Origin: a virus
IMG/VR virus record: IMGVR_UViG_3300029448_000024
Coordinates: 1 to 44,955 of that record
Reading direction: 5' to 3' (one strand)
Length of the DNA: 44,955 bases
Shown here: in pieces, positions 1 to 44,955 of the stretch
Layout: each line of letters starts with the position of its first letter
Numbering within the stretch: the first letter of the stretch is position 1
Made by a program: the position numbers and the translations under genes
The notes under the pieces: generated by a model
What the model was told of the DNA's origin: nothing
The model's input: the letters and a program-made list of their open reading frames with translations, nothing else
The model's database searches: none

Positions 1-28
1 AAAATCTTACGTCTTCTGCTGATGCCAT
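1..28 (-). CDS. Start of a CDS cut by the window edge
   Basis: An ATG on the minus strand at position 28 opens a frame reading MASAEDVRF that runs off the left edge. It lies just downstream of the terminator that closes the preceding minus-strand gene, where the next virion gene would be expected. Only nine codons are visible, so neither the product nor the reality of the gene can be judged. Confidence 0.35.
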
Positions 29-40
29 TGTGGTGGATTT

Positions 41-74
41 AAAAAAATAGGGGCAGGCCTATTCCCGCCCCTAT
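41..74 (-). terminator. Rho-independent terminator after the 377-aa gene
   Basis: On the minus strand an 11-position stem with one A-C mismatch (47-57 with 64-74, core ATAGGGGC/GCCCCTAT, loop AATAGG) is followed directly by seven T residues (the A run at 41-47). It sits 20 bp beyond the stop of the gene at 94-1227 and probably ends the long leftward late transcript. Confidence 0.85.
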
Positions 75-93
75 CCTATTTTACATTATGTGA

Positions 94-1227
94 TTACCAG
101 ACAAACTTCTGGGCTGCAGTAACGTTTGCGAGGTTGAACGCCTCGTCAATCGTACCATCACCAACTGCCAGTGCAGTGCTGCTATCAGCAAAGTACATGA
201 CCACTTGGTTCAGAGCTCCAGCAGGAGCAATACCAGAAGAGTTGGGCCAGTTGTGAGCGTACTCAACAGTGATCTTGTGGTACGCATTGTCCTCAACCGT
301 GTAGGTCTTAGGGCTCTTCGGGAGATACATTCTGTTGAAGTCAGCGTAACGGCCTCTGCAACGAATCTCTTCGCCGTGGACTTGCCAGTCATTACCAGTA
401 CCAAGGACCTGTGCAGTCGTAGTGACAGCAACGGTATTGTTACCAGTACCCACGATCTCGTTTCCATCCTTATCGAGGACAACAACGTCGAAGGTGAAGC
501 CAACGTGCTTAGACTGAAGGTCGAGAGACGTACCAGTACCGGTGTCGGTGGCAGTAACAAGCTTGCTCAACAAACCGTGACCATCAACAGCAACTTTACC
601 TGCAGAGCAGAAAGTAGCTTTAGTGGTGCAGTTGAACTCAACACTGATAGCTTTGTGGTTAGTAGTGTTGAAAGCTCCCAGAGGGAACGGATCAGTTCCG
701 CTAAGAATCGAGAAGTCGTTTCCAGACGGATCGTAGAAGCTGAGCTGGTCAGTAGGTGTAGTCCGGATAATGACCTTCAAGGTAACAGTGTTAACTGCTG
801 CATCGGTAAAGGTAGACGCAGGCGTAATCACCTGCTTGTGTCCTGCAGTTGCTTCGTAAGGATCGAACCGAACGCACTTGATGTTGCTAGTAGCAATCAT
901 AGGAGATGCGATAGGAAGACCGCCCGTACCCTGCACGAACTGGATGTTTTGGTACAACCAGAGAGGGTGAGCAACAGTAGCTTGGCTAAGCACTGCGTCA
1001 TCAGCAGCACCAGCGTCAGAAGTGTCAACTACTGCACCAGAAGCAGCAACAGTTTTTTCGTAAAGAGCACTGTCAATCCAGTTATCGCTGCCAGAGCCGT
1101 ACTGGTCTAAACTCCAGATGCCGATGTCAGCATTGGCCAAATCTCCGAATGAATCTGCTCCGTCTCCTCCATTAGCCTCCAAAGAGCCTATGTTAGAGAT
1201 GAAGACTTGAGATAAATTGGTTCCCAT
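94..1227 (-). CDS. Putative virion protein, 377 aa, family not recognised
   Basis: The 377-residue product is rich in Thr, Ala, Val, Gly and Asn with alternating hydrophobic/polar stretches, suggesting a beta-rich fold. There is no signal peptide or membrane segment. Gly/Asn/Thr-rich patches such as GTGNNTVAVTTTAQVLGTGN (about 260-279) are typical of fibre or decoration proteins. It is the last gene of the capsid run, after the two genes that follow the major capsid protein, and is closed by a strong terminator. The likely role is head decoration, fibre or connector-associated protein; this rests on position and composition only. Confidence 0.6.
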   Translation of the reverse strand: MGTNLSQVFISNIGSLEANGGDGADSFGDLANADIGIWSLDQYGSGSDNWIDSALYEKTVAASGAVVDTSDAGAADDAVLSQATVAHPLWLYQNIQFVQGTGGLPIASPMIATSNIKCVRFDPYEATAGHKQVITPASTFTDAAVNTVTLKVIIRTTPTDQLSFYDPSGNDFSILSGTDPFPLGAFNTTNHKAISVEFNCTTKATFCSAGKVAVDGHGLLSKLVTATDTGTGTSLDLQSKHVGFTFDVVVLDKDGNEIVGTGNNTVAVTTTAQVLGTGNDWQVHGEEIRCRGRYADFNRMYLPKSPKTYTVEDNAYHKITVEYAHNWPNSSGIAPAGALNQVVMYFADSSTALAVGDGTIDEAFNLANVTAAQKFVW

Positions 1228-1263
1228 TATTTCTATATTTTTTTGTGGGATTAAACGTCAAAT

Positions 1264-2427
1264 TTATTCACTCTCTAGGACTTCCCTAGATTGTGAGTTA
1301 TACCTCGGGTCCGATATGGCCTCTAGTATGCTTTGCACTGTCATCTCCACGATCTCTTGATGAGTGTGGGGAGCCAGCTCACAACCTATGCCTAAAGCAT
1401 TGCTCATAGACTTAGGTTGTCTAATGTATTTAATATTGACAAATGTAGTGAAAAAACTGTTGTCACTATATACGTCGATAAAGTTTTCCTCCATCGTGTA
1501 CTTAATGCTATCATAAGTACTCGTGTTAAATGGGTCACCTAATAGTGCGAGTATGTCGTCGTGTTGTGAGTACGACATCTTTGCTCTCTGGTTCTCTCCA
1601 GGGACTGCGCTGTTACCGTCGTACGCTCTGTAGGTAACCTGACTTGTTGCGGGAAGTGTAAAGTCTACTTCTGTATAAGGGTTGTCACCTCCAAGTGGGT
1701 TGTACCACACTCCAGTCAAAGTGCCTGTAACCAAAGGACCAGTAAACAAGTAGATAATCTCGTTCGAGTGTGCCGTCGGAGTTACCTCGTGGGATACCAG
1801 CGAGTTGATATCGTATGTAGGGAACAGGCTAGAGTTGTCCGTAGGGAAGTCAGGGTCAGATGCAACAATAGCTATGTCCCCGATTAGGTCAGAGGCATAG
1901 TTGTTCTCATCCATTAAGTCTTGGGTCTCTAACCCAACACTTGCTGCAAGTCCGTCTGCACTAACTTGTATAATAGGTGTCCCGTTTACGTTAACCGACA
2001 GTAAGATGTACCCCTCTGTTGGAGGAGTGAGGGATAACTTTCCTACGCTGTAGGTGTACGTTGAAGTCTGTGGGGTTACGGTCTGCGCGCAGTCGTAGAA
2101 CCCGTCATGATACGCATTAACTAGGAACATGTAGTCGTTAGGGAGAGGTGCCCTATCTACAAAGAACCCAGTGATAGACGGCCCGTAGTAGAAGCACTTG
2201 AGTCGTGCCTCCACTACTAGGGCTCGTAAATCGTCTATCCTTTTCTGAGATTGCTCAAAGCCATCACGGTACTTATTACCCGTTGGGGAATAGCGTTGTT
2301 TGATGAACCGATGCATTGCATTGTTCAACTCGTGATCTATCTCCTGTGGGAGAAGGTTGTCAACCTGGAAGGATGCAATCTTTTGCACCCCAAGGTTAAC
2401 TGCTATGTGCATCTCTTCTATGGTCAT
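1264..2427 (-). CDS. Putative head-tail connector / adaptor (ring) protein
   Basis: The 387-aa protein starts with a helical segment (LLPQEIDHELNNAMHRFIKQ, about 25-44) followed by a long mixed alpha/beta body. This N-terminal pattern recalls proteins coded just after the capsid gene in phages of Bacteroidota, which act as head-completion or ring proteins on the portal. It overlaps the upstream gene by 4 bp, so the two are translationally coupled. No enzymatic motif is visible. The structural role is inferred from position and length. Confidence 0.6.
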   Translation of the reverse strand: MTIEEMHIAVNLGVQKIASFQVDNLLPQEIDHELNNAMHRFIKQRYSPTGNKYRDGFEQSQKRIDDLRALVVEARLKCFYYGPSITGFFVDRAPLPNDYMFLVNAYHDGFYDCAQTVTPQTSTYTYSVGKLSLTPPTEGYILLSVNVNGTPIIQVSADGLAASVGLETQDLMDENNYASDLIGDIAIVASDPDFPTDNSSLFPTYDINSLVSHEVTPTAHSNEIIYLFTGPLVTGTLTGVWYNPLGGDNPYTEVDFTLPATSQVTYRAYDGNSAVPGENQRAKMSYSQHDDILALLGDPFNTSTYDSIKYTMEENFIDVYSDNSFFTTFVNIKYIRQPKSMSNALGIGCELAPHTHQEIVEMTVQSILEAISDPRYNSQSREVLESE

Positions 2428-3230
2428 TTAACCTCTTTGAGTTGAGCTCTCATGGCGTTTACTGCGCCAGAGTTCTTCTTGTTGTTAAAGTAAATGATGG
2501 CATCTGTCATGTTCTCTCCGATGGTTTCGTCACCGTAGATCACCTGGTTTCCAATTGTGCGGAGCACTCCCTTCTCTACCATCTCTTCTAATTCTGCACG
2601 AACGTCGAGATTTTTGTCAGTACTGTGCTTAAGGAAAGCCGCCGGCTTATCGTTCTTAATGCTATACATCTGGTTCTCAACTTCCATGTCGGTCATCTTA
2701 TCAGGGGTAGAACCCTTAACAAGGACACGCAACAGCCTGCGCATCTTCTCAAAGTCAGACGAGATCTTGATGAACTCTTTGTCTGCTTCTTTCTTGACCT
2801 TCACCTCAGCATTTTTCTTAAGCAAGTCACGTTGCGGATCGTAGATGTAGAAACGTTTCTGGCCATCAGCCTTCATCTGGGATTCAGACTCTGCAACTTG
2901 TCTATGCTTGAGGCACCACTTGTAGGTGATGTAATCCATGACATTTTCAGGATTACCTTCCTCATCTGTAGTAATGTCTAGTTCTGCTCCTTCGAACGGA
3001 ACCTTCAATGACATACTGGCCCAAAACTCTTTTTCTTGTTTGGGCCATGCTTCGTGTCCGGGCGGGACATCTAAGATGCGAGACAAGAGTTTGTGGGACT
3101 CTTCTCCTTCTACACCTCGTAATGGTTGCCTACCGATATAGATACTACCGATTGCAACCTTGGCGCCTGCTCTTATCTCTTTAGGTAAGTGATTCAGGAC
3201 TTCTTTTCTGCGGATAAATATTTTGCGCAT
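2424..3230 (-). CDS. Conserved-looking virion-region protein downstream of the capsid gene
   Basis: The 268-aa product has a basic N-terminus (MRKIFIRRKEVLNHLPKEI) and a charged helical middle with many Lys and Glu (about 125-165). A C-terminal segment contains AELEEMVEKGVLRTIGNQVI (about 212-231) and looks like a small helical hairpin. There is no signal peptide or transmembrane helix. It is the first gene after the major capsid protein and is separated from it by a 130-bp gap with a hairpin and a short direct repeat, so it may have its own promoter. A head-completion or internal structural role is likely, but I do not recognise the family. Confidence 0.55.
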   Translation of the reverse strand: MRKIFIRRKEVLNHLPKEIRAGAKVAIGSIYIGRQPLRGVEGEESHKLLSRILDVPPGHEAWPKQEKEFWASMSLKVPFEGAELDITTDEEGNPENVMDYITYKWCLKHRQVAESESQMKADGQKRFYIYDPQRDLLKKNAEVKVKKEADKEFIKISSDFEKMRRLLRVLVKGSTPDKMTDMEVENQMYSIKNDKPAAFLKHSTDKNLDVRAELEEMVEKGVLRTIGNQVIYGDETIGENMTDAIIYFNNKKNSGAVNAMRAQLKEVK

Positions 3231-3255
3231 GATTAATTGTTCTTTTGGAGTTTAG

Positions 3256-3300
3256 AAAGAATAACTAAGCTGTTCTTTTGTAAGAAGAATAACTTAAGCT
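3256..3300. repeat. Short direct repeat in the gap after the capsid gene
   Basis: AAGAATAACTAAGCT at 3256-3271 recurs almost unchanged as AAGAATAACTTAAGCT at 3285-3300, 29 bp on. The copies sit between the stop of the capsid gene and the start of the 268-aa gene, in AT-rich DNA. They could be paired binding sites or a promoter region for the genes to the left; no function is shown. Confidence 0.45.
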
Positions 3301-3313
3301 TTTGTTGGTAAGC

Positions 3314-3343
3314 GGAGGGGACCACTCATTAGCAGCCCCCTCC
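3314..3343 (-). terminator. GC-rich hairpin after the major capsid gene
   Basis: On the minus strand GGAGGGG and CCCCTCC form a perfect 7-bp stem about 20 bp past the capsid stop codon. It lacks a T run immediately after the stem, so it may be a partial terminator or an mRNA-stabilising 3' hairpin that raises capsid expression relative to the downstream genes. Confidence 0.5.
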
Positions 3344-3362
3344 TATGCAAACCAAACACAAA

Positions 3363-4796
3363 TTACGATGCCACACACTGGAGATCGAGCGAGGTATCGA
3401 ATCTGCGGAGCAGGATACCAGCCGTCTTCAACATGTGTACAGATGCACCGTCTATGTCACTAGCGCGGGTGTCAGTTTCTGCGAAGCCCTTCGGCACAAC
3501 AGAACCAGCAACACACCAGCGCAACATTTCACGACCCTTCTTATTGATCATCTGGAGATTGTTTTCTCCGTCGTAAGAAGACTGGTCGACAAACGTCATT
3601 CTGTAGGATTCCAGCGGCAAGCCAGTCTCAGGGTGCTTCTTAGAAGCCTGAGCGACAGGACCGTGGTCAAACAACGGAACCTTAACCACATTCACGCGGT
3701 GACCATCAATGTGGTCGTAAGACGTGAAGTAACCAGTGATACCCAAGCTACGACCGCTGCCGGTGATAAACTTAGACTCAGTGGTCTGGAGGTATCTGTT
3801 GTTCGTATCGCTGTAGTAGTTACGCAAAGCTCTGTCGAACTCACGTGCACCACCAATACCAGTGAAGAGAGTAACCTGCTTGTCCGTAGCATCAGTCATG
3901 CCGTAGAACAAGTCACCAATGGTGTTCTCAATCTTCTTCTGGGTCAACGTAGAGTAGGTGTCCTTGTTGATGATTTGCTCAAACAGACCAGGACCAGCAA
4001 GAACTGGCTGTCCGTTTTCGTCAATCATGTTGTTAACACCGTCGCTACCGTAGGTCTTCTGACCATACCAGTAGTACATTTCACACTCTTCCTTAAACTT
4101 GAGCATGTGGCGGTACTCTTCGTAGTCCATCCACAACTTGGTAGAAGAACCTTCCTTGAGCGGGAGCTCGAACTGAGCGACATAATCCTTAGCGTTACCA
4201 GACATGTGGTAAGACTTACGAACCGTACCGATCTTAGAACGAACGAGGCCAGGTGCCGTCCAGTTGGAAGCGTTACCTCTCGAGAAGTCGATTCCCACAG
4301 AAGCGAACAGCATTCCGAACAAAGCACCGTTAGCTACGTCAGCAGCAGGCATGCTAGCTTGGTCAGGAGAAACCAGTCTCAGAGTGTACTCATAACCACC
4401 AGACACAGGCTTGGGCTCATCCATGATGCGAGCGAGCACACCAGACTGAGACACGAGAGTGTAGGGGAATATGAAGAACTTGTCCGGGAAGGTCAGCTTG
4501 AAGAGTTGTCCGTTAGCGCCTTGTGCAGCCGTCAAGTTGGTTACATTAGACACGGGGCGGACATTCACTTCGTGAGTTTTCACACGGTACTCATACTCAA
4601 AGCGGTCGATGGAGCGAGTGTTACCCACACCTTCCGTCATGAAGGACAGGGGGAACTTCTTCTCCTCGCGCCCTGCGAGGTGAGTAATAATAGGAGAGAG
4701 CTCTTCGGGCTTCTCCATAAGAGCATTGACCAACGAGTTGGTGTCGGTCATCTGCTGGTCGTTGTAGTACGTTTTCAGTACTTGCGTTAAAGCCAT
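3363..4796 (-). CDS. Major capsid protein (putative)
   Basis: The 477-aa product is the size expected of HK97-fold capsid proteins of crAss-like phages (roughly 480-500 aa). It is preceded in the transcript by the acidic, Gln-rich scaffold-like gene, and before that by portal and terminase, which is the classical order. The body is rich in Tyr, Phe and Gly with loops such as GSGRSLGITGYFTSYDHID (about 336-354), and has no signal peptide or membrane segment. Codon use is noticeably more GC-rich and regular than its neighbours, as expected for a very highly expressed protein. No sequence motif is diagnostic by eye, so the call rests on context, size and codon bias. Confidence 0.8.
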   Translation of the reverse strand: MALTQVLKTYYNDQQMTDTNSLVNALMEKPEELSPIITHLAGREEKKFPLSFMTEGVGNTRSIDRFEYEYRVKTHEVNVRPVSNVTNLTAAQGANGQLFKLTFPDKFFIFPYTLVSQSGVLARIMDEPKPVSGGYEYTLRLVSPDQASMPAADVANGALFGMLFASVGIDFSRGNASNWTAPGLVRSKIGTVRKSYHMSGNAKDYVAQFELPLKEGSSTKLWMDYEEYRHMLKFKEECEMYYWYGQKTYGSDGVNNMIDENGQPVLAGPGLFEQIINKDTYSTLTQKKIENTIGDLFYGMTDATDKQVTLFTGIGGAREFDRALRNYYSDTNNRYLQTTESKFITGSGRSLGITGYFTSYDHIDGHRVNVVKVPLFDHGPVAQASKKHPETGLPLESYRMTFVDQSSYDGENNLQMINKKGREMLRWCVAGSVVPKGFAETDTRASDIDGASVHMLKTAGILLRRFDTSLDLQCVAS

Positions 4797-4816
4797 AGTT
4801 TTCGAATTTTAGTTGT

Positions 4817-5914
4817 TTATTGTAATATGCTGCCGAGATCCAGTTGGTCGAAGTCGACGTTCCTGGAACTACGTTGTTGTTTGCGAGCACTCTTGACTCT
4901 CTCCTCATTTGAAATAATTCTATTTCTCAGATTGCGAGCTGCTTGAGTCTTCGCCTTTTTTTCGATTACACCGTTGAGATCAAACCCACTATACAGCATA
5001 TAATCTATAGCTAGTTTGACATCCGTTCCTGCTTCCTGATAATCCAGGTCACGTTGAGTTTCTCCATTATCACCTATAGGTTGGGATATATAATCGAAGA
5101 AGTTTGATTTCTCTCTATCTGGGATCTTAACACCAGCAAACTCGTTCCCTGATTCGATGTGGTCTGCGACCTCACCCCAGAACTGCTGCTGTTGTTCTTG
5201 TTGCTGTTCGTACTCCTGTTGCTGTTGGGCCATCAGTTGTTGCTGCTCCTCTTGTTGGAACTGAACAAGATGTTGTTTTGCTTTCTCAGCGTTGTTATAC
5301 AATCTCCCAGATGATTCATACGTTTCAATGGTGTCTTGTATGAATTCAGTATCGTGGCCTTTAGTCTGAAGGTACTGAGCCAACACTGCACGCTGCATGT
5401 TGACGTCGTCTTCTTTGACTTCGATAGCACTGTAGTCTATCTGTTGGCCCTGGCTTTGAAAGAACTCACGAGATTCACCTCCCGCTAGTACATAGTCAAG
5501 ATGTTGTTGAACCTCAGGGAATTGCTCGAACAGTGACTGCAGCTGATCTTCTGCTGCGTTTTGACTGATGTCTCTAACGAAGTTCGTAATGCCTTCAAGT
5601 GAGTCATCGTAGTCACCTTCTAATTCGAATCCCAATGTGCGGGCTACCTCGGCAGCTACACTAGCAGGTTCTCCATCTTCCTCTTCGTGCTCGTCTTCTA
5701 CGTAGGTTTCTTCTTCCTCAGGCTGCTCATAATAATCATCATCAGCATCTTCGTCCCCCACTTCTGGGTCTACGTTTTCGTCTTGCACTTCTTCCTCAAC
5801 TTCTTGAGGAACTTCTTCGACGACGTCTTGGACGTCCTCTACTGTTTCGACCCCATCACCGATCACATTGTCAAGTGTCAGAGAGTCAATATTTAACTTG
5901 TCGTCTGGTTGCAT
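4817..5914 (-). CDS. Scaffold-like acidic, Gln-rich head assembly protein
   Basis: The 365-aa protein has a very acidic N-terminal quarter (runs of Asp/Glu between about 25 and 85). A helical, Gln-rich coiled-coil region follows at about 215-245 (QQQQ runs), and the C-terminus is basic (about 325-355, KARRK-like residues). An acidic start, a helical centre and a basic capsid-contacting end are the hallmarks of phage scaffolding proteins. It is encoded immediately upstream of the major capsid gene with only 20 bp between them. No protease motif was seen, so a fused maturation protease is unlikely. The role is to template procapsid assembly inside the shell. Confidence 0.7.
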   Translation of the reverse strand: MQPDDKLNIDSLTLDNVIGDGVETVEDVQDVVEEVPQEVEEEVQDENVDPEVGDEDADDDYYEQPEEEETYVEDEHEEEDGEPASVAAEVARTLGFELEGDYDDSLEGITNFVRDISQNAAEDQLQSLFEQFPEVQQHLDYVLAGGESREFFQSQGQQIDYSAIEVKEDDVNMQRAVLAQYLQTKGHDTEFIQDTIETYESSGRLYNNAEKAKQHLVQFQQEEQQQLMAQQQQEYEQQQEQQQQFWGEVADHIESGNEFAGVKIPDREKSNFFDYISQPIGDNGETQRDLDYQEAGTDVKLAIDYMLYSGFDLNGVIEKKAKTQAARNLRNRIISNEERVKSARKQQRSSRNVDFDQLDLGSILQ

Positions 5915-5985
5915 GTCTACAAATTTAATTAGTTAATTAGCTTGTTTCTTGTAAAATTATTTTTTACAAAAGCCCTTATAATATA

Positions 5986-7872
5986 TCACTTCCGTAATCT
6001 GAAGTACTTTCGCATTGGTCCTCCGTGGCGTTGTTTTTGTCTTTCAAAGAAGTTTGGCTTGGGGGGAGCGAAGTAGTAATTACGTAAGTTATCCTGTTTA
6101 ATACCCCTCATACTCTCTCTAAATTCTAGTCGTGCGTTCTTTTCGTCTGTTCGTCTATTATGACCTTTATACCACACGTCCTCAAGGGTAGCTTCTCCTG
6201 CGCCGTAAGCTTTACCTGGGGCAGGTCCTTCTATCAAATCGCCCATGTACAGCATGTCTTGCTGCGTCCCAGTTAAGGTGTCGGCTCTAGATGTGCCTTC
6301 TGACCGCTGTAGGCCTCTTATAAATTCAGGAGTCTCTAGCCCCATATAAGATGACAAACTATCTACTCTATTGGCTGCAGTCAAAGTCGAGGGCTTGTCG
6401 TACATGTATTTACCTCGACCAACTCCAGGAACCAGCTGGCCGTACGTAGTAGATGTGGAGTCTTTGTCCTTTACTATTTGCACAGCATTAGGCTGCATTC
6501 TTTGTCGCGACCCAGTTTCGTGGTAGGCAATAGTATCTCTAACTGACCCTGCATCTAATATACCCTGCCTGTGCTCAGAGATGAGATCCATGGCACTCAA
6601 CGTAAGAGTATCCCCAAACTGGTCAGGTCCGTATTCTCTGTCTATAAAGTCCATGGTGTCTTGGAACTTTATGCCCCCGGTTTGCTTAATTTGTTTGTAG
6701 CCTCTAAGCCAGTGCGGAGTAGCTGAATATGCTTTAAGCCTGGGATCTCCTAATTTAATTAATTCCTTCGGAGTTTGTATAAATGGATTTCCAGTAGGAA
6801 AAGCTCCAACACCCTTCATAGGGGCTCCTTTAAGTGTCAGTACAACTCCGTCTTTACCGCCACCATAGGAGCTAATAACCTTTTTTATTCCGTCACTATG
6901 ACCGAAATAAGGTTGAGGATAAGCCCCGTCGTTTTTTGACCTTACTACACCACTAGACCTCAAATCGTCAAGCCCTTCCTTTCCGACACCCCTAACCCAT
7001 GTAGACTCGTCAACTGGTATAGACTTTCTTGCAAAAGGATTTATCTTGTACGTATTTTTTGCTGCCGATTTTAATGGAGCTTTTAGCAACGAACCTACTC
7101 CTAACAGATCTTCTACGTTAGCTCCTGAGTATTCTACTCTTCCTGAGGGAGGCAGGCGTAAATCACTGTACGGGTTAAATGCTTCTTGATCTTGTAGTTC
7201 GGGCATAGACACTCGGGTGTTGTCTTGTACTCCCCCTGACTGCATCTTCCTAGGTACGTACTGCAGTTGATTCTCTCCAAAGTATCCTGTGGGATTAGCT
7301 ATCATCTTGCGCTCAGGGCTAAGCATCTGAGACATGAACTCTAGCTTAACTGTGGGGTGTTCTTTGGACTTAAGTAGCATCCCAGTTTCATGGTCTACTG
7401 AAGGATAGTGTCCTGTAGCGTCAGGCTTGTAGCCGAGTTCTTGGGCTCTGGCCATGTTATAGTCACCGCCTGATTGCATGTTAGCAGGAGTCTCAATGAC
7501 CGTCCCCCGCTGAGGACCGGTGGGGAGGTTTTGCACACCAGGTGGTACATTCTCGTATGACTTGACTAAGTGTCCCTGCTCGTCGTACTTCTCTATGTTG
7601 ATCGGAGATTTCATTCCGACCGTATTGAATGGGGTATTAGGAGGGACATTAGGGAATATCATACTTTGAGAAATGTCCCCAGCCTGATGTGCAGGTCTCA
7701 ATCCTTGCTGTTGTTGCTGCGGTGTTTGCGCAACCTGTATATTATTTTGTTGCTCGAATTGCCCAAGTAGGTCAATACCCATGTCGTACGCCTTGAAGAC
7801 ATCCAGGATAGAGCCTGGATACTCAGACTGCCTGTGCCTCATCAACAACTGTCTTCTAGTAGCGTTGTCCAT
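5986..7872 (-). CDS. 628-aa virion-region protein with repeated Gln-x-Gly-Gly motifs
   Basis: The gene lies between portal and scaffold and overlaps the portal stop by one base. The product has a short helical N-terminus (about 1-45), a Pro/Gln-rich linker (50-150), and scattered short motifs NMQSGGD, KMQSGGV and KQTGGIK. It ends in the basic tail RHGGPMRKYFRLRK. Similar M/Q-x-GG motifs recur in large proteins of Bacteroidota phages as I recall them; here they separate otherwise unlike segments and might be processing sites or anchors. No catalytic signature is visible. A minor head protein is the best guess, without family-level support. Confidence 0.55.
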   Translation of the reverse strand: MDNATRRQLLMRHRQSEYPGSILDVFKAYDMGIDLLGQFEQQNNIQVAQTPQQQQQGLRPAHQAGDISQSMIFPNVPPNTPFNTVGMKSPINIEKYDEQGHLVKSYENVPPGVQNLPTGPQRGTVIETPANMQSGGDYNMARAQELGYKPDATGHYPSVDHETGMLLKSKEHPTVKLEFMSQMLSPERKMIANPTGYFGENQLQYVPRKMQSGGVQDNTRVSMPELQDQEAFNPYSDLRLPPSGRVEYSGANVEDLLGVGSLLKAPLKSAAKNTYKINPFARKSIPVDESTWVRGVGKEGLDDLRSSGVVRSKNDGAYPQPYFGHSDGIKKVISSYGGGKDGVVLTLKGAPMKGVGAFPTGNPFIQTPKELIKLGDPRLKAYSATPHWLRGYKQIKQTGGIKFQDTMDFIDREYGPDQFGDTLTLSAMDLISEHRQGILDAGSVRDTIAYHETGSRQRMQPNAVQIVKDKDSTSTTYGQLVPGVGRGKYMYDKPSTLTAANRVDSLSSYMGLETPEFIRGLQRSEGTSRADTLTGTQQDMLYMGDLIEGPAPGKAYGAGEATLEDVWYKGHNRRTDEKNARLEFRESMRGIKQDNLRNYYFAPPKPNFFERQKQRHGGPMRKYFRLRK

Positions 7873-10094
7873 TACTCGCCGTTAGGTTCGATATCACCTT
7901 CTTTGTCTAATGCTTCGCGCTTCAAATCAATCTCTTTCAGCTTGATGTCGTAGTCTTGCACCAACTTCTGCAGGTCTATATCTAAACGGTTAGCTTGGTC
8001 TTTAGCCTCTGCGTTGATAAGAGCAACCTCGATATCCTTCTGTCTGTCTCTATCTTTCTCTTGCGCTTCTTGTTGCATCTTCGCTTGATCCATTTGCATC
8101 TGCTGCTGAGCTTGTTGTTGCTGAGCTTGTTGCTGTGCAGCTTCGAGTTCTGCGCGTGCAGCTTCTGCTTTTCTAAGCTTCTCTTTAATGCCAGTAAAGT
8201 TCTCCGTGTCCATTAGATCCAGGACTGCAGATGCAGGCATTCCGTTTTGTATCATAGCCTGAGACAACTCACGTGCCTGTCTAATATTCTCTTGGTCTCT
8301 ACCTGCGTCAGACATAAAGATGCCGTATTCACTTTCCATATGCCCAAGAGAATCAAGGTCTAAGTACTGCATAGATGTATCAGGGAGGACGTACATTCCT
8401 TTCTTCCCAGATATCCAAGCCTCTTTAGAGTAATCAAGCATACCCTGCAGCTCTCTCTGTTCAAAGCGAGAGAACTTACGGAACAGGTCTTCAGTAATGT
8501 GAGAAGACTGTACGATTGCTTGTTGGGATGCTCCCTTGCCTTCGTATGCACCAATACTTCCTTGTCTCTGTCTATTGACTCCAGAGATCTTCTCCCACTC
8601 CTGCATTGTAGCCTCAAGCAATAAGATATATTGCTGTATTGTCTTGATAGACATGTCCAGCACAGACTGGTGTTGCGGCGAAAGCTGTATGCCTTCTTTG
8701 TTGTAGTCAACCCACGCAATACCTGTACCCTCGACGTAGTACATGAACTTGTCCAGGTCCCACTTTTTGGGAATCATGTTGATGTCGAACTGTGCGATGA
8801 TGTCCTTACTACGTGCAATTGCAAGTTCCATGCGGTACTTGAAGATGTTGTAGTTAATCTGGAACGGGATACCAAGACTCACCAATGAGATGTTGCTGGA
8901 GTTGATATCCGAATATTTGAACCCGTTGATGGGGAGTTTGCACACAGAGGGGTTGTCGATAGACGTACGCTGGTTGGCGATGGGGGACATCTTGACATAG
9001 AATCTACCGTCAATCTTAGTTCCTTCCCATACTTCGTTTACCCACTCGTACTTGATCTTGGCCCCCATCTCCTTCATCTCGGTAGAGAGCTTGTAGCCTT
9101 CTTCCACCTCGAACTCTTCAATCATCCCAGTCTGGTTGTCTTGGTAAGACACAAAGCCGATACGCTTACGGCTCTTCCAGTACACAGTTACGACTTCTAC
9201 AAGTCTGTTTCTGTAGATATTGTCATCTGACCCCGTGGCCTCTGAGCGATAAAGCAGGTACGTATCTACTGACTGGTGTTTGGGATCTTCTAGTTGGAGG
9301 ACTTGTTCTTCAGTAAGGTAGTCCCCAAAGTGATCGACGACCGTGGCTGCGTGTGAGTAGCGTCTCACTATTGCCCAGTCCCCATCTTCAACAAACTCCA
9401 CATCTGGGTCTTTGTCGAAGTCAATGTCAATGGGATTGATTACATCGTAGAACGGCTCAGCTCTGCGGACACCTTTGTGAGAGTACGTTTCCCCAGACAC
9501 CAAGAAGTGGAAGAACTGCTTCTGGAACTTATCGTACATCTCCTGTTCGTACATGATGTAGTTCATTGCCGCCTGTCCTTTGATGGCGCGGTCGTCTACA
9601 TATGTACGTTCAAACTGTTCAGCTACCTGCTTTGGGAGTAGAGGCTTTTGTTGCTGCGCCTGTTGTGACTGAAGATCTTTGGGTTCTGCTATCTCCTGCA
9701 GAAACATAGACTCTACTGCCTTCTTTATTTGTTCTGTTTTAGCCTGTTGCTTCAGGCTAACGCTATCTGCATTCTTTACAGTCACGCTGTAGTTGAGAGG
9801 TCTCTTGGACTTCTCCCCCAGAAGCAAATCGATAATCGGCTTGATGATGGGGTAGTTTCTCAGCTTCGACGGGAAGTTCTCTCGACTCTTTCCGTATGGT
9901 TTAATTACATATCTGTAGTCAGTCTCATCGACTTCTCCGTTGTAATAATCGTATAAGGCTTTCAGATTGCTGCGTCTCTCGCTTAGTCCGAACTTAGATA
10001 TATTGATGAAGGCGTCCACACATTCCTCTCTCCACTTCTTAGTCTTCTTACTTAACGGTAGTCTTTGCTGCGGTATTTTTGCTGCTCCGTACAT
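7872..10094 (-). CDS. Portal protein (putative)
   Basis: The 740-aa protein is encoded directly after the terminase large subunit and before the head genes, where the portal lies. Length and layout fit large portals of crAss-like and other Bacteroidota podoviruses. Features include an N-terminal region with aromatic and basic residues (KALYDYYNGEVDET, about 44-57) and a central portion with many Tyr/Trp/Ile. A long helical C-terminus is extremely Gln/Ala-rich (about 645-690) and is followed by a charged tail rich in Lys, Asp and Glu. It would form the dodecameric DNA channel at one vertex. Gln-rich portal barrels are common, and the polyQ here is coded by mixed CAG/CAA, so it is not a recent triplet expansion. 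Confidence 0.8.
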   Translation of the reverse strand: MYGAAKIPQQRLPLSKKTKKWREECVDAFINISKFGLSERRSNLKALYDYYNGEVDETDYRYVIKPYGKSRENFPSKLRNYPIIKPIIDLLLGEKSKRPLNYSVTVKNADSVSLKQQAKTEQIKKAVESMFLQEIAEPKDLQSQQAQQQKPLLPKQVAEQFERTYVDDRAIKGQAAMNYIMYEQEMYDKFQKQFFHFLVSGETYSHKGVRRAEPFYDVINPIDIDFDKDPDVEFVEDGDWAIVRRYSHAATVVDHFGDYLTEEQVLQLEDPKHQSVDTYLLYRSEATGSDDNIYRNRLVEVVTVYWKSRKRIGFVSYQDNQTGMIEEFEVEEGYKLSTEMKEMGAKIKYEWVNEVWEGTKIDGRFYVKMSPIANQRTSIDNPSVCKLPINGFKYSDINSSNISLVSLGIPFQINYNIFKYRMELAIARSKDIIAQFDINMIPKKWDLDKFMYYVEGTGIAWVDYNKEGIQLSPQHQSVLDMSIKTIQQYILLLEATMQEWEKISGVNRQRQGSIGAYEGKGASQQAIVQSSHITEDLFRKFSRFEQRELQGMLDYSKEAWISGKKGMYVLPDTSMQYLDLDSLGHMESEYGIFMSDAGRDQENIRQARELSQAMIQNGMPASAVLDLMDTENFTGIKEKLRKAEAARAELEAAQQQAQQQQAQQQMQMDQAKMQQEAQEKDRDRQKDIEVALINAEAKDQANRLDIDLQKLVQDYDIKLKEIDLKREALDKEGDIEPNGE

Positions 10095-10113
10095 TCTTGT
10101 AAATGTATAAAAT

Positions 10114-12075
10114 TTATCGATAGTTCCTGTCGAACCATTCGTTCTGGGACATATCGTTGATGGTTTCTACAACCTCTTTATTATATAGCTCTCTAGTGTG
10201 ATACATGCCCACCATAAACGCCATTACACGGTCGAAGTTACCCTTGTGGTTAAATTTAATTAATTCTTGCAATAATCCAATGTCATAAATCTCATGCAAG
10301 TTAAGCCTTATATTCCCATCTTCGTCACTGCTTCTTGGGGATATTAACCAATCTCTTATATAGAGCTCTCCCTGACGCTTACGTTGCTCTGTCATGTGCA
10401 TGCCGTACTGACGTCGTACGTTCCTGCTGCGTAGCTCTTTTTTGTCCAGCATTTCAAACTCTTCCTGCAGCTTGTGTAGTTTACGGTAGCGCTTAGCGTA
10501 TGCTATCAACTCGCCCCGATCATTCTCAAACCCAATCTTTGCATTGTAGTAATCAGCCAGCATGAATAGGTTTCTGTTGTATTCATCCTGTGTCTGTGGC
10601 CTGCCTATATAGCTAGCCACAATCATATCGTCTGGCTTGGAGAGATTGTTAGGACGCTTGATTACATACGCAGCACCAAGCGACTGGTTGCTTGTAGACT
10701 TGCTCTGTGCATACGGGTCATGGCAGATAACGTACAAGTTGTGTGGTGTATTTCCGTCTTGTGTCTTCCAAGGGTTCTGGTATATAACCACACCTCCTGT
10801 CAAGTCATCGTCTTTCCTGTGCGGGAACTTTGTGATTGGCTTGACTGATGGATCTGGGCGGAAGTCTACTTGCGGTCCGTTGTAATACAAGACTCCTGCT
10901 GTGCCTTCCTTCTCCAGATTGTGTGCCTTGACACGATTGTATTGCTCCTTGAGCGACGTGACATCGAATACGTTAATTGTTGTCTGTAGCGTCGCTTCTT
11001 GTGGGGTGAACGGGTGCTCCGCCACGTACTGATCAAGTGCCTTGGCGTCGTTCGCCTTCTTTTTATTGACTCTAGCAGCCTCTTCAAACTCTTTTGCATC
11101 TTCAATTAGTGAATTACCGTGTTCATCCATGAACCCATCTAGGTTCTGGTAGATAGGGACGAAGTATCCGCAGGTTGTTCCTACAGCTCCTGCATCCCAT
11201 TCGTTCTCAAACGCCATACAGTTGTAGGCTTCTGGGTGGTAGAATAGTTCTTCTAGTGATGCAAAGCCATGCCCTTCTTCACCACCTGTACCGAAGGCTA
11301 TCATAGTACCAAGGGTTTTAGAGCCCTGTTTCATCGTAGGCATAGCTATCTCCCATGCAGTAAGTAGCCCCGAGAACGAGCCTGCCTCCTCAAAGAAGAT
11401 AAGTTCCCCCGCCTTACCACGTACTTTGTGGGGATTGTCTTTGAGTGATACCCCAATGATCTGGGACTTCATGCCCAGTGCTACGTCAGTTCCATTAACG
11501 CGTTTCTTGTACCCAGCCTGTTTGTGCATCTCCTTGTCGATCAGGCGAGGCTGTGTCCATGCTGTGTTATCGTCTACGAATGAGATAAAGTCCCAGGTTT
11601 TACTAAGCAATCCGTCCCCAGTTAGGTATTCTTTTTGCTCTGCAAACACGAAGTTCTTGGAGTTGCGGATGTGAAAGTAGTTTCGGGCCAGCATTGACCC
11701 CGCTTTGTAGGAATATCCCTTACGTCTGGCTTTTAGCACAGACATATGCTTGTTTTCCTTGCGGCATTGGTCTACTGCGTGGTAGTATTCGTAGTCTCCG
11801 TCGTAGAATGCGGGAAATGTCCGCTCTCTGCGGGCTTGAACCGTCCCGTCTGGGAGAACCTCATCAATTGCACGGTCAATTGGGCAATAGTTGAGATAGA
11901 AATAGTGATATCCCGTGATCCGTACACCATCAAGCTCGAATCCGTACAAACATCTGTTGCGTTCTCTATCCCAGAAGTCGTAATACTCTTTTGTCCCTGC
12001 AAGTGCGTCTGTATAGTAGCCTTGGGCTAAGAATGCAGCGGCTGCAGGGGAAAACCTCTCTGTATTCTTGAACAT
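10114..12075 (-). CDS. terL: Terminase large subunit
   Basis: The 653-aa packaging motor has an N-terminal ATPase and a C-terminal nuclease. The N-terminus carries GYHYFYLNYCPI (55-66), a pattern I associate with terminases of large Bacteroidota phages. A degenerate Walker A lies at about 115-127 (KARRKGYSYKAG), and a Walker B with its catalytic glutamate at about 223-232 (GELIFFEEAG). The RNase H-like nuclease is indicated by Asp453 in YVICHDPYA and the acidic pair in GFENDRGE (about 516-523). It starts one base inside the stop of the 165-aa gene (TAATG), consistent with coupling to a small-subunit-like partner, and is followed by the portal gene. Confidence 0.9.
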   Translation of the reverse strand: MFKNTERFSPAAAAFLAQGYYTDALAGTKEYYDFWDRERNRCLYGFELDGVRITGYHYFYLNYCPIDRAIDEVLPDGTVQARRERTFPAFYDGDYEYYHAVDQCRKENKHMSVLKARRKGYSYKAGSMLARNYFHIRNSKNFVFAEQKEYLTGDGLLSKTWDFISFVDDNTAWTQPRLIDKEMHKQAGYKKRVNGTDVALGMKSQIIGVSLKDNPHKVRGKAGELIFFEEAGSFSGLLTAWEIAMPTMKQGSKTLGTMIAFGTGGEEGHGFASLEELFYHPEAYNCMAFENEWDAGAVGTTCGYFVPIYQNLDGFMDEHGNSLIEDAKEFEEAARVNKKKANDAKALDQYVAEHPFTPQEATLQTTINVFDVTSLKEQYNRVKAHNLEKEGTAGVLYYNGPQVDFRPDPSVKPITKFPHRKDDDLTGGVVIYQNPWKTQDGNTPHNLYVICHDPYAQSKSTSNQSLGAAYVIKRPNNLSKPDDMIVASYIGRPQTQDEYNRNLFMLADYYNAKIGFENDRGELIAYAKRYRKLHKLQEEFEMLDKKELRSRNVRRQYGMHMTEQRKRQGELYIRDWLISPRSSDEDGNIRLNLHEIYDIGLLQELIKFNHKGNFDRVMAFMVGMYHTRELYNKEVVETINDMSQNEWFDRNYR

Positions 12076-12572
12076 TACTGTGAGTATTTGTTGGTCACTA
12101 CCCCACCACGGTTAGGATTGTCCTTTTGCTGTTGCTTTTTGACCAGTTCTTCCAGTTCTTCTAGGCCATTAATTACCTTACCCATGTTGGCTAGGTTAGA
12201 TATTAGGTCTTTGGCGTGAAATATGGGCTTCCCGTTGTCATCCATCATGGTTAGATCCACGTCTTTGAAGTATTTCTCCAACTTTGTAACGGATTCACGT
12301 GCTGCTTTTAAGAGTTTGACTGCAGATGACTCTGATAGCTCTCTGTATTTGTCCATCGCAGCGCTAACCTTTGGGTTTGCTGCTACTTTCAATAACTCTT
12401 TGATGTGATTCCACCGATCCTCCTCTTCATATACGCTGTATGGGGAGCGGTGGTCTACAAAGAAGTAGACAGCGGACAGCTCTTCTATCTTGAGCTTACT
12501 AAACTCTGGGATAGTTAGTGCATATGGTGAGGGCATCACCTTGTTACCGTCAACTTCTATCAAATCTTTCAT
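12075..12572 (-). CDS. Possible terminase small subunit or packaging cofactor
   Basis: The 165-aa, largely helical and highly charged protein is encoded immediately upstream of the terminase large subunit, with a one-base stop/start overlap. The central region (about 75-150) reads like a long coiled coil (KAARESVTKLEKYFKDVD, then NLANMGKVINGLEELEELVK), and the C-terminus is Gln/Asn-rich. Oligomeric coiled-coil proteins in this position are often small terminase subunits that recognise phage DNA. No helix-turn-helix is obvious at the N-terminus, so the assignment is positional only. Confidence 0.5.
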   Translation of the reverse strand: MKDLIEVDGNKVMPSPYALTIPEFSKLKIEELSAVYFFVDHRSPYSVYEEEDRWNHIKELLKVAANPKVSAAMDKYRELSESSAVKLLKAARESVTKLEKYFKDVDLTMMDDNGKPIFHAKDLISNLANMGKVINGLEELEELVKKQQQKDNPNRGGVVTNKYSQ

Positions 12573-12759
12573 TGAGATATCTTAATCGTCGCTCGTTTAC
12601 GTGGAATTTGCCCAGGAATGGGAGTCTAATTGACTCAAACTTTCCTGTTCTGATCACATCGGCTACGTATTTGAACTGGAAGTAAACCGCCTCCTCTACT
12701 TTTTGTAGTGGGAGGTTGTGTTCACTCGCTAGCTGCTGTATCACTATCTTCTCCTTCAT
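12550..12759 (-). CDS. Small HU/IHF-like or DNA-binding protein
   Basis: The 69-aa protein has an N-terminal helical pair (about 1-35) and the segment SIRLPFLGKFHVNERRLRYL (about 43-62). This resembles the start of the beta-arm region in HU/IHF-fold proteins, where a Pro/Gly-containing G-F motif is followed by basic residues. Small proteins of this kind are frequent near terminase genes in phages of Bacteroidota. It overlaps both neighbours by about 20-40 bp. A role in DNA bending for packaging or late regulation is plausible but unproven. Confidence 0.5.
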   Translation of the reverse strand: MKEKIVIQQLASEHNLPLQKVEEAVYFQFKYVADVIRTGKFESIRLPFLGKFHVNERRLRYLNERFDRS

Positions 12760-12985
12760 CGTCCCAGCGGTTATCGGGACATTCAGCAGTAGCCCATTTA
12801 GCTTTTTCTTCTACTACGCAGCCACACATCCCACATCTATATTCTTCTAGGTGTGGGCACGCCCCACATTCTGCTAATCTATTTTCATATGCTTCTTCTG
12901 ATACATGCGGTGCTCCCATTCTTGCATATTGTAATACCTCGTCTTTGAAGTTTATCAGCATTTGTCGTATCGATAACTTAGCCAT
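12722..12985 (-). CDS. Small zinc-ribbon-like protein with clustered cysteines
   Basis: The 87-aa protein contains AECGACPHL, then RCGMCGCVVEE, then ECPDNRW: six cysteines in C-x2-C / C-x2-C-x-C / C order that could bind one or two zinc ions. The spacing and the terminal CP-x-x-x-W resemble short phage proteins of the DUF6171 type as I recall them. The C-terminus is acidic (DDEGEDSD). It lies in a run of small overlapping genes upstream of the terminase. The function is unknown; regulation or a structural zinc knuckle are both possible. Confidence 0.6.
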   Translation of the reverse strand: MAKLSIRQMLINFKDEVLQYARMGAPHVSEEAYENRLAECGACPHLEEYRCGMCGCVVEEKAKWATAECPDNRWDDEGEDSDTAASE

Positions 12986-13298
12986 TGCCGTATAGTATTT
13001 GCAGATTCACTTTATTCTGCGGTTTTAATATTGGGGACAGTTTGTACCCGTCCTTTGTTTTCTTGATAGCTCCCTTGTCTTTCAGCTTCTTAACGTAGTT
13101 GTTAAGTGTGTTGTAGTCCTTTATTCCCAGGCTGTCTGCGACCACCTTTTTGTTTTCTGTAGAGCAGAGGTTGACTGTGTCTGAGAGATCTATGAACTTG
13201 GAGAGAACTAGCAGCTCTTTATCTGTAAGTTCAAGTATTCCATTGAACACCTGCAGATACTTGAGCGTGGTGTCTACTTGTATCTTAAGCGTTTTCAT
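12978..13298 (-). CDS. Winged-helix DNA-binding-like protein
   Basis: The 106-aa protein reads as a winged helix-turn-helix. Residues about 20-75 hold helices ending with NNYVKKLKDKGAIKKTKDGY, where a recognition helix is followed by a short charged wing. This is the common pattern of MarR/replication-initiator style wHTH domains. It overlaps the next two small genes by 8-14 bp. In the late operon it could be a transcriptional regulator or a packaging-site binding protein. The fold call is moderate; the role is not known. Confidence 0.55.
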   Translation of the reverse strand: MKTLKIQVDTTLKYLQVFNGILELTDKELLVLSKFIDLSDTVNLCSTENKKVVADSLGIKDYNTLNNYVKKLKDKGAIKKTKDGYKLSPILKPQNKVNLQILYGNG

Positions 13299-13527
13299 TT
13301 ATCTGTACTTTTGCTTTGCCGTCGACAATCAGTATTGTAGCGCGGCTGGATTGGTTGTTGAACTCGTCCACATATACTTGTATGTTCTCACGAGTACACA
13401 GAAAAGACAGAAACACCTCGATTTCCTTAGCGGCTCGAGATAGTTTCTGTCTTAATTCCTGTGTTTCTTCTGTCGAGTTGCGTAACTCGTCAAAGTCTTT
13501 CAACGGGATTGTTACTGTCCCGTCCAT
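13285..13527 (-). CDS. Hypothetical 80-aa protein
   Basis: The small acidic/helical protein has a probable coiled coil (about 12-40, RNSTEETQELRQKLSRAAKE) and a short beta-like C-terminus (ATILIVDGKAKVQI). The stop of the gene overlaps the start of the wHTH gene by 14 bp, and the start follows 3 bp after the GroES-like gene, so it is clearly inside the same transcription unit. No family is recognised. Confidence 0.5.
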   Translation of the reverse strand: MDGTVTIPLKDFDELRNSTEETQELRQKLSRAAKEIEVFLSFLCTRENIQVYVDEFNNQSSRATILIVDGKAKVQINENA

Positions 13528-13530
13528 ACG

Positions 13531-13818
13531 TCACACCAGTTTCGGGATCACTCCCACGATTTGGAACTCGTTGACACAAGCGTACTCCTCGTCGCCCACA
13601 TGTATGATTAGTGCGGAAGACTCGGGGTGTACCAGTACGACATCACCTACTTTTACCGTCTCACAGGTAGGTCCGCAAGCCAGAACCTCAACAATGTTGC
13701 TGCTCATGGCCTTTTGGGCGTCACCTAAGAGTTGGATACCTGCGTCTGTTTTTTCAATGCGGGGGCTTGCAAAGATGACCCAGTCACGCGCAGGTCGGAA
13801 TCTGATTTTGTTTCCCAT
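13531..13818 (-). CDS. GroES/Cpn10-like co-chaperonin
   Basis: The 95-aa protein is exactly the length of GroES. It starts with the strand RPARDWVIFASPRIEKT, followed by a mobile-loop-like segment (about 23-37, DAGIQLLGDAQKAMS). Then come VLACGP and VKVGDVVLVHPESS, closing with EYACVNEFQIVGVI; these match the order RPLxDRV / GxxVAVGxG / VKxGDxVLF / ExDILAIV of Cpn10. It would cap the host GroEL to fold phage proteins, as T4 gp31 does for its capsid. Its position among late head genes supports a capsid-folding role. The mobile loop diverges, so host GroEL specificity cannot be predicted. Confidence 0.8.
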   Translation of the reverse strand: MGNKIRFRPARDWVIFASPRIEKTDAGIQLLGDAQKAMSSNIVEVLACGPTCETVKVGDVVLVHPESSALIIHVGDEEYACVNEFQIVGVIPKLV

Positions 13819-13851
13819 ATTTGCTTGGTTTGTAGCAAATATAAAGAAACT

Positions 13852-14322
13852 TTATACAGAGTCAAAGTCGCTGTAGGTAATTTTCACGCATTCCCCCTCC
13901 TTAAGTGCTTTGGCAATTGGGGGATATACTCTTTTGTATGCCTGAGTAGACGATCCTACAAACCCGTCCGATACGTTGTTCTGGGTTTGCGTGTCGCCCA
14001 AAAGTAGACACCCGCTAGTGTCATCATCGTCATTCCCACAATGAATAAGAATGTATTCAAAATTAGGAACATCACGAACCCAAAGCATGCCCTCATGAAT
14101 CTTAGGAAATCTCTTAGAGTAACGACCATGATACCCACCAACAGTTCTAAGAGTAATCTCATATGTCCCAGCTGGGATACGAGTTTCGTGCATGACTTTG
14201 TTTTCTCTGTGCTCATCCTCTAGCGTGTAACATAGGAACTCTCTTTTCCCGTCGCTCTCATCAAACAACAGTCCCAATGTGCTGTCCTTTTGAGAACTAA
14301 ATCTCATAACATGTAGTTTCAT
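13852..14322 (-). CDS. DUF5675-like protein
   Basis: The 156-aa protein shows the signature order of the DUF5675 family: an N-terminal strand with a Glu-Asp pair (CYTLEDEHRENK, about 31-42), then RIPAGTYEITLR, a Lys-Phe-Pro patch (RFPKIHEGML), and HCGNDDDDTSGCLLLGD (about 94-110). The conserved His, Asp and Cys suggest an enzymatic, possibly peptidase-like or cell-wall-active, site, but the family has no firm function that I know. Phage members often sit near lysis genes. Here it precedes the envelope/lysis-like cassette and heads divergently from the plus-strand CHU_C gene. Confidence 0.7.
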   Translation of the reverse strand: MKLHVMRFSSQKDSTLGLLFDESDGKREFLCYTLEDEHRENKVMHETRIPAGTYEITLRTVGGYHGRYSKRFPKIHEGMLWVRDVPNFEYILIHCGNDDDDTSGCLLLGDTQTQNNVSDGFVGSSTQAYKRVYPPIAKALKEGECVKITYSDFDSV

Positions 14323-14375
14323 ATTCGGTATACTTATTTAACTATTAATCACAAATATACGCTTATCTTCGTCTC

Positions 14376-16130
14376 GTGAAAAGATATCTGCTACTCCTGA
14401 TCTTATGTTCTGGTTTTGCAACTGCTGCGCAGTGCGACCTGGAGATCCTTGACTTTGATCCTAACGCGGCTACCATAACTGTGGCCTTCAATAATACAAC
14501 AAACTGTGGCGGTACAGCTGGTCCTACTGGCATAGCGGAAGTGCAGTTTGGGTTCCAAGCGTTAGACGCTGAGTGTAATGCGATGAATCAAGGATGGGAC
14601 TTTCCTTGGGGTCTTTCAATACCCGACGACAACAATCATCCGGGTTGGATATACTCTGCCACAACCACGGAGTCTGTAGGCAATTGGACCAACTTAGATG
14701 TGTGGGCTGACTATAATGTTGATCCCCCATACTATACTGGGGATACAATCACATTCCCACTTGATGACTTTTACCAAAGTGCAGGTACTGGTCTATTCTC
14801 TAACCTGCCTAATGCATTTGATTTTTGGCTCGATCAGGACTTGAGCATACAAGCTGTGATTTGGCAGATAAGCTACGGTCCAACTATGTACGCTGACGAA
14901 GATGGGTGGGCAGAAGTTGGAAGCCTAGGTGGGGGTATCACCCCTCCCTGCTGCGGTTTGTACGAAGACAGCAATTGGGAAGACAACTGGGTAGTTGTTG
15001 GCCCCTGCACTATGCAGTCAGACTACACGGATGGGGTGATAGACAACGTCTCGTTTGAGGTTGGTTGTATCGGAGATGAGGCTTACTACACAGTAGACTA
15101 CATTGTGTGGAATTATGGGCCGGATACCATCTCTGAGTATTGTATCGACTTTTGGTTTCAAGACCAAATGGATTGTTATAGTGCAGAAGATAGCGGCGCT
15201 TACATTATCCCGCCAGGCGAGGGACAGGCGTTTACCGGTGGTCCGTTTGCCTTTCCGTCCTATGGTGGTGGGGGTATGTTTAACCTGAGTCTTGACAGTA
15301 TTCCTGATGAGGTGATAACTGGGAACAACAACACTACGGTTTATCTACCTGAGATGCCTGAGTGTCCTGTGCTTGCAGACACAATCACCATTCTTGAAGT
15401 TGACACTGTAGTTGTAACTCAAATAGATACTACATACATAGAGCTTCCTCCTGACACGGTTTTCGAGAGTTTGACGGACACCCTATATGTGATTGAAACA
15501 GATACGATCGTAGTTAACGACACGATCCCCGTACCTATTAACTGGTACTTCTACGACACAACGTATATCTATGTGACAGATACCTTGGTAGAGTATATAG
15601 AACTACCAAATGATACTATCACTTTGATAGAGTATGATACTACGTATGTAGAGCTGCCCGCAGATACGATCTTTCAGCTAGACGTTGATACTCTATATCT
15701 CACACAGACAGATACAATAGTCCAAGAGATTATAGTTGTGGAGTACGTGTACATCACTGACACGCTTACTGAGTATATCTACGAGGAGATTTGGATTGAC
15801 TGTAACACAGGCCTCCCGTGCGGAGAGGAGCCCCCAGAAGCTCCAGACTGTTCTGTCTTTGTACCTAATACGTTCACCCCTAACAATGACGGGCGGAACG
15901 ACAGTTTCTACGCTGTTACTGGGGGTGATTGTTGGGATCAGTGGGAGCTGTCTATCTACAACAGATGGGGTGATCGTATATGGGCAACGCCATATGCTGA
16001 CGAAAGATGGTACGGCCAAGTAAACTCCGGTGAGTACTATGCTTCTGACGGAGTGTATGTGTGGGTTATCAAAGCAAAAGGCCCCGGAGAATCATTAGAC
16101 CTCCAGGGCACCGTTACTTTGTTTCGTTAG
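14376..16130 (+). CDS. Secreted T9SS cargo protein with CHU_C (gliding-associated) C-terminal domain
   Basis: The 584-aa product begins at a GTG and has a clear signal peptide (MKRYLLLLILCSGFATAAQC). A large Asp/Trp/Tyr-rich extracellular part with scattered cysteines follows (about 20-320). Next is a Thr/Asp-rich repetitive stalk (about 330-480) built of units like DTTYIELPPDTVF and DTLYVIETDTIVV. The end matches CHU_C/type B sorting domains: FVPNTFTPNNDGRNDSF, then ELSIYNRWGDRIW and DGVYVWVIKA. It should cross the inner membrane by Sec and reach the host surface through T9SS. It is the only plus-strand gene in the leftward block and shares stop-codon bases with the thioredoxin-like gene. 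Candidate roles are surface adhesion, receptor masking or superinfection exclusion. Confidence 0.85.
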   Translation: MKRYLLLLILCSGFATAAQCDLEILDFDPNAATITVAFNNTTNCGGTAGPTGIAEVQFGFQALDAECNAMNQGWDFPWGLSIPDDNNHPGWIYSATTTESVGNWTNLDVWADYNVDPPYYTGDTITFPLDDFYQSAGTGLFSNLPNAFDFWLDQDLSIQAVIWQISYGPTMYADEDGWAEVGSLGGGITPPCCGLYEDSNWEDNWVVVGPCTMQSDYTDGVIDNVSFEVGCIGDEAYYTVDYIVWNYGPDTISEYCIDFWFQDQMDCYSAEDSGAYIIPPGEGQAFTGGPFAFPSYGGGGMFNLSLDSIPDEVITGNNNTTVYLPEMPECPVLADTITILEVDTVVVTQIDTTYIELPPDTVFESLTDTLYVIETDTIVVNDTIPVPINWYFYDTTYIYVTDTLVEYIELPNDTITLIEYDTTYVELPADTIFQLDVDTLYLTQTDTIVQEIIVVEYVYITDTLTEYIYEEIWIDCNTGLPCGEEPPEAPDCSVFVPNTFTPNNDGRNDSFYAVTGGDCWDQWELSIYNRWGDRIWATPYADERWYGQVNSGEYYASDGVYVWVIKAKGPGESLDLQGTVTLFR

Positions 16131-16492
16131 AAGTCGCTTAAGATGATCTCATCTATAGCGTCTTGAACGTCATCTTTTGTTGCCTCCATCGTCATCATGA
16201 TGTTCGCTTGGAACCTCTTGACTTCCTCGCCTTCGTTGAACACAACGATTGTCGGGACCACCACTATCTGATGTTCCTTTTGCAGGTCGGGGGCATTTGC
16301 AATGTCCACACGACCCGTCGCACAGTCGTTTAGTTCTTCGATCCAAGGTACGGTGTTTTTGGCGTTAAAGCTGGCGTTAAACTCTACAACGCAGATGCCT
16401 GCGTTACAGACTGCATTATCCTCTTCCACAGACGCCACAAGCAGCGCCGCCGAAAAGAAGAATGCAAATACAATTGTTGCAAGGGTTTTCAT
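16127..16492 (-). CDS. Exported thioredoxin-like protein lacking the CxxC motif
   Basis: The 121-aa protein has a signal peptide (about 1-20). A thioredoxin-type pattern follows: a VVEFNASFN strand where the WCxxC motif normally follows, a helix WIEELNDC, the RVDIANAPDLQKEHQIVVVPTI segment with the cis-proline signature VVPT, and IVVFNEGEEVKRF. The active-site CxxC is replaced by FNAKN. Two cysteines four residues apart lie near the mature N-terminus (CNAGIC) and one lies in the helix. It could be a periplasmic binding protein or chaperone rather than a disulfide reductase. The stop codon overlaps the tail of the convergent CHU_C gene by 3 bp. Confidence 0.7.
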   Translation of the reverse strand: MKTLATIVFAFFFSAALLVASVEEDNAVCNAGICVVEFNASFNAKNTVPWIEELNDCATGRVDIANAPDLQKEHQIVVVPTIVVFNEGEEVKRFQANIMMTMEATKDDVQDAIDEIILSDF

Positions 16493-16498
16493 TATTAC

Positions 16499-16783
16499 TC
16501 ATCTTAATTGGTCGATTTTCTCTTCGATCCGCTTAATGTCCTCTTTGATCTCCGTCACGTCTTCCTGGGTGGACATTATAGTTTGTCGAACAAGTTGATC
16601 TTTCATGTCAAACTCCATACGAGTTATCTCTGGGTCTGGGGGCACAGGAAGTTCTTTTGCTTCAGCAATGTCTGCTTGCAATACGAACCACATGCTGATA
16701 ATGGCAGCCATCCCCGCACCGATGCCTACTAGTGTTTTTACGCTTACGTGGAACCCTGTGTCCTCGTTTAGTTCTTTAGCCAT
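16499..16783 (-). CDS. Small membrane-anchored coiled-coil protein (spanin-like layout)
   Basis: I chose the ATG at 16783 because it follows the stop of the upstream gene by 1 bp. It gives a 94-aa protein with one hydrophobic helix (about 17-40, VKTLVGIGAGMAAIISMWFV), a Pro-rich hinge (about 48-55, LPVPPDPE), and a C-terminal coiled coil (about 68-94, EDVTEIKEDIKRIEEKIDQL). An N-terminal anchor with a distal coiled coil is the layout of inner-membrane spanins (Rz-like), but it is also seen in holin-associated proteins. A spanin role is only a structural analogy. Confidence 0.55.
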   Translation of the reverse strand: MAKELNEDTGFHVSVKTLVGIGAGMAAIISMWFVLQADIAEAKELPVPPDPEITRMEFDMKDQLVRQTIMSTQEDVTEIKEDIKRIEEKIDQLR

Positions 16784-16784
16784 C

Positions 16785-17828
16785 TTAAAGTAGTATATAG
16801 TTGATTCCAACAGAGAAGTCGTGCCACTCTCTATTCCAGTACCTGTTGTATCTACCCTCTGTAAACACACCCAGGCTCTTAGTTATTTTTGACCCGAACA
16901 CGAGGCCCACACCAATGTCTACCCACTGCGTGCTGTTCACGAAGTTGTGGTAAGAATATTCATCCCCGTTATTCAAGTGATAGGGCATCACGTTTCCCCA
17001 GCTGTGTAGCCAGAAGTCTTTTGTGTAGTGATAGAAATCAAAGCCTACTACTACCGAATGCATCCATATGCTTGGGAGCTCTGCTCGTCTAGCCGCGACG
17101 TAATCGTTCAATACTTGTGGGATTACTATTTGATCCCATATTGCAGGGTCATCTGCAACCAGTGCACCAGACGGATCAAAGAACTCACCTGTATTTACGT
17201 CTATACTATAACCCTCTTGTAAAGCTAGGGCAGTATAGTGTAGTTGGTTGTTCTCAAGCATCCACTCTTGCAGTGGGTCGTACCCATATGGCTCTGATAT
17301 GCGTTGTACTATACCTGCGTTGATAGAAAACTTACTCCCAAGCTTGGCACGTACGCGCTGAGATGCTTCAAAGTATTTAACATCAGCAAACCCGTCTTGT
17401 AAGTATTCTGCCTTGGCGAGCCACCAGTTATCTACGTAACGTATGAAGTAGTCTTGGTCTAAGAAGTCTTTGCCCTGCTGTCGTCTCCAATCTGCTTCTG
17501 CCAAGAACTCTAGTCCATCATACTTACCAACTGTTGCAGCATCACCGTATGTTTTTTCTGTTCCGTCGTAGAAGATGTTAGCTCTGTTCTCATACCCAAA
17601 GCGTGCTATCTTTCTCACCCCCAGGGTTAGGCTGTAGTCAAACGGGGTCTCTATTACTCCGGTTTCCAGTGCTCCGGTACCTACTGAGTAAACGTCTTCA
17701 TCAGCTACGGAGTTACCACCGTTTATTGCTGCGTAGAATGTGGCACGGCGGAGTACCTTCTTGTAGAAGTCGCTTTGTCCCCAAGCAATGGTGGGAGCAA
17801 GAAGCAACAATGCTATTACCTGTCTCAT
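16785..17828 (-). CDS. Exported outer-membrane beta-barrel-like protein
   Basis: The 347-aa protein has a signal peptide (MRQVIALLLLAPTIAWGQS) and a Tyr/Trp/Phe-rich mature chain. It alternates amphipathic strands such as YDGLEFLAEADWRR, FLDQDYFIRYVDNW and DFYHYTKDFWLHSWG. It ends in RYNRYWNREWHDFSVGINYI, where a strand finishing with a hydrophobic or aromatic residue is typical of outer-membrane barrels recognised by BamA. It overlaps the upstream T9SS-cargo gene by 4 bp (ATGA). The probable location is the host outer membrane, as a pore or receptor-like protein. No family is certain. Confidence 0.65.
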   Translation of the reverse strand: MRQVIALLLLAPTIAWGQSDFYKKVLRRATFYAAINGGNSVADEDVYSVGTGALETGVIETPFDYSLTLGVRKIARFGYENRANIFYDGTEKTYGDAATVGKYDGLEFLAEADWRRQQGKDFLDQDYFIRYVDNWWLAKAEYLQDGFADVKYFEASQRVRAKLGSKFSINAGIVQRISEPYGYDPLQEWMLENNQLHYTALALQEGYSIDVNTGEFFDPSGALVADDPAIWDQIVIPQVLNDYVAARRAELPSIWMHSVVVGFDFYHYTKDFWLHSWGNVMPYHLNNGDEYSYHNFVNSTQWVDIGVGLVFGSKITKSLGVFTEGRYNRYWNREWHDFSVGINYILL

Positions 17829-20359
17829 TCTTTTATGATTGTTTGTTTGACGATGTAACCGTTGTAGTTAACCATCACTACATACATTCCTGCAGTCGGT
17901 AAGTTAATCACATTATCTGTTGTAGTGATTAGCTCTTGTCCTAAATAGTTGTATATTGTAGTAACCGCAACATCAGGCGTTTGTATATTTATCTCTCCCC
18001 TGGTTGGGTTTGGGTATATTTTGATTACTCGACTCAGTGTTGGTACACTTGTCACACCATCTTGGCAGTACCCGTACATTTCTACGCACACGTCGTCCCA
18101 CTCGGTGTTGCAGCAGTAGGAATCGACACTAATAACCCATGAGTAGCATTGGTCGTTTGCCCAGTACGGATCACCGGGCTCCCCGATACACCCTGCGTCA
18201 TATAAGCAAGACTCGTTATCAGGCATGTTTGCATCCTCGTCGTAGTTAAACGCTTCGGGGTCCATGCACCCTGTTATTGCTTCTATACACCCACCACTAT
18301 CTGTGTTGGCATCTTCATCGTAGTTGACCGCAGTAGAGTCAGTACATCCATAGATGAAGGGGATGCAGCTCCCATTATCTGTGTTGGCTGCAGGGTCGTA
18401 GTTAAACTGCGTTGGGTCTGTGCACCCAAATACAACTGGTTCGCAGTCCCCGTCATCAGTAGCTGCGGGGTTGTAGTTGTAAGCTGTAGGGTCAGTACAA
18501 CCAACTATTTCTAATTGGTCACACACCCCATCCTGGTCCGAATCTGTAATACACTGATTATCACAGTTATAGAACTCAATAGGTAGGGTGCACTCATCAT
18601 CTACGTTAGCCTCAGGGTTGTAGTTGCATGCTTCGGGATTTGTGCACCCAATAATCTCAGGGATACAAAAGTCTTCGCACAACGGAATGCCGCTGTATCT
18701 AAACGGGAACTTCTTTATCGCATCATTCCATGGGTTAGTGCCTCCTTCTACAACGATGCCTTGAGGTCCTTCGATGTAGAATCCGCACTGTGCTGCTGTG
18801 GTTTCGGCATTGCCACTAGTAAAGAACAGCACCTCGACTTCTTGCTCAGATGCAAGTGGGAGGTAGAACTCTTCTTCAAAGCCACCATCTGGCCCCATCT
18901 CGTAGGGACCGAATATTTCGTCGCCTTGGATAACTCCTAACCAGCTCCCAAACCAACCGTCACCCACACCGTCGGTAATTGTTAGTGTAAACATGCAGCT
19001 GTCTGCAGTTTCTAAGGTGTTGGCTACAGAGTCATAGTTCAGTGCAAGCTCATTTGTGCAGCCATACACTATCTCTGTCTCACAACTCCCATCATCCTCA
19101 ACGGCTGTGGGGTCGTACTCAGTAAACAAAGGGTCAGTGCATCCTGCTGGTACTTGACACTCATCAATAGGAACAGTTATATCGATGCCGTAACCGTAGT
19201 TTGGATCTTCTAATATCCACAGTGGGTTATTGCAAGCCTCAACAATAGCAGTGCCATCAATACCTCCCCACTGCGCACCATTAAGACCATCCCCGAATGA
19301 GTCATCTAGTAGCAGAGTAACATCTGTTTCTACAGCAACACATACATTCTCGAGGATAGGCACTCCAGGAATCTCATCTGCATAGGTTCCGGGTGGGACA
19401 TTAAATAACGTATCACCTTGGTTCAATAGAATCCAGCTGGTTTCTTCTGGGTAGTTGTCCGGGACAACACTAACTGTTACTTGCACTTCGTCATCACCGC
19501 AGTTAGCATCTTCAATTATTACACAGCCTGTATCAAACGTAGCCCAAGGGTTGTAGTCTAACCCGTTTGGATCGGTGCACCCAGGTATGACGCCGCACGG
19601 TAAACAAGACTCCCAACAAAACGGGGGTAGTGTAGTGGGTCCGTCAACAAGGATGGTGCGGTTGACAAAGCCATTATTGTCAAACAAAAAACAAGGCGAC
19701 TCAGAAACACCTACAGGTAATTCCTGAACCGCCCAGTTGTCAGCAGAGAACTTCCACAGGTGTAGCCCTTCTGGCATGTTGACTGTTATTTCCCATACTC
19801 CGTTGTTGTCTTCGTCAGACATAGCCCAGCAGCTACCGCACCAACCGTTTACTTGGCTGTTGACTTCTGGTATGTCAAAGTCAGGGTGCGGCCCATTCAG
19901 ATCTAGTTGGAAGGTCACGGGGTATACGCATGTCTCTTCGATTATTGGATCTGGTACATAGTTAATGGCTTCGGGGTCTAAACATCCTGCCGGTGGTGGG
20001 GGACAAGGGAGCAGTGTTATGGGTATCTCTAACTGTGTAGTGTCAAAGTCATTTACTACTAGGTCTACTCCGCATGTATTGTACAGCTCAAAGTAGCCTT
20101 CCCCAAACCCACAGCATATCCCGTCTCCGAAGCTGTCGAAAATGGTGAAGGTGTAGTTCCCGGGCGGGATAAACACCAGTGTCTCTTCGTAGCCGTAGCT
20201 TGTATATGTAGGGGAGGTGGCTACAATATTGGAGTCTGCATCTGTTATCTCCCATGTAGTTTCACTGGCATACTCGTCTGCCTGTAAGCTTACTAACATC
20301 CAGCTCTGTCCTAAGGCGAGTGTTGGGATAAGTAGCAGCAGCGCTAATATGGATCTCAT
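17825..20359 (-). CDS. Large secreted Cys-repeat protein with T9SS type A sorting domain
   Basis: The 844-aa protein opens with a signal peptide (MRSILALLLLIPTLALGQS). Nine imperfect copies of the Cys-bounded motif GC-T-D/N-P-x-x-x-N/E-Y-x-x-x-A-x-x-x-x-x-x-C are spread over about residues 130-720, interleaved with jelly-roll-like stretches such as DSFGDGICCGFGEGYF. The last 70 residues form a T9SS C-terminal domain: KIYPNPTRGEINIQT, then NYLGQELITT, GMYVVMV and KQTIIKE. Such repeats and domains are common in surface adhesins and enzymes of Bacteroidota but unusual in a phage. It overlaps the holin stop by 4 bp and the barrel start by 4 bp, so it is co-expressed with a lysis-type gene. Confidence 0.9.
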   Translation of the reverse strand: MRSILALLLLIPTLALGQSWMLVSLQADEYASETTWEITDADSNIVATSPTYTSYGYEETLVFIPPGNYTFTIFDSFGDGICCGFGEGYFELYNTCGVDLVVNDFDTTQLEIPITLLPCPPPPAGCLDPEAINYVPDPIIEETCVYPVTFQLDLNGPHPDFDIPEVNSQVNGWCGSCWAMSDEDNNGVWEITVNMPEGLHLWKFSADNWAVQELPVGVSESPCFLFDNNGFVNRTILVDGPTTLPPFCWESCLPCGVIPGCTDPNGLDYNPWATFDTGCVIIEDANCGDDEVQVTVSVVPDNYPEETSWILLNQGDTLFNVPPGTYADEIPGVPILENVCVAVETDVTLLLDDSFGDGLNGAQWGGIDGTAIVEACNNPLWILEDPNYGYGIDITVPIDECQVPAGCTDPLFTEYDPTAVEDDGSCETEIVYGCTNELALNYDSVANTLETADSCMFTLTITDGVGDGWFGSWLGVIQGDEIFGPYEMGPDGGFEEEFYLPLASEQEVEVLFFTSGNAETTAAQCGFYIEGPQGIVVEGGTNPWNDAIKKFPFRYSGIPLCEDFCIPEIIGCTNPEACNYNPEANVDDECTLPIEFYNCDNQCITDSDQDGVCDQLEIVGCTDPTAYNYNPAATDDGDCEPVVFGCTDPTQFNYDPAANTDNGSCIPFIYGCTDSTAVNYDEDANTDSGGCIEAITGCMDPEAFNYDEDANMPDNESCLYDAGCIGEPGDPYWANDQCYSWVISVDSYCCNTEWDDVCVEMYGYCQDGVTSVPTLSRVIKIYPNPTRGEINIQTPDVAVTTIYNYLGQELITTTDNVINLPTAGMYVVMVNYNGYIVKQTIIKE

Positions 20360-20787
20360 CTCTTTGTCTTTTCAATGGTTCTCCCTGCGAAGTATGCACC
20401 AAACGAAGTGAGCATCAAGATCTGCAGTAAGTCTATGTAACTATCTTTGACGTTGAATGGCCAGTTATCTAGGCTGTCAAAGATCATCGTTAGGCAGAAC
20501 ATCGTCATTAGGGCGATGAGTGTGAGCGGGCGGATAAGCTTTGCAAGTTTTACGTCGCTCCCCATGTCTGCTTTCCAACGTTCAGTTACGTTGTTCTGAA
20601 AAGCTATCTCTGCATCTATTTTGGCCTGGGCCTCTGCCGGGTCTATACCGGGCTCTTTGTCTAGGAGATTCTTTACAAGCCCGAGTGCTCCTTGGTCTGG
20701 GAGGAGGTCCCCAACTGTCCCAAGAACGTTCGGAGCTTTCTCCTTTAACCAAGCGCCTAACTTGGTGTTCTTAATCTTCTTACTCAT
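20356..20787 (-). CDS. Holin of the three-TM family (putative)
   Basis: The 143-aa protein has a soluble helical N-terminus with an amphipathic stretch (about 40-85). It contains NVTERWKADMGSDVKLAKLI, a segment I associate with 3TM holins. Two strong hydrophobic segments follow (about 95-112, LIALMTMFCLTMIF, and about 120-137, IDLLQILMLTSFGAYFAG), with a basic tail ending in KTKR. Family members of similar size make inner-membrane lesions late in infection. It starts the envelope cassette and is followed, with a 4-bp overlap, by the secreted T9SS protein. No partner endolysin is recognisable in the window. Confidence 0.7.
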   Translation of the reverse strand: MSKKIKNTKLGAWLKEKAPNVLGTVGDLLPDQGALGLVKNLLDKEPGIDPAEAQAKIDAEIAFQNNVTERWKADMGSDVKLAKLIRPLTLIALMTMFCLTMIFDSLDNWPFNVKDSYIDLLQILMLTSFGAYFAGRTIEKTKR

Positions 20788-21074
20788 ACGACTAGTTAGT
20801 TTGTCGTAAAAGTAGTCAATTACGATTAAATATAATCCTCCCCCTTTGTGATTTTCTTAAACGACACATTTCCACTCGGCGTATTGAGCCTAACGTCCGG
20901 GGGAGTTACTTATTACCTTGGTTCCCAGACCCGAGTTTTATAGTGTCGCACTTTGCACAGCTATTGGGGACAACCTCACCGCTATGTTTGCCTGTTATCT
21001 CAAGGCTGCAGTTACTAACCCAACTTCTGACCCCCTACCTATTACCCTCGGGGGTGATCAACTTACGTTGGCTG
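20788..21074. other. Gene-poor region upstream of the holin
   Basis: No convincing coding region was found in this 287-bp stretch. On the minus strand several short stretches read like protein (for example a frame giving VRLNTPSGNVSFKK just upstream of the holin) but none has an ATG, and all stop within 20-60 codons. The start-proximal AT-rich DNA (20810-20835) may carry the ribosome-binding region of the holin. It may be decayed coding sequence or untranslated leader. Confidence 0.4.
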
Positions 21075-21212
21075 TTAACTACCGCAGGCCTCACACTCTT
21101 CTGGGCTGTCCAGATTGCATGTGATTTCTCCGGTCTCTATCTTCCTTTCAAATTCTTTTTGCCTGTTCTTATCCAAGAAGTCTACGCTAAAGTCGTCTTT
21201 TTCTTTTTCCAT
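21075..21212 (-). CDS. Small 45-aa acidic protein with a CxxC end
   Basis: An ATG on the minus strand at 21212 opens a 45-codon frame. The product is strongly charged, starting MEKEKDDFSVDFLDKNRQ, and ends with the cysteine triplet ECEACGS. It is the first gene of the leftward transcript after the divergent control region. Its start is preceded by AT-rich DNA (TAATTAAT) rather than a purine-rich ribosome-binding site. The codon pattern looks natural and the charged composition is unlike random translation. The function is not known. It could be a small regulatory or metal-binding protein. Confidence 0.5.
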   Translation of the reverse strand: MEKEKDDFSVDFLDKNRQKEFERKIETGEITCNLDSPEECEACGS

Positions 21213-21518
21213 TGCCGATTAATTAGGACGGTAAAGATACACAATAGTTCTCACCTTCCTTGTCCTCGGTAAGCCTTTTTATAATGCTTTGACTTTTTGT
21301 TTTTGCTGTGCTTGGTTTTGGAGTGCACTCCCGGGCGTGAGATACTTCTCACTACCCGTTCGACTAGTTTGACTTTTGCCATGGTTCAAAGCTAGAAAAA
21401 AATTTGGGGAAAAAAATTTTAGTTGGGGAGTTTTTTCGAACGCGGAATCCTACACAATCCATGACCCCCGCTATGCATCGTCATTGGGGCATCCCCCCTT
21501 CACTCAAATCTTTTACAT
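21213..21518. promoter_or_regulatory. Divergent control region between the leftward and rightward blocks
   Basis: Transcription diverges from here. It contains a perfect 12-bp palindrome GGAGTGCACTCC (21320-21331), a GTGAG/CTCAC hairpin (21337-21352), and two copies of TTTGACTTTTxG (21288-21299 and 21368-21378). AT-rich runs with GGGG blocks (AAAAAAATTTGGGG and a second, similar copy, about 21396-21427) precede the first rightward gene. The two TTTGACTTTT copies may be promoter elements, and the palindrome an operator or origin element. No assay exists to separate these roles; a Bacteroidota-type -7 box was not found with confidence. Confidence 0.45.
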
Positions 21519-21707
21519 ATGGCACAAGCTTTTTCCCCAGAAGAAGTCCGCCGCTCCGACAAGGGAGTAGGCTTTCTTCGCACAGACATCGACCTTACGA
21601 ACCTCACTATCAGCGATAGGTTTGTCTGGGTCAAGCCCGATTCTCCTAAGTACGACTCTGCTCTCAAGCTCGCAGAGGCTATCGAGAAGGCTCAGAAGAA
21701 GACGTAA
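21519..21707 (+). CDS. Hypothetical 62-aa early protein
   Basis: This is the first rightward gene after the divergent control region, and the last 10 codons lie inside a terminator stem. The 62-aa product is charged and mainly helical, with no membrane segment. Its middle has beta-like VGFLRTDIDLTNLTISDRFVWV (about residues 17-38, hydrophobic positions alternating), and a basic helix ends in EKAQKKT. Codon choice is strict (many GAG/CTC/AAG), like that of strongly expressed phage genes. I do not recognise a family. Confidence 0.6.
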   Translation: MAQAFSPEEVRRSDKGVGFLRTDIDLTNLTISDRFVWVKPDSPKYDSALKLAEAIEKAQKKT

Positions 21708-21718
21708 GTCTTCTTTTT
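21694..21718 (+). terminator. Terminator overlapping the end of the 62-aa gene
   Basis: AAGAAGAC (21696-21703) pairs perfectly with GTCTTCTT (21708-21715) around a GTAA loop, followed by a T run to 21718. The stop codon TAA (21705-21707) lies in the loop. This is a textbook intrinsic terminator fused to the coding end; it should stop most early transcription before the noncoding region. Confidence 0.85.
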
Positions 21719-21786
21719 AGGTGGGACTTCTGTAACAGTTTACAGAGGGAGCGAGAGCACACACCAGTGTTCTCCTCCCACTTTTT
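21719..21786 (+). ncRNA. Compact three-way-junction RNA or tandem terminator
   Basis: An 8-bp outer stem (AGGTGGGA 21719-21726 with TCCCACTT 21776-21783, one G-U) encloses two perfect-type hairpins. These are CTGTAA/TTACAG (21730-21735/21740-21745) and GAGAGCAC/GTGTTCTC (21753-21760/21767-21774, one G-U). T residues run to 21786. It could be a stable small RNA end or a second terminator that protects the upstream transcript. Confidence 0.55.
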
Positions 21787-21843
21787 CCCACTTTACGACA
21801 CTCAACAGTTTGGTTCACATACAATTGTATAACATAACTGCTT

Positions 21844-22468
21844 AAGTATGAATAGTTAACAGAGGGGTTCGATTCCCTTCCATACTTCTATACAAATCCT
21901 GACGCTGCAGAGTCAGGTCACCGTGGCTACCCGTACAGTAGCAATCAGTTTGAATAGCATGCAACGATGTCTATTAACTGTGGTCGGTGACAACAAGAAG
22001 GTGAGAATCCTTCTTACGCTTGGTATATGCCGGGGCTCATGTCTATCATACTGATAGCATTAGTGTCTATAGAATATACCATGATAATGGAAGAAGAACA
22101 AGACATCAGGGGCAGTTCAACATCGGCCTCTTAAACCAAAGTAGAATAGACATTGTTGGGCGGGGTGACGACCGCGAGTCACACAGCCGGATCAAGTGAC
22201 CGAGCGACGATAAAGCTTAGATAACTGATCGTCTCGGTGCATGGACGCATGCACTTAAATAAACTTAAACAAGGTGAAGACCAAGGAGTAACAGGGTACC
22301 GCACCTGCCAGTACTAGTAGCAAACCTGACGAGGTAAGCTACGACAGCATTGCGGGCTGAAACGTCAGCTCAGAGACAAAACAAAAACGATTCACACAGT
22401 TAGGTTTAAGCATCATAATGTATGATTTTGGTTAGGGGAGTTATCGTTCTCCCCGTCTCAAAAACTGT
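21844..22468 (+). ncRNA. Large structured noncoding RNA candidate (about 625 nt)
   Basis: No convincing ORF occupies this stretch, yet it holds at least ten clean helices. Examples are CCTGAC/GTCAGG (21898-21917), GTCACCG/CGGTGAC (21917-21923 with 21985-21991), CAGTT/AACTG around a long hairpin (21946-21980), and AAGAAGG/CCTTCTT (21995-22015). Others are GGTATAT/ATATACC (22022-22080), GACGAT/ATCGTC with CCGA/TCGG (22200-22237), GTGCATG/CATGCAC (22237-22254), and a terminal three-way junction ACAGTT/AACTGT (22396-22468) enclosing two 6-bp hairpins. A tRNA-like acceptor/T-arm opens it. Size, phage setting and nearby tRNAs recall GOLLD or ROOL RNAs, but no consensus was compared. The direction is inferred from neighbouring genes. 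Confidence 0.55.
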
Positions 22469-22474
22469 AACGAC

Positions 22475-22570
22475 ATGAAGACACAAGACAGAATAATTAG
22501 ATTCATTGCGCTCGTATTAACAGTTATGTGCCTGCTTTACATGACTGCTTGTTTAACTAATACCACATAG
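22475..22570 (+). CDS. 31-aa membrane or lipoprotein-like peptide
   Basis: An ATG seven bases past the noncoding RNA opens a 31-codon frame, stopping one base before the next gene's ATG (TAGATG). The peptide begins with charged residues, has a hydrophobic core (FIALVLTVMCLLYMTA) and then a cysteine, an arrangement resembling a lipobox (MTA-C). It may be a tiny lipoprotein or a single-span membrane peptide. The tight junction with the next gene supports translation. Confidence 0.45.
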   Translation: MKTQDRIIRFIALVLTVMCLLYMTACLTNTT

Positions 22571-22852
22571 ATGAGAGTTAGAACTTACAACACAAAGAAA
22601 CCTGTGTGGACGGTAGAAGACCTTAATGAATTCGTCCACTATGGAACAACATCTCGAAAGGACCTAGCCAGGTATCTGGAGAGATACAAAGACAAGTTTA
22701 ACGACGGACAGTACATTGTTTGTTACTACAAGTCCATCAAAAACCTTGTCCCCGAATCTGCAGTAACCGTAAAAACTTTTAAATTACAGAGCAAAGTAAA
22801 AGACAAATGGACTACAACAAAAGATTCGATTCGGACTTTGATCGGGAAGTAA
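22571..22852 (+). CDS. Hypothetical 93-aa basic protein
   Basis: The protein is basic and mostly helical at the N-terminal half (VEDLNEFVHYGTTSRKDLAR, about 16-35). A short beta-like middle with Tyr residues (YIVCYYKSI) and a Lys-rich C-terminus follow. No transmembrane helix or metal motif is present. It starts directly at the stop of the preceding small gene and overlaps the next by 46 bp, so it belongs to the early rightward transcript. No family recognised. Confidence 0.5.
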   Translation: MRVRTYNTKKPVWTVEDLNEFVHYGTTSRKDLARYLERYKDKFNDGQYIVCYYKSIKNLVPESAVTVKTFKLQSKVKDKWTTTKDSIRTLIGK

Positions 22853-23019
22853 CATTAGCTTCGTTGGAAGCTACCTACGAGTATGCTCGAGAATGGAACA
22901 TGCCTGATTTACAAGAAGGATGTGCTGACACCTTCTGCAAACTATTTGATATCCCTGAACCAGAGTTCTTCTGTGGTGTGGGTATATCTACCTCAACTGG
23001 TGCAGGGGACTACCATTAA
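22807..23019 (+). CDS. Hypothetical 70-aa acidic protein
   Basis: The small acidic protein has a helical start (REVTLASLEATYEYAREWN, about 13-31) and three cysteines (Cys39, Cys44, Cys56) in its second half, of which the first two lie in EGCADTFCK. It overlaps the preceding gene by 46 bp, a little long for this phage but in the normal range for nested phage starts. No family recognised; the function is not known. Confidence 0.4.
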   Translation: MDYNKRFDSDFDREVTLASLEATYEYAREWNMPDLQEGCADTFCKLFDIPEPEFFCGVGISTSTGAGDYH

Positions 23020-23060
23020 ACGTCCCCAACATTAAATTTCATTTTCCAACATAAAATATC

Positions 23061-23645
23061 ATGGAAAACGCAATTAACACAGGTTCCCTGGAGACCTTGA
23101 CTCCCGGACAAACGCTCATCGTTCAAGCGCGCAAAGTGAACGGTAACAAACTTCAGTTGGAGTTCGGTGAAGTTCTCGAGGGCAGTGCCCGTCCGCAGAA
23201 TACACTCGGAATGTTCAACCAATCTGATGACCGCTTTAACATTACCGGTAAAGCTCGTCGTGCTTGGTTGACTTGTGAGCAGCAGGACGCAGAGAACTTG
23301 CTGGGTATCGATCTCGGTGGTGATTACACCACTAATGAGATGGGCCACGTGGTCAAGCCTCTGAATGTTCTCAACCCTGTGGTGAACGGTCAACGTTTGC
23401 GTGTACAGATTGTTGAGACCACGGAGGCCTCCGAGTGGAACGCTACCCACATCGAGTCCGACGCCAAGCGCAAGGGCAAAGATGGAGACTTCATCACCCA
23501 CAAGGGGATGTACATCTTCACCCAGAGCTCGGTGGTTGTCGGTGATCCGACTAACGTGTTCCTCGAGGCTGACGCCCCGTCGACCACTACTGGTATCATG
23601 GCTGACCAAAACGTCAGCGTGGAAACGGGAGAGATTTTCTCCTGA
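23061..23645 (+). CDS. Strongly expressed 194-aa protein, possibly ssDNA-binding
   Basis: The protein has a beta-rich N-terminal half with LTPGQTLIVQARKVNGNKLQ (about 13-32), then a Gly/Asp-rich middle and an Ala/Asp-rich end. Codon use is markedly biased to GC-ending codons, as in the capsid gene, so it is probably abundant. It is followed by a strong terminator and lies just ahead of the DNA polymerase. OB-fold ssDNA-binding and other DNA-coating proteins have this size and place, but no motif proves it. It has no signal peptide. Confidence 0.6.
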   Translation: MENAINTGSLETLTPGQTLIVQARKVNGNKLQLEFGEVLEGSARPQNTLGMFNQSDDRFNITGKARRAWLTCEQQDAENLLGIDLGGDYTTNEMGHVVKPLNVLNPVVNGQRLRVQIVETTEASEWNATHIESDAKRKGKDGDFITHKGMYIFTQSSVVVGDPTNVFLEADAPSTTTGIMADQNVSVETGEIFS

Positions 23646-23710
23646 TACCAGGTTTGTTACATCCGCCAGAGAGCAATCTCTGACTCATTAGATTTGAGAA
23701 TGACACCGAG

Positions 23711-23744
23711 TGGGGGGCCTTGCGGAGGGCTCCCCATTCTTTTC
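23711..23744 (+). terminator. Terminator before the polymerase operon
   Basis: TGGGGGGCC (23711-23719) pairs with GGCTCCCCA (23728-23736) with one G-U, and the stem is followed by TTCTTTTCT. It lies 65 bp past the 194-aa gene and 20 bp ahead of the next start, so it probably isolates the abundant protein's transcript. Confidence 0.75.
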
Positions 23745-23763
23745 TAATCCAAAACCAAATAAC

Positions 23764-23991
23764 ATGTCATGGATGAAATATCTAGCGTCGTTGGCTGAAG
23801 ACCCAACTGCGCTATCTTCGATGCGTCAGGCATTGCAAACTGCTAGCAAGTACAACTTAGACCATGCTATTTACAATGGTGAGAGCATCACCACAGAGAA
23901 GCTGACGTCTATGATAAAGCTTGTTGAGAAACAACAACGGATTAATGATTCATTATATCGGGACACAAACTACGCTAACGCAGCAGAGTAA
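23764..23991 (+). CDS. Hypothetical 75-aa protein ahead of the polymerase
   Basis: I chose the ATG at 23764 because the frame upstream runs through the terminator stem. The 75-aa product is helical (YLASLAEDPTALSSMRQALQ, about 6-25; LTSMIKLVEKQQRINDSLY, about 47-65), neutral to slightly acidic and without membrane or metal motifs. It overlaps the polymerase start by 47 bp, implying coupled translation. It could be a polymerase cofactor by position; I do not recognise it. Confidence 0.55.
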   Translation: MSWMKYLASLAEDPTALSSMRQALQTASKYNLDHAIYNGESITTEKLTSMIKLVEKQQRINDSLYRDTNYANAAE

Positions 23992-25798
23992 TGGTATTCA
24001 AGCATCATCAATTGAGGCATGCAAAGCATACTGCGAGAGTAAGGCGGTACTGGGTGTTGACACAGAGACTGAGGGCTTTGACTTCACTTGCAAGAAGATG
24101 GTCATGTTCCAGATTGGGGATGAACAAGAACAGTTTGTTATTGACACAAGACACGTATCAATCGAACCGCTTAGAGACGTCCTCGAATCACCGCAAATAA
24201 CTAAGATCTTTCACAATGCAAAGTTTGATTACAAGTTCATCAAGCGTTGGGCCAGCATCGAAGTGCAAAACATTTATGATACCTATCTTACGGAGAGAGT
24301 GCTCAATTGTGGTAAACTCAATTGGGGTTACTCACTATCAAAGTGTTGTGAGCGGTACGCAGGTGTATCTCTGGATAAAGAAGAACGAAACAAGTTCGTC
24401 GGCCTGCAAGGTCAACCGTTCACGCACAATCAAATTACGTATGGGGCTAATGATGTCGTTTACCTCATTCGTATTTGGGAGAAACAACACGCACTACTGG
24501 ATGAAGCTGAACTACATCAGGTTGCCGATCTAGAAAACAAGGCAGTCGTTGTATTCAGTGAGATTGAGTATGAAGGTCTCATGGTGGACAGAGAGCGGTG
24601 GACTGCACTTGCAAAAGATAACCTTGAACTAGCTACTAGCATAGAGTTACAGCTGGACAGAGAGGTTATTGAACACCCAAAGCTGAGTCCACACTATCAT
24701 GTACCTGTGCAACAGGATATGTTCTTGCAGGCAGAGGAGCAGAGAGTGACCAATATCAAGTGGTCATCCCCGTCTCAGATGCTTGCTCTGTTCCAACATC
24801 TAGTCCCCAAGCTAGAAGATGTGAACGGGAAGAACCTGAACAAGCACAAGTACAAGCATCCTATCATCAAAAGCTATATACGTTATAAAGAACTTAGCAA
24901 GTTGGCTAACGCCTACGGCATTAACTTCTTCAACTATGTAAACTGTGATGGTAAGGTGCACACAAACTTCTCTCAGATACTAGATACTGGGAGAGTTTCA
25001 TCCTCTGAACCTAACATGCAGCAGATACCAGCTGATAACAAGTATCGTAACTGTTTTATCTGCCCGGATGGTTGGGTGTTCGTATCTAGTGACTACAGTG
25101 CCCAGGAGCTGAACGTTATCGCTTTCGGGAGCAAAGACCCTGTGTGGTTGGATGCTCTTGAACGTGGTCTCGATCTTCATGGTGTATGTGCAGACCTTGT
25201 CTTCGAAGACAGATGGAGGAATGCAGATGCAGATGAAAGAAAAAAGCTCAGGACACAGATTAAGACTATCAACTTTGGACTGGCCTATGGTATGGGACCA
25301 CACAAGCTGAGTGACACGCTTGGTATCTCTATGCGTGAAGCTGGTGAGCTGATAGACAAGTACTTTACCACGTTCCCAAACATCAAGAAGTTTCTCGAGA
25401 TGCTGGGTCGGTTCGGTAAAATGAATGGGTATATTCGTACGTTCAAACCATTCAAACGCAAACGCTTCTTCGATTACTGGGAGGGTAGAAAGACCCCACC
25501 TAAAGAGCTAGGTATGATTGAGCGTGCCAGCAAGAACACCCCTATTCAGGGTGCATCAGCTGACATGACCAAGCTGGCTCTCATCAACATCCACAACCAC
25601 ATCAAGGACAACAACCTGCAGCAGGACATTAAGATTGTGATGACTGTTCATGACCAGATTGATACTATCTGCAGGGAAGAACTTGCTGAGTCGTGGAAGA
25701 CAACGATGACAGAGATCATGGAAGCAGCAGCGAAGACTATTGTAACTAATGGTCTGCTCAAAGCGGACACTAACATTTCAAAAACATGGGAGAAGTAA
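23945..25798 (+). CDS. polA: Family A DNA polymerase with 3'-5' exonuclease
   Basis: From the preferred ATG at 23945 the protein is 617 aa, the size of a phage family A polymerase without a 5' nuclease. Proofreading motifs: Exo I VDTETEG (Asp39, Glu41), Exo II HNAKFDYKF (Asn91-Asp95), Exo III YGAND (Tyr166, Asp170). Polymerase: DTGRVSSSEPNMQQIP (348-362), motif A SSDYSAQE with Asp383, motif B RTQIKTINFGLAYG (about 436-449), motif C VHD (Asp570). An earlier ATG at 23921 exists but overlaps the preceding gene more. The matching 5' nuclease is a separate gene at 37790. Confidence 0.95.
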   Translation: MIHYIGTQTTLTQQSNGIQASSIEACKAYCESKAVLGVDTETEGFDFTCKKMVMFQIGDEQEQFVIDTRHVSIEPLRDVLESPQITKIFHNAKFDYKFIKRWASIEVQNIYDTYLTERVLNCGKLNWGYSLSKCCERYAGVSLDKEERNKFVGLQGQPFTHNQITYGANDVVYLIRIWEKQHALLDEAELHQVADLENKAVVVFSEIEYEGLMVDRERWTALAKDNLELATSIELQLDREVIEHPKLSPHYHVPVQQDMFLQAEEQRVTNIKWSSPSQMLALFQHLVPKLEDVNGKNLNKHKYKHPIIKSYIRYKELSKLANAYGINFFNYVNCDGKVHTNFSQILDTGRVSSSEPNMQQIPADNKYRNCFICPDGWVFVSSDYSAQELNVIAFGSKDPVWLDALERGLDLHGVCADLVFEDRWRNADADERKKLRTQIKTINFGLAYGMGPHKLSDTLGISMREAGELIDKYFTTFPNIKKFLEMLGRFGKMNGYIRTFKPFKRKRFFDYWEGRKTPPKELGMIERASKNTPIQGASADMTKLALINIHNHIKDNNLQQDIKIVMTVHDQIDTICREELAESWKTTMTEIMEAAAKTIVTNGLLKADTNISKTWEK

Positions 25799-25941
25799 AC
25801 AAAGGAGTTAAGATTCGTTCTACTTCCTACCCTGAGAAGCCCTGTAAAGATTTTGCAGAGTGGACAGAGTGGCTGATATCAGAACGTAAGCGTCGTTGGA
25901 AAGAAGAAATGAGAAAAGGCTATGGAAAATCACAAGTTTGA
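25786..25941 (+). CDS. Small basic 51-aa protein overlapping the polymerase end
   Basis: An ATG inside the polymerase C-terminus opens 51 codons, ending in TGA at 25939-25941. The product, starting MGEVNKGVKIRSTSYPEK, is basic and aromatic with FAEWTEWLISERKRRWKE (about 27-44), a probable amphipathic helix. It overlaps the polymerase by 13 bp and the next small gene by 20 bp, a pattern that repeats through this block. No family is recognised, but the spacing fits a real gene. Confidence 0.5.
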   Translation: MGEVNKGVKIRSTSYPEKPCKDFAEWTEWLISERKRRWKEEMRKGYGKSQV

Positions 25942-26011
25942 ATACACCATGTGCTTCATTGGGTGGGCAGGGATATCTCTAACACTATTATACCTATTGA
26001 TATGGAACTAG
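25922..26011 (+). CDS. 29-aa single-span membrane peptide
   Basis: A short frame overlaps the preceding gene by 20 bp and the next gene by 10 bp. After MENHKFEYTM the peptide is hydrophobic to its end (CFIGWAGISLTLLYLLIWN), forming one transmembrane helix. Several tiny membrane peptides lie in this early block, as in other phages where they modulate the host envelope. The existence of the product is uncertain. Confidence 0.4.
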   Translation: MENHKFEYTMCFIGWAGISLTLLYLLIWN

Positions 26012-26316
26012 TAAGTATAGAAATGGAGGATGAGCTGGGACCTGATTACTTTATTGAGGTAACTATGGAGGCAGAAGTTATTGCTGTCGACCATGGTATA
26101 GGCTCTTATGAGTATTGGGGGAGTAAAGGCTATCATACAGATATCCGTCTTGAGTTAAACAAACCTCCTTATATAGATGAGGTTAGACTGTTTGATGAAG
26201 ACGGGGAAACTGTAGAGATAGGACCAGAGCAAACACGCCTACTCGAAGGGTGGATTGCTCAAAATGCTAGTGAGATTGAGGACAAACTCCTCGAGAAAGC
26301 AAGCATAGACTGTTAG
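26002..26316 (+). CDS. Acidic 104-aa hypothetical protein
   Basis: The ATG at 26002 (MELVSIEMEDELG) is preferred because it keeps only a 10-bp overlap with the small membrane peptide. The acidic protein is predicted to mix beta strands (IEVTMEAEVIAVDHG, about 20-34; YHTDIRLEL, about 45-53) with a C-terminal helix (LEGWIAQNASEIEDKLLEK, about 81-99). The last base of its TAG stop is the first base of the downstream tRNA-Leu. No family recognised. Confidence 0.5.
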   Translation: MELVSIEMEDELGPDYFIEVTMEAEVIAVDHGIGSYEYWGSKGYHTDIRLELNKPPYIDEVRLFDEDGETVEIGPEQTRLLEGWIAQNASEIEDKLLEKASIDC

Positions 26317-26401
26317 GCTAAGTGGTGGAATTGGTAGACACGACAGACTTAAACTCTGTTGATCCGAATGGGTCGTACCGGTTCGAGTCCGGTCTTAGCT
26401 A
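26316..26401 (+). tRNA. tRNA-Leu (TAA)
   Basis: The acceptor stem GGCTAAG pairs with CTTAGCT with a G-U first pair. A D-arm with GTGG...AATTGGTAGACAC, anticodon TAA (within ACTTAAACT), a long variable arm as in class II tRNAs, and T-arm ACCGG-TTCGAGT-CCGGT follow. No CCA is encoded. The first base coincides with the last base of the preceding stop codon. Confidence 0.9.
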
Positions 26402-26404
26402 CTC

Positions 26405-26477
26405 GCGCTTGTAGCTCAGTGGTTAGAGCAGCGGACTCATAATCCGTCGGTCGTAGGTTCAAGTCCTACCAGGCGCA
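26405..26477 (+). tRNA. tRNA with CAT anticodon (Met or Ile2)
   Basis: The acceptor GCGCTTG pairs with CAGGCGC, followed by TAGCTCAGTGGTTAGAGCA. The anticodon loop is CTCATAA with anticodon CAT, and the T-arm is GTAGG-TTCAAGT-CCTAC. It resembles E. coli ileX-type tRNA-Ile2 (lysidine-modified, reads AUA) in its D-arm and variable region (GGTCG) more than elongator Met, but this cannot be settled by eye. No CCA is encoded. Confidence 0.9.
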
Positions 26478-26480
26478 CAC

Positions 26481-26554
26481 GCTCCCGTAGCACAACAGGA
26501 TAGTGCAACAGCCTTCTAAGCTGTAGGTTGTGGGTTCGAGTCCCGCCGGGAGTA
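26481..26554 (+). tRNA. tRNA-Arg (TCT)
   Basis: The acceptor GCTCCCG pairs with CGGGAGT with a G-U first pair. The anticodon stem ACAGC/GCTGT encloses loop CTTCTAA with anticodon TCT, and the T-arm is GTGGG-TTCGAGT-CCCGC. The tRNA reads AGA/AGG Arg codons. No CCA is encoded; it is spaced 3 nt from the preceding tRNA. Confidence 0.9.
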
Positions 26555-26575
26555 CAAACACAAACACAAATAACT

Positions 26576-26722
26576 ATGGAAACAATTGCAATGACGCTGG
26601 TCATCATCGTGATGGTCGGCCTTCTTGTCCTTATGGGCATACTTCTTCTCAACATGGTCTTGGAAGAGTGGGATCGATTTAAAGACAACATCAAAGACAC
26701 ATGGACCAAGAACAGAAAGTAA
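26576..26722 (+). CDS. 48-aa single-span membrane protein
   Basis: An ATG 21 bp after the tRNA gene opens METIAMTLVIIVMVGLLVLM, a strong hydrophobic helix (about 5-28). A charged helix follows (about 29-46, EEWDRFKDNIKDTWTK). It overlaps the DnaA-like gene by 22 bp. Small phage proteins with this layout include holin-like and membrane-targeting peptides. No family is recognised. Confidence 0.5.
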   Translation: METIAMTLVIIVMVGLLVLMGILLLNMVLEEWDRFKDNIKDTWTKNRK

Positions 26723-27195
26723 ATCGTACATCTCACTGGGTGTACGCAGGACTAAAGCACCCGATGAAATTGATGGTGCTTAACAAACACACTAGTGCCA
26801 GTGCGGATCTCAATGGGATACTTGAATGCTGCAGTATGGTGTTCAATGTGACTCGAGATGATATTCTGGGGCAGTGTCGCAGACAAGAATATGCGCTTGC
26901 ACGACATGCATTTGTAAAGCTGGCAAGAGATAGGACACAAGAGTCCTACACTTCGATAGCTGACTTCTTAGGTAAAAGAAATCATGCAACTGCTGTCAAC
27001 AGTCTGAACAGAGCTGAAGCACTAATAGAAACGTACAAGCTATTTCGTGATCAGTACAACATGTGTGATAGCCTTTTGACAAAAGCAGAAACAATCAAAG
27101 ACGTTTACGTTATGCAAGAGCTATCTGAAAGATTAAAACTTGTACGAGAATTTAAAGTGCATGAAAATGGAAACGAAAGAAAAGACAATGAGTAA
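26701..27195 (+). CDS. DnaA domain-IV-like DNA-binding protein
   Basis: The 164-aa protein shows the DnaA C-terminal pattern in order. It has a helix VTRDDILGQCRRQEYALARH (about 51-70, like the D-x-x-x-x-x-R-R-x-x-x-x-A-R-x motif), then AFVKLARDRTQESYTSIADFLGK and RNHATAVNSLNRAEALIE (about 93-110, the signature helix that reads DnaA boxes in family members). It lacks the AAA+ domain, so it cannot be a full initiator. It may bind DnaA-box-like sites to recruit or hijack the replisome; it lies just before the helicase genes. A helical tail continues to the end. Confidence 0.7.
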   Translation: MDQEQKVNRTSHWVYAGLKHPMKLMVLNKHTSASADLNGILECCSMVFNVTRDDILGQCRRQEYALARHAFVKLARDRTQESYTSIADFLGKRNHATAVNSLNRAEALIETYKLFRDQYNMCDSLLTKAETIKDVYVMQELSERLKLVREFKVHENGNERKDNE

Positions 27196-28333
27196 TGTCT
27201 ATCAAATCAAAGATCAAAAACAACGAGAAGCGCTCAACAAGTGGGCTGGGTCTGGTGCTATTGGTAGTATTGTTGCTGGCACTGGTTTTGGTAAGTCCCG
27301 CTGTGGTGTACTTGCTACTAAATGGGCGCTGAAGAAAGGGAACAGAGCCTTGGTTCTAGTCCCCACAACACAGCTACAAGCACAGTTTGAGGAGGAGTTC
27401 AAGAAGTGGGATGCAGAAGATCTGCTGCCCAACATTGAAATCATGTGCTATCAGTCAGCATACAAGCTGAAGGATGAGCACTATGATATCGTGGTGTGCG
27501 ATGAGGTGCATCTTGGTATCAGTGAGCAGTATCGTAAGTTCTTCGAGAACAACACATACGACAAGCTCCTCTGTATGACAGCTACTGTACCAGAGGATGA
27601 TGAGTATCGCAATTATCTCATGAAGATAGCCCCCATTAGATACTATTTGTCCTTGGACGATTGTGTGTCTCTTGGGTTGGTTAGTCCCTATGAGATTGTA
27701 TGTATCCCTCTTGAACTAAACGATGAAGACAAGCTGCAATACAAAGCGGCTCAGCTTAAGTTTGTACGATCTAAGTATCTAATCGGGGAGTTCGATACGT
27801 TTACAGCAGCCAAGCTCATCCTTGCTAAGAAGATGAAGGGTGACATGGGTGCAGCTAAACGTTTCTTCCAGGCTATCCAAGAAAGAACAAATGTAATTAA
27901 TCATGCCGGCGTCAAGATTGACAAGGCAAAAGAACTAGTAGAAAAACATGGAGATGACAAGATTCTTGTGTTCACTGGGTCCAATAAGTTTAGCGATACT
28001 ATGGCTGATTCTCTTGATGCCTTTGTTTATCACTCTGGTCTCAAGAAGAAACAAAAGGATGACGCGCTGGAGGGCTTCAGAGAACGACCTCATGCAGTTC
28101 TATGCAGTACGAAGGCCCTTAATCAGGGTTTTGACGTGCCTGATGCTAGTATCGGTATTATTGCTGGTCTTAATAGTAAGGCATTACCTATGATCCAGAG
28201 GGTCGGTCGCTTGCTCCGACTCAGTACAGATGACAAGGTCGGCAAGATCTACATCCTGTACATTAAAGATTCGCAAGAAGAGAAATGGTTGAGAACCGCA
28301 GTAAAAACTTTAAATAATGTAACATGGCTATGA
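27188..28333 (+). CDS. Superfamily 2 DNA/RNA helicase
   Basis: From the ATG at 27188 the product is 381 aa, a compact SF2 helicase of the UvsW/RecG-like phage kind. Motif I: VAGTGFGKS (29-37); motif II: DEVH (105-108); motif III: TAT (131-133); motif V-type TKALNQGFDVPDAS (about 319-332); and motif VI: QRVGRLLRLS. The ATPase may remodel forks or D-loops. It overlaps the preceding gene by 8 bp (ATGAGTAA). Early starts exist but would lengthen the overlap without adding conserved sequence. Confidence 0.9.
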   Translation: MSNVYQIKDQKQREALNKWAGSGAIGSIVAGTGFGKSRCGVLATKWALKKGNRALVLVPTTQLQAQFEEEFKKWDAEDLLPNIEIMCYQSAYKLKDEHYDIVVCDEVHLGISEQYRKFFENNTYDKLLCMTATVPEDDEYRNYLMKIAPIRYYLSLDDCVSLGLVSPYEIVCIPLELNDEDKLQYKAAQLKFVRSKYLIGEFDTFTAAKLILAKKMKGDMGAAKRFFQAIQERTNVINHAGVKIDKAKELVEKHGDDKILVFTGSNKFSDTMADSLDAFVYHSGLKKKQKDDALEGFRERPHAVLCSTKALNQGFDVPDASIGIIAGLNSKALPMIQRVGRLLRLSTDDKVGKIYILYIKDSQEEKWLRTAVKTLNNVTWL

Positions 28334-28611
28334 CAAAGTCAAACACAATGCGCCGCTGGACAACAGGCGAACTCAAAAAGATGTCCACTTACCGCGAAGA
28401 AGGAATGACCTTCAAGCAAATTGCACAGAAGCTGGGTAGAAGCCACATGGCTACGATGCAGAAATGGCAAACCATCAAGCCCATACAGGTAGATGCGAGA
28501 GTCTCGAAGGCCAAGACTCCTAAACAGGAGATTATCAAGGTCAACAAGCAGACGCTCAAGTCTATGGAGTTAGATGTAAAGGGAATCAAGATACACATGG
28601 TCTTCTCGTAA
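28324..28611 (+). CDS. Small helix-turn-helix DNA-binding protein
   Basis: The 95-aa protein carries a Myb/SANT-like or helix-turn-helix unit: RRWTTGELKKMSTYREEGMT then FKQIAQKLGRSHMATMQKWQ (about 10-49). The Trp, the spaced acidic/hydrophobic residues and the recognition helix match the motif of phage sequence-specific regulators. The C-terminus is Lys-rich and beta-like. It overlaps the helicase by 10 bp. It could be a transcription factor for the early region. Confidence 0.55.
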   Translation: MAMTKSNTMRRWTTGELKKMSTYREEGMTFKQIAQKLGRSHMATMQKWQTIKPIQVDARVSKAKTPKQEIIKVNKQTLKSMELDVKGIKIHMVFS

Positions 28612-28622
28612 CAGTTTTCTTT

Positions 28623-29171
28623 ATGATCGTAGAGATTTGCACAAAAAGTCTCAAAGATTTTGGGATAACCGCTGATGAATATCTATATTTGTCTCTCTTG
28701 CATAGTGGTTCCCACGATGTCATAGACGATCTAAAGTTAGTTGTTAGGCTAGAAGTACTGCAAACCAAAGGCCTAGTTAAGCTGGGGGAGGGGGTTGAAG
28801 ACCACGTTGTTCGAGCAAAGTTTAGCACTCCGAATGCTACTCCGTTCGATCAGATGTGGTCTGACCTTCTCTCCCACTTTCCTCTTAAGGTATACGTAAA
28901 TGGGGGTGTACGCCCTCTACGTGCAAAAGATCCGAACGCCGCAACAAACCAACGGGCACGCAAACAGTACAAGAAGTACATAGCTGGGAGCGTAGTCAAA
29001 CACAAAGAGGTTATACGGTGTCTCAAGGTCGAGCTAGACCACAGGAAGAAGGCTAATAATCTAGGTTACATGCAGATGCTGAGCACCTGGGTGAATCAGC
29101 ATTCGTGGGAAAAGTATCAAGATCTAACCGACTCTTCAGACAATGAGCGACGCATCACTAGGGAACTCTAA
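28623..29171 (+). CDS. Possible helicase loader or replisome organiser
   Basis: The 182-aa protein lies directly upstream of the DnaB-like helicase with a 29-bp overlap. The N-terminal 60 residues look like a winged helix (TADEYLYLSLLHSGSH, then VLQTKGLVKLGEGVEDH). The C-terminal part is basic (about 95-160, ARKQYKKYIAGSVVKHKEVI). A wHTH plus a basic helical tail, encoded just before the replicative helicase, fits phage replisome organisers or loaders. The sequence has no Walker motif, so it is not a DnaC-type ATPase. Confidence 0.5.
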   Translation: MIVEICTKSLKDFGITADEYLYLSLLHSGSHDVIDDLKLVVRLEVLQTKGLVKLGEGVEDHVVRAKFSTPNATPFDQMWSDLLSHFPLKVYVNGGVRPLRAKDPNAATNQRARKQYKKYIAGSVVKHKEVIRCLKVELDHRKKANNLGYMQMLSTWVNQHSWEKYQDLTDSSDNERRITREL

Positions 29172-30084
29172 CATCCCCAAACTCTTTCATATCTCAAAGA
29201 CGGTGGAGAAATCCATCAAGGATGTCTATGATGGGATGGAAGGGAGGAGACGGGTGTACCCTACGTCGTGGCCCAGACTAAACAGAAATCTTATGGGAGG
29301 CCTACAGCCCGGCAAGATGTATGTCATCGCTGGACGCCCCGGTGTAGGTAAATCAGCATTTTCAAACCAATTAATATTTGACGTACTAGATGTAAACAAA
29401 ACAAAACAAAACGACCTTATCGTAATCTACTGGAGCTTTGAGATGCCCGGCGAGCAGCAAATACTGCGGGCTGGCTCAAAGGACACCAAGCTTCAGACTT
29501 TCGACCTTTTATCTGTAGAGACAAGACTCGCTGATGAGAGGTACGAACAGTACAAGCAAGCCGTACAGAAGTACAAAGATTATCCTATGTATTTCTGTAG
29601 TATCCCCCAGGACATGACCATAATCAAGAAGGTCAATGAGCAGATGTTCATGCGACATCCCTCTAAGACGGTCATCAATTTGATTGACCACTCTCGACTG
29701 GTGCTGGGCAGGGAGGATACAGAACTACAGAAGCTGAATACAGTTTCTAAATCCTGCATGTGGATGCAAGCCAAGATGCAGTCGATTACTATTCTACTTT
29801 CACAACTGAATCGTAACATCGAACAAGAGTACCGAGCCAAGCAGCAATACCAACCTTTGCTAACCGACCTCTTTGGAGGTGACTCTATTGGTCAGGACTC
29901 ACACGTTGTCATGATGTTACAGCGACCCCATGATTTGTATGGGATTACTGATTCGTATTGCGGACAAGACCCCGTTGGGTTACTAGCTTGTCACGTGGAG
30001 AAGAATCGTGATGGACTGCTTGGTATGATCCCATTCCAAACAGATTTATCAACATTCACAATTAATGAGCGAAGTAAAAATTAA
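29143..30084 (+). CDS. dnaB: DnaB-like replicative helicase (C-terminal domain type)
   Basis: The 313-aa protein equals the RecA-like helicase domain without the usual N-terminal primase-interacting domain. Walker A AGRPGVGKSAFSNQ (63-76), Walker B-like TVINLIDHS (about 176-184), sensor TILLSQLNRNIEQEYRAK (about 216-233), and a C-terminal GGDSIGQDSHVVMMLQRP match DnaB-family helicases. It would form a hexamer that unwinds at the fork. The neighbour upstream may load it and the RecA-fold ATPase downstream overlaps it by 20 bp. Confidence 0.9.
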   Translation: MSDASLGNSNIPKLFHISKTVEKSIKDVYDGMEGRRRVYPTSWPRLNRNLMGGLQPGKMYVIAGRPGVGKSAFSNQLIFDVLDVNKTKQNDLIVIYWSFEMPGEQQILRAGSKDTKLQTFDLLSVETRLADERYEQYKQAVQKYKDYPMYFCSIPQDMTIIKKVNEQMFMRHPSKTVINLIDHSRLVLGREDTELQKLNTVSKSCMWMQAKMQSITILLSQLNRNIEQEYRAKQQYQPLLTDLFGGDSIGQDSHVVMMLQRPHDLYGITDSYCGQDPVGLLACHVEKNRDGLLGMIPFQTDLSTFTINERSKN

Positions 30085-30778
30085 TCTTCCTAGTGGCAAA
30101 ATCAAAGCTGCTAGGAAGTCTCCTAAGAACTTCGTCTTGTATGGTCAACCAAAGGTGGGTAAGACATCAGCTCTAGCACAGCTAGACAACTGTCTTATCC
30201 TGGACTTGGAGGACGGTACAGATATGATCGACGCCCTGAAGATCAAGGCGAAGAACTTGAAGCATCTTAGTGAGATTGGGAGAGAGATACTCAACCAAGG
30301 CAAACCATACAAATACATTGCTGTCGACACTGTTACGCAGCTTGAAGTCTGGTGTGAACCAGAGGCCAAGAAGCTGTATCAGAACACGCCGATGGGTAAG
30401 AACTTTGACAAGGACAACAAGGGCCTGTCTGTTCTTACACTGCCCAACGGTGCTGGCTACATGTACTTGCGCATGGCATTCAAGAAGTGGGTCGAACGAC
30501 TCAATACTCTTGCTGACCATGTCATCCTCGTGGGTCACCTCAAGGAAGCCAAGATTGAGAAGAAAGGTAAAGAGGTCGCCTACAAGGACCTCGACTTGAC
30601 AGGTAAGATTCGCAATATCACGTGCGCTAATGCAGATGCTATCGGCTATGTCTTCCGTGAGAACGATACTACTATGATTAGTTTCGACTCACTTGGTGAC
30701 ATCCAGGCTGGTAGCCGTTGTGATCACCTCAAAGGGCAAACGTTCCCCCTTGAATGGGACAAGATATTCATCGATTAA
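30065..30778 (+). CDS. RecA-fold ATPase (AAA_24 / Sak4-like)
   Basis: The 237-aa protein has a Walker A YGQPKVGKTSALAQ (26-39) at the N-terminus. LILDLEDGTDMI (44-55) and IAVDTVTQLEVW (Walker B-like, about 84-95) follow, then DHVILVGHLKEAK with the QLN-type sensor replaced by GH. This is the AAA_24 pattern typical of phage nucleotide-binding proteins such as Sak4, a single-strand-annealing recombinase. It sits between helicase and the possible ssDNA-binding protein, the common place for Sak4-like genes. A recombination or replication-restart role is likely. Confidence 0.8.
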   Translation: MSEVKINLPSGKIKAARKSPKNFVLYGQPKVGKTSALAQLDNCLILDLEDGTDMIDALKIKAKNLKHLSEIGREILNQGKPYKYIAVDTVTQLEVWCEPEAKKLYQNTPMGKNFDKDNKGLSVLTLPNGAGYMYLRMAFKKWVERLNTLADHVILVGHLKEAKIEKKGKEVAYKDLDLTGKIRNITCANADAIGYVFRENDTTMISFDSLGDIQAGSRCDHLKGQTFPLEWDKIFID

Positions 30779-30789
30779 CACAACTAATT

Positions 30790-31149
30790 ATGATTGAAGC
30801 AAACCAACAAACGGAGCCGACCGTTGAAAAGCAAGAGACCACTGGCAAAGACAAGGTTATCACTGTCTCACAAATCATCATGGATTTGGATAGTGGTCTG
30901 GGCCGTCCGCAAATCAAAGAGAAGTACAGCCTAACTGCTGCAGAACTTAAGCACCTGTTTCAGGTACCAGCTCTGAAGAAGCGTCGTCCAAAGCGTGCAC
31001 TCAACAAGATCAGCTTCACGCTGGTTGATGATGTGAGTGAGCAGCAAGATGACACTCAGCTGCGGGTAGACACCGAAGCACAGAAGGTCGAGGACAGCAC
31101 GTCCGAGAACGACAACGAAACGTTTGACGAATTTGAAATTATTGACTAA
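30790..31149 (+). CDS. Small 119-aa basic protein with wHTH-like core
   Basis: I prefer the ATG at 30790, after the ATPase stop. The protein begins with an acidic/Gln-rich tract. About 25-70 then hold a helical DNA-binding-like part (VITVSQIIMDLDSGLGRPQI followed by KEKYSLTAAELKHLFQVPAL), with a basic Lys/Arg patch KKRRPKRALNK. The C-terminus is acidic. The stop overlaps the next gene's ATG by one base (TAATG). It may be a replication accessory factor; the family is unknown. Confidence 0.55.
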   Translation: MIEANQQTEPTVEKQETTGKDKVITVSQIIMDLDSGLGRPQIKEKYSLTAAELKHLFQVPALKKRRPKRALNKISFTLVDDVSEQQDDTQLRVDTEAQKVEDSTSENDNETFDEFEIID

Positions 31150-31910
31150 TGGCTATCAGTGCAAATAACTCCAATGAAGAAGTAGCAGGCGGCAGTGGTA
31201 TTCCCCTGTACGTCGGTATCGCACCTATGAAAGTGGTGGCCGTCAACCCTACGTTGGCTGAGCTGCAAGCTATCGGTGTGAACATGCAGAACGAGCCTCA
31301 GTACACGGACGTCTCTATCGGAGGTGACCAGTACAACAAGCTCACGTTCTGGCTGCAGTGTCTCGAACCTAACTTTACCACACGTTTCGATGTGCTGGTC
31401 AAGCCTGAGCATCGTGTTGCCAAGTCCGGTAAGTTGCAGTGGTGCAACTCTGTCGGTCAGTTTGCATTCGCAGACCAGAAGGCATCCGAAGCATACGAGT
31501 GGTTCAAGGACACTGGTGTGAGACAGGCTTACGTCGGTGAGGAGACGCTCATGGATTTCATCAAGGCTTACGCTAATGTGGCCAACGGTGATGAGTGTGC
31601 GTTCGAGACCATCGATCGTATCATGGCAGGTGACGTGACTGAGATTAAGCAGCTCGTCAATGCACTGTCCGACAACCGTGTCAGAGTTCTGCTCGGTGTC
31701 AAGGACGGTCGCTACCAGCAGGTGTACACCAAGCACTTTGGTAGACTCAAGCCGTTCCGCAAGGACCTGTTCATCAAGCAGTTGAATGATGACTACGGTG
31801 CTTTCAATGCTGAGTATAACTCTAGCCTCGAGCTTGAGAAGTATGTGCCTGGCTTGATTGCTCCAGATCCCGAACCAGCAGCTGAAGAAGCAGTCGACAG
31901 CGACTGGTAA
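31149..31910 (+). CDS. Putative ssDNA-binding protein
   Basis: The 253-aa protein has a likely beta-rich N-terminal half and a highly acidic C-terminus ending in EEAVDSDW, a feature shared by SSB tails that bind partner proteins. Its middle includes FWLQCLEPNFTTRFDVLV and a Tyr/Phe-rich patch QQVYTKHFGRLKPFRKDL. Codon bias is strong, like that of the capsid gene, so it is abundant, as an SSB must be. It is encoded between a RecA-fold ATPase and the primase. No OB-fold motif is certain by eye. Confidence 0.55.
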   Translation: MAISANNSNEEVAGGSGIPLYVGIAPMKVVAVNPTLAELQAIGVNMQNEPQYTDVSIGGDQYNKLTFWLQCLEPNFTTRFDVLVKPEHRVAKSGKLQWCNSVGQFAFADQKASEAYEWFKDTGVRQAYVGEETLMDFIKAYANVANGDECAFETIDRIMAGDVTEIKQLVNALSDNRVRVLLGVKDGRYQQVYTKHFGRLKPFRKDLFIKQLNDDYGAFNAEYNSSLELEKYVPGLIAPDPEPAAEEAVDSDW

Positions 31911-31931
31911 TTAGTTATGTGTTGATAGAGG

Positions 31932-31963
31932 AGGGGGCCTTAGTGCCCCCTTCTTTATTTTTA
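31932..31963 (+). terminator. Terminator after the putative SSB gene
   Basis: AGGGGGC (31932-31938) pairs perfectly with GCCCCCT (31945-31951), loop CTTAGT, followed by TCTTTATTTTT. It ends the transcript of the highly expressed upstream gene just before the primase start at 31970. Confidence 0.85.
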
Positions 31964-31969
31964 CCGGTC

Positions 31970-32995
31970 ATGATTAAGCATCGCAATAGTGAAGACCATC
32001 TACACAGCGAAGTAATACTCAGCAAGATCTCAGAGTATGACATTTTCAGACACTACTGCCCTAACTTTAAGAAGACTGGTGTCAAGTTCTGCAGTGATCT
32101 GCGTGAGGACAAGAAGCCAGGCGTCAGCATTGTAGATTGGAAAGGTACTCTGCTGTACAAAGATTTTGCTTTCGAAGAACATACCTTCAACTGCTTTGGG
32201 TATGTGATGCACAAGTACAATCTAGACTTTGTAGGTGCTCTTCAACTTATATCTCGTGACTTTGGTTTGGGACTTTCTGCTACAGACGTAGCCCCTACTG
32301 CTAAGAAGTATGTATATCGGAGGACCCCACTAAAACGTGCCGTAATACGCATCAAGTCAAGACATTGGTCTAGTGCAGATGCAGATTATTGGAAGAAGTT
32401 TTGCATTCCAAAGAGTTTATTGGTTAGATTTGACGTCCACCCGATAGAATATTTTTGGATTAATGAAACACGTTTTCACCCGCATAGTATCAGTTACGCT
32501 TTCCGTTTTAACAGCGGTTATAAGATTTATAGTCCGCATGAAGAAGAAAATAAATGGTACTCTAACGTCGGTAAAAGCGTGGTTCAAGGGTATTCTCAAT
32601 TGGCTCGCACCGGTAAGATTGTATTTCTCACAAGTTCCCTCAAGGATGTCATGTGTTTGGAGGTGCTTGGCTACTCCGCCATCGCTTTACAATCCGAAAT
32701 GCAAATGCCCAAAGAAGCGTTCGTCCAGGAGCTCAAAGAAAGGTTCGAAGAAGTAATCGTCTTGTACGATAACGACTTTCATTCAGATCAGAATCCTGGA
32801 CAAACTATGGCCAATAAGATATGCCAACAGTTTGGACTTGCTAACGTATGTATTCCCAGTGTATATTGCAGCAAGGACGTATCTGATTTGATTAAGGATC
32901 ACGGGTTACAAGTAACGCAACAACTAATCAATGAAGAGATATGTCAGACAAACAGCAGCGGATCGACGCAATCCTACACCGATGTGCCCTTCTGA
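31970..32995 (+). CDS. DnaG-type TOPRIM primase
   Basis: Chosen start at 31970, after the terminator (341 aa). The N-terminal part has HYCPNFKKTGVKFCSDLRED (about 28-47) and DKKPGVSIVDWKG, the DnaG-like zinc/basic lead-in but without a clear four-Cys cluster. The TOPRIM region reads KIVFLTSSLKDVMCLEVLGY (about 221-240), with the usual catalytic Glu replaced by Ser/Leu. IVLYDNDFHSDQNPG (about 263-277) gives the DxD metal site. It synthesises primers for the family A polymerase. The missing Glu is seen in several phage primases as I recall, but should be checked. Confidence 0.8.
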   Translation: MIKHRNSEDHLHSEVILSKISEYDIFRHYCPNFKKTGVKFCSDLREDKKPGVSIVDWKGTLLYKDFAFEEHTFNCFGYVMHKYNLDFVGALQLISRDFGLGLSATDVAPTAKKYVYRRTPLKRAVIRIKSRHWSSADADYWKKFCIPKSLLVRFDVHPIEYFWINETRFHPHSISYAFRFNSGYKIYSPHEEENKWYSNVGKSVVQGYSQLARTGKIVFLTSSLKDVMCLEVLGYSAIALQSEMQMPKEAFVQELKERFEEVIVLYDNDFHSDQNPGQTMANKICQQFGLANVCIPSVYCSKDVSDLIKDHGLQVTQQLINEEICQTNSSGSTQSYTDVPF

Positions 32996-33168
32996 TGGCT
33001 AACCTAGGAACCAAGACACCATTAGATGTAGGAACGAGAGAAAAGGCAAAACAACAGGAACGAGAGTGGCTTCAAGAAATAAAAGACATAGATCCAGAAC
33101 AGTACAAAATGCTGGTACCCGATCAACAAGAGTACGAAACGCAAGAAAAAAGCAAGTCGACGGAATAA
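32941..33168 (+). CDS. Hypothetical 75-aa charged protein
   Basis: The gene overlaps the primase end by 55 bp. The small protein is Gln/Glu/Lys-rich with one long amphipathic helix (about 30-65, REKAKQQEREWLQEIKDI), and it ends with the segment EYETQEKSKSTE. It overlaps the start of the next nuclease gene as well. This may be a small coiled-coil factor; the protein could also be a chance frame, but its start and overlap fit the neighbours. Confidence 0.4.
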   Translation: MSDKQQRIDAILHRCALLMANLGTKTPLDVGTREKAKQQEREWLQEIKDIDPEQYKMLVPDQQEYETQEKSKSTE

Positions 33169-33560
33169 ACTTTCGCAGCTTACTCGAAGCGTTTTGTTAT
33201 CAGAAGCTCAAAGAGAACGGCATTCAGTCTGAGTATGAGACCAAGAAGTACGTTTTGTTTGAGGGTATTCACTATGAGAATAGTAGATACGAGGACAACG
33301 GCAAGACTGGTTATAAGGACAAGAAGACTCACAAGGTCCGCGACATCACGTATACTCCTGACTTCATAGACCCCAAAGGTAAATGGATTATAGAGTGTAA
33401 GGGATATGCGAACGAGAGGTTTCCCTTGAAATGGAAGATGTTTATGAAGCTACTAAACGAACAGGGTGATCCACCTGTCCTGTTCGTACCACGGAACCAG
33501 AAGCAAGTTCTGGAGACGGTAAGCAGAATCATAGAAATGACGGCCCCCACAGTTTTGTGA
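33066..33560 (+). CDS. DUF1064-like nuclease (PDDEXK-type)
   Basis: The 164-aa protein has a basic N-terminus overlapping the preceding gene, then GINFRSLLEAFCYQKLKENG (about 33-52) and RDITYTPDFIDPKGKWIIECKGYANE (from about 91: Tyr-Thr-Pro-Asp, then Glu-x-Lys as in PD-(D/E)xK). The catalytic set appears as Asp99, Glu110 and Lys112, then KGYANERFPLKWKMFMKL. This is the phage endonuclease/recombination resolvase type related to DUF1064. A role in branch cleavage or packaging cleanup is plausible. The only ATG in frame is at 33066. Confidence 0.75.
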   Translation: MASRNKRHRSRTVQNAGTRSTRVRNARKKQVDGINFRSLLEAFCYQKLKENGIQSEYETKKYVLFEGIHYENSRYEDNGKTGYKDKKTHKVRDITYTPDFIDPKGKWIIECKGYANERFPLKWKMFMKLLNEQGDPPVLFVPRNQKQVLETVSRIIEMTAPTVL

Positions 33561-33571
33561 GGGTCGTTTTT
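33540..33571 (+). terminator. Terminator overlapping the nuclease stop
   Basis: ACGGCCCCCACA (33540-33551) pairs with TGTGAGGGTCGT (33556-33567), with one mismatch and one G-U, followed by TTTTA. The nuclease stop codon (33558-33560) lies in the 3' arm of the stem. It separates the nuclease gene from the next gene, which starts at 33584. Confidence 0.75.
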
Positions 33572-33583
33572 ATTTACAGGAAC

Positions 33584-33943
33584 ATGAAAGAATTTAAATT
33601 AAGAAAGGGGGTTGACCCCCCGAAGCCCGGTGAACTAATCGGGGTAGCATATGGAGGGGCCGGAACTATCTGGCCCTCTGTATTTATGGGAGCTAGACAT
33701 ACTGGCGACCACTTTGTTGTAACACACTTTGTGCTTGGATGGGGGACTAGAACAATGCCTCCTGATCTTACCATGAAATGGCTACGTAAAAACTCTGACC
33801 GTATCTACGGAGAGCGTGTAGTCGACAGGATTATTCATGCAGACACAAAGTGTTTAAGCGCAGAAGAAACAAAACAGTACAATGCAATTAAATTAGTTAT
33901 AGAACATGAGTATCAAGACCATTGGGCAGTCAACCCAATCTAA
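33584..33943 (+). CDS. Hypothetical 119-aa protein
   Basis: The ATG at 33584 follows the terminator; an earlier in-frame start at 33557 would lie in its stem. The protein has a Pro/Gly-rich start (GVDPPKPGELIGVAYGGAG, about 9-27), a Trp/His-rich middle (FVVTHFVLGWGTRT), and a helical end (SAEETKQYNAIKLVIEHEYQ). No signal or membrane segment is present. It overlaps the rIIA-like start by 38 bp, so its expression is coupled to that gene. No family recognised. Confidence 0.5.
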   Translation: MKEFKLRKGVDPPKPGELIGVAYGGAGTIWPSVFMGARHTGDHFVVTHFVLGWGTRTMPPDLTMKWLRKNSDRIYGERVVDRIIHADTKCLSAEETKQYNAIKLVIEHEYQDHWAVNPI

Positions 33944-36653
33944 CACACGTGGTCTGGAGAAGATAATCAACAAGGGTGCAGAGCGCCTAGTTATTGATGT
34001 CCTCCAGTCAACACAGTATTCTACCCCAATCCCTTCTACTATCCGCGAGCTGGTAACTAACGCCTGCGATTCACAACGTGAGAAGGAGATTGCGATAGAG
34101 ATACTGACAGGTAAAGCAGAGGCATCGGAGTACTTCATCACCCGCGAAGGAGCTGAGTACGAAGATTCAAACTTCGATCCTAGCTATTATAACCTTGAGC
34201 ACCTTGACATGGACCAACATAGAGTCAAGGTACTTTACATTGAAAACGACGAAGGCACAGGATATTGCGACACGGTAGAGATTATTGATTATGGCGTAGG
34301 TATCGGTGGACGTAGACTCGAAGGCATGCTCGAGCTTGGCTATTCCACAAAGCGTAACACCGCAGAGAACTTCGGTGCATTCGGTTTGGGTAGCAAGATC
34401 GCTCTGTCTACGGGTGTTTCGCACTACACCATCGAGACTGTATACAATGGGAAGCTCTTCAAGATGCATTGCTACCCCTACAAGACTGACTTTGCAATCA
34501 GCAAGTGGGATGCAGACGGAGAGATTACCCTAAGCAATGGAGATCCAGCGTATTACAAAGCAACGACGCATAAGAACTACACTAAGATTTCGTTTGGGTC
34601 GAAGAAGCACAATCGTAGAGCATTCAACAATGCTGTGCGTGACCAGCTTTCCTACATCCACAACGTAGATTTCTTTACGCAGTATGCAAGCGGGGGAATG
34701 TTCCCTGAGCATATCTCTAAGAACATACTTATCAATACACCCACGTGCATTGTATCAGAGGGTAGCAGCTGGTACACCAAGCCACATATTGTGATTGTCA
34801 AGAACCCTGGTGATTCTATCGGTATCAACTATGGTAGTATTGACTTCCGTGAGATGGAGATGGAGGACCTGCATGGTAACATCGGCATCAAGTGTCCGAT
34901 GCGTCAGGCCTACATTGACGATGACGGCAATGAGGTTGTGGTGCGTGAAGGTGTGGAGGTTACCCCATCACGTGAGAAGGTAATCTACAACGATAAGACA
35001 AAGGAGTATCTGCAAAAGATGTTGCAACGTGCCGCCGATGAGGCAGGCGAATTGATTGAAGAAGCACTGAAAGAAGAAGACTTTTTGAAATGGATTGAAT
35101 TATGCTCTAATGTTCTGTACAAAAACTCTAGTTCAGAAGAAGTCAGCAACGATCTGATGGGTCTGAACCAGATTGCTCGTATGGTCGATACGTCTACGAT
35201 TCGACCGATGTTCAAATCCTCTGGCATTCGATACGCTAACCCTAAAAAGATGTTGCCTGGGTACCGTGTCAGAGTGATAACGAAGAACTACAATACGATC
35301 AACCGTGCAGATCTAGACAACTGGTCATCAGGTAACCTATCCCGTATCTATTATGCAGAGGACGGAGGGGCTTCCAAGATGAAGGATCTATACCTGACTG
35401 GAGAAGGTGGTGGATTCGTACTTATTACCCCAATCGACAAGGACTTCCTTGCGGATGAGATCTTCAAGGAGACTCGTCCTGAGCAGAAAGCAAAGTTGAT
35501 TGCGGCTAAGACGAAACACGACAACCTCAAGCAGGTCATAGCCCAACTCTTGGACCAGCACTCCCCCTCTCTTCTTAGTTATGATGAGATAGTAGTGCCT
35601 GATGATGTACAGTTGATGCTGTCTAAGATTGAAGAGAGAGAACAAACAAAGCAGCTAAGTGCAGCGGAGCTTCGTAAGCTTCAGCAGCGGACTGTTGGCT
35701 ACACTCTTCGTCTCAACAGACGAGAAGAAAAATGGGTGTGGGATAAGGTAGAGCCAAAGATCGAACAGGTCTTGAACTCTACTGTCCCCACATTCTACGG
35801 CACTCGTGAAGATGAGATGAAGCTCAAGTTAGCAGCCGCTATTCTTAAACCTCGTGTACCTACATGGTTTCAGAAAGGGACACATGCCGATGGTGATTGG
35901 GAACGCAGCCCTGTGCTGTTCCATGAAGTCGGCCCGTCCAATGCCTGGAGCCCTAGCAAATACAATCCTGAAGAGGGGCAAGTTATTGATCACAACTCGC
36001 CTCAGATTATCAGGATGTCGGAAGCTAACACTAGGCACGCGCGTAAGAATACAAACTGGAAACATGTTGATGATTTCTTCTTTACCATGGATGAAGAGGG
36101 TAACATCACTGTTACTGAGTATTTAAAAGCTGCACTAACTGGTATGTATCTCCGCAAGAATCGCAAGAGTGTTTGGATGTGGTTGGGTAATCGTGTTGCA
36201 CGTGAACTGCTGCCCCCAGCTAACAAACTCTACAGAACTATTGACAGGTATATTCAAACCACTTGGTTTCAGCCTGAACGAGATCAGGAGACCCAAGAGT
36301 TCTTGAGTTACCTAGAGAACTTTATAGAGTATCAAGACATTTGCGATGATGGCGACGTATCTTTGAGACAGCAGGCGTCTCGCTCTTTCTTTGTTGTAGA
36401 TGTACCAAGCATCGACGCATACGACAGAGAGATTGCTAACGTATGTAGCGTACTAAATGACTTGTCTGAAACGATTGGTGACTGGATGTTGGAGTGTAAT
36501 CCATCAGGTAGTCACAGCAATCTAGAAGTGTACAAGTTTGTGTTAGAGGGCTACAACAAATTTGATATCGATATTCCGGAGGTTGAGGTTCCCCGGATGA
36601 GATTTGGTTTTACACCTCAAGAACTAATCAAAACAGATAATGGTGAACATTAA
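33906..36653 (+). CDS. rIIA-like GHKL-ATPase protein
   Basis: The 915-aa protein resembles T4 rIIA in order and fold though longer (T4 has 725 aa). It contains a GHKL ATP-binding site: N-box RELVTNACDSQ (47-57), G1 box DYGVGI (128-133) and G2 box GAFGLGSK (157-164). A large helical/beta body follows. The rIIB-like gene follows with a 14-bp overlap, as in T4. In T4, rIIA/rIIB give lysis-inhibition and rapid-lysis phenotypes and are countered by RexAB. Whether the same holds here is unknown. Confidence 0.8.
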   Translation: MSIKTIGQSTQSNTRGLEKIINKGAERLVIDVLQSTQYSTPIPSTIRELVTNACDSQREKEIAIEILTGKAEASEYFITREGAEYEDSNFDPSYYNLEHLDMDQHRVKVLYIENDEGTGYCDTVEIIDYGVGIGGRRLEGMLELGYSTKRNTAENFGAFGLGSKIALSTGVSHYTIETVYNGKLFKMHCYPYKTDFAISKWDADGEITLSNGDPAYYKATTHKNYTKISFGSKKHNRRAFNNAVRDQLSYIHNVDFFTQYASGGMFPEHISKNILINTPTCIVSEGSSWYTKPHIVIVKNPGDSIGINYGSIDFREMEMEDLHGNIGIKCPMRQAYIDDDGNEVVVREGVEVTPSREKVIYNDKTKEYLQKMLQRAADEAGELIEEALKEEDFLKWIELCSNVLYKNSSSEEVSNDLMGLNQIARMVDTSTIRPMFKSSGIRYANPKKMLPGYRVRVITKNYNTINRADLDNWSSGNLSRIYYAEDGGASKMKDLYLTGEGGGFVLITPIDKDFLADEIFKETRPEQKAKLIAAKTKHDNLKQVIAQLLDQHSPSLLSYDEIVVPDDVQLMLSKIEEREQTKQLSAAELRKLQQRTVGYTLRLNRREEKWVWDKVEPKIEQVLNSTVPTFYGTREDEMKLKLAAAILKPRVPTWFQKGTHADGDWERSPVLFHEVGPSNAWSPSKYNPEEGQVIDHNSPQIIRMSEANTRHARKNTNWKHVDDFFFTMDEEGNITVTEYLKAALTGMYLRKNRKSVWMWLGNRVARELLPPANKLYRTIDRYIQTTWFQPERDQETQEFLSYLENFIEYQDICDDGDVSLRQQASRSFFVVDVPSIDAYDREIANVCSVLNDLSETIGDWMLECNPSGSHSNLEVYKFVLEGYNKFDIDIPEVEVPRMRFGFTPQELIKTDNGEH

Positions 36654-37788
36654 TTTGGTGGGGGAGAACGTCTCTATATCTATAGGGGAAGACTTCTTTG
36701 TCGTACCAAGTAATACTGCTACTATGACTGCCTTGAACGAGTACGCTGCTAAGGCGAACTTTGCCACGCTCAAGGAGGACTACGATGAGAACGTAGCCCA
36801 GATCATGGAGATAATAGCGGATAATGGTGTCGACGCGAATCGTAAGATTCGTTCTAAGTGCAGCTACCTGGTTCAGGACCAGCTCACTAAAGAATACTTC
36901 TTGACCTATGGGGATGAGAAGATCTCCGACATACCTATGCCCCAATCTCTTGTCGAAAGAATAATGGATTCGATTGACAAGAACATTGACTTTGCACCCA
37001 TCGTGAAGTTGTGGACTAGGTTTCTGCGTAACCCTTACGTCAAGAAGAAAGGTGAGGACTTCGTGTCTCGCTTTGCGGACTTCGTTAACATGAAGTATGT
37101 GCATCCGGAGAACAAGCAGATCTTCTTGGACAAGGGTATTGCAGATGATGTAGCAACTGAGCTAGCTACTGTGTATCAAATCAAAGTGACTAACGAGGGC
37201 CTACTCAATGGCTACAAAGTTAGTCGTGAGATTCTGCACAAGTTTGATGCTGAGAGTGGGGAAGAAGTTCCTCGCTACACACGCACGTTCAATGTAGATA
37301 CTGGTGAGATTGAGAGTGAAGGACTTCCCGAGTTTGTGGAGGACCGTCTCTTCGAACCTTCTGTCATGGGCCGAGGCGGTGATGCGTTCTACTGTGGTGA
37401 CAACAAAGGTCACTTCATCAAGGTAGGACAGACTCATAGGCTTGAGTCCTGGGACCAAGTGGACACTAACGACGATCGTAGTTGCGTCCCTGGTCTTCAC
37501 ATCGGCGGTCTGTACTACATCGCATGGTACAGTGGTGAGATTCACAACGTCTTTGTTGACCCGATGCATATCGGTGCTATCCCTAACTCAGAGGATGGTG
37601 CTATTCGGTGCCTGCAATACTTCGTGCACTCTAGCCTCGCTGGTGTGAACGGTAGTATGTATCACTCCTCCAAGTATGCGGAGCTCACTGACCAGCAATG
37701 GGAACAGATGCGCCGTGAGATACAGGAGGACAACATGCGTGCTTCAGACAAACTCCAAGAGTCAGAAGAACTATTATCAGTGATGTAA
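36640..37788 (+). CDS. rIIB-like protein
   Basis: The 382-aa protein follows the rIIA-like gene with a 14-bp overlap, as in T4 and relatives. It has a beta-rich, Asp/Lys-rich N-terminal half. A C-terminal patch with CVPGLHIGGLYYIAWYSGE (about 284-302) resembles the C-x-x-GLH motif of T4 rIIB. No ATPase motif is present. It is likely to act with the rIIA-like protein at the membrane or the replication fork. Its family assignment is moderate and rests on the partner gene. Confidence 0.7.
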   Translation: MVNINLVGENVSISIGEDFFVVPSNTATMTALNEYAAKANFATLKEDYDENVAQIMEIIADNGVDANRKIRSKCSYLVQDQLTKEYFLTYGDEKISDIPMPQSLVERIMDSIDKNIDFAPIVKLWTRFLRNPYVKKKGEDFVSRFADFVNMKYVHPENKQIFLDKGIADDVATELATVYQIKVTNEGLLNGYKVSREILHKFDAESGEEVPRYTRTFNVDTGEIESEGLPEFVEDRLFEPSVMGRGGDAFYCGDNKGHFIKVGQTHRLESWDQVDTNDDRSCVPGLHIGGLYYIAWYSGEIHNVFVDPMHIGAIPNSEDGAIRCLQYFVHSSLAGVNGSMYHSSKYAELTDQQWEQMRREIQEDNMRASDKLQESEELLSVM

Positions 37789-37789
37789 C

Positions 37790-38563
37790 ATGAGTCAGCA
37801 AATTGAACGACTTCCTAAAGGAAAGGCCGTTTGTTTGATTGACGCAGACTCGTTACTGTACTACGAGATGAACCGGGATACGTTGGAAGAGGCCATAGCA
37901 GGTCTTGACCAGCGTGTCCACGACATCTTGAACCAGTGCAATACTACTAAGTATGCGGGTTTTCTAACTCAAGGCAAGTGCTTTAGGTATGATGTAGATG
38001 TTGAATACAAGGCCAAGCGTAAGAAGTCTAACCGATCTGTGCTGTTCCCTTCTTTGAAGGAGTATGCGCAGCAGAAGTGGGGCTTCACTTATGTAACTGA
38101 GCTGGAGGCTGACGATATCGTTAGCTACTATTCATACAACCACGAAGAGAATACTATTATCTGTTCCCCGGACAAGGATGTACTCAAACAATGTGTTGGG
38201 ATGCATTACAACTATGGGAAAGCGGAGTTCACACACACGTCCCCCGACGAAGCTCTTAAGTTTCTGTGGGTTCAGTGTTTGATGGGCGACAGCACAGATA
38301 ACATCGTAGGTATTCCGGGTGTGGGGATAAAGACTGCCGAGAACTGGTTGAAAGACAGAACCAAAGACTTCGAATCTTTTGCCATACGCAAGTATGTCGA
38401 GAAGTTCGGTATGGTCGAAGGTATCACTGAGTTCTTCAAGAACTTCAACCTCGTCTATCTGCTTAAGACGGATGAAGACTTGGCCCGTTATGGGCTGAGG
38501 CTTCCCCCCTTGCAGTGCATAGACATTTCTCAGGATGAGTTAGATATATGGAAAGATGACTGA
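37790..38563 (+). CDS. 5'-3' exonuclease (flap endonuclease type)
   Basis: The 257-aa protein has the family's Asp-rich metal centre: LIDADSLLYYEMNR near 15-29, TELEADDIVSYYSY, ICSPDKDVLKQCV and MGDSTDNIVGIPGVGIKTAENWL (a helix-hairpin-helix DNA-binding motif). These match the 5' nuclease domain that in bacteria is fused to Pol I, but is separate here. It removes primers or degrades ends with the family A polymerase. The start at 37790 lies just after the preceding stop (TAACATG). Confidence 0.9.
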   Translation: MSQQIERLPKGKAVCLIDADSLLYYEMNRDTLEEAIAGLDQRVHDILNQCNTTKYAGFLTQGKCFRYDVDVEYKAKRKKSNRSVLFPSLKEYAQQKWGFTYVTELEADDIVSYYSYNHEENTIICSPDKDVLKQCVGMHYNYGKAEFTHTSPDEALKFLWVQCLMGDSTDNIVGIPGVGIKTAENWLKDRTKDFESFAIRKYVEKFGMVEGITEFFKNFNLVYLLKTDEDLARYGLRLPPLQCIDISQDELDIWKDD

Positions 38564-39302
38564 TGCCAAAGGTCTTAGCTTGACGCCCGTTGATGGGCGT
38601 ACGGTGAGGCTGCATAAGCCTACAGAGTATCGAGAAGAAGTCAAAGGTTCAGACATAATACGTCTGTACCAAGACAGCGGTCCCCTTGAGATCAAGGTGG
38701 GCTCATCGATAACGTATGGGAAAACAAAGCACAAGGTGAACGTTATCAAGAGAGGTATGCATCGTGACAAGATTGCTTGTTATGATCTCAAGAACTCTCT
38801 CTTGACTAGCTCTAGTATCTTTGCGCTCCCCTTTCTGGGGGGTAACAAGAAGTACATGTTGTGGGACTCGCTCTTTGTGAATGCGTTTATCTCAACAGAA
38901 GAATACGACGAGTGCATTGCACTGCTGTATCGGTTCTCTGGAGAGACGCTGTTTATGAAGTTCGAGGCTGCAATGTGTGCTATGCCTAATTTTATCAAAT
39001 TTGTTGACGTGGACAAGTACCATGTTCTCTTCATCTTTGATGTCCCAGACTCTGCAAAGAACTCTTACCAACGTTTTAGGAACGGAGAATACTCGCAAAT
39101 TGATGACATATGGAAGCTCATGATACTTGACTATCATGGCTTCGATAGCAACGGAAAGACAGGTCAGATACTGTACAAGAACCCCGAACTAAAGAAGAAC
39201 ATGGAGAAGCGACTCTTCATTGAACTTCCGGACGGGGCCGAACTACATGATATACCTGACATGAAGTACGAGAGGTTTAACAAAGAATATTATCAGATAT
39301 AA
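38556..39302 (+). CDS. Hypothetical 248-aa protein
   Basis: The protein, with no signal or membrane segment, is mixed alpha/beta. It has a basic N-terminal half (about 60-75, HKVNVIKRGMHRDK), an aromatic middle and a C-terminal helix ending in FNKEYYQI. It overlaps the 5' nuclease by 8 bp and the UDG start by one base. Its genomic place among DNA-repair and metabolism genes suggests a replication or DNA-processing job, but no domain is recognised. Confidence 0.5.
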   Translation: MTDAKGLSLTPVDGRTVRLHKPTEYREEVKGSDIIRLYQDSGPLEIKVGSSITYGKTKHKVNVIKRGMHRDKIACYDLKNSLLTSSSIFALPFLGGNKKYMLWDSLFVNAFISTEEYDECIALLYRFSGETLFMKFEAAMCAMPNFIKFVDVDKYHVLFIFDVPDSAKNSYQRFRNGEYSQIDDIWKLMILDYHGFDSNGKTGQILYKNPELKKNMEKRLFIELPDGAELHDIPDMKYERFNKEYYQI

Positions 39303-40015
39303 TGCATCCACTATTCGAAGGTGTGGACTACGGGTGGCCTGAACTAGAGTCACTCGTTGATAGTTCACAGTTCGACTTCACTGTGGAGGAGATAAAGTCT
39401 AAGGGCAAGAAGATATATCCTAAGCGTCAGGACATCTTCAAAGCCTTTAGGCTCTGTCCCCTAAACGAAGTGCAAGTCGTGATACTCGGACAAGACCCGT
39501 ATCACAATGGACAAGCTACTGGTCTAGCTTTTGGGGTGGGTCACAAGCCTATCCCACCATCCTTACGTATCATACACAAAGAGCTGTGCGCACAGTTCGA
39601 TCACAACCAGTCACTCGATGACTTTGATCACACGCTAGAGCATTGGGCTAAGCAAGGTGTTCTTCTACTCAACACGTGTCTCACTGTTGAAGAGAAAACA
39701 CCTGGTGCCCATGCTGGTATGTGGGATTGGTTTGTGGTGCAGGTACTAAAAATGGTCCAAGAGAGACGGAGACATACTATATTTGTCCTCTGGGGTAAAC
39801 ACGCTCAGAAGTTCTCAAAGCACATTGATGTTGCCGTAGTGCAGTCTGCTCATCCTGCAGCAGAAGCATACAGCGGTGGCAATGGTGGCTTCCATGGTAA
39901 TGGACATTTCTACGATATCAATGATCGTATCGAAAAACCCATTAACTGGTTCGAACTTCCCAAGCCTGTTACCGAAGAGGAACAAATAAAAATGTATGAC
40001 AATGGCTGGGACTGA
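39302..40015 (+). CDS. ung: Uracil-DNA glycosylase (family 1 type)
   Basis: The 237-aa protein is the family's usual length. The catalytic water-activating motif GQDPYHNGQATGLAFGV has its key Asp at residue 65 of GQDPYH (63-68). The end motif HPAAEAYSGGNGGFHGNGHF replaces the common HPSPLS...GFFG...HF, with His kept. It removes uracil from DNA. Phage UDG genes are known in crAss-like phages. It overlaps its downstream neighbour by 20 bp. Confidence 0.9.
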   Translation: MHPLFEGVDYGWPELESLVDSSQFDFTVEEIKSKGKKIYPKRQDIFKAFRLCPLNEVQVVILGQDPYHNGQATGLAFGVGHKPIPPSLRIIHKELCAQFDHNQSLDDFDHTLEHWAKQGVLLLNTCLTVEEKTPGAHAGMWDWFVVQVLKMVQERRRHTIFVLWGKHAQKFSKHIDVAVVQSAHPAAEAYSGGNGGFHGNGHFYDINDRIEKPINWFELPKPVTEEEQIKMYDNGWD

Positions 40016-40340
40016 CAAACTAAGGTTTTGGGAACATGAATACGCAACAACAACTCTTGACGTGAAGGAAGCAGAAGGCGTAATCAAAGAAGCACATGAT
40101 ATACTGGACCAGCTAAAAGATCTTCTTTCTGAGAAGAACAAGGCTTACGGTAACAGTGCACTCTCTGATGTCAACCTATTCTGTAACCTATCCTCAATCC
40201 AATTGCTAGAGGGACAGATAGAGCACAAGCTGCGTAGACTCAAGAACTTAGGTGTTGACGGCGACACGGAGGATACCCTCATGGATCTCATGGGGTATCT
40301 TACGTTGTTCATGGTTGCTGTCAAACGTAAGAGTAAGTAA
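39996..40340 (+). CDS. MazG-like / DUF1599-like nucleotide-processing protein
   Basis: The 114-aa protein reads as all-alpha with the conserved LLSEKNKAYGNSALSDVNLF (about 43-62) and a tail VDGDTEDTLMDLMGYLTLFM (about 88-107). The E-x-K-N-x-A-Y-G-N motif and D-x-x-x-D/D-L pattern match MazG-type/DUF1599 phage proteins that act on (deoxy)nucleoside triphosphates or modified bases. It ends 10 bp before the strong bidirectional terminator. It is the last gene in the rightward block. Confidence 0.7.
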   Translation: MTMAGTDKLRFWEHEYATTTLDVKEAEGVIKEAHDILDQLKDLLSEKNKAYGNSALSDVNLFCNLSSIQLLEGQIEHKLRRLKNLGVDGDTEDTLMDLMGYLTLFMVAVKRKSK

Positions 40341-40349
40341 GGAAAATTA

Positions 40350-40377
40350 GGGGGTCGGCTTTCGCCACCCCCTTTTT
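40350..40377. terminator. Bidirectional terminator between convergent blocks
   Basis: GGGGGTCGGC (40350-40359) pairs with GCCACCCCC (40364-40372) over a TTTC loop, with one bulged C, followed by TTTTT on the plus strand. On the minus strand the same stem is followed by TAATTTTCC. It separates the convergent rightward early and leftward large-gene blocks. Confidence 0.9.
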
Positions 40378-40382
40378 AGGCC

Positions 40383-43300
40383 TTATTTATTGATTTGGTA
40401 GTACTTAGATGCCTGCTCGGGGTTGGTAGATTTGATCAGACCAGAAGCAACTGGGAAGACATCTTCCAACTCTTTGAACCACTTGAGGTCTCCTTTCTGA
40501 TACCTGCCTGCTCTACGCTGGTAGTACACATCCTCGTCGGGGTACAGTGCAGTAAACCCTAACTGGTTCCAAAGCAGTGCATTACTTGATGTAGCTACGT
40601 CCCCAAGATCTTTGAGAAACTTACTGGCTGCGGTTGGGTTCTCCATGAGCCTGAACAACTCATTCGGATCACGAAACGCGTTAAGTTCTGTCTGCAATCT
40701 GTAACCTTGATAGATTAAGAAGTGCGTTGCGTAGTTATCATACTCATCGTCGTCATCCATCATTGCTCCAAGTGCACCAGTTAAGATTTTTAGCAGCGTT
40801 AGATAGGCTTGTTCATGTGCCGCTCTAATCATGTTGGCTCTTTCTACCTTGCCTTGTGTGCCGCCTCTGCCTACCAGCGTTCTAATACTTTCTGCAACTT
40901 TTCCTTTTACAAACAGTCTTCCTGCTGCCCCAAAGGATCTGAACATAGTAGTGTAGTATCCTTCGGTTATATCTCCGAGCTCTACATCTACGTGGTAACC
41001 ACCTGCCTTGTGCCCGAAGCGCTTCCTATATGCAGGTACCAAGAACTTGCGGAATAGCATCATGGGTCTTGTGGCATTCTGCCGTTCAAGAATAGTCTTA
41101 TCAAACTGTCCCTTGAGCTGGTTGGTACGCTTCACAAGGCCGTTCAGTTTAGCAGCAAACCTGGCTTGTTCTGCCTTACCAAAGTTTGCAACCTTGGGGT
41201 CTACTACTAACCTCCCTTTCTTATTGATCTGCATCACATCCCAGAGGTTGGCAGGCTTACCATCTTTTGTCTTGATGACCTTCCCGCTCTTATCTAAAAG
41301 CTTTCCCTCCATAGAGATAGCAAGTGCCATCATCTTCTCAGCAGTGTTGAACCATTCAGCTCCTCTTTGAAACGCGAATGACGTTCCAAAGTCCACTGCT
41401 TTTCTTGCAGCAGTACCTGTGCTCTGGTCAAATGTCATGGCTCCTTCTTGCATCACATCAAACATCTCTAGCATCTTATTGAGCTTGGTGACCTTATTGA
41501 ACTTAGGAGCAAGTCCTTCCGTAGACATGCTTGCCATCACTTTATATCGTGCGCGAGCCAGGTCTTTTCTGCTAAAGAACTGACCAGCCCATCCCTCTGA
41601 TGCGTTCATCACGCTATCAATAGTAAGCTGGTTAACAGCTTGGAGTACGTTACCTGACAACCGAGACAGTGCAGTGAGTGCGGTTGCCTGCCCCACCAGC
41701 TTAGACACAGATATCTTACCTAAGATAGATGCTCGTGCATTTCCTTTGATGGTCTCTCCAAAGATTACGTTGTCTATGAAACTCTCCAGCTGCTTGTAGG
41801 TCTTTGAGTCTTTGCCCTTTGTCTTTCTCTCCAAGTTGTACCCTAGCTTCTGCGCAGTTCTATCTAAGAGATAGTTCCCAGACTCAAGCATAACCTTTAC
41901 ATCTCTAGATGCAACGGAGTCTTTCATCACATTTACGACACCAAGCATCTTAGCCTTGGCCTCGTATCTGTTTGCCATATCTAGGAACTTGATGATGCTG
42001 TTCGTGGCATCTCTAGACACAAGAGCTTCGTCTACCAGGTTGGTAAAGTAGCGGGGGACAAACTGCATTCGTTCTCCATTAGACTCTACCAGCTCACCGA
42101 ATTCAGTGTCGGTCTCTTGCAGCATAATGCTATCAGACAGCAGATTAATTGCAGAGTTCTTTACGTTACCTTCCAAGGCTTCTTCTACTGCGCTCTTCCG
42201 TATGGATGGGAGCAGGTAAGAGAACTCGTCCCATGGGTTCTGTAACATAGGAGCTATACCAAGTTTTCTTTGGTGCACCCTGTATATATTCAACAGAATG
42301 TTTAGATACTCCTTAGCCTCAGGCGCCATGTTGGTATACTTTGGGTTAGCATACAAAGCATCCTTTGGCTTGGTGAGCTTACCCACAATCTGAAAGCCAT
42401 CCTTTCCTTGGCGGTATACTTTTTTAATCTCTAAGTCCAGTGCGTGGTACTGGTAGCTAAGTTCTTTTCCTTCTTGCTCTCTCCCATCTCTAAATGCCTG
42501 TGACCGCGCAGCGTCAATGTTATTCCGCTCACGGATCATCTCGTCTACGATATCTTGTGCAGATGGTTTCCCATCTCTGCCGTCAAGTGGGTCAGTGTTG
42601 TCCCTATACCACTCTGCTACTGCAGCATTGTAGAGCCTACCGTCTGCTGAAGCAAAGAAGTCATCTAAGTCTGCGGGGTCTTCGGGGTAGTTGTGTTGCT
42701 TACGGAACAGTTCGAAGGCTTCTTCCTGTGCCTTCTTAAACTTGTTCATATCATATGGCTGCACGAATGCTAGAGCTCGCACAGTTTTAAACGTACCATC
42801 TGCCTGCTTCTGGTTGATGTTTAGAACCTCTAGGATGTCCTCGTACATCTTGCCTGGCTGGTCTTCCTTCCCCCCTTTCCAGTCACGGAACTTCTTAAAC
42901 GCAGGTTCTAGGTCGTACTTACTATCGATGGTCTTTTGGTGTGCGGCCATCAACTCAGCCTTGATTACATTACCGAACAGCTGTATGTTAAGCTCAGAGC
43001 TGTACACCAGCGGATCAGCGTACATGGAAAATGCAGAGGCGTCTTGGTGAGTTTCTCTCAGCTCCCTGATGATGTGGTCCCTTCCGATTAACTGTTCCTG
43101 AAGTTGTTGTATGTTCAGCTGAAGAAGCTGTCTTCTACGTTCGCGGCTGTTACGAACCAGTCCAACCTCTTTATATATTTTGAGTGCTCGAGGGTCTCTT
43201 TTACGCAAGCCTTGAAATGGGATATCGTAGTTCCCCTCATCGTATGCTTTCTGCAGTCTTTCTATAGTTGCATTGAGAGTTTTATTGACCTCAAGTGGAG

Positions 43301-44249
43301 CATACTCCAACAACACATCGGCCTGTATCGGGATAGCGATCTCTAAGTATCTGTCGTTCAAGTCTCTCATGTTAGCCATGGAGATAATCACCTTATCTAA
43401 CATCTCCTCTTTTACACCAGATTGATCTCGCATATCAATCAGTCTCCTTTCGAGCTGGTCGATCACAGATATCTCACGTTCCTCTACGTAGAACGCATCA
43501 AGAGTCTGCTTAAGTTCAGAGATATCCCTCAGAATCTCAGCTCGATCTTCGTTTGGCATAGTCTTGTAGGACACAGCGTACTTGTCTTCTACGTTGTTCA
43601 TGAACGTAGTAGCACGCTGAGTCAGGTTGTACACATAGTCTACGTAGTCGTAGTAGTTCTCCACCGACTCTCTCCCTTTCTTTATTGACCGCAGCTTTCT
43701 CTTCAGAAGGTTAAGCTCGTTGGTTCTTTTCTTGACAGGATCGCTCTGCTCCAATCGCTGCAGTCTTTCTATCTGCCTCTCTAAGTTGGATACAATCTTA
43801 TCTGTTATGTCGTTGACTTTCTGCTTCCGAGCAAAGGCCTCACTGATTAGTGGGTCCTCTCCCACCACATCATCAACTTCATCTAAACGCTCCATAGTAG
43901 TATTGTTTACAGAAGTATTCTGTATGTTACTACTAGGGCTAAGGAGACGCATAATGTTGTCGTCTACTTCTAATCTTGTGCTGTTCCCTACACGCGTTCT
44001 CTTAACAAGATCTCCCATCACACCAAAGAATGCTCTAGCAGCTTCGTTGATGTTGCCTATATCCTCTTGTGTTCCAGGCATGTCGACCAAGAACAGTTCA
44101 TTCTCGTCTCGGAATGCAATATTCCGCTTCTCTAGTATGTCTTCGATCTTGAACGCAGCTCGTGTATCTGCATTAGTGTCTTCAATGTAGAAGAATACAT
44201 CGTTGAGAAGTTGGTTTTCTACTCCTCCTATGCGGTAGCTACAGCTCAT
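40383..44249 (-). CDS. Giant 1288-aa virion-type protein, family not recognised
   Basis: The product is charged and mostly helical. Coiled-coil-like stretches lie in the first third (about 130-300), followed by a long alpha-helical body. A C-terminal region holds a short hydrophobic segment TLLKILTGALGAMMDDDDEY, a Tyr/Phe-rich stretch, and the end SKYYQINK. No RNA polymerase, lysozyme or ATPase motif was found by eye. Proteins of this size near capsid genes are often ejected internal virion or cargo proteins in crAss-like phages. It overlaps the upstream gene by 4 bp (ATGA). The role is inferred from size, composition and orientation. Confidence 0.6.
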   Translation of the reverse strand: MSCSYRIGGVENQLLNDVFFYIEDTNADTRAAFKIEDILEKRNIAFRDENELFLVDMPGTQEDIGNINEAARAFFGVMGDLVKRTRVGNSTRLEVDDNIMRLLSPSSNIQNTSVNNTTMERLDEVDDVVGEDPLISEAFARKQKVNDITDKIVSNLERQIERLQRLEQSDPVKKRTNELNLLKRKLRSIKKGRESVENYYDYVDYVYNLTQRATTFMNNVEDKYAVSYKTMPNEDRAEILRDISELKQTLDAFYVEEREISVIDQLERRLIDMRDQSGVKEEMLDKVIISMANMRDLNDRYLEIAIPIQADVLLEYAPLEVNKTLNATIERLQKAYDEGNYDIPFQGLRKRDPRALKIYKEVGLVRNSRERRRQLLQLNIQQLQEQLIGRDHIIRELRETHQDASAFSMYADPLVYSSELNIQLFGNVIKAELMAAHQKTIDSKYDLEPAFKKFRDWKGGKEDQPGKMYEDILEVLNINQKQADGTFKTVRALAFVQPYDMNKFKKAQEEAFELFRKQHNYPEDPADLDDFFASADGRLYNAAVAEWYRDNTDPLDGRDGKPSAQDIVDEMIRERNNIDAARSQAFRDGREQEGKELSYQYHALDLEIKKVYRQGKDGFQIVGKLTKPKDALYANPKYTNMAPEAKEYLNILLNIYRVHQRKLGIAPMLQNPWDEFSYLLPSIRKSAVEEALEGNVKNSAINLLSDSIMLQETDTEFGELVESNGERMQFVPRYFTNLVDEALVSRDATNSIIKFLDMANRYEAKAKMLGVVNVMKDSVASRDVKVMLESGNYLLDRTAQKLGYNLERKTKGKDSKTYKQLESFIDNVIFGETIKGNARASILGKISVSKLVGQATALTALSRLSGNVLQAVNQLTIDSVMNASEGWAGQFFSRKDLARARYKVMASMSTEGLAPKFNKVTKLNKMLEMFDVMQEGAMTFDQSTGTAARKAVDFGTSFAFQRGAEWFNTAEKMMALAISMEGKLLDKSGKVIKTKDGKPANLWDVMQINKKGRLVVDPKVANFGKAEQARFAAKLNGLVKRTNQLKGQFDKTILERQNATRPMMLFRKFLVPAYRKRFGHKAGGYHVDVELGDITEGYYTTMFRSFGAAGRLFVKGKVAESIRTLVGRGGTQGKVERANMIRAAHEQAYLTLLKILTGALGAMMDDDDEYDNYATHFLIYQGYRLQTELNAFRDPNELFRLMENPTAASKFLKDLGDVATSSNALLWNQLGFTALYPDEDVYYQRRAGRYQKGDLKWFKELEDVFPVASGLIKSTNPEQASKYYQINK

Positions 44250-44955
44250 GAGTTACAGGCTTTATCTATGTTCTTAGAGTCGGACGGCTGGTTCAGTTCT
44301 TTCTTCACTCGTGCAGCTGGGAGTACGCGTCCTCTTGTATCTCCTTTACGGTTCTGCAATTTTACAACTTTACTCTTACCGCTAAACGTTTTGAATCTAA
44401 CAATGTCAGTTTCAAGCACTCCCGTTTCTGCGTTGTAGAAGCTCGTTCTAACTATGTCCCCGTTTTCGTCTCTTAAGTTAAGCTCTAACAGCTTACCCCC
44501 GATACCAAGACTTTGGATCTTGTAGTACACTCCGTCCTGTAGTTGGTATACAGATATCTTATCTACTCCCAGCTTTCTATTGAACTTGGTTGCAAACAGA
44601 GGAGAGTCAGTAGACTCTTGATCTGCCTTTCGAAGTGTAGCCTGCATCCCGTCCTGAGTTAGCTTGAAGGCCCCGCTCATCTTTGGGACAAGAGGACGAC
44701 CCCCAACTCTAGCTGTTCCAAAGTTTTGGATGAAGTCAAACATGAAGTCAGAGAAGTAATCCTTGTCTGCTTTGACCTTAGCCTCTTCTCTACGGTAGTA
44801 TTCCATTAGAGTCTCGCCGGTCTCTTCATTCTTTACTTTCAGGAAGAAGTCAAGCGGGATAGAGTTGTAGTACGATCCGAATGAGGGTGCCAGACCCGTG
44901 GTAATTATTGAGTTAAGTACCAGGTCTTCAGCTACCTTTTGTATTCTGCCATTCA
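44246..44955 (-). CDS. C-terminal part of a large protein cut by the window edge
   Basis: The frame is open to the right edge: the codons upstream of the internal ATG at 44806 read NSIPLDFFLKVKNEETGETL, so the true start lies outside the window. At least 235 codons are visible. The visible part is basic, with a Gly/Arg-rich middle (SKVVKLQNRKGDTRGRVLPA) and a tail ending SDSKNIDKACNS. It overlaps the 1288-aa gene by 4 bp, so they are coupled. No domain is recognised; a second giant virion-type protein is likely. Confidence 0.7.
   Translation of the reverse strand, partial: NGRIQKVAEDLVLNSIITTGLAPSFGSYYNSIPLDFFLKVKNEETGETLMEYYRREEAKVKADKDYFSDFMFDFIQNFGTARVGGRPLVPKMSGAFKLTQDGMQATLRKADQESTDSPLFATKFNRKLGVDKISVYQLQDGVYYKIQSLGIGGKLLELNLRDENGDIVRTSFYNAETGVLETDIVRFKTFSGKSKVVKLQNRKGDTRGRVLPAARVKKELNQPSDSKNIDKACNS

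Follow-up and report, generated by a model that had tools for sequence, protein, structure and literature searches.

To our knowledge, only few families of large noncoding RNAs are known from phages, and their function is open. For RNase P, a minihelix consisting of an acceptor stem and a T-arm is already a minimal substrate, and RNase Z cuts on the 3' side of such a minihelix. Minihelices of this kind, the t-elements, are found in plant mitochondria. They are likewise found in Haloferax volcanii, where tRNase Z cleaves a t-element located before the 5S rRNA and thereby generates the 5' end of this rRNA (PMC4326828). Theta (HDV-like) ribozymes of gut phages are attached to tRNA ends and were proposed to process them (PMC10879173). 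The large phage RNAs GOLLD and ROOL are encoded near tRNA islands and form RNA-only cages, with 14 subunits for GOLLD; the 5' part of GOLLD is less conserved, and its linker may hold tRNAs (PMC12286853). An earlier note on the DNA analyzed here had proposed that positions 21844-22468 encode one structured RNA of about 625 nt, possibly of the GOLLD/ROOL class. In the open-access literature, to which the search was confined, no description of RNA arrays such as the one found at this locus was obtained.

The analyzed stretch of DNA (hereafter the window) comprises 44,955 of the 64,998 bases of the IMG/VR record IMGVR_UViG_3300029448_000024; related contigs are given L numbers. The phage is referred to as crAss-like because its head genes match the PHROG major head, portal and terminase families and the nearest annotated relatives of its DNA polymerase (about 30% identity) are found in crAss-like and other phages. 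The array is flanked on its left by minus-strand genes and a single plus-strand ORF and on its right by a plus-strand operon of small ORFs, a 194-aa ORF and the DNA polymerase (Table 1). Lipoprotein-like ORFs occupy the place of the first of these small ORFs in L012, L017 and L018. As had been pointed out before, the phage encodes tRNAs, the three genes lying downstream of the polymerase gene. In the polymerase gene of L007, an in-frame TGA is present at position 10430 where relatives have Trp or Phe, which might reflect recoding, mutation or a sequencing error.

Table 1. Features of the array and its surroundings. Positions refer to the window unless a related contig (L number) is named.
Feature	Position	Strand	Remarks
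62-aa ORF	21519-21707	+	left of the array
Element P	21695-21834	+	upstream of the array; hairpin GGGAG..CTCCC and T-tract, then promoter-like block
tRNA-like element (TLE)	21844-21887	+	7-bp acceptor stem AAGTATG/CATACTT; T-arm AGGGG-TTCGATT-CCCTT
Block A	21892-22088	+	A1 21893-21985, A2 21986-22090; 87-91% identical in L012, L018, L029
43-codon GTG ORF in block A	21923-22054	+	open in window, L012, L018, L029
Block B	22102-22345	+	80-90% identical in L012, L018, L029, L041
Module C	22346-22468	+	hairpins GGGCTGA/TCAGCTC and GGGGAG/CTCCCC; leader of the next small ORF
31-aa ORF	22475-22570	+	start of lipoprotein type; follows the array as its first ORF; outside the RNA
93-aa ORF	starts 22571	+	
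70-aa ORF	starts 22807	+	
194-aa ORF	starts 23061	+	
DNA polymerase	23921-25798	+	
tRNA-Leu, tRNA-Met, tRNA-Arg	26316-26555		4 kb downstream of the array; called by ARAGORN, tRNAs recovered by Rfam search
Module X1	L012 7166-7322; L018 1666-1840; L029 8628-8791		
Module X1	L052 1728-1842 and 1231-1417; L041 2440-2545 and 3178-3318	-	
Module with closing stem like TGATAACACAGC/GCTGTGTTATCA	L018 2146-2352; L020 8421-8616; L019 4351-4530; L015 2040-2184		ends and interior vary
Further copies of this module	L072 8567-8700; L007 7566-7730, 7839-7940; L089 8814-8921		
Intergenic module of about 150 nt	L029 9046-9200; L089 8501-8655; L019 4539-4685; L086 1117-1262		70-84% identical
Module with TGACTG..CAATTCAGTC and hairpin GAGAGTGT..ACACTCTC	L041 2942-3175 (-); L054 2975-3095 (-); L070 1026-1250; L079 7815-7939		

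Element P, located upstream of the array, contains a terminator-like hairpin with T-tract (21747-21787, read by eye), followed by a conserved block at about 21810-21834 that is presumably a promoter. A position between a strong terminator and a 31-aa gene had been described previously; ORF, hairpin and T-tract were indeed found, but the hairpin, which has a bulged stem, is absent from a simple terminator scan. Matches to element P were obtained with nhmmer/blastn in L002, L012, L015, L016, L017, L018, L019, L020, L022, L023 and L029. Element P forms the head of a variable locus in about a dozen related contigs.

The interval 21844-22468 has a predicted minimum free energy of -192.3 kcal/mol, compared with -160.7 +/- 6.5 kcal/mol for dinucleotide shuffles (z -4.9), and many of the helices that had been read from it are kept between phages. 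The stretch from A to B alone folds moderately better than the script's shuffles, which were first-order Markov copies (z about -2.3). Comparison with related contigs, however, splits the interval into a TLE, block A, block B and module C. As judged by this comparison, the region is indeed structured but consists of four separate units, and not of one 625-nt RNA as had been proposed. A and B occur together in four contigs (window, L012, L018 and L029), and B is found in five, the additional one being L041. The spacer between the aligned blocks measures 13 nt in the window, about 370 nt in L012 and about 740 nt in L018; further RNA modules (X1 and X2) fill the spacers of L012 and L018, and those of L018 and L029 also hold small ORFs. 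Copies of module C with 91-93% identity are present in L011 and L024; both contigs lack A and B, and their C lies behind another TLE.

The earlier note had missed a tRNA-like minihelix at the 5' edge of the region. In this TLE, a 12-nt linker replaces the D and anticodon arms, and neither ARAGORN nor an Rfam search called positions 21844-21887 as tRNA or tmRNA. The pattern yielded 0 matches when 20 Markov copies were scanned in place of the window. In the orthologues of L012, L029 and L052, 100% of the cells are paired, including one compensatory pair. A scan for T-arms with consensus loop combined with a 7-bp acceptor stem, from which sites called as tRNA were left out, detected 29 distinct non-tRNA matches in 98 loci (1.41 Mb), compared with 1, 4, 3, 0 and 2 matches in five shuffled copies. 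The strand of the polymerase gene carries 27 of the 29, the other two being located in L052 and L054, loci that are stored reversed; a few intragenic matches (L009 at 9492, L020 and L021) are probably due to chance. The TLEs vary in acceptor sequence, and their linkers range from 11 to 102 nt. A TLE lies directly 5' of A in the window and L029, directly 5' of X1 in L052 and 3' of B in L012 and L018, where the one of L018 was read by eye since the scan had missed it because of one T-stem mismatch. No TLE was found 3' of B in the window, and neither a TLE nor any of A, B, X1 and X2 is present in the last 20 kb of the phage record. The TLEs of L080 and L084 resemble tRNA-Leu with a changed anticodon arm, and genes similar to tRNA-Leu, whose anticodon arm is unusual or missing and which ARAGORN did not call, are present at 12822-12954 of L080, 5422-5536 of L084 and 11960-12051 of L009.

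As in t-elements, the TLEs consist of an acceptor stem and a T-arm with T-loop and have no decoding arm, and like the t-element in the 5S rRNA leader of H. volcanii the window TLE is placed directly upstream of a structured RNA. In contrast to that system, the TLEs are phage-borne putative cleavage sites that occur many times in the related genomes beside variable RNA modules. The tRNA-like domain of tmRNA (RF00023) also has an acceptor stem and a T-arm but no anticodon arm; the window TLE differs from it by the 12 nt between acceptor strand and T-arm and has no mRNA-like domain and no tag ORF, and ARAGORN found no tmRNA. With theta ribozymes the array shares that a phage RNA is attached to tRNA or tRNA-like ends, while the Rfam search of the window returned nothing HDV-like. 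In L041, a full-length, sub-threshold match to the HDV-like ribozyme drz-agam-1 (24.8 bits, gathering 37, E 0.03) lies where the RNA array ends (2367-2443, minus strand).

A 13-bp pairing between A(AACGATGTCTATT) and B(AATAGACATTGTT) shows no change among the window, L012, L018 and L029, although the spacers separating the two blocks range from 13 nt to more than 700 nt. By a hand estimate, about 0.005 equally long helices with at most one G-U pair would occur between A and B by chance. Since the pairing is invariant, it is consistent with a long-range helix, but no proof of it. The 7-bp long-range pairing that had been reported earlier (GTCACCG/CGGTGAC) is present as well, with an invariant 5-bp core (CACCG/CGGTG). 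At the 3' end of B, several pairings compete, such as the hairpin GTAG..CTAC with the long-range pairing CGTGGC/GCTACG. The long-range pairing between the blocks suggests that A and B fold together into a single RNA of roughly 450 nt.

The covariation test used a structure derived only from the window and permuted the column patterns among columns sharing the window base. Across the homologues, 33 paired cells were broken where 49.4 were expected (p = 0.009). In block A, 10 compensatory cells (1.0 expected, p = 0.0002) and four compensatory pairs (0.55 expected, p = 0.0008) were obtained, whereas compensatory cells in block B alone were not significant (p = 0.19) and only its pairing-preserving changes exceeded expectation (p = 0.02). 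The compensatory changes of A fall in three helices; in the named helices of this block 97.6% of the cells are paired and three pairs changed on both sides. Its paired cells and covariation score were reached in 9 of 500 shuffles, and the helices collapse once the partner strand is slid. Compensatory changes of the kind that the earlier note had proposed to look for are present in A. The alignment is thin, with four contigs for A and B together, five for B and identities of 80-91%; at four rows of about 90% identity, it backs the helices in A and carries little weight for B.

Searches with single modules (blastn) revealed that the same pieces recur in differing orders and neighbourhoods; besides A, B and C, the relatives carry several 100-200-nt modules that reassort in this way. 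A2 is present with 97.7% identity over 88 nt in L070, although the polymerase of this contig is 68% identical. Conversely, L011, whose polymerase is 98% identical to that of the window, has no TLE-A-B and carries a DUF2828-type gene, another TLE and C instead; the naming of this gene rests on a near-copy in L024. The array without A-B in L011 and the A2 copy in L070 indicate that the array is accessory and is exchanged faster than the surrounding genes. DUF2828/DUF7788 genes are found in the place of A-B upstream of position 1268 in L011 and at 6990-8483 in L024, the latter between two TLEs.

Module X1, which is absent from the window, is present in seven copies in five contigs, two each in L052 and L041. 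It corresponds to a branched RNA of 120-140 nt with eight compensatory pairs over the seven copies, a value reached in 0 of 500 shuffles. X2 occurs alone in L054. A module of 140-207 nt closed by TGATAACA..TGTTATCA was found in L018, L020, L019, L015, L002 and L072, and further recurring modules are listed in Table 1. Pattern scans of viral contigs each returned two to four true relatives in addition to chance matches, and L027, L028, L030, L055 and L056 were rejected as such chance matches. In annotated phages no relatives were detected (3-4% covered, as by chance), and a pattern scan of genome contigs gave chance 18-mers only. A covariance model of A2 found no further copies in 1.27 Mb, and that of X1 recovered only its own seven copies.

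On balance, we lean slightly towards the view that the region serves the replication operon as its 5' leader and encodes an A+B RNA of about 450 nt behind a t-element-like minihelix, with ends set by tRNA-type processing. Transcription of the operon would start at the promoter-like block in element P. The minihelix would then be recognised by tRNA-processing enzymes of the host, RNase P cutting before and RNase Z after it, and the RNase Z cut at about 21888 would set the 5' end of a presumably stable A-B RNA. In L012 and L018, the second TLE after B would set the 3' end. With no TLE following B, the 3' end is undefined in the window, and the A-B RNA could stay within the mRNA leader there. The RNA may act as a decoy, a scaffold or an anti-defence RNA against a host or rival target. 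Since it is accessory and exchangeable, this target likely varies between hosts and does not belong to core replication; our guess would be a host or rival factor that differs from host to host.

The main rival, which we regard as rather unlikely but serious, is an untranslated leader of the polymerase operon in which A, B and C act in cis on stability, translation or attenuation and so control the small ORFs and replication genes downstream, the TLE does no more than trim or protect the 5' end of the mRNA, and no free RNA is formed. The location of the array between the promoter-like element and the first ORF would fit such a leader, as would module C, which directly precedes an ORF in three phages, and the lack of a TLE after B in the window. 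However, the modules precede different genes in different phages and recur in other order and company, and in L018 and L029 ORFs interrupt the RNA.

Block A could also be a gene for a 43-aa peptide starting with GTG, its structure being incidental, but this appears improbable. The frame is open in four phages, 14 synonymous stand against 13 non-synonymous changes, and the variable columns lean to third codon positions (6/3/10); this bias, though, does not reach significance (p = 0.075). The A2 copy of L070 has lost 1 nt in a hairpin loop, which disrupts the frame but leaves the hairpin intact, compensatory pairs in A exceed expectation, and block B has no conserved reading frame among the relatives. 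The ORF is thus probably not a gene, and no long conserved ORF was detected in the interval, for which the earlier note had reported no credible ORF.

We consider it very unlikely that the region belongs, as a new member or a distant relative, to the ornate, cage-forming GOLLD (RF02032) and ROOL (RF03087) RNAs. It shares with them that a large structured RNA is encoded by a phage that also encodes tRNAs, and a variable linker between two conserved parts; the linker of GOLLD sometimes carries tRNAs (PMC12286853). Nevertheless, no Rfam match, GOLLD and ROOL included, was obtained at E up to 10 for positions 21300-22700, and the longer versions of L012 and L041 gave only weak, irrelevant sub-threshold matches. 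In 14 related records the GOLLD model found nothing at E up to 1 and the ROOL model found nothing, although the control genomes also remained without a GOLLD match and no positive control matched ROOL. GOLLD has a universally conserved 3' region and a less conserved 5' region; here, B is present in five contigs, A in four and A2 alone in L070. At about 450 nt, the window version falls short of the 574 positions of the ROOL model, and the tRNA genes are 4 kb away and not adjacent. The region also stands apart in its exchangeable modules, its variable length and its link to anticodon-less minihelices; for neither family does PMC12286853 describe module swapping or such minihelices. Given that neither model matched, membership was rejected and the region was filed as a large structured phage RNA outside both families, for which GOLLD and ROOL are at most an analogy. 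A decayed tRNA or tmRNA gene followed by an unrelated spacer that folds by chance is just as unlikely: the TLE retains acceptor and T-arm, that of L012 weakly matches the tmRNA model (13.4 bits, gathering 47) and some relatives have degenerate tRNA-Leu-like genes, but the stems of the TLE are perfect with one compensatory change, TLEs recur with unrelated acceptor sequences beside conserved RNA modules, and block A shows compensatory change.

Having no Rfam match but compensatory changes among its homologues, the region apparently represents, as had been suspected, an undescribed structured phage RNA, located at the start of a DNA-replication operon. Here shorter RNA modules combine, split and move between phages, beside putative tRNA-like processing signals. 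Block A, which recurs with spacers between 13 nt and more than 700 nt and in part also on its own, provides a natural mutational series, and the mixing of modules suggests that phages trade folded RNAs like small genes. As a more tentative extension, these crAss-like phages might keep in their early operon a modular RNA array (A/B, C, X1, X2 and others) that is cut apart at TLEs by host tRNA enzymes and whose modules are exchanged like accessory genes, an RNA counterpart of an anti-defence locus. Punctuation of transcripts by tRNAs is a principle known from organelles. If host RNase P and RNase Z do cut the TLEs, this would be a phage case of tRNA punctuation and would explain how structured RNAs are freed from an operon without a phage processing enzyme.
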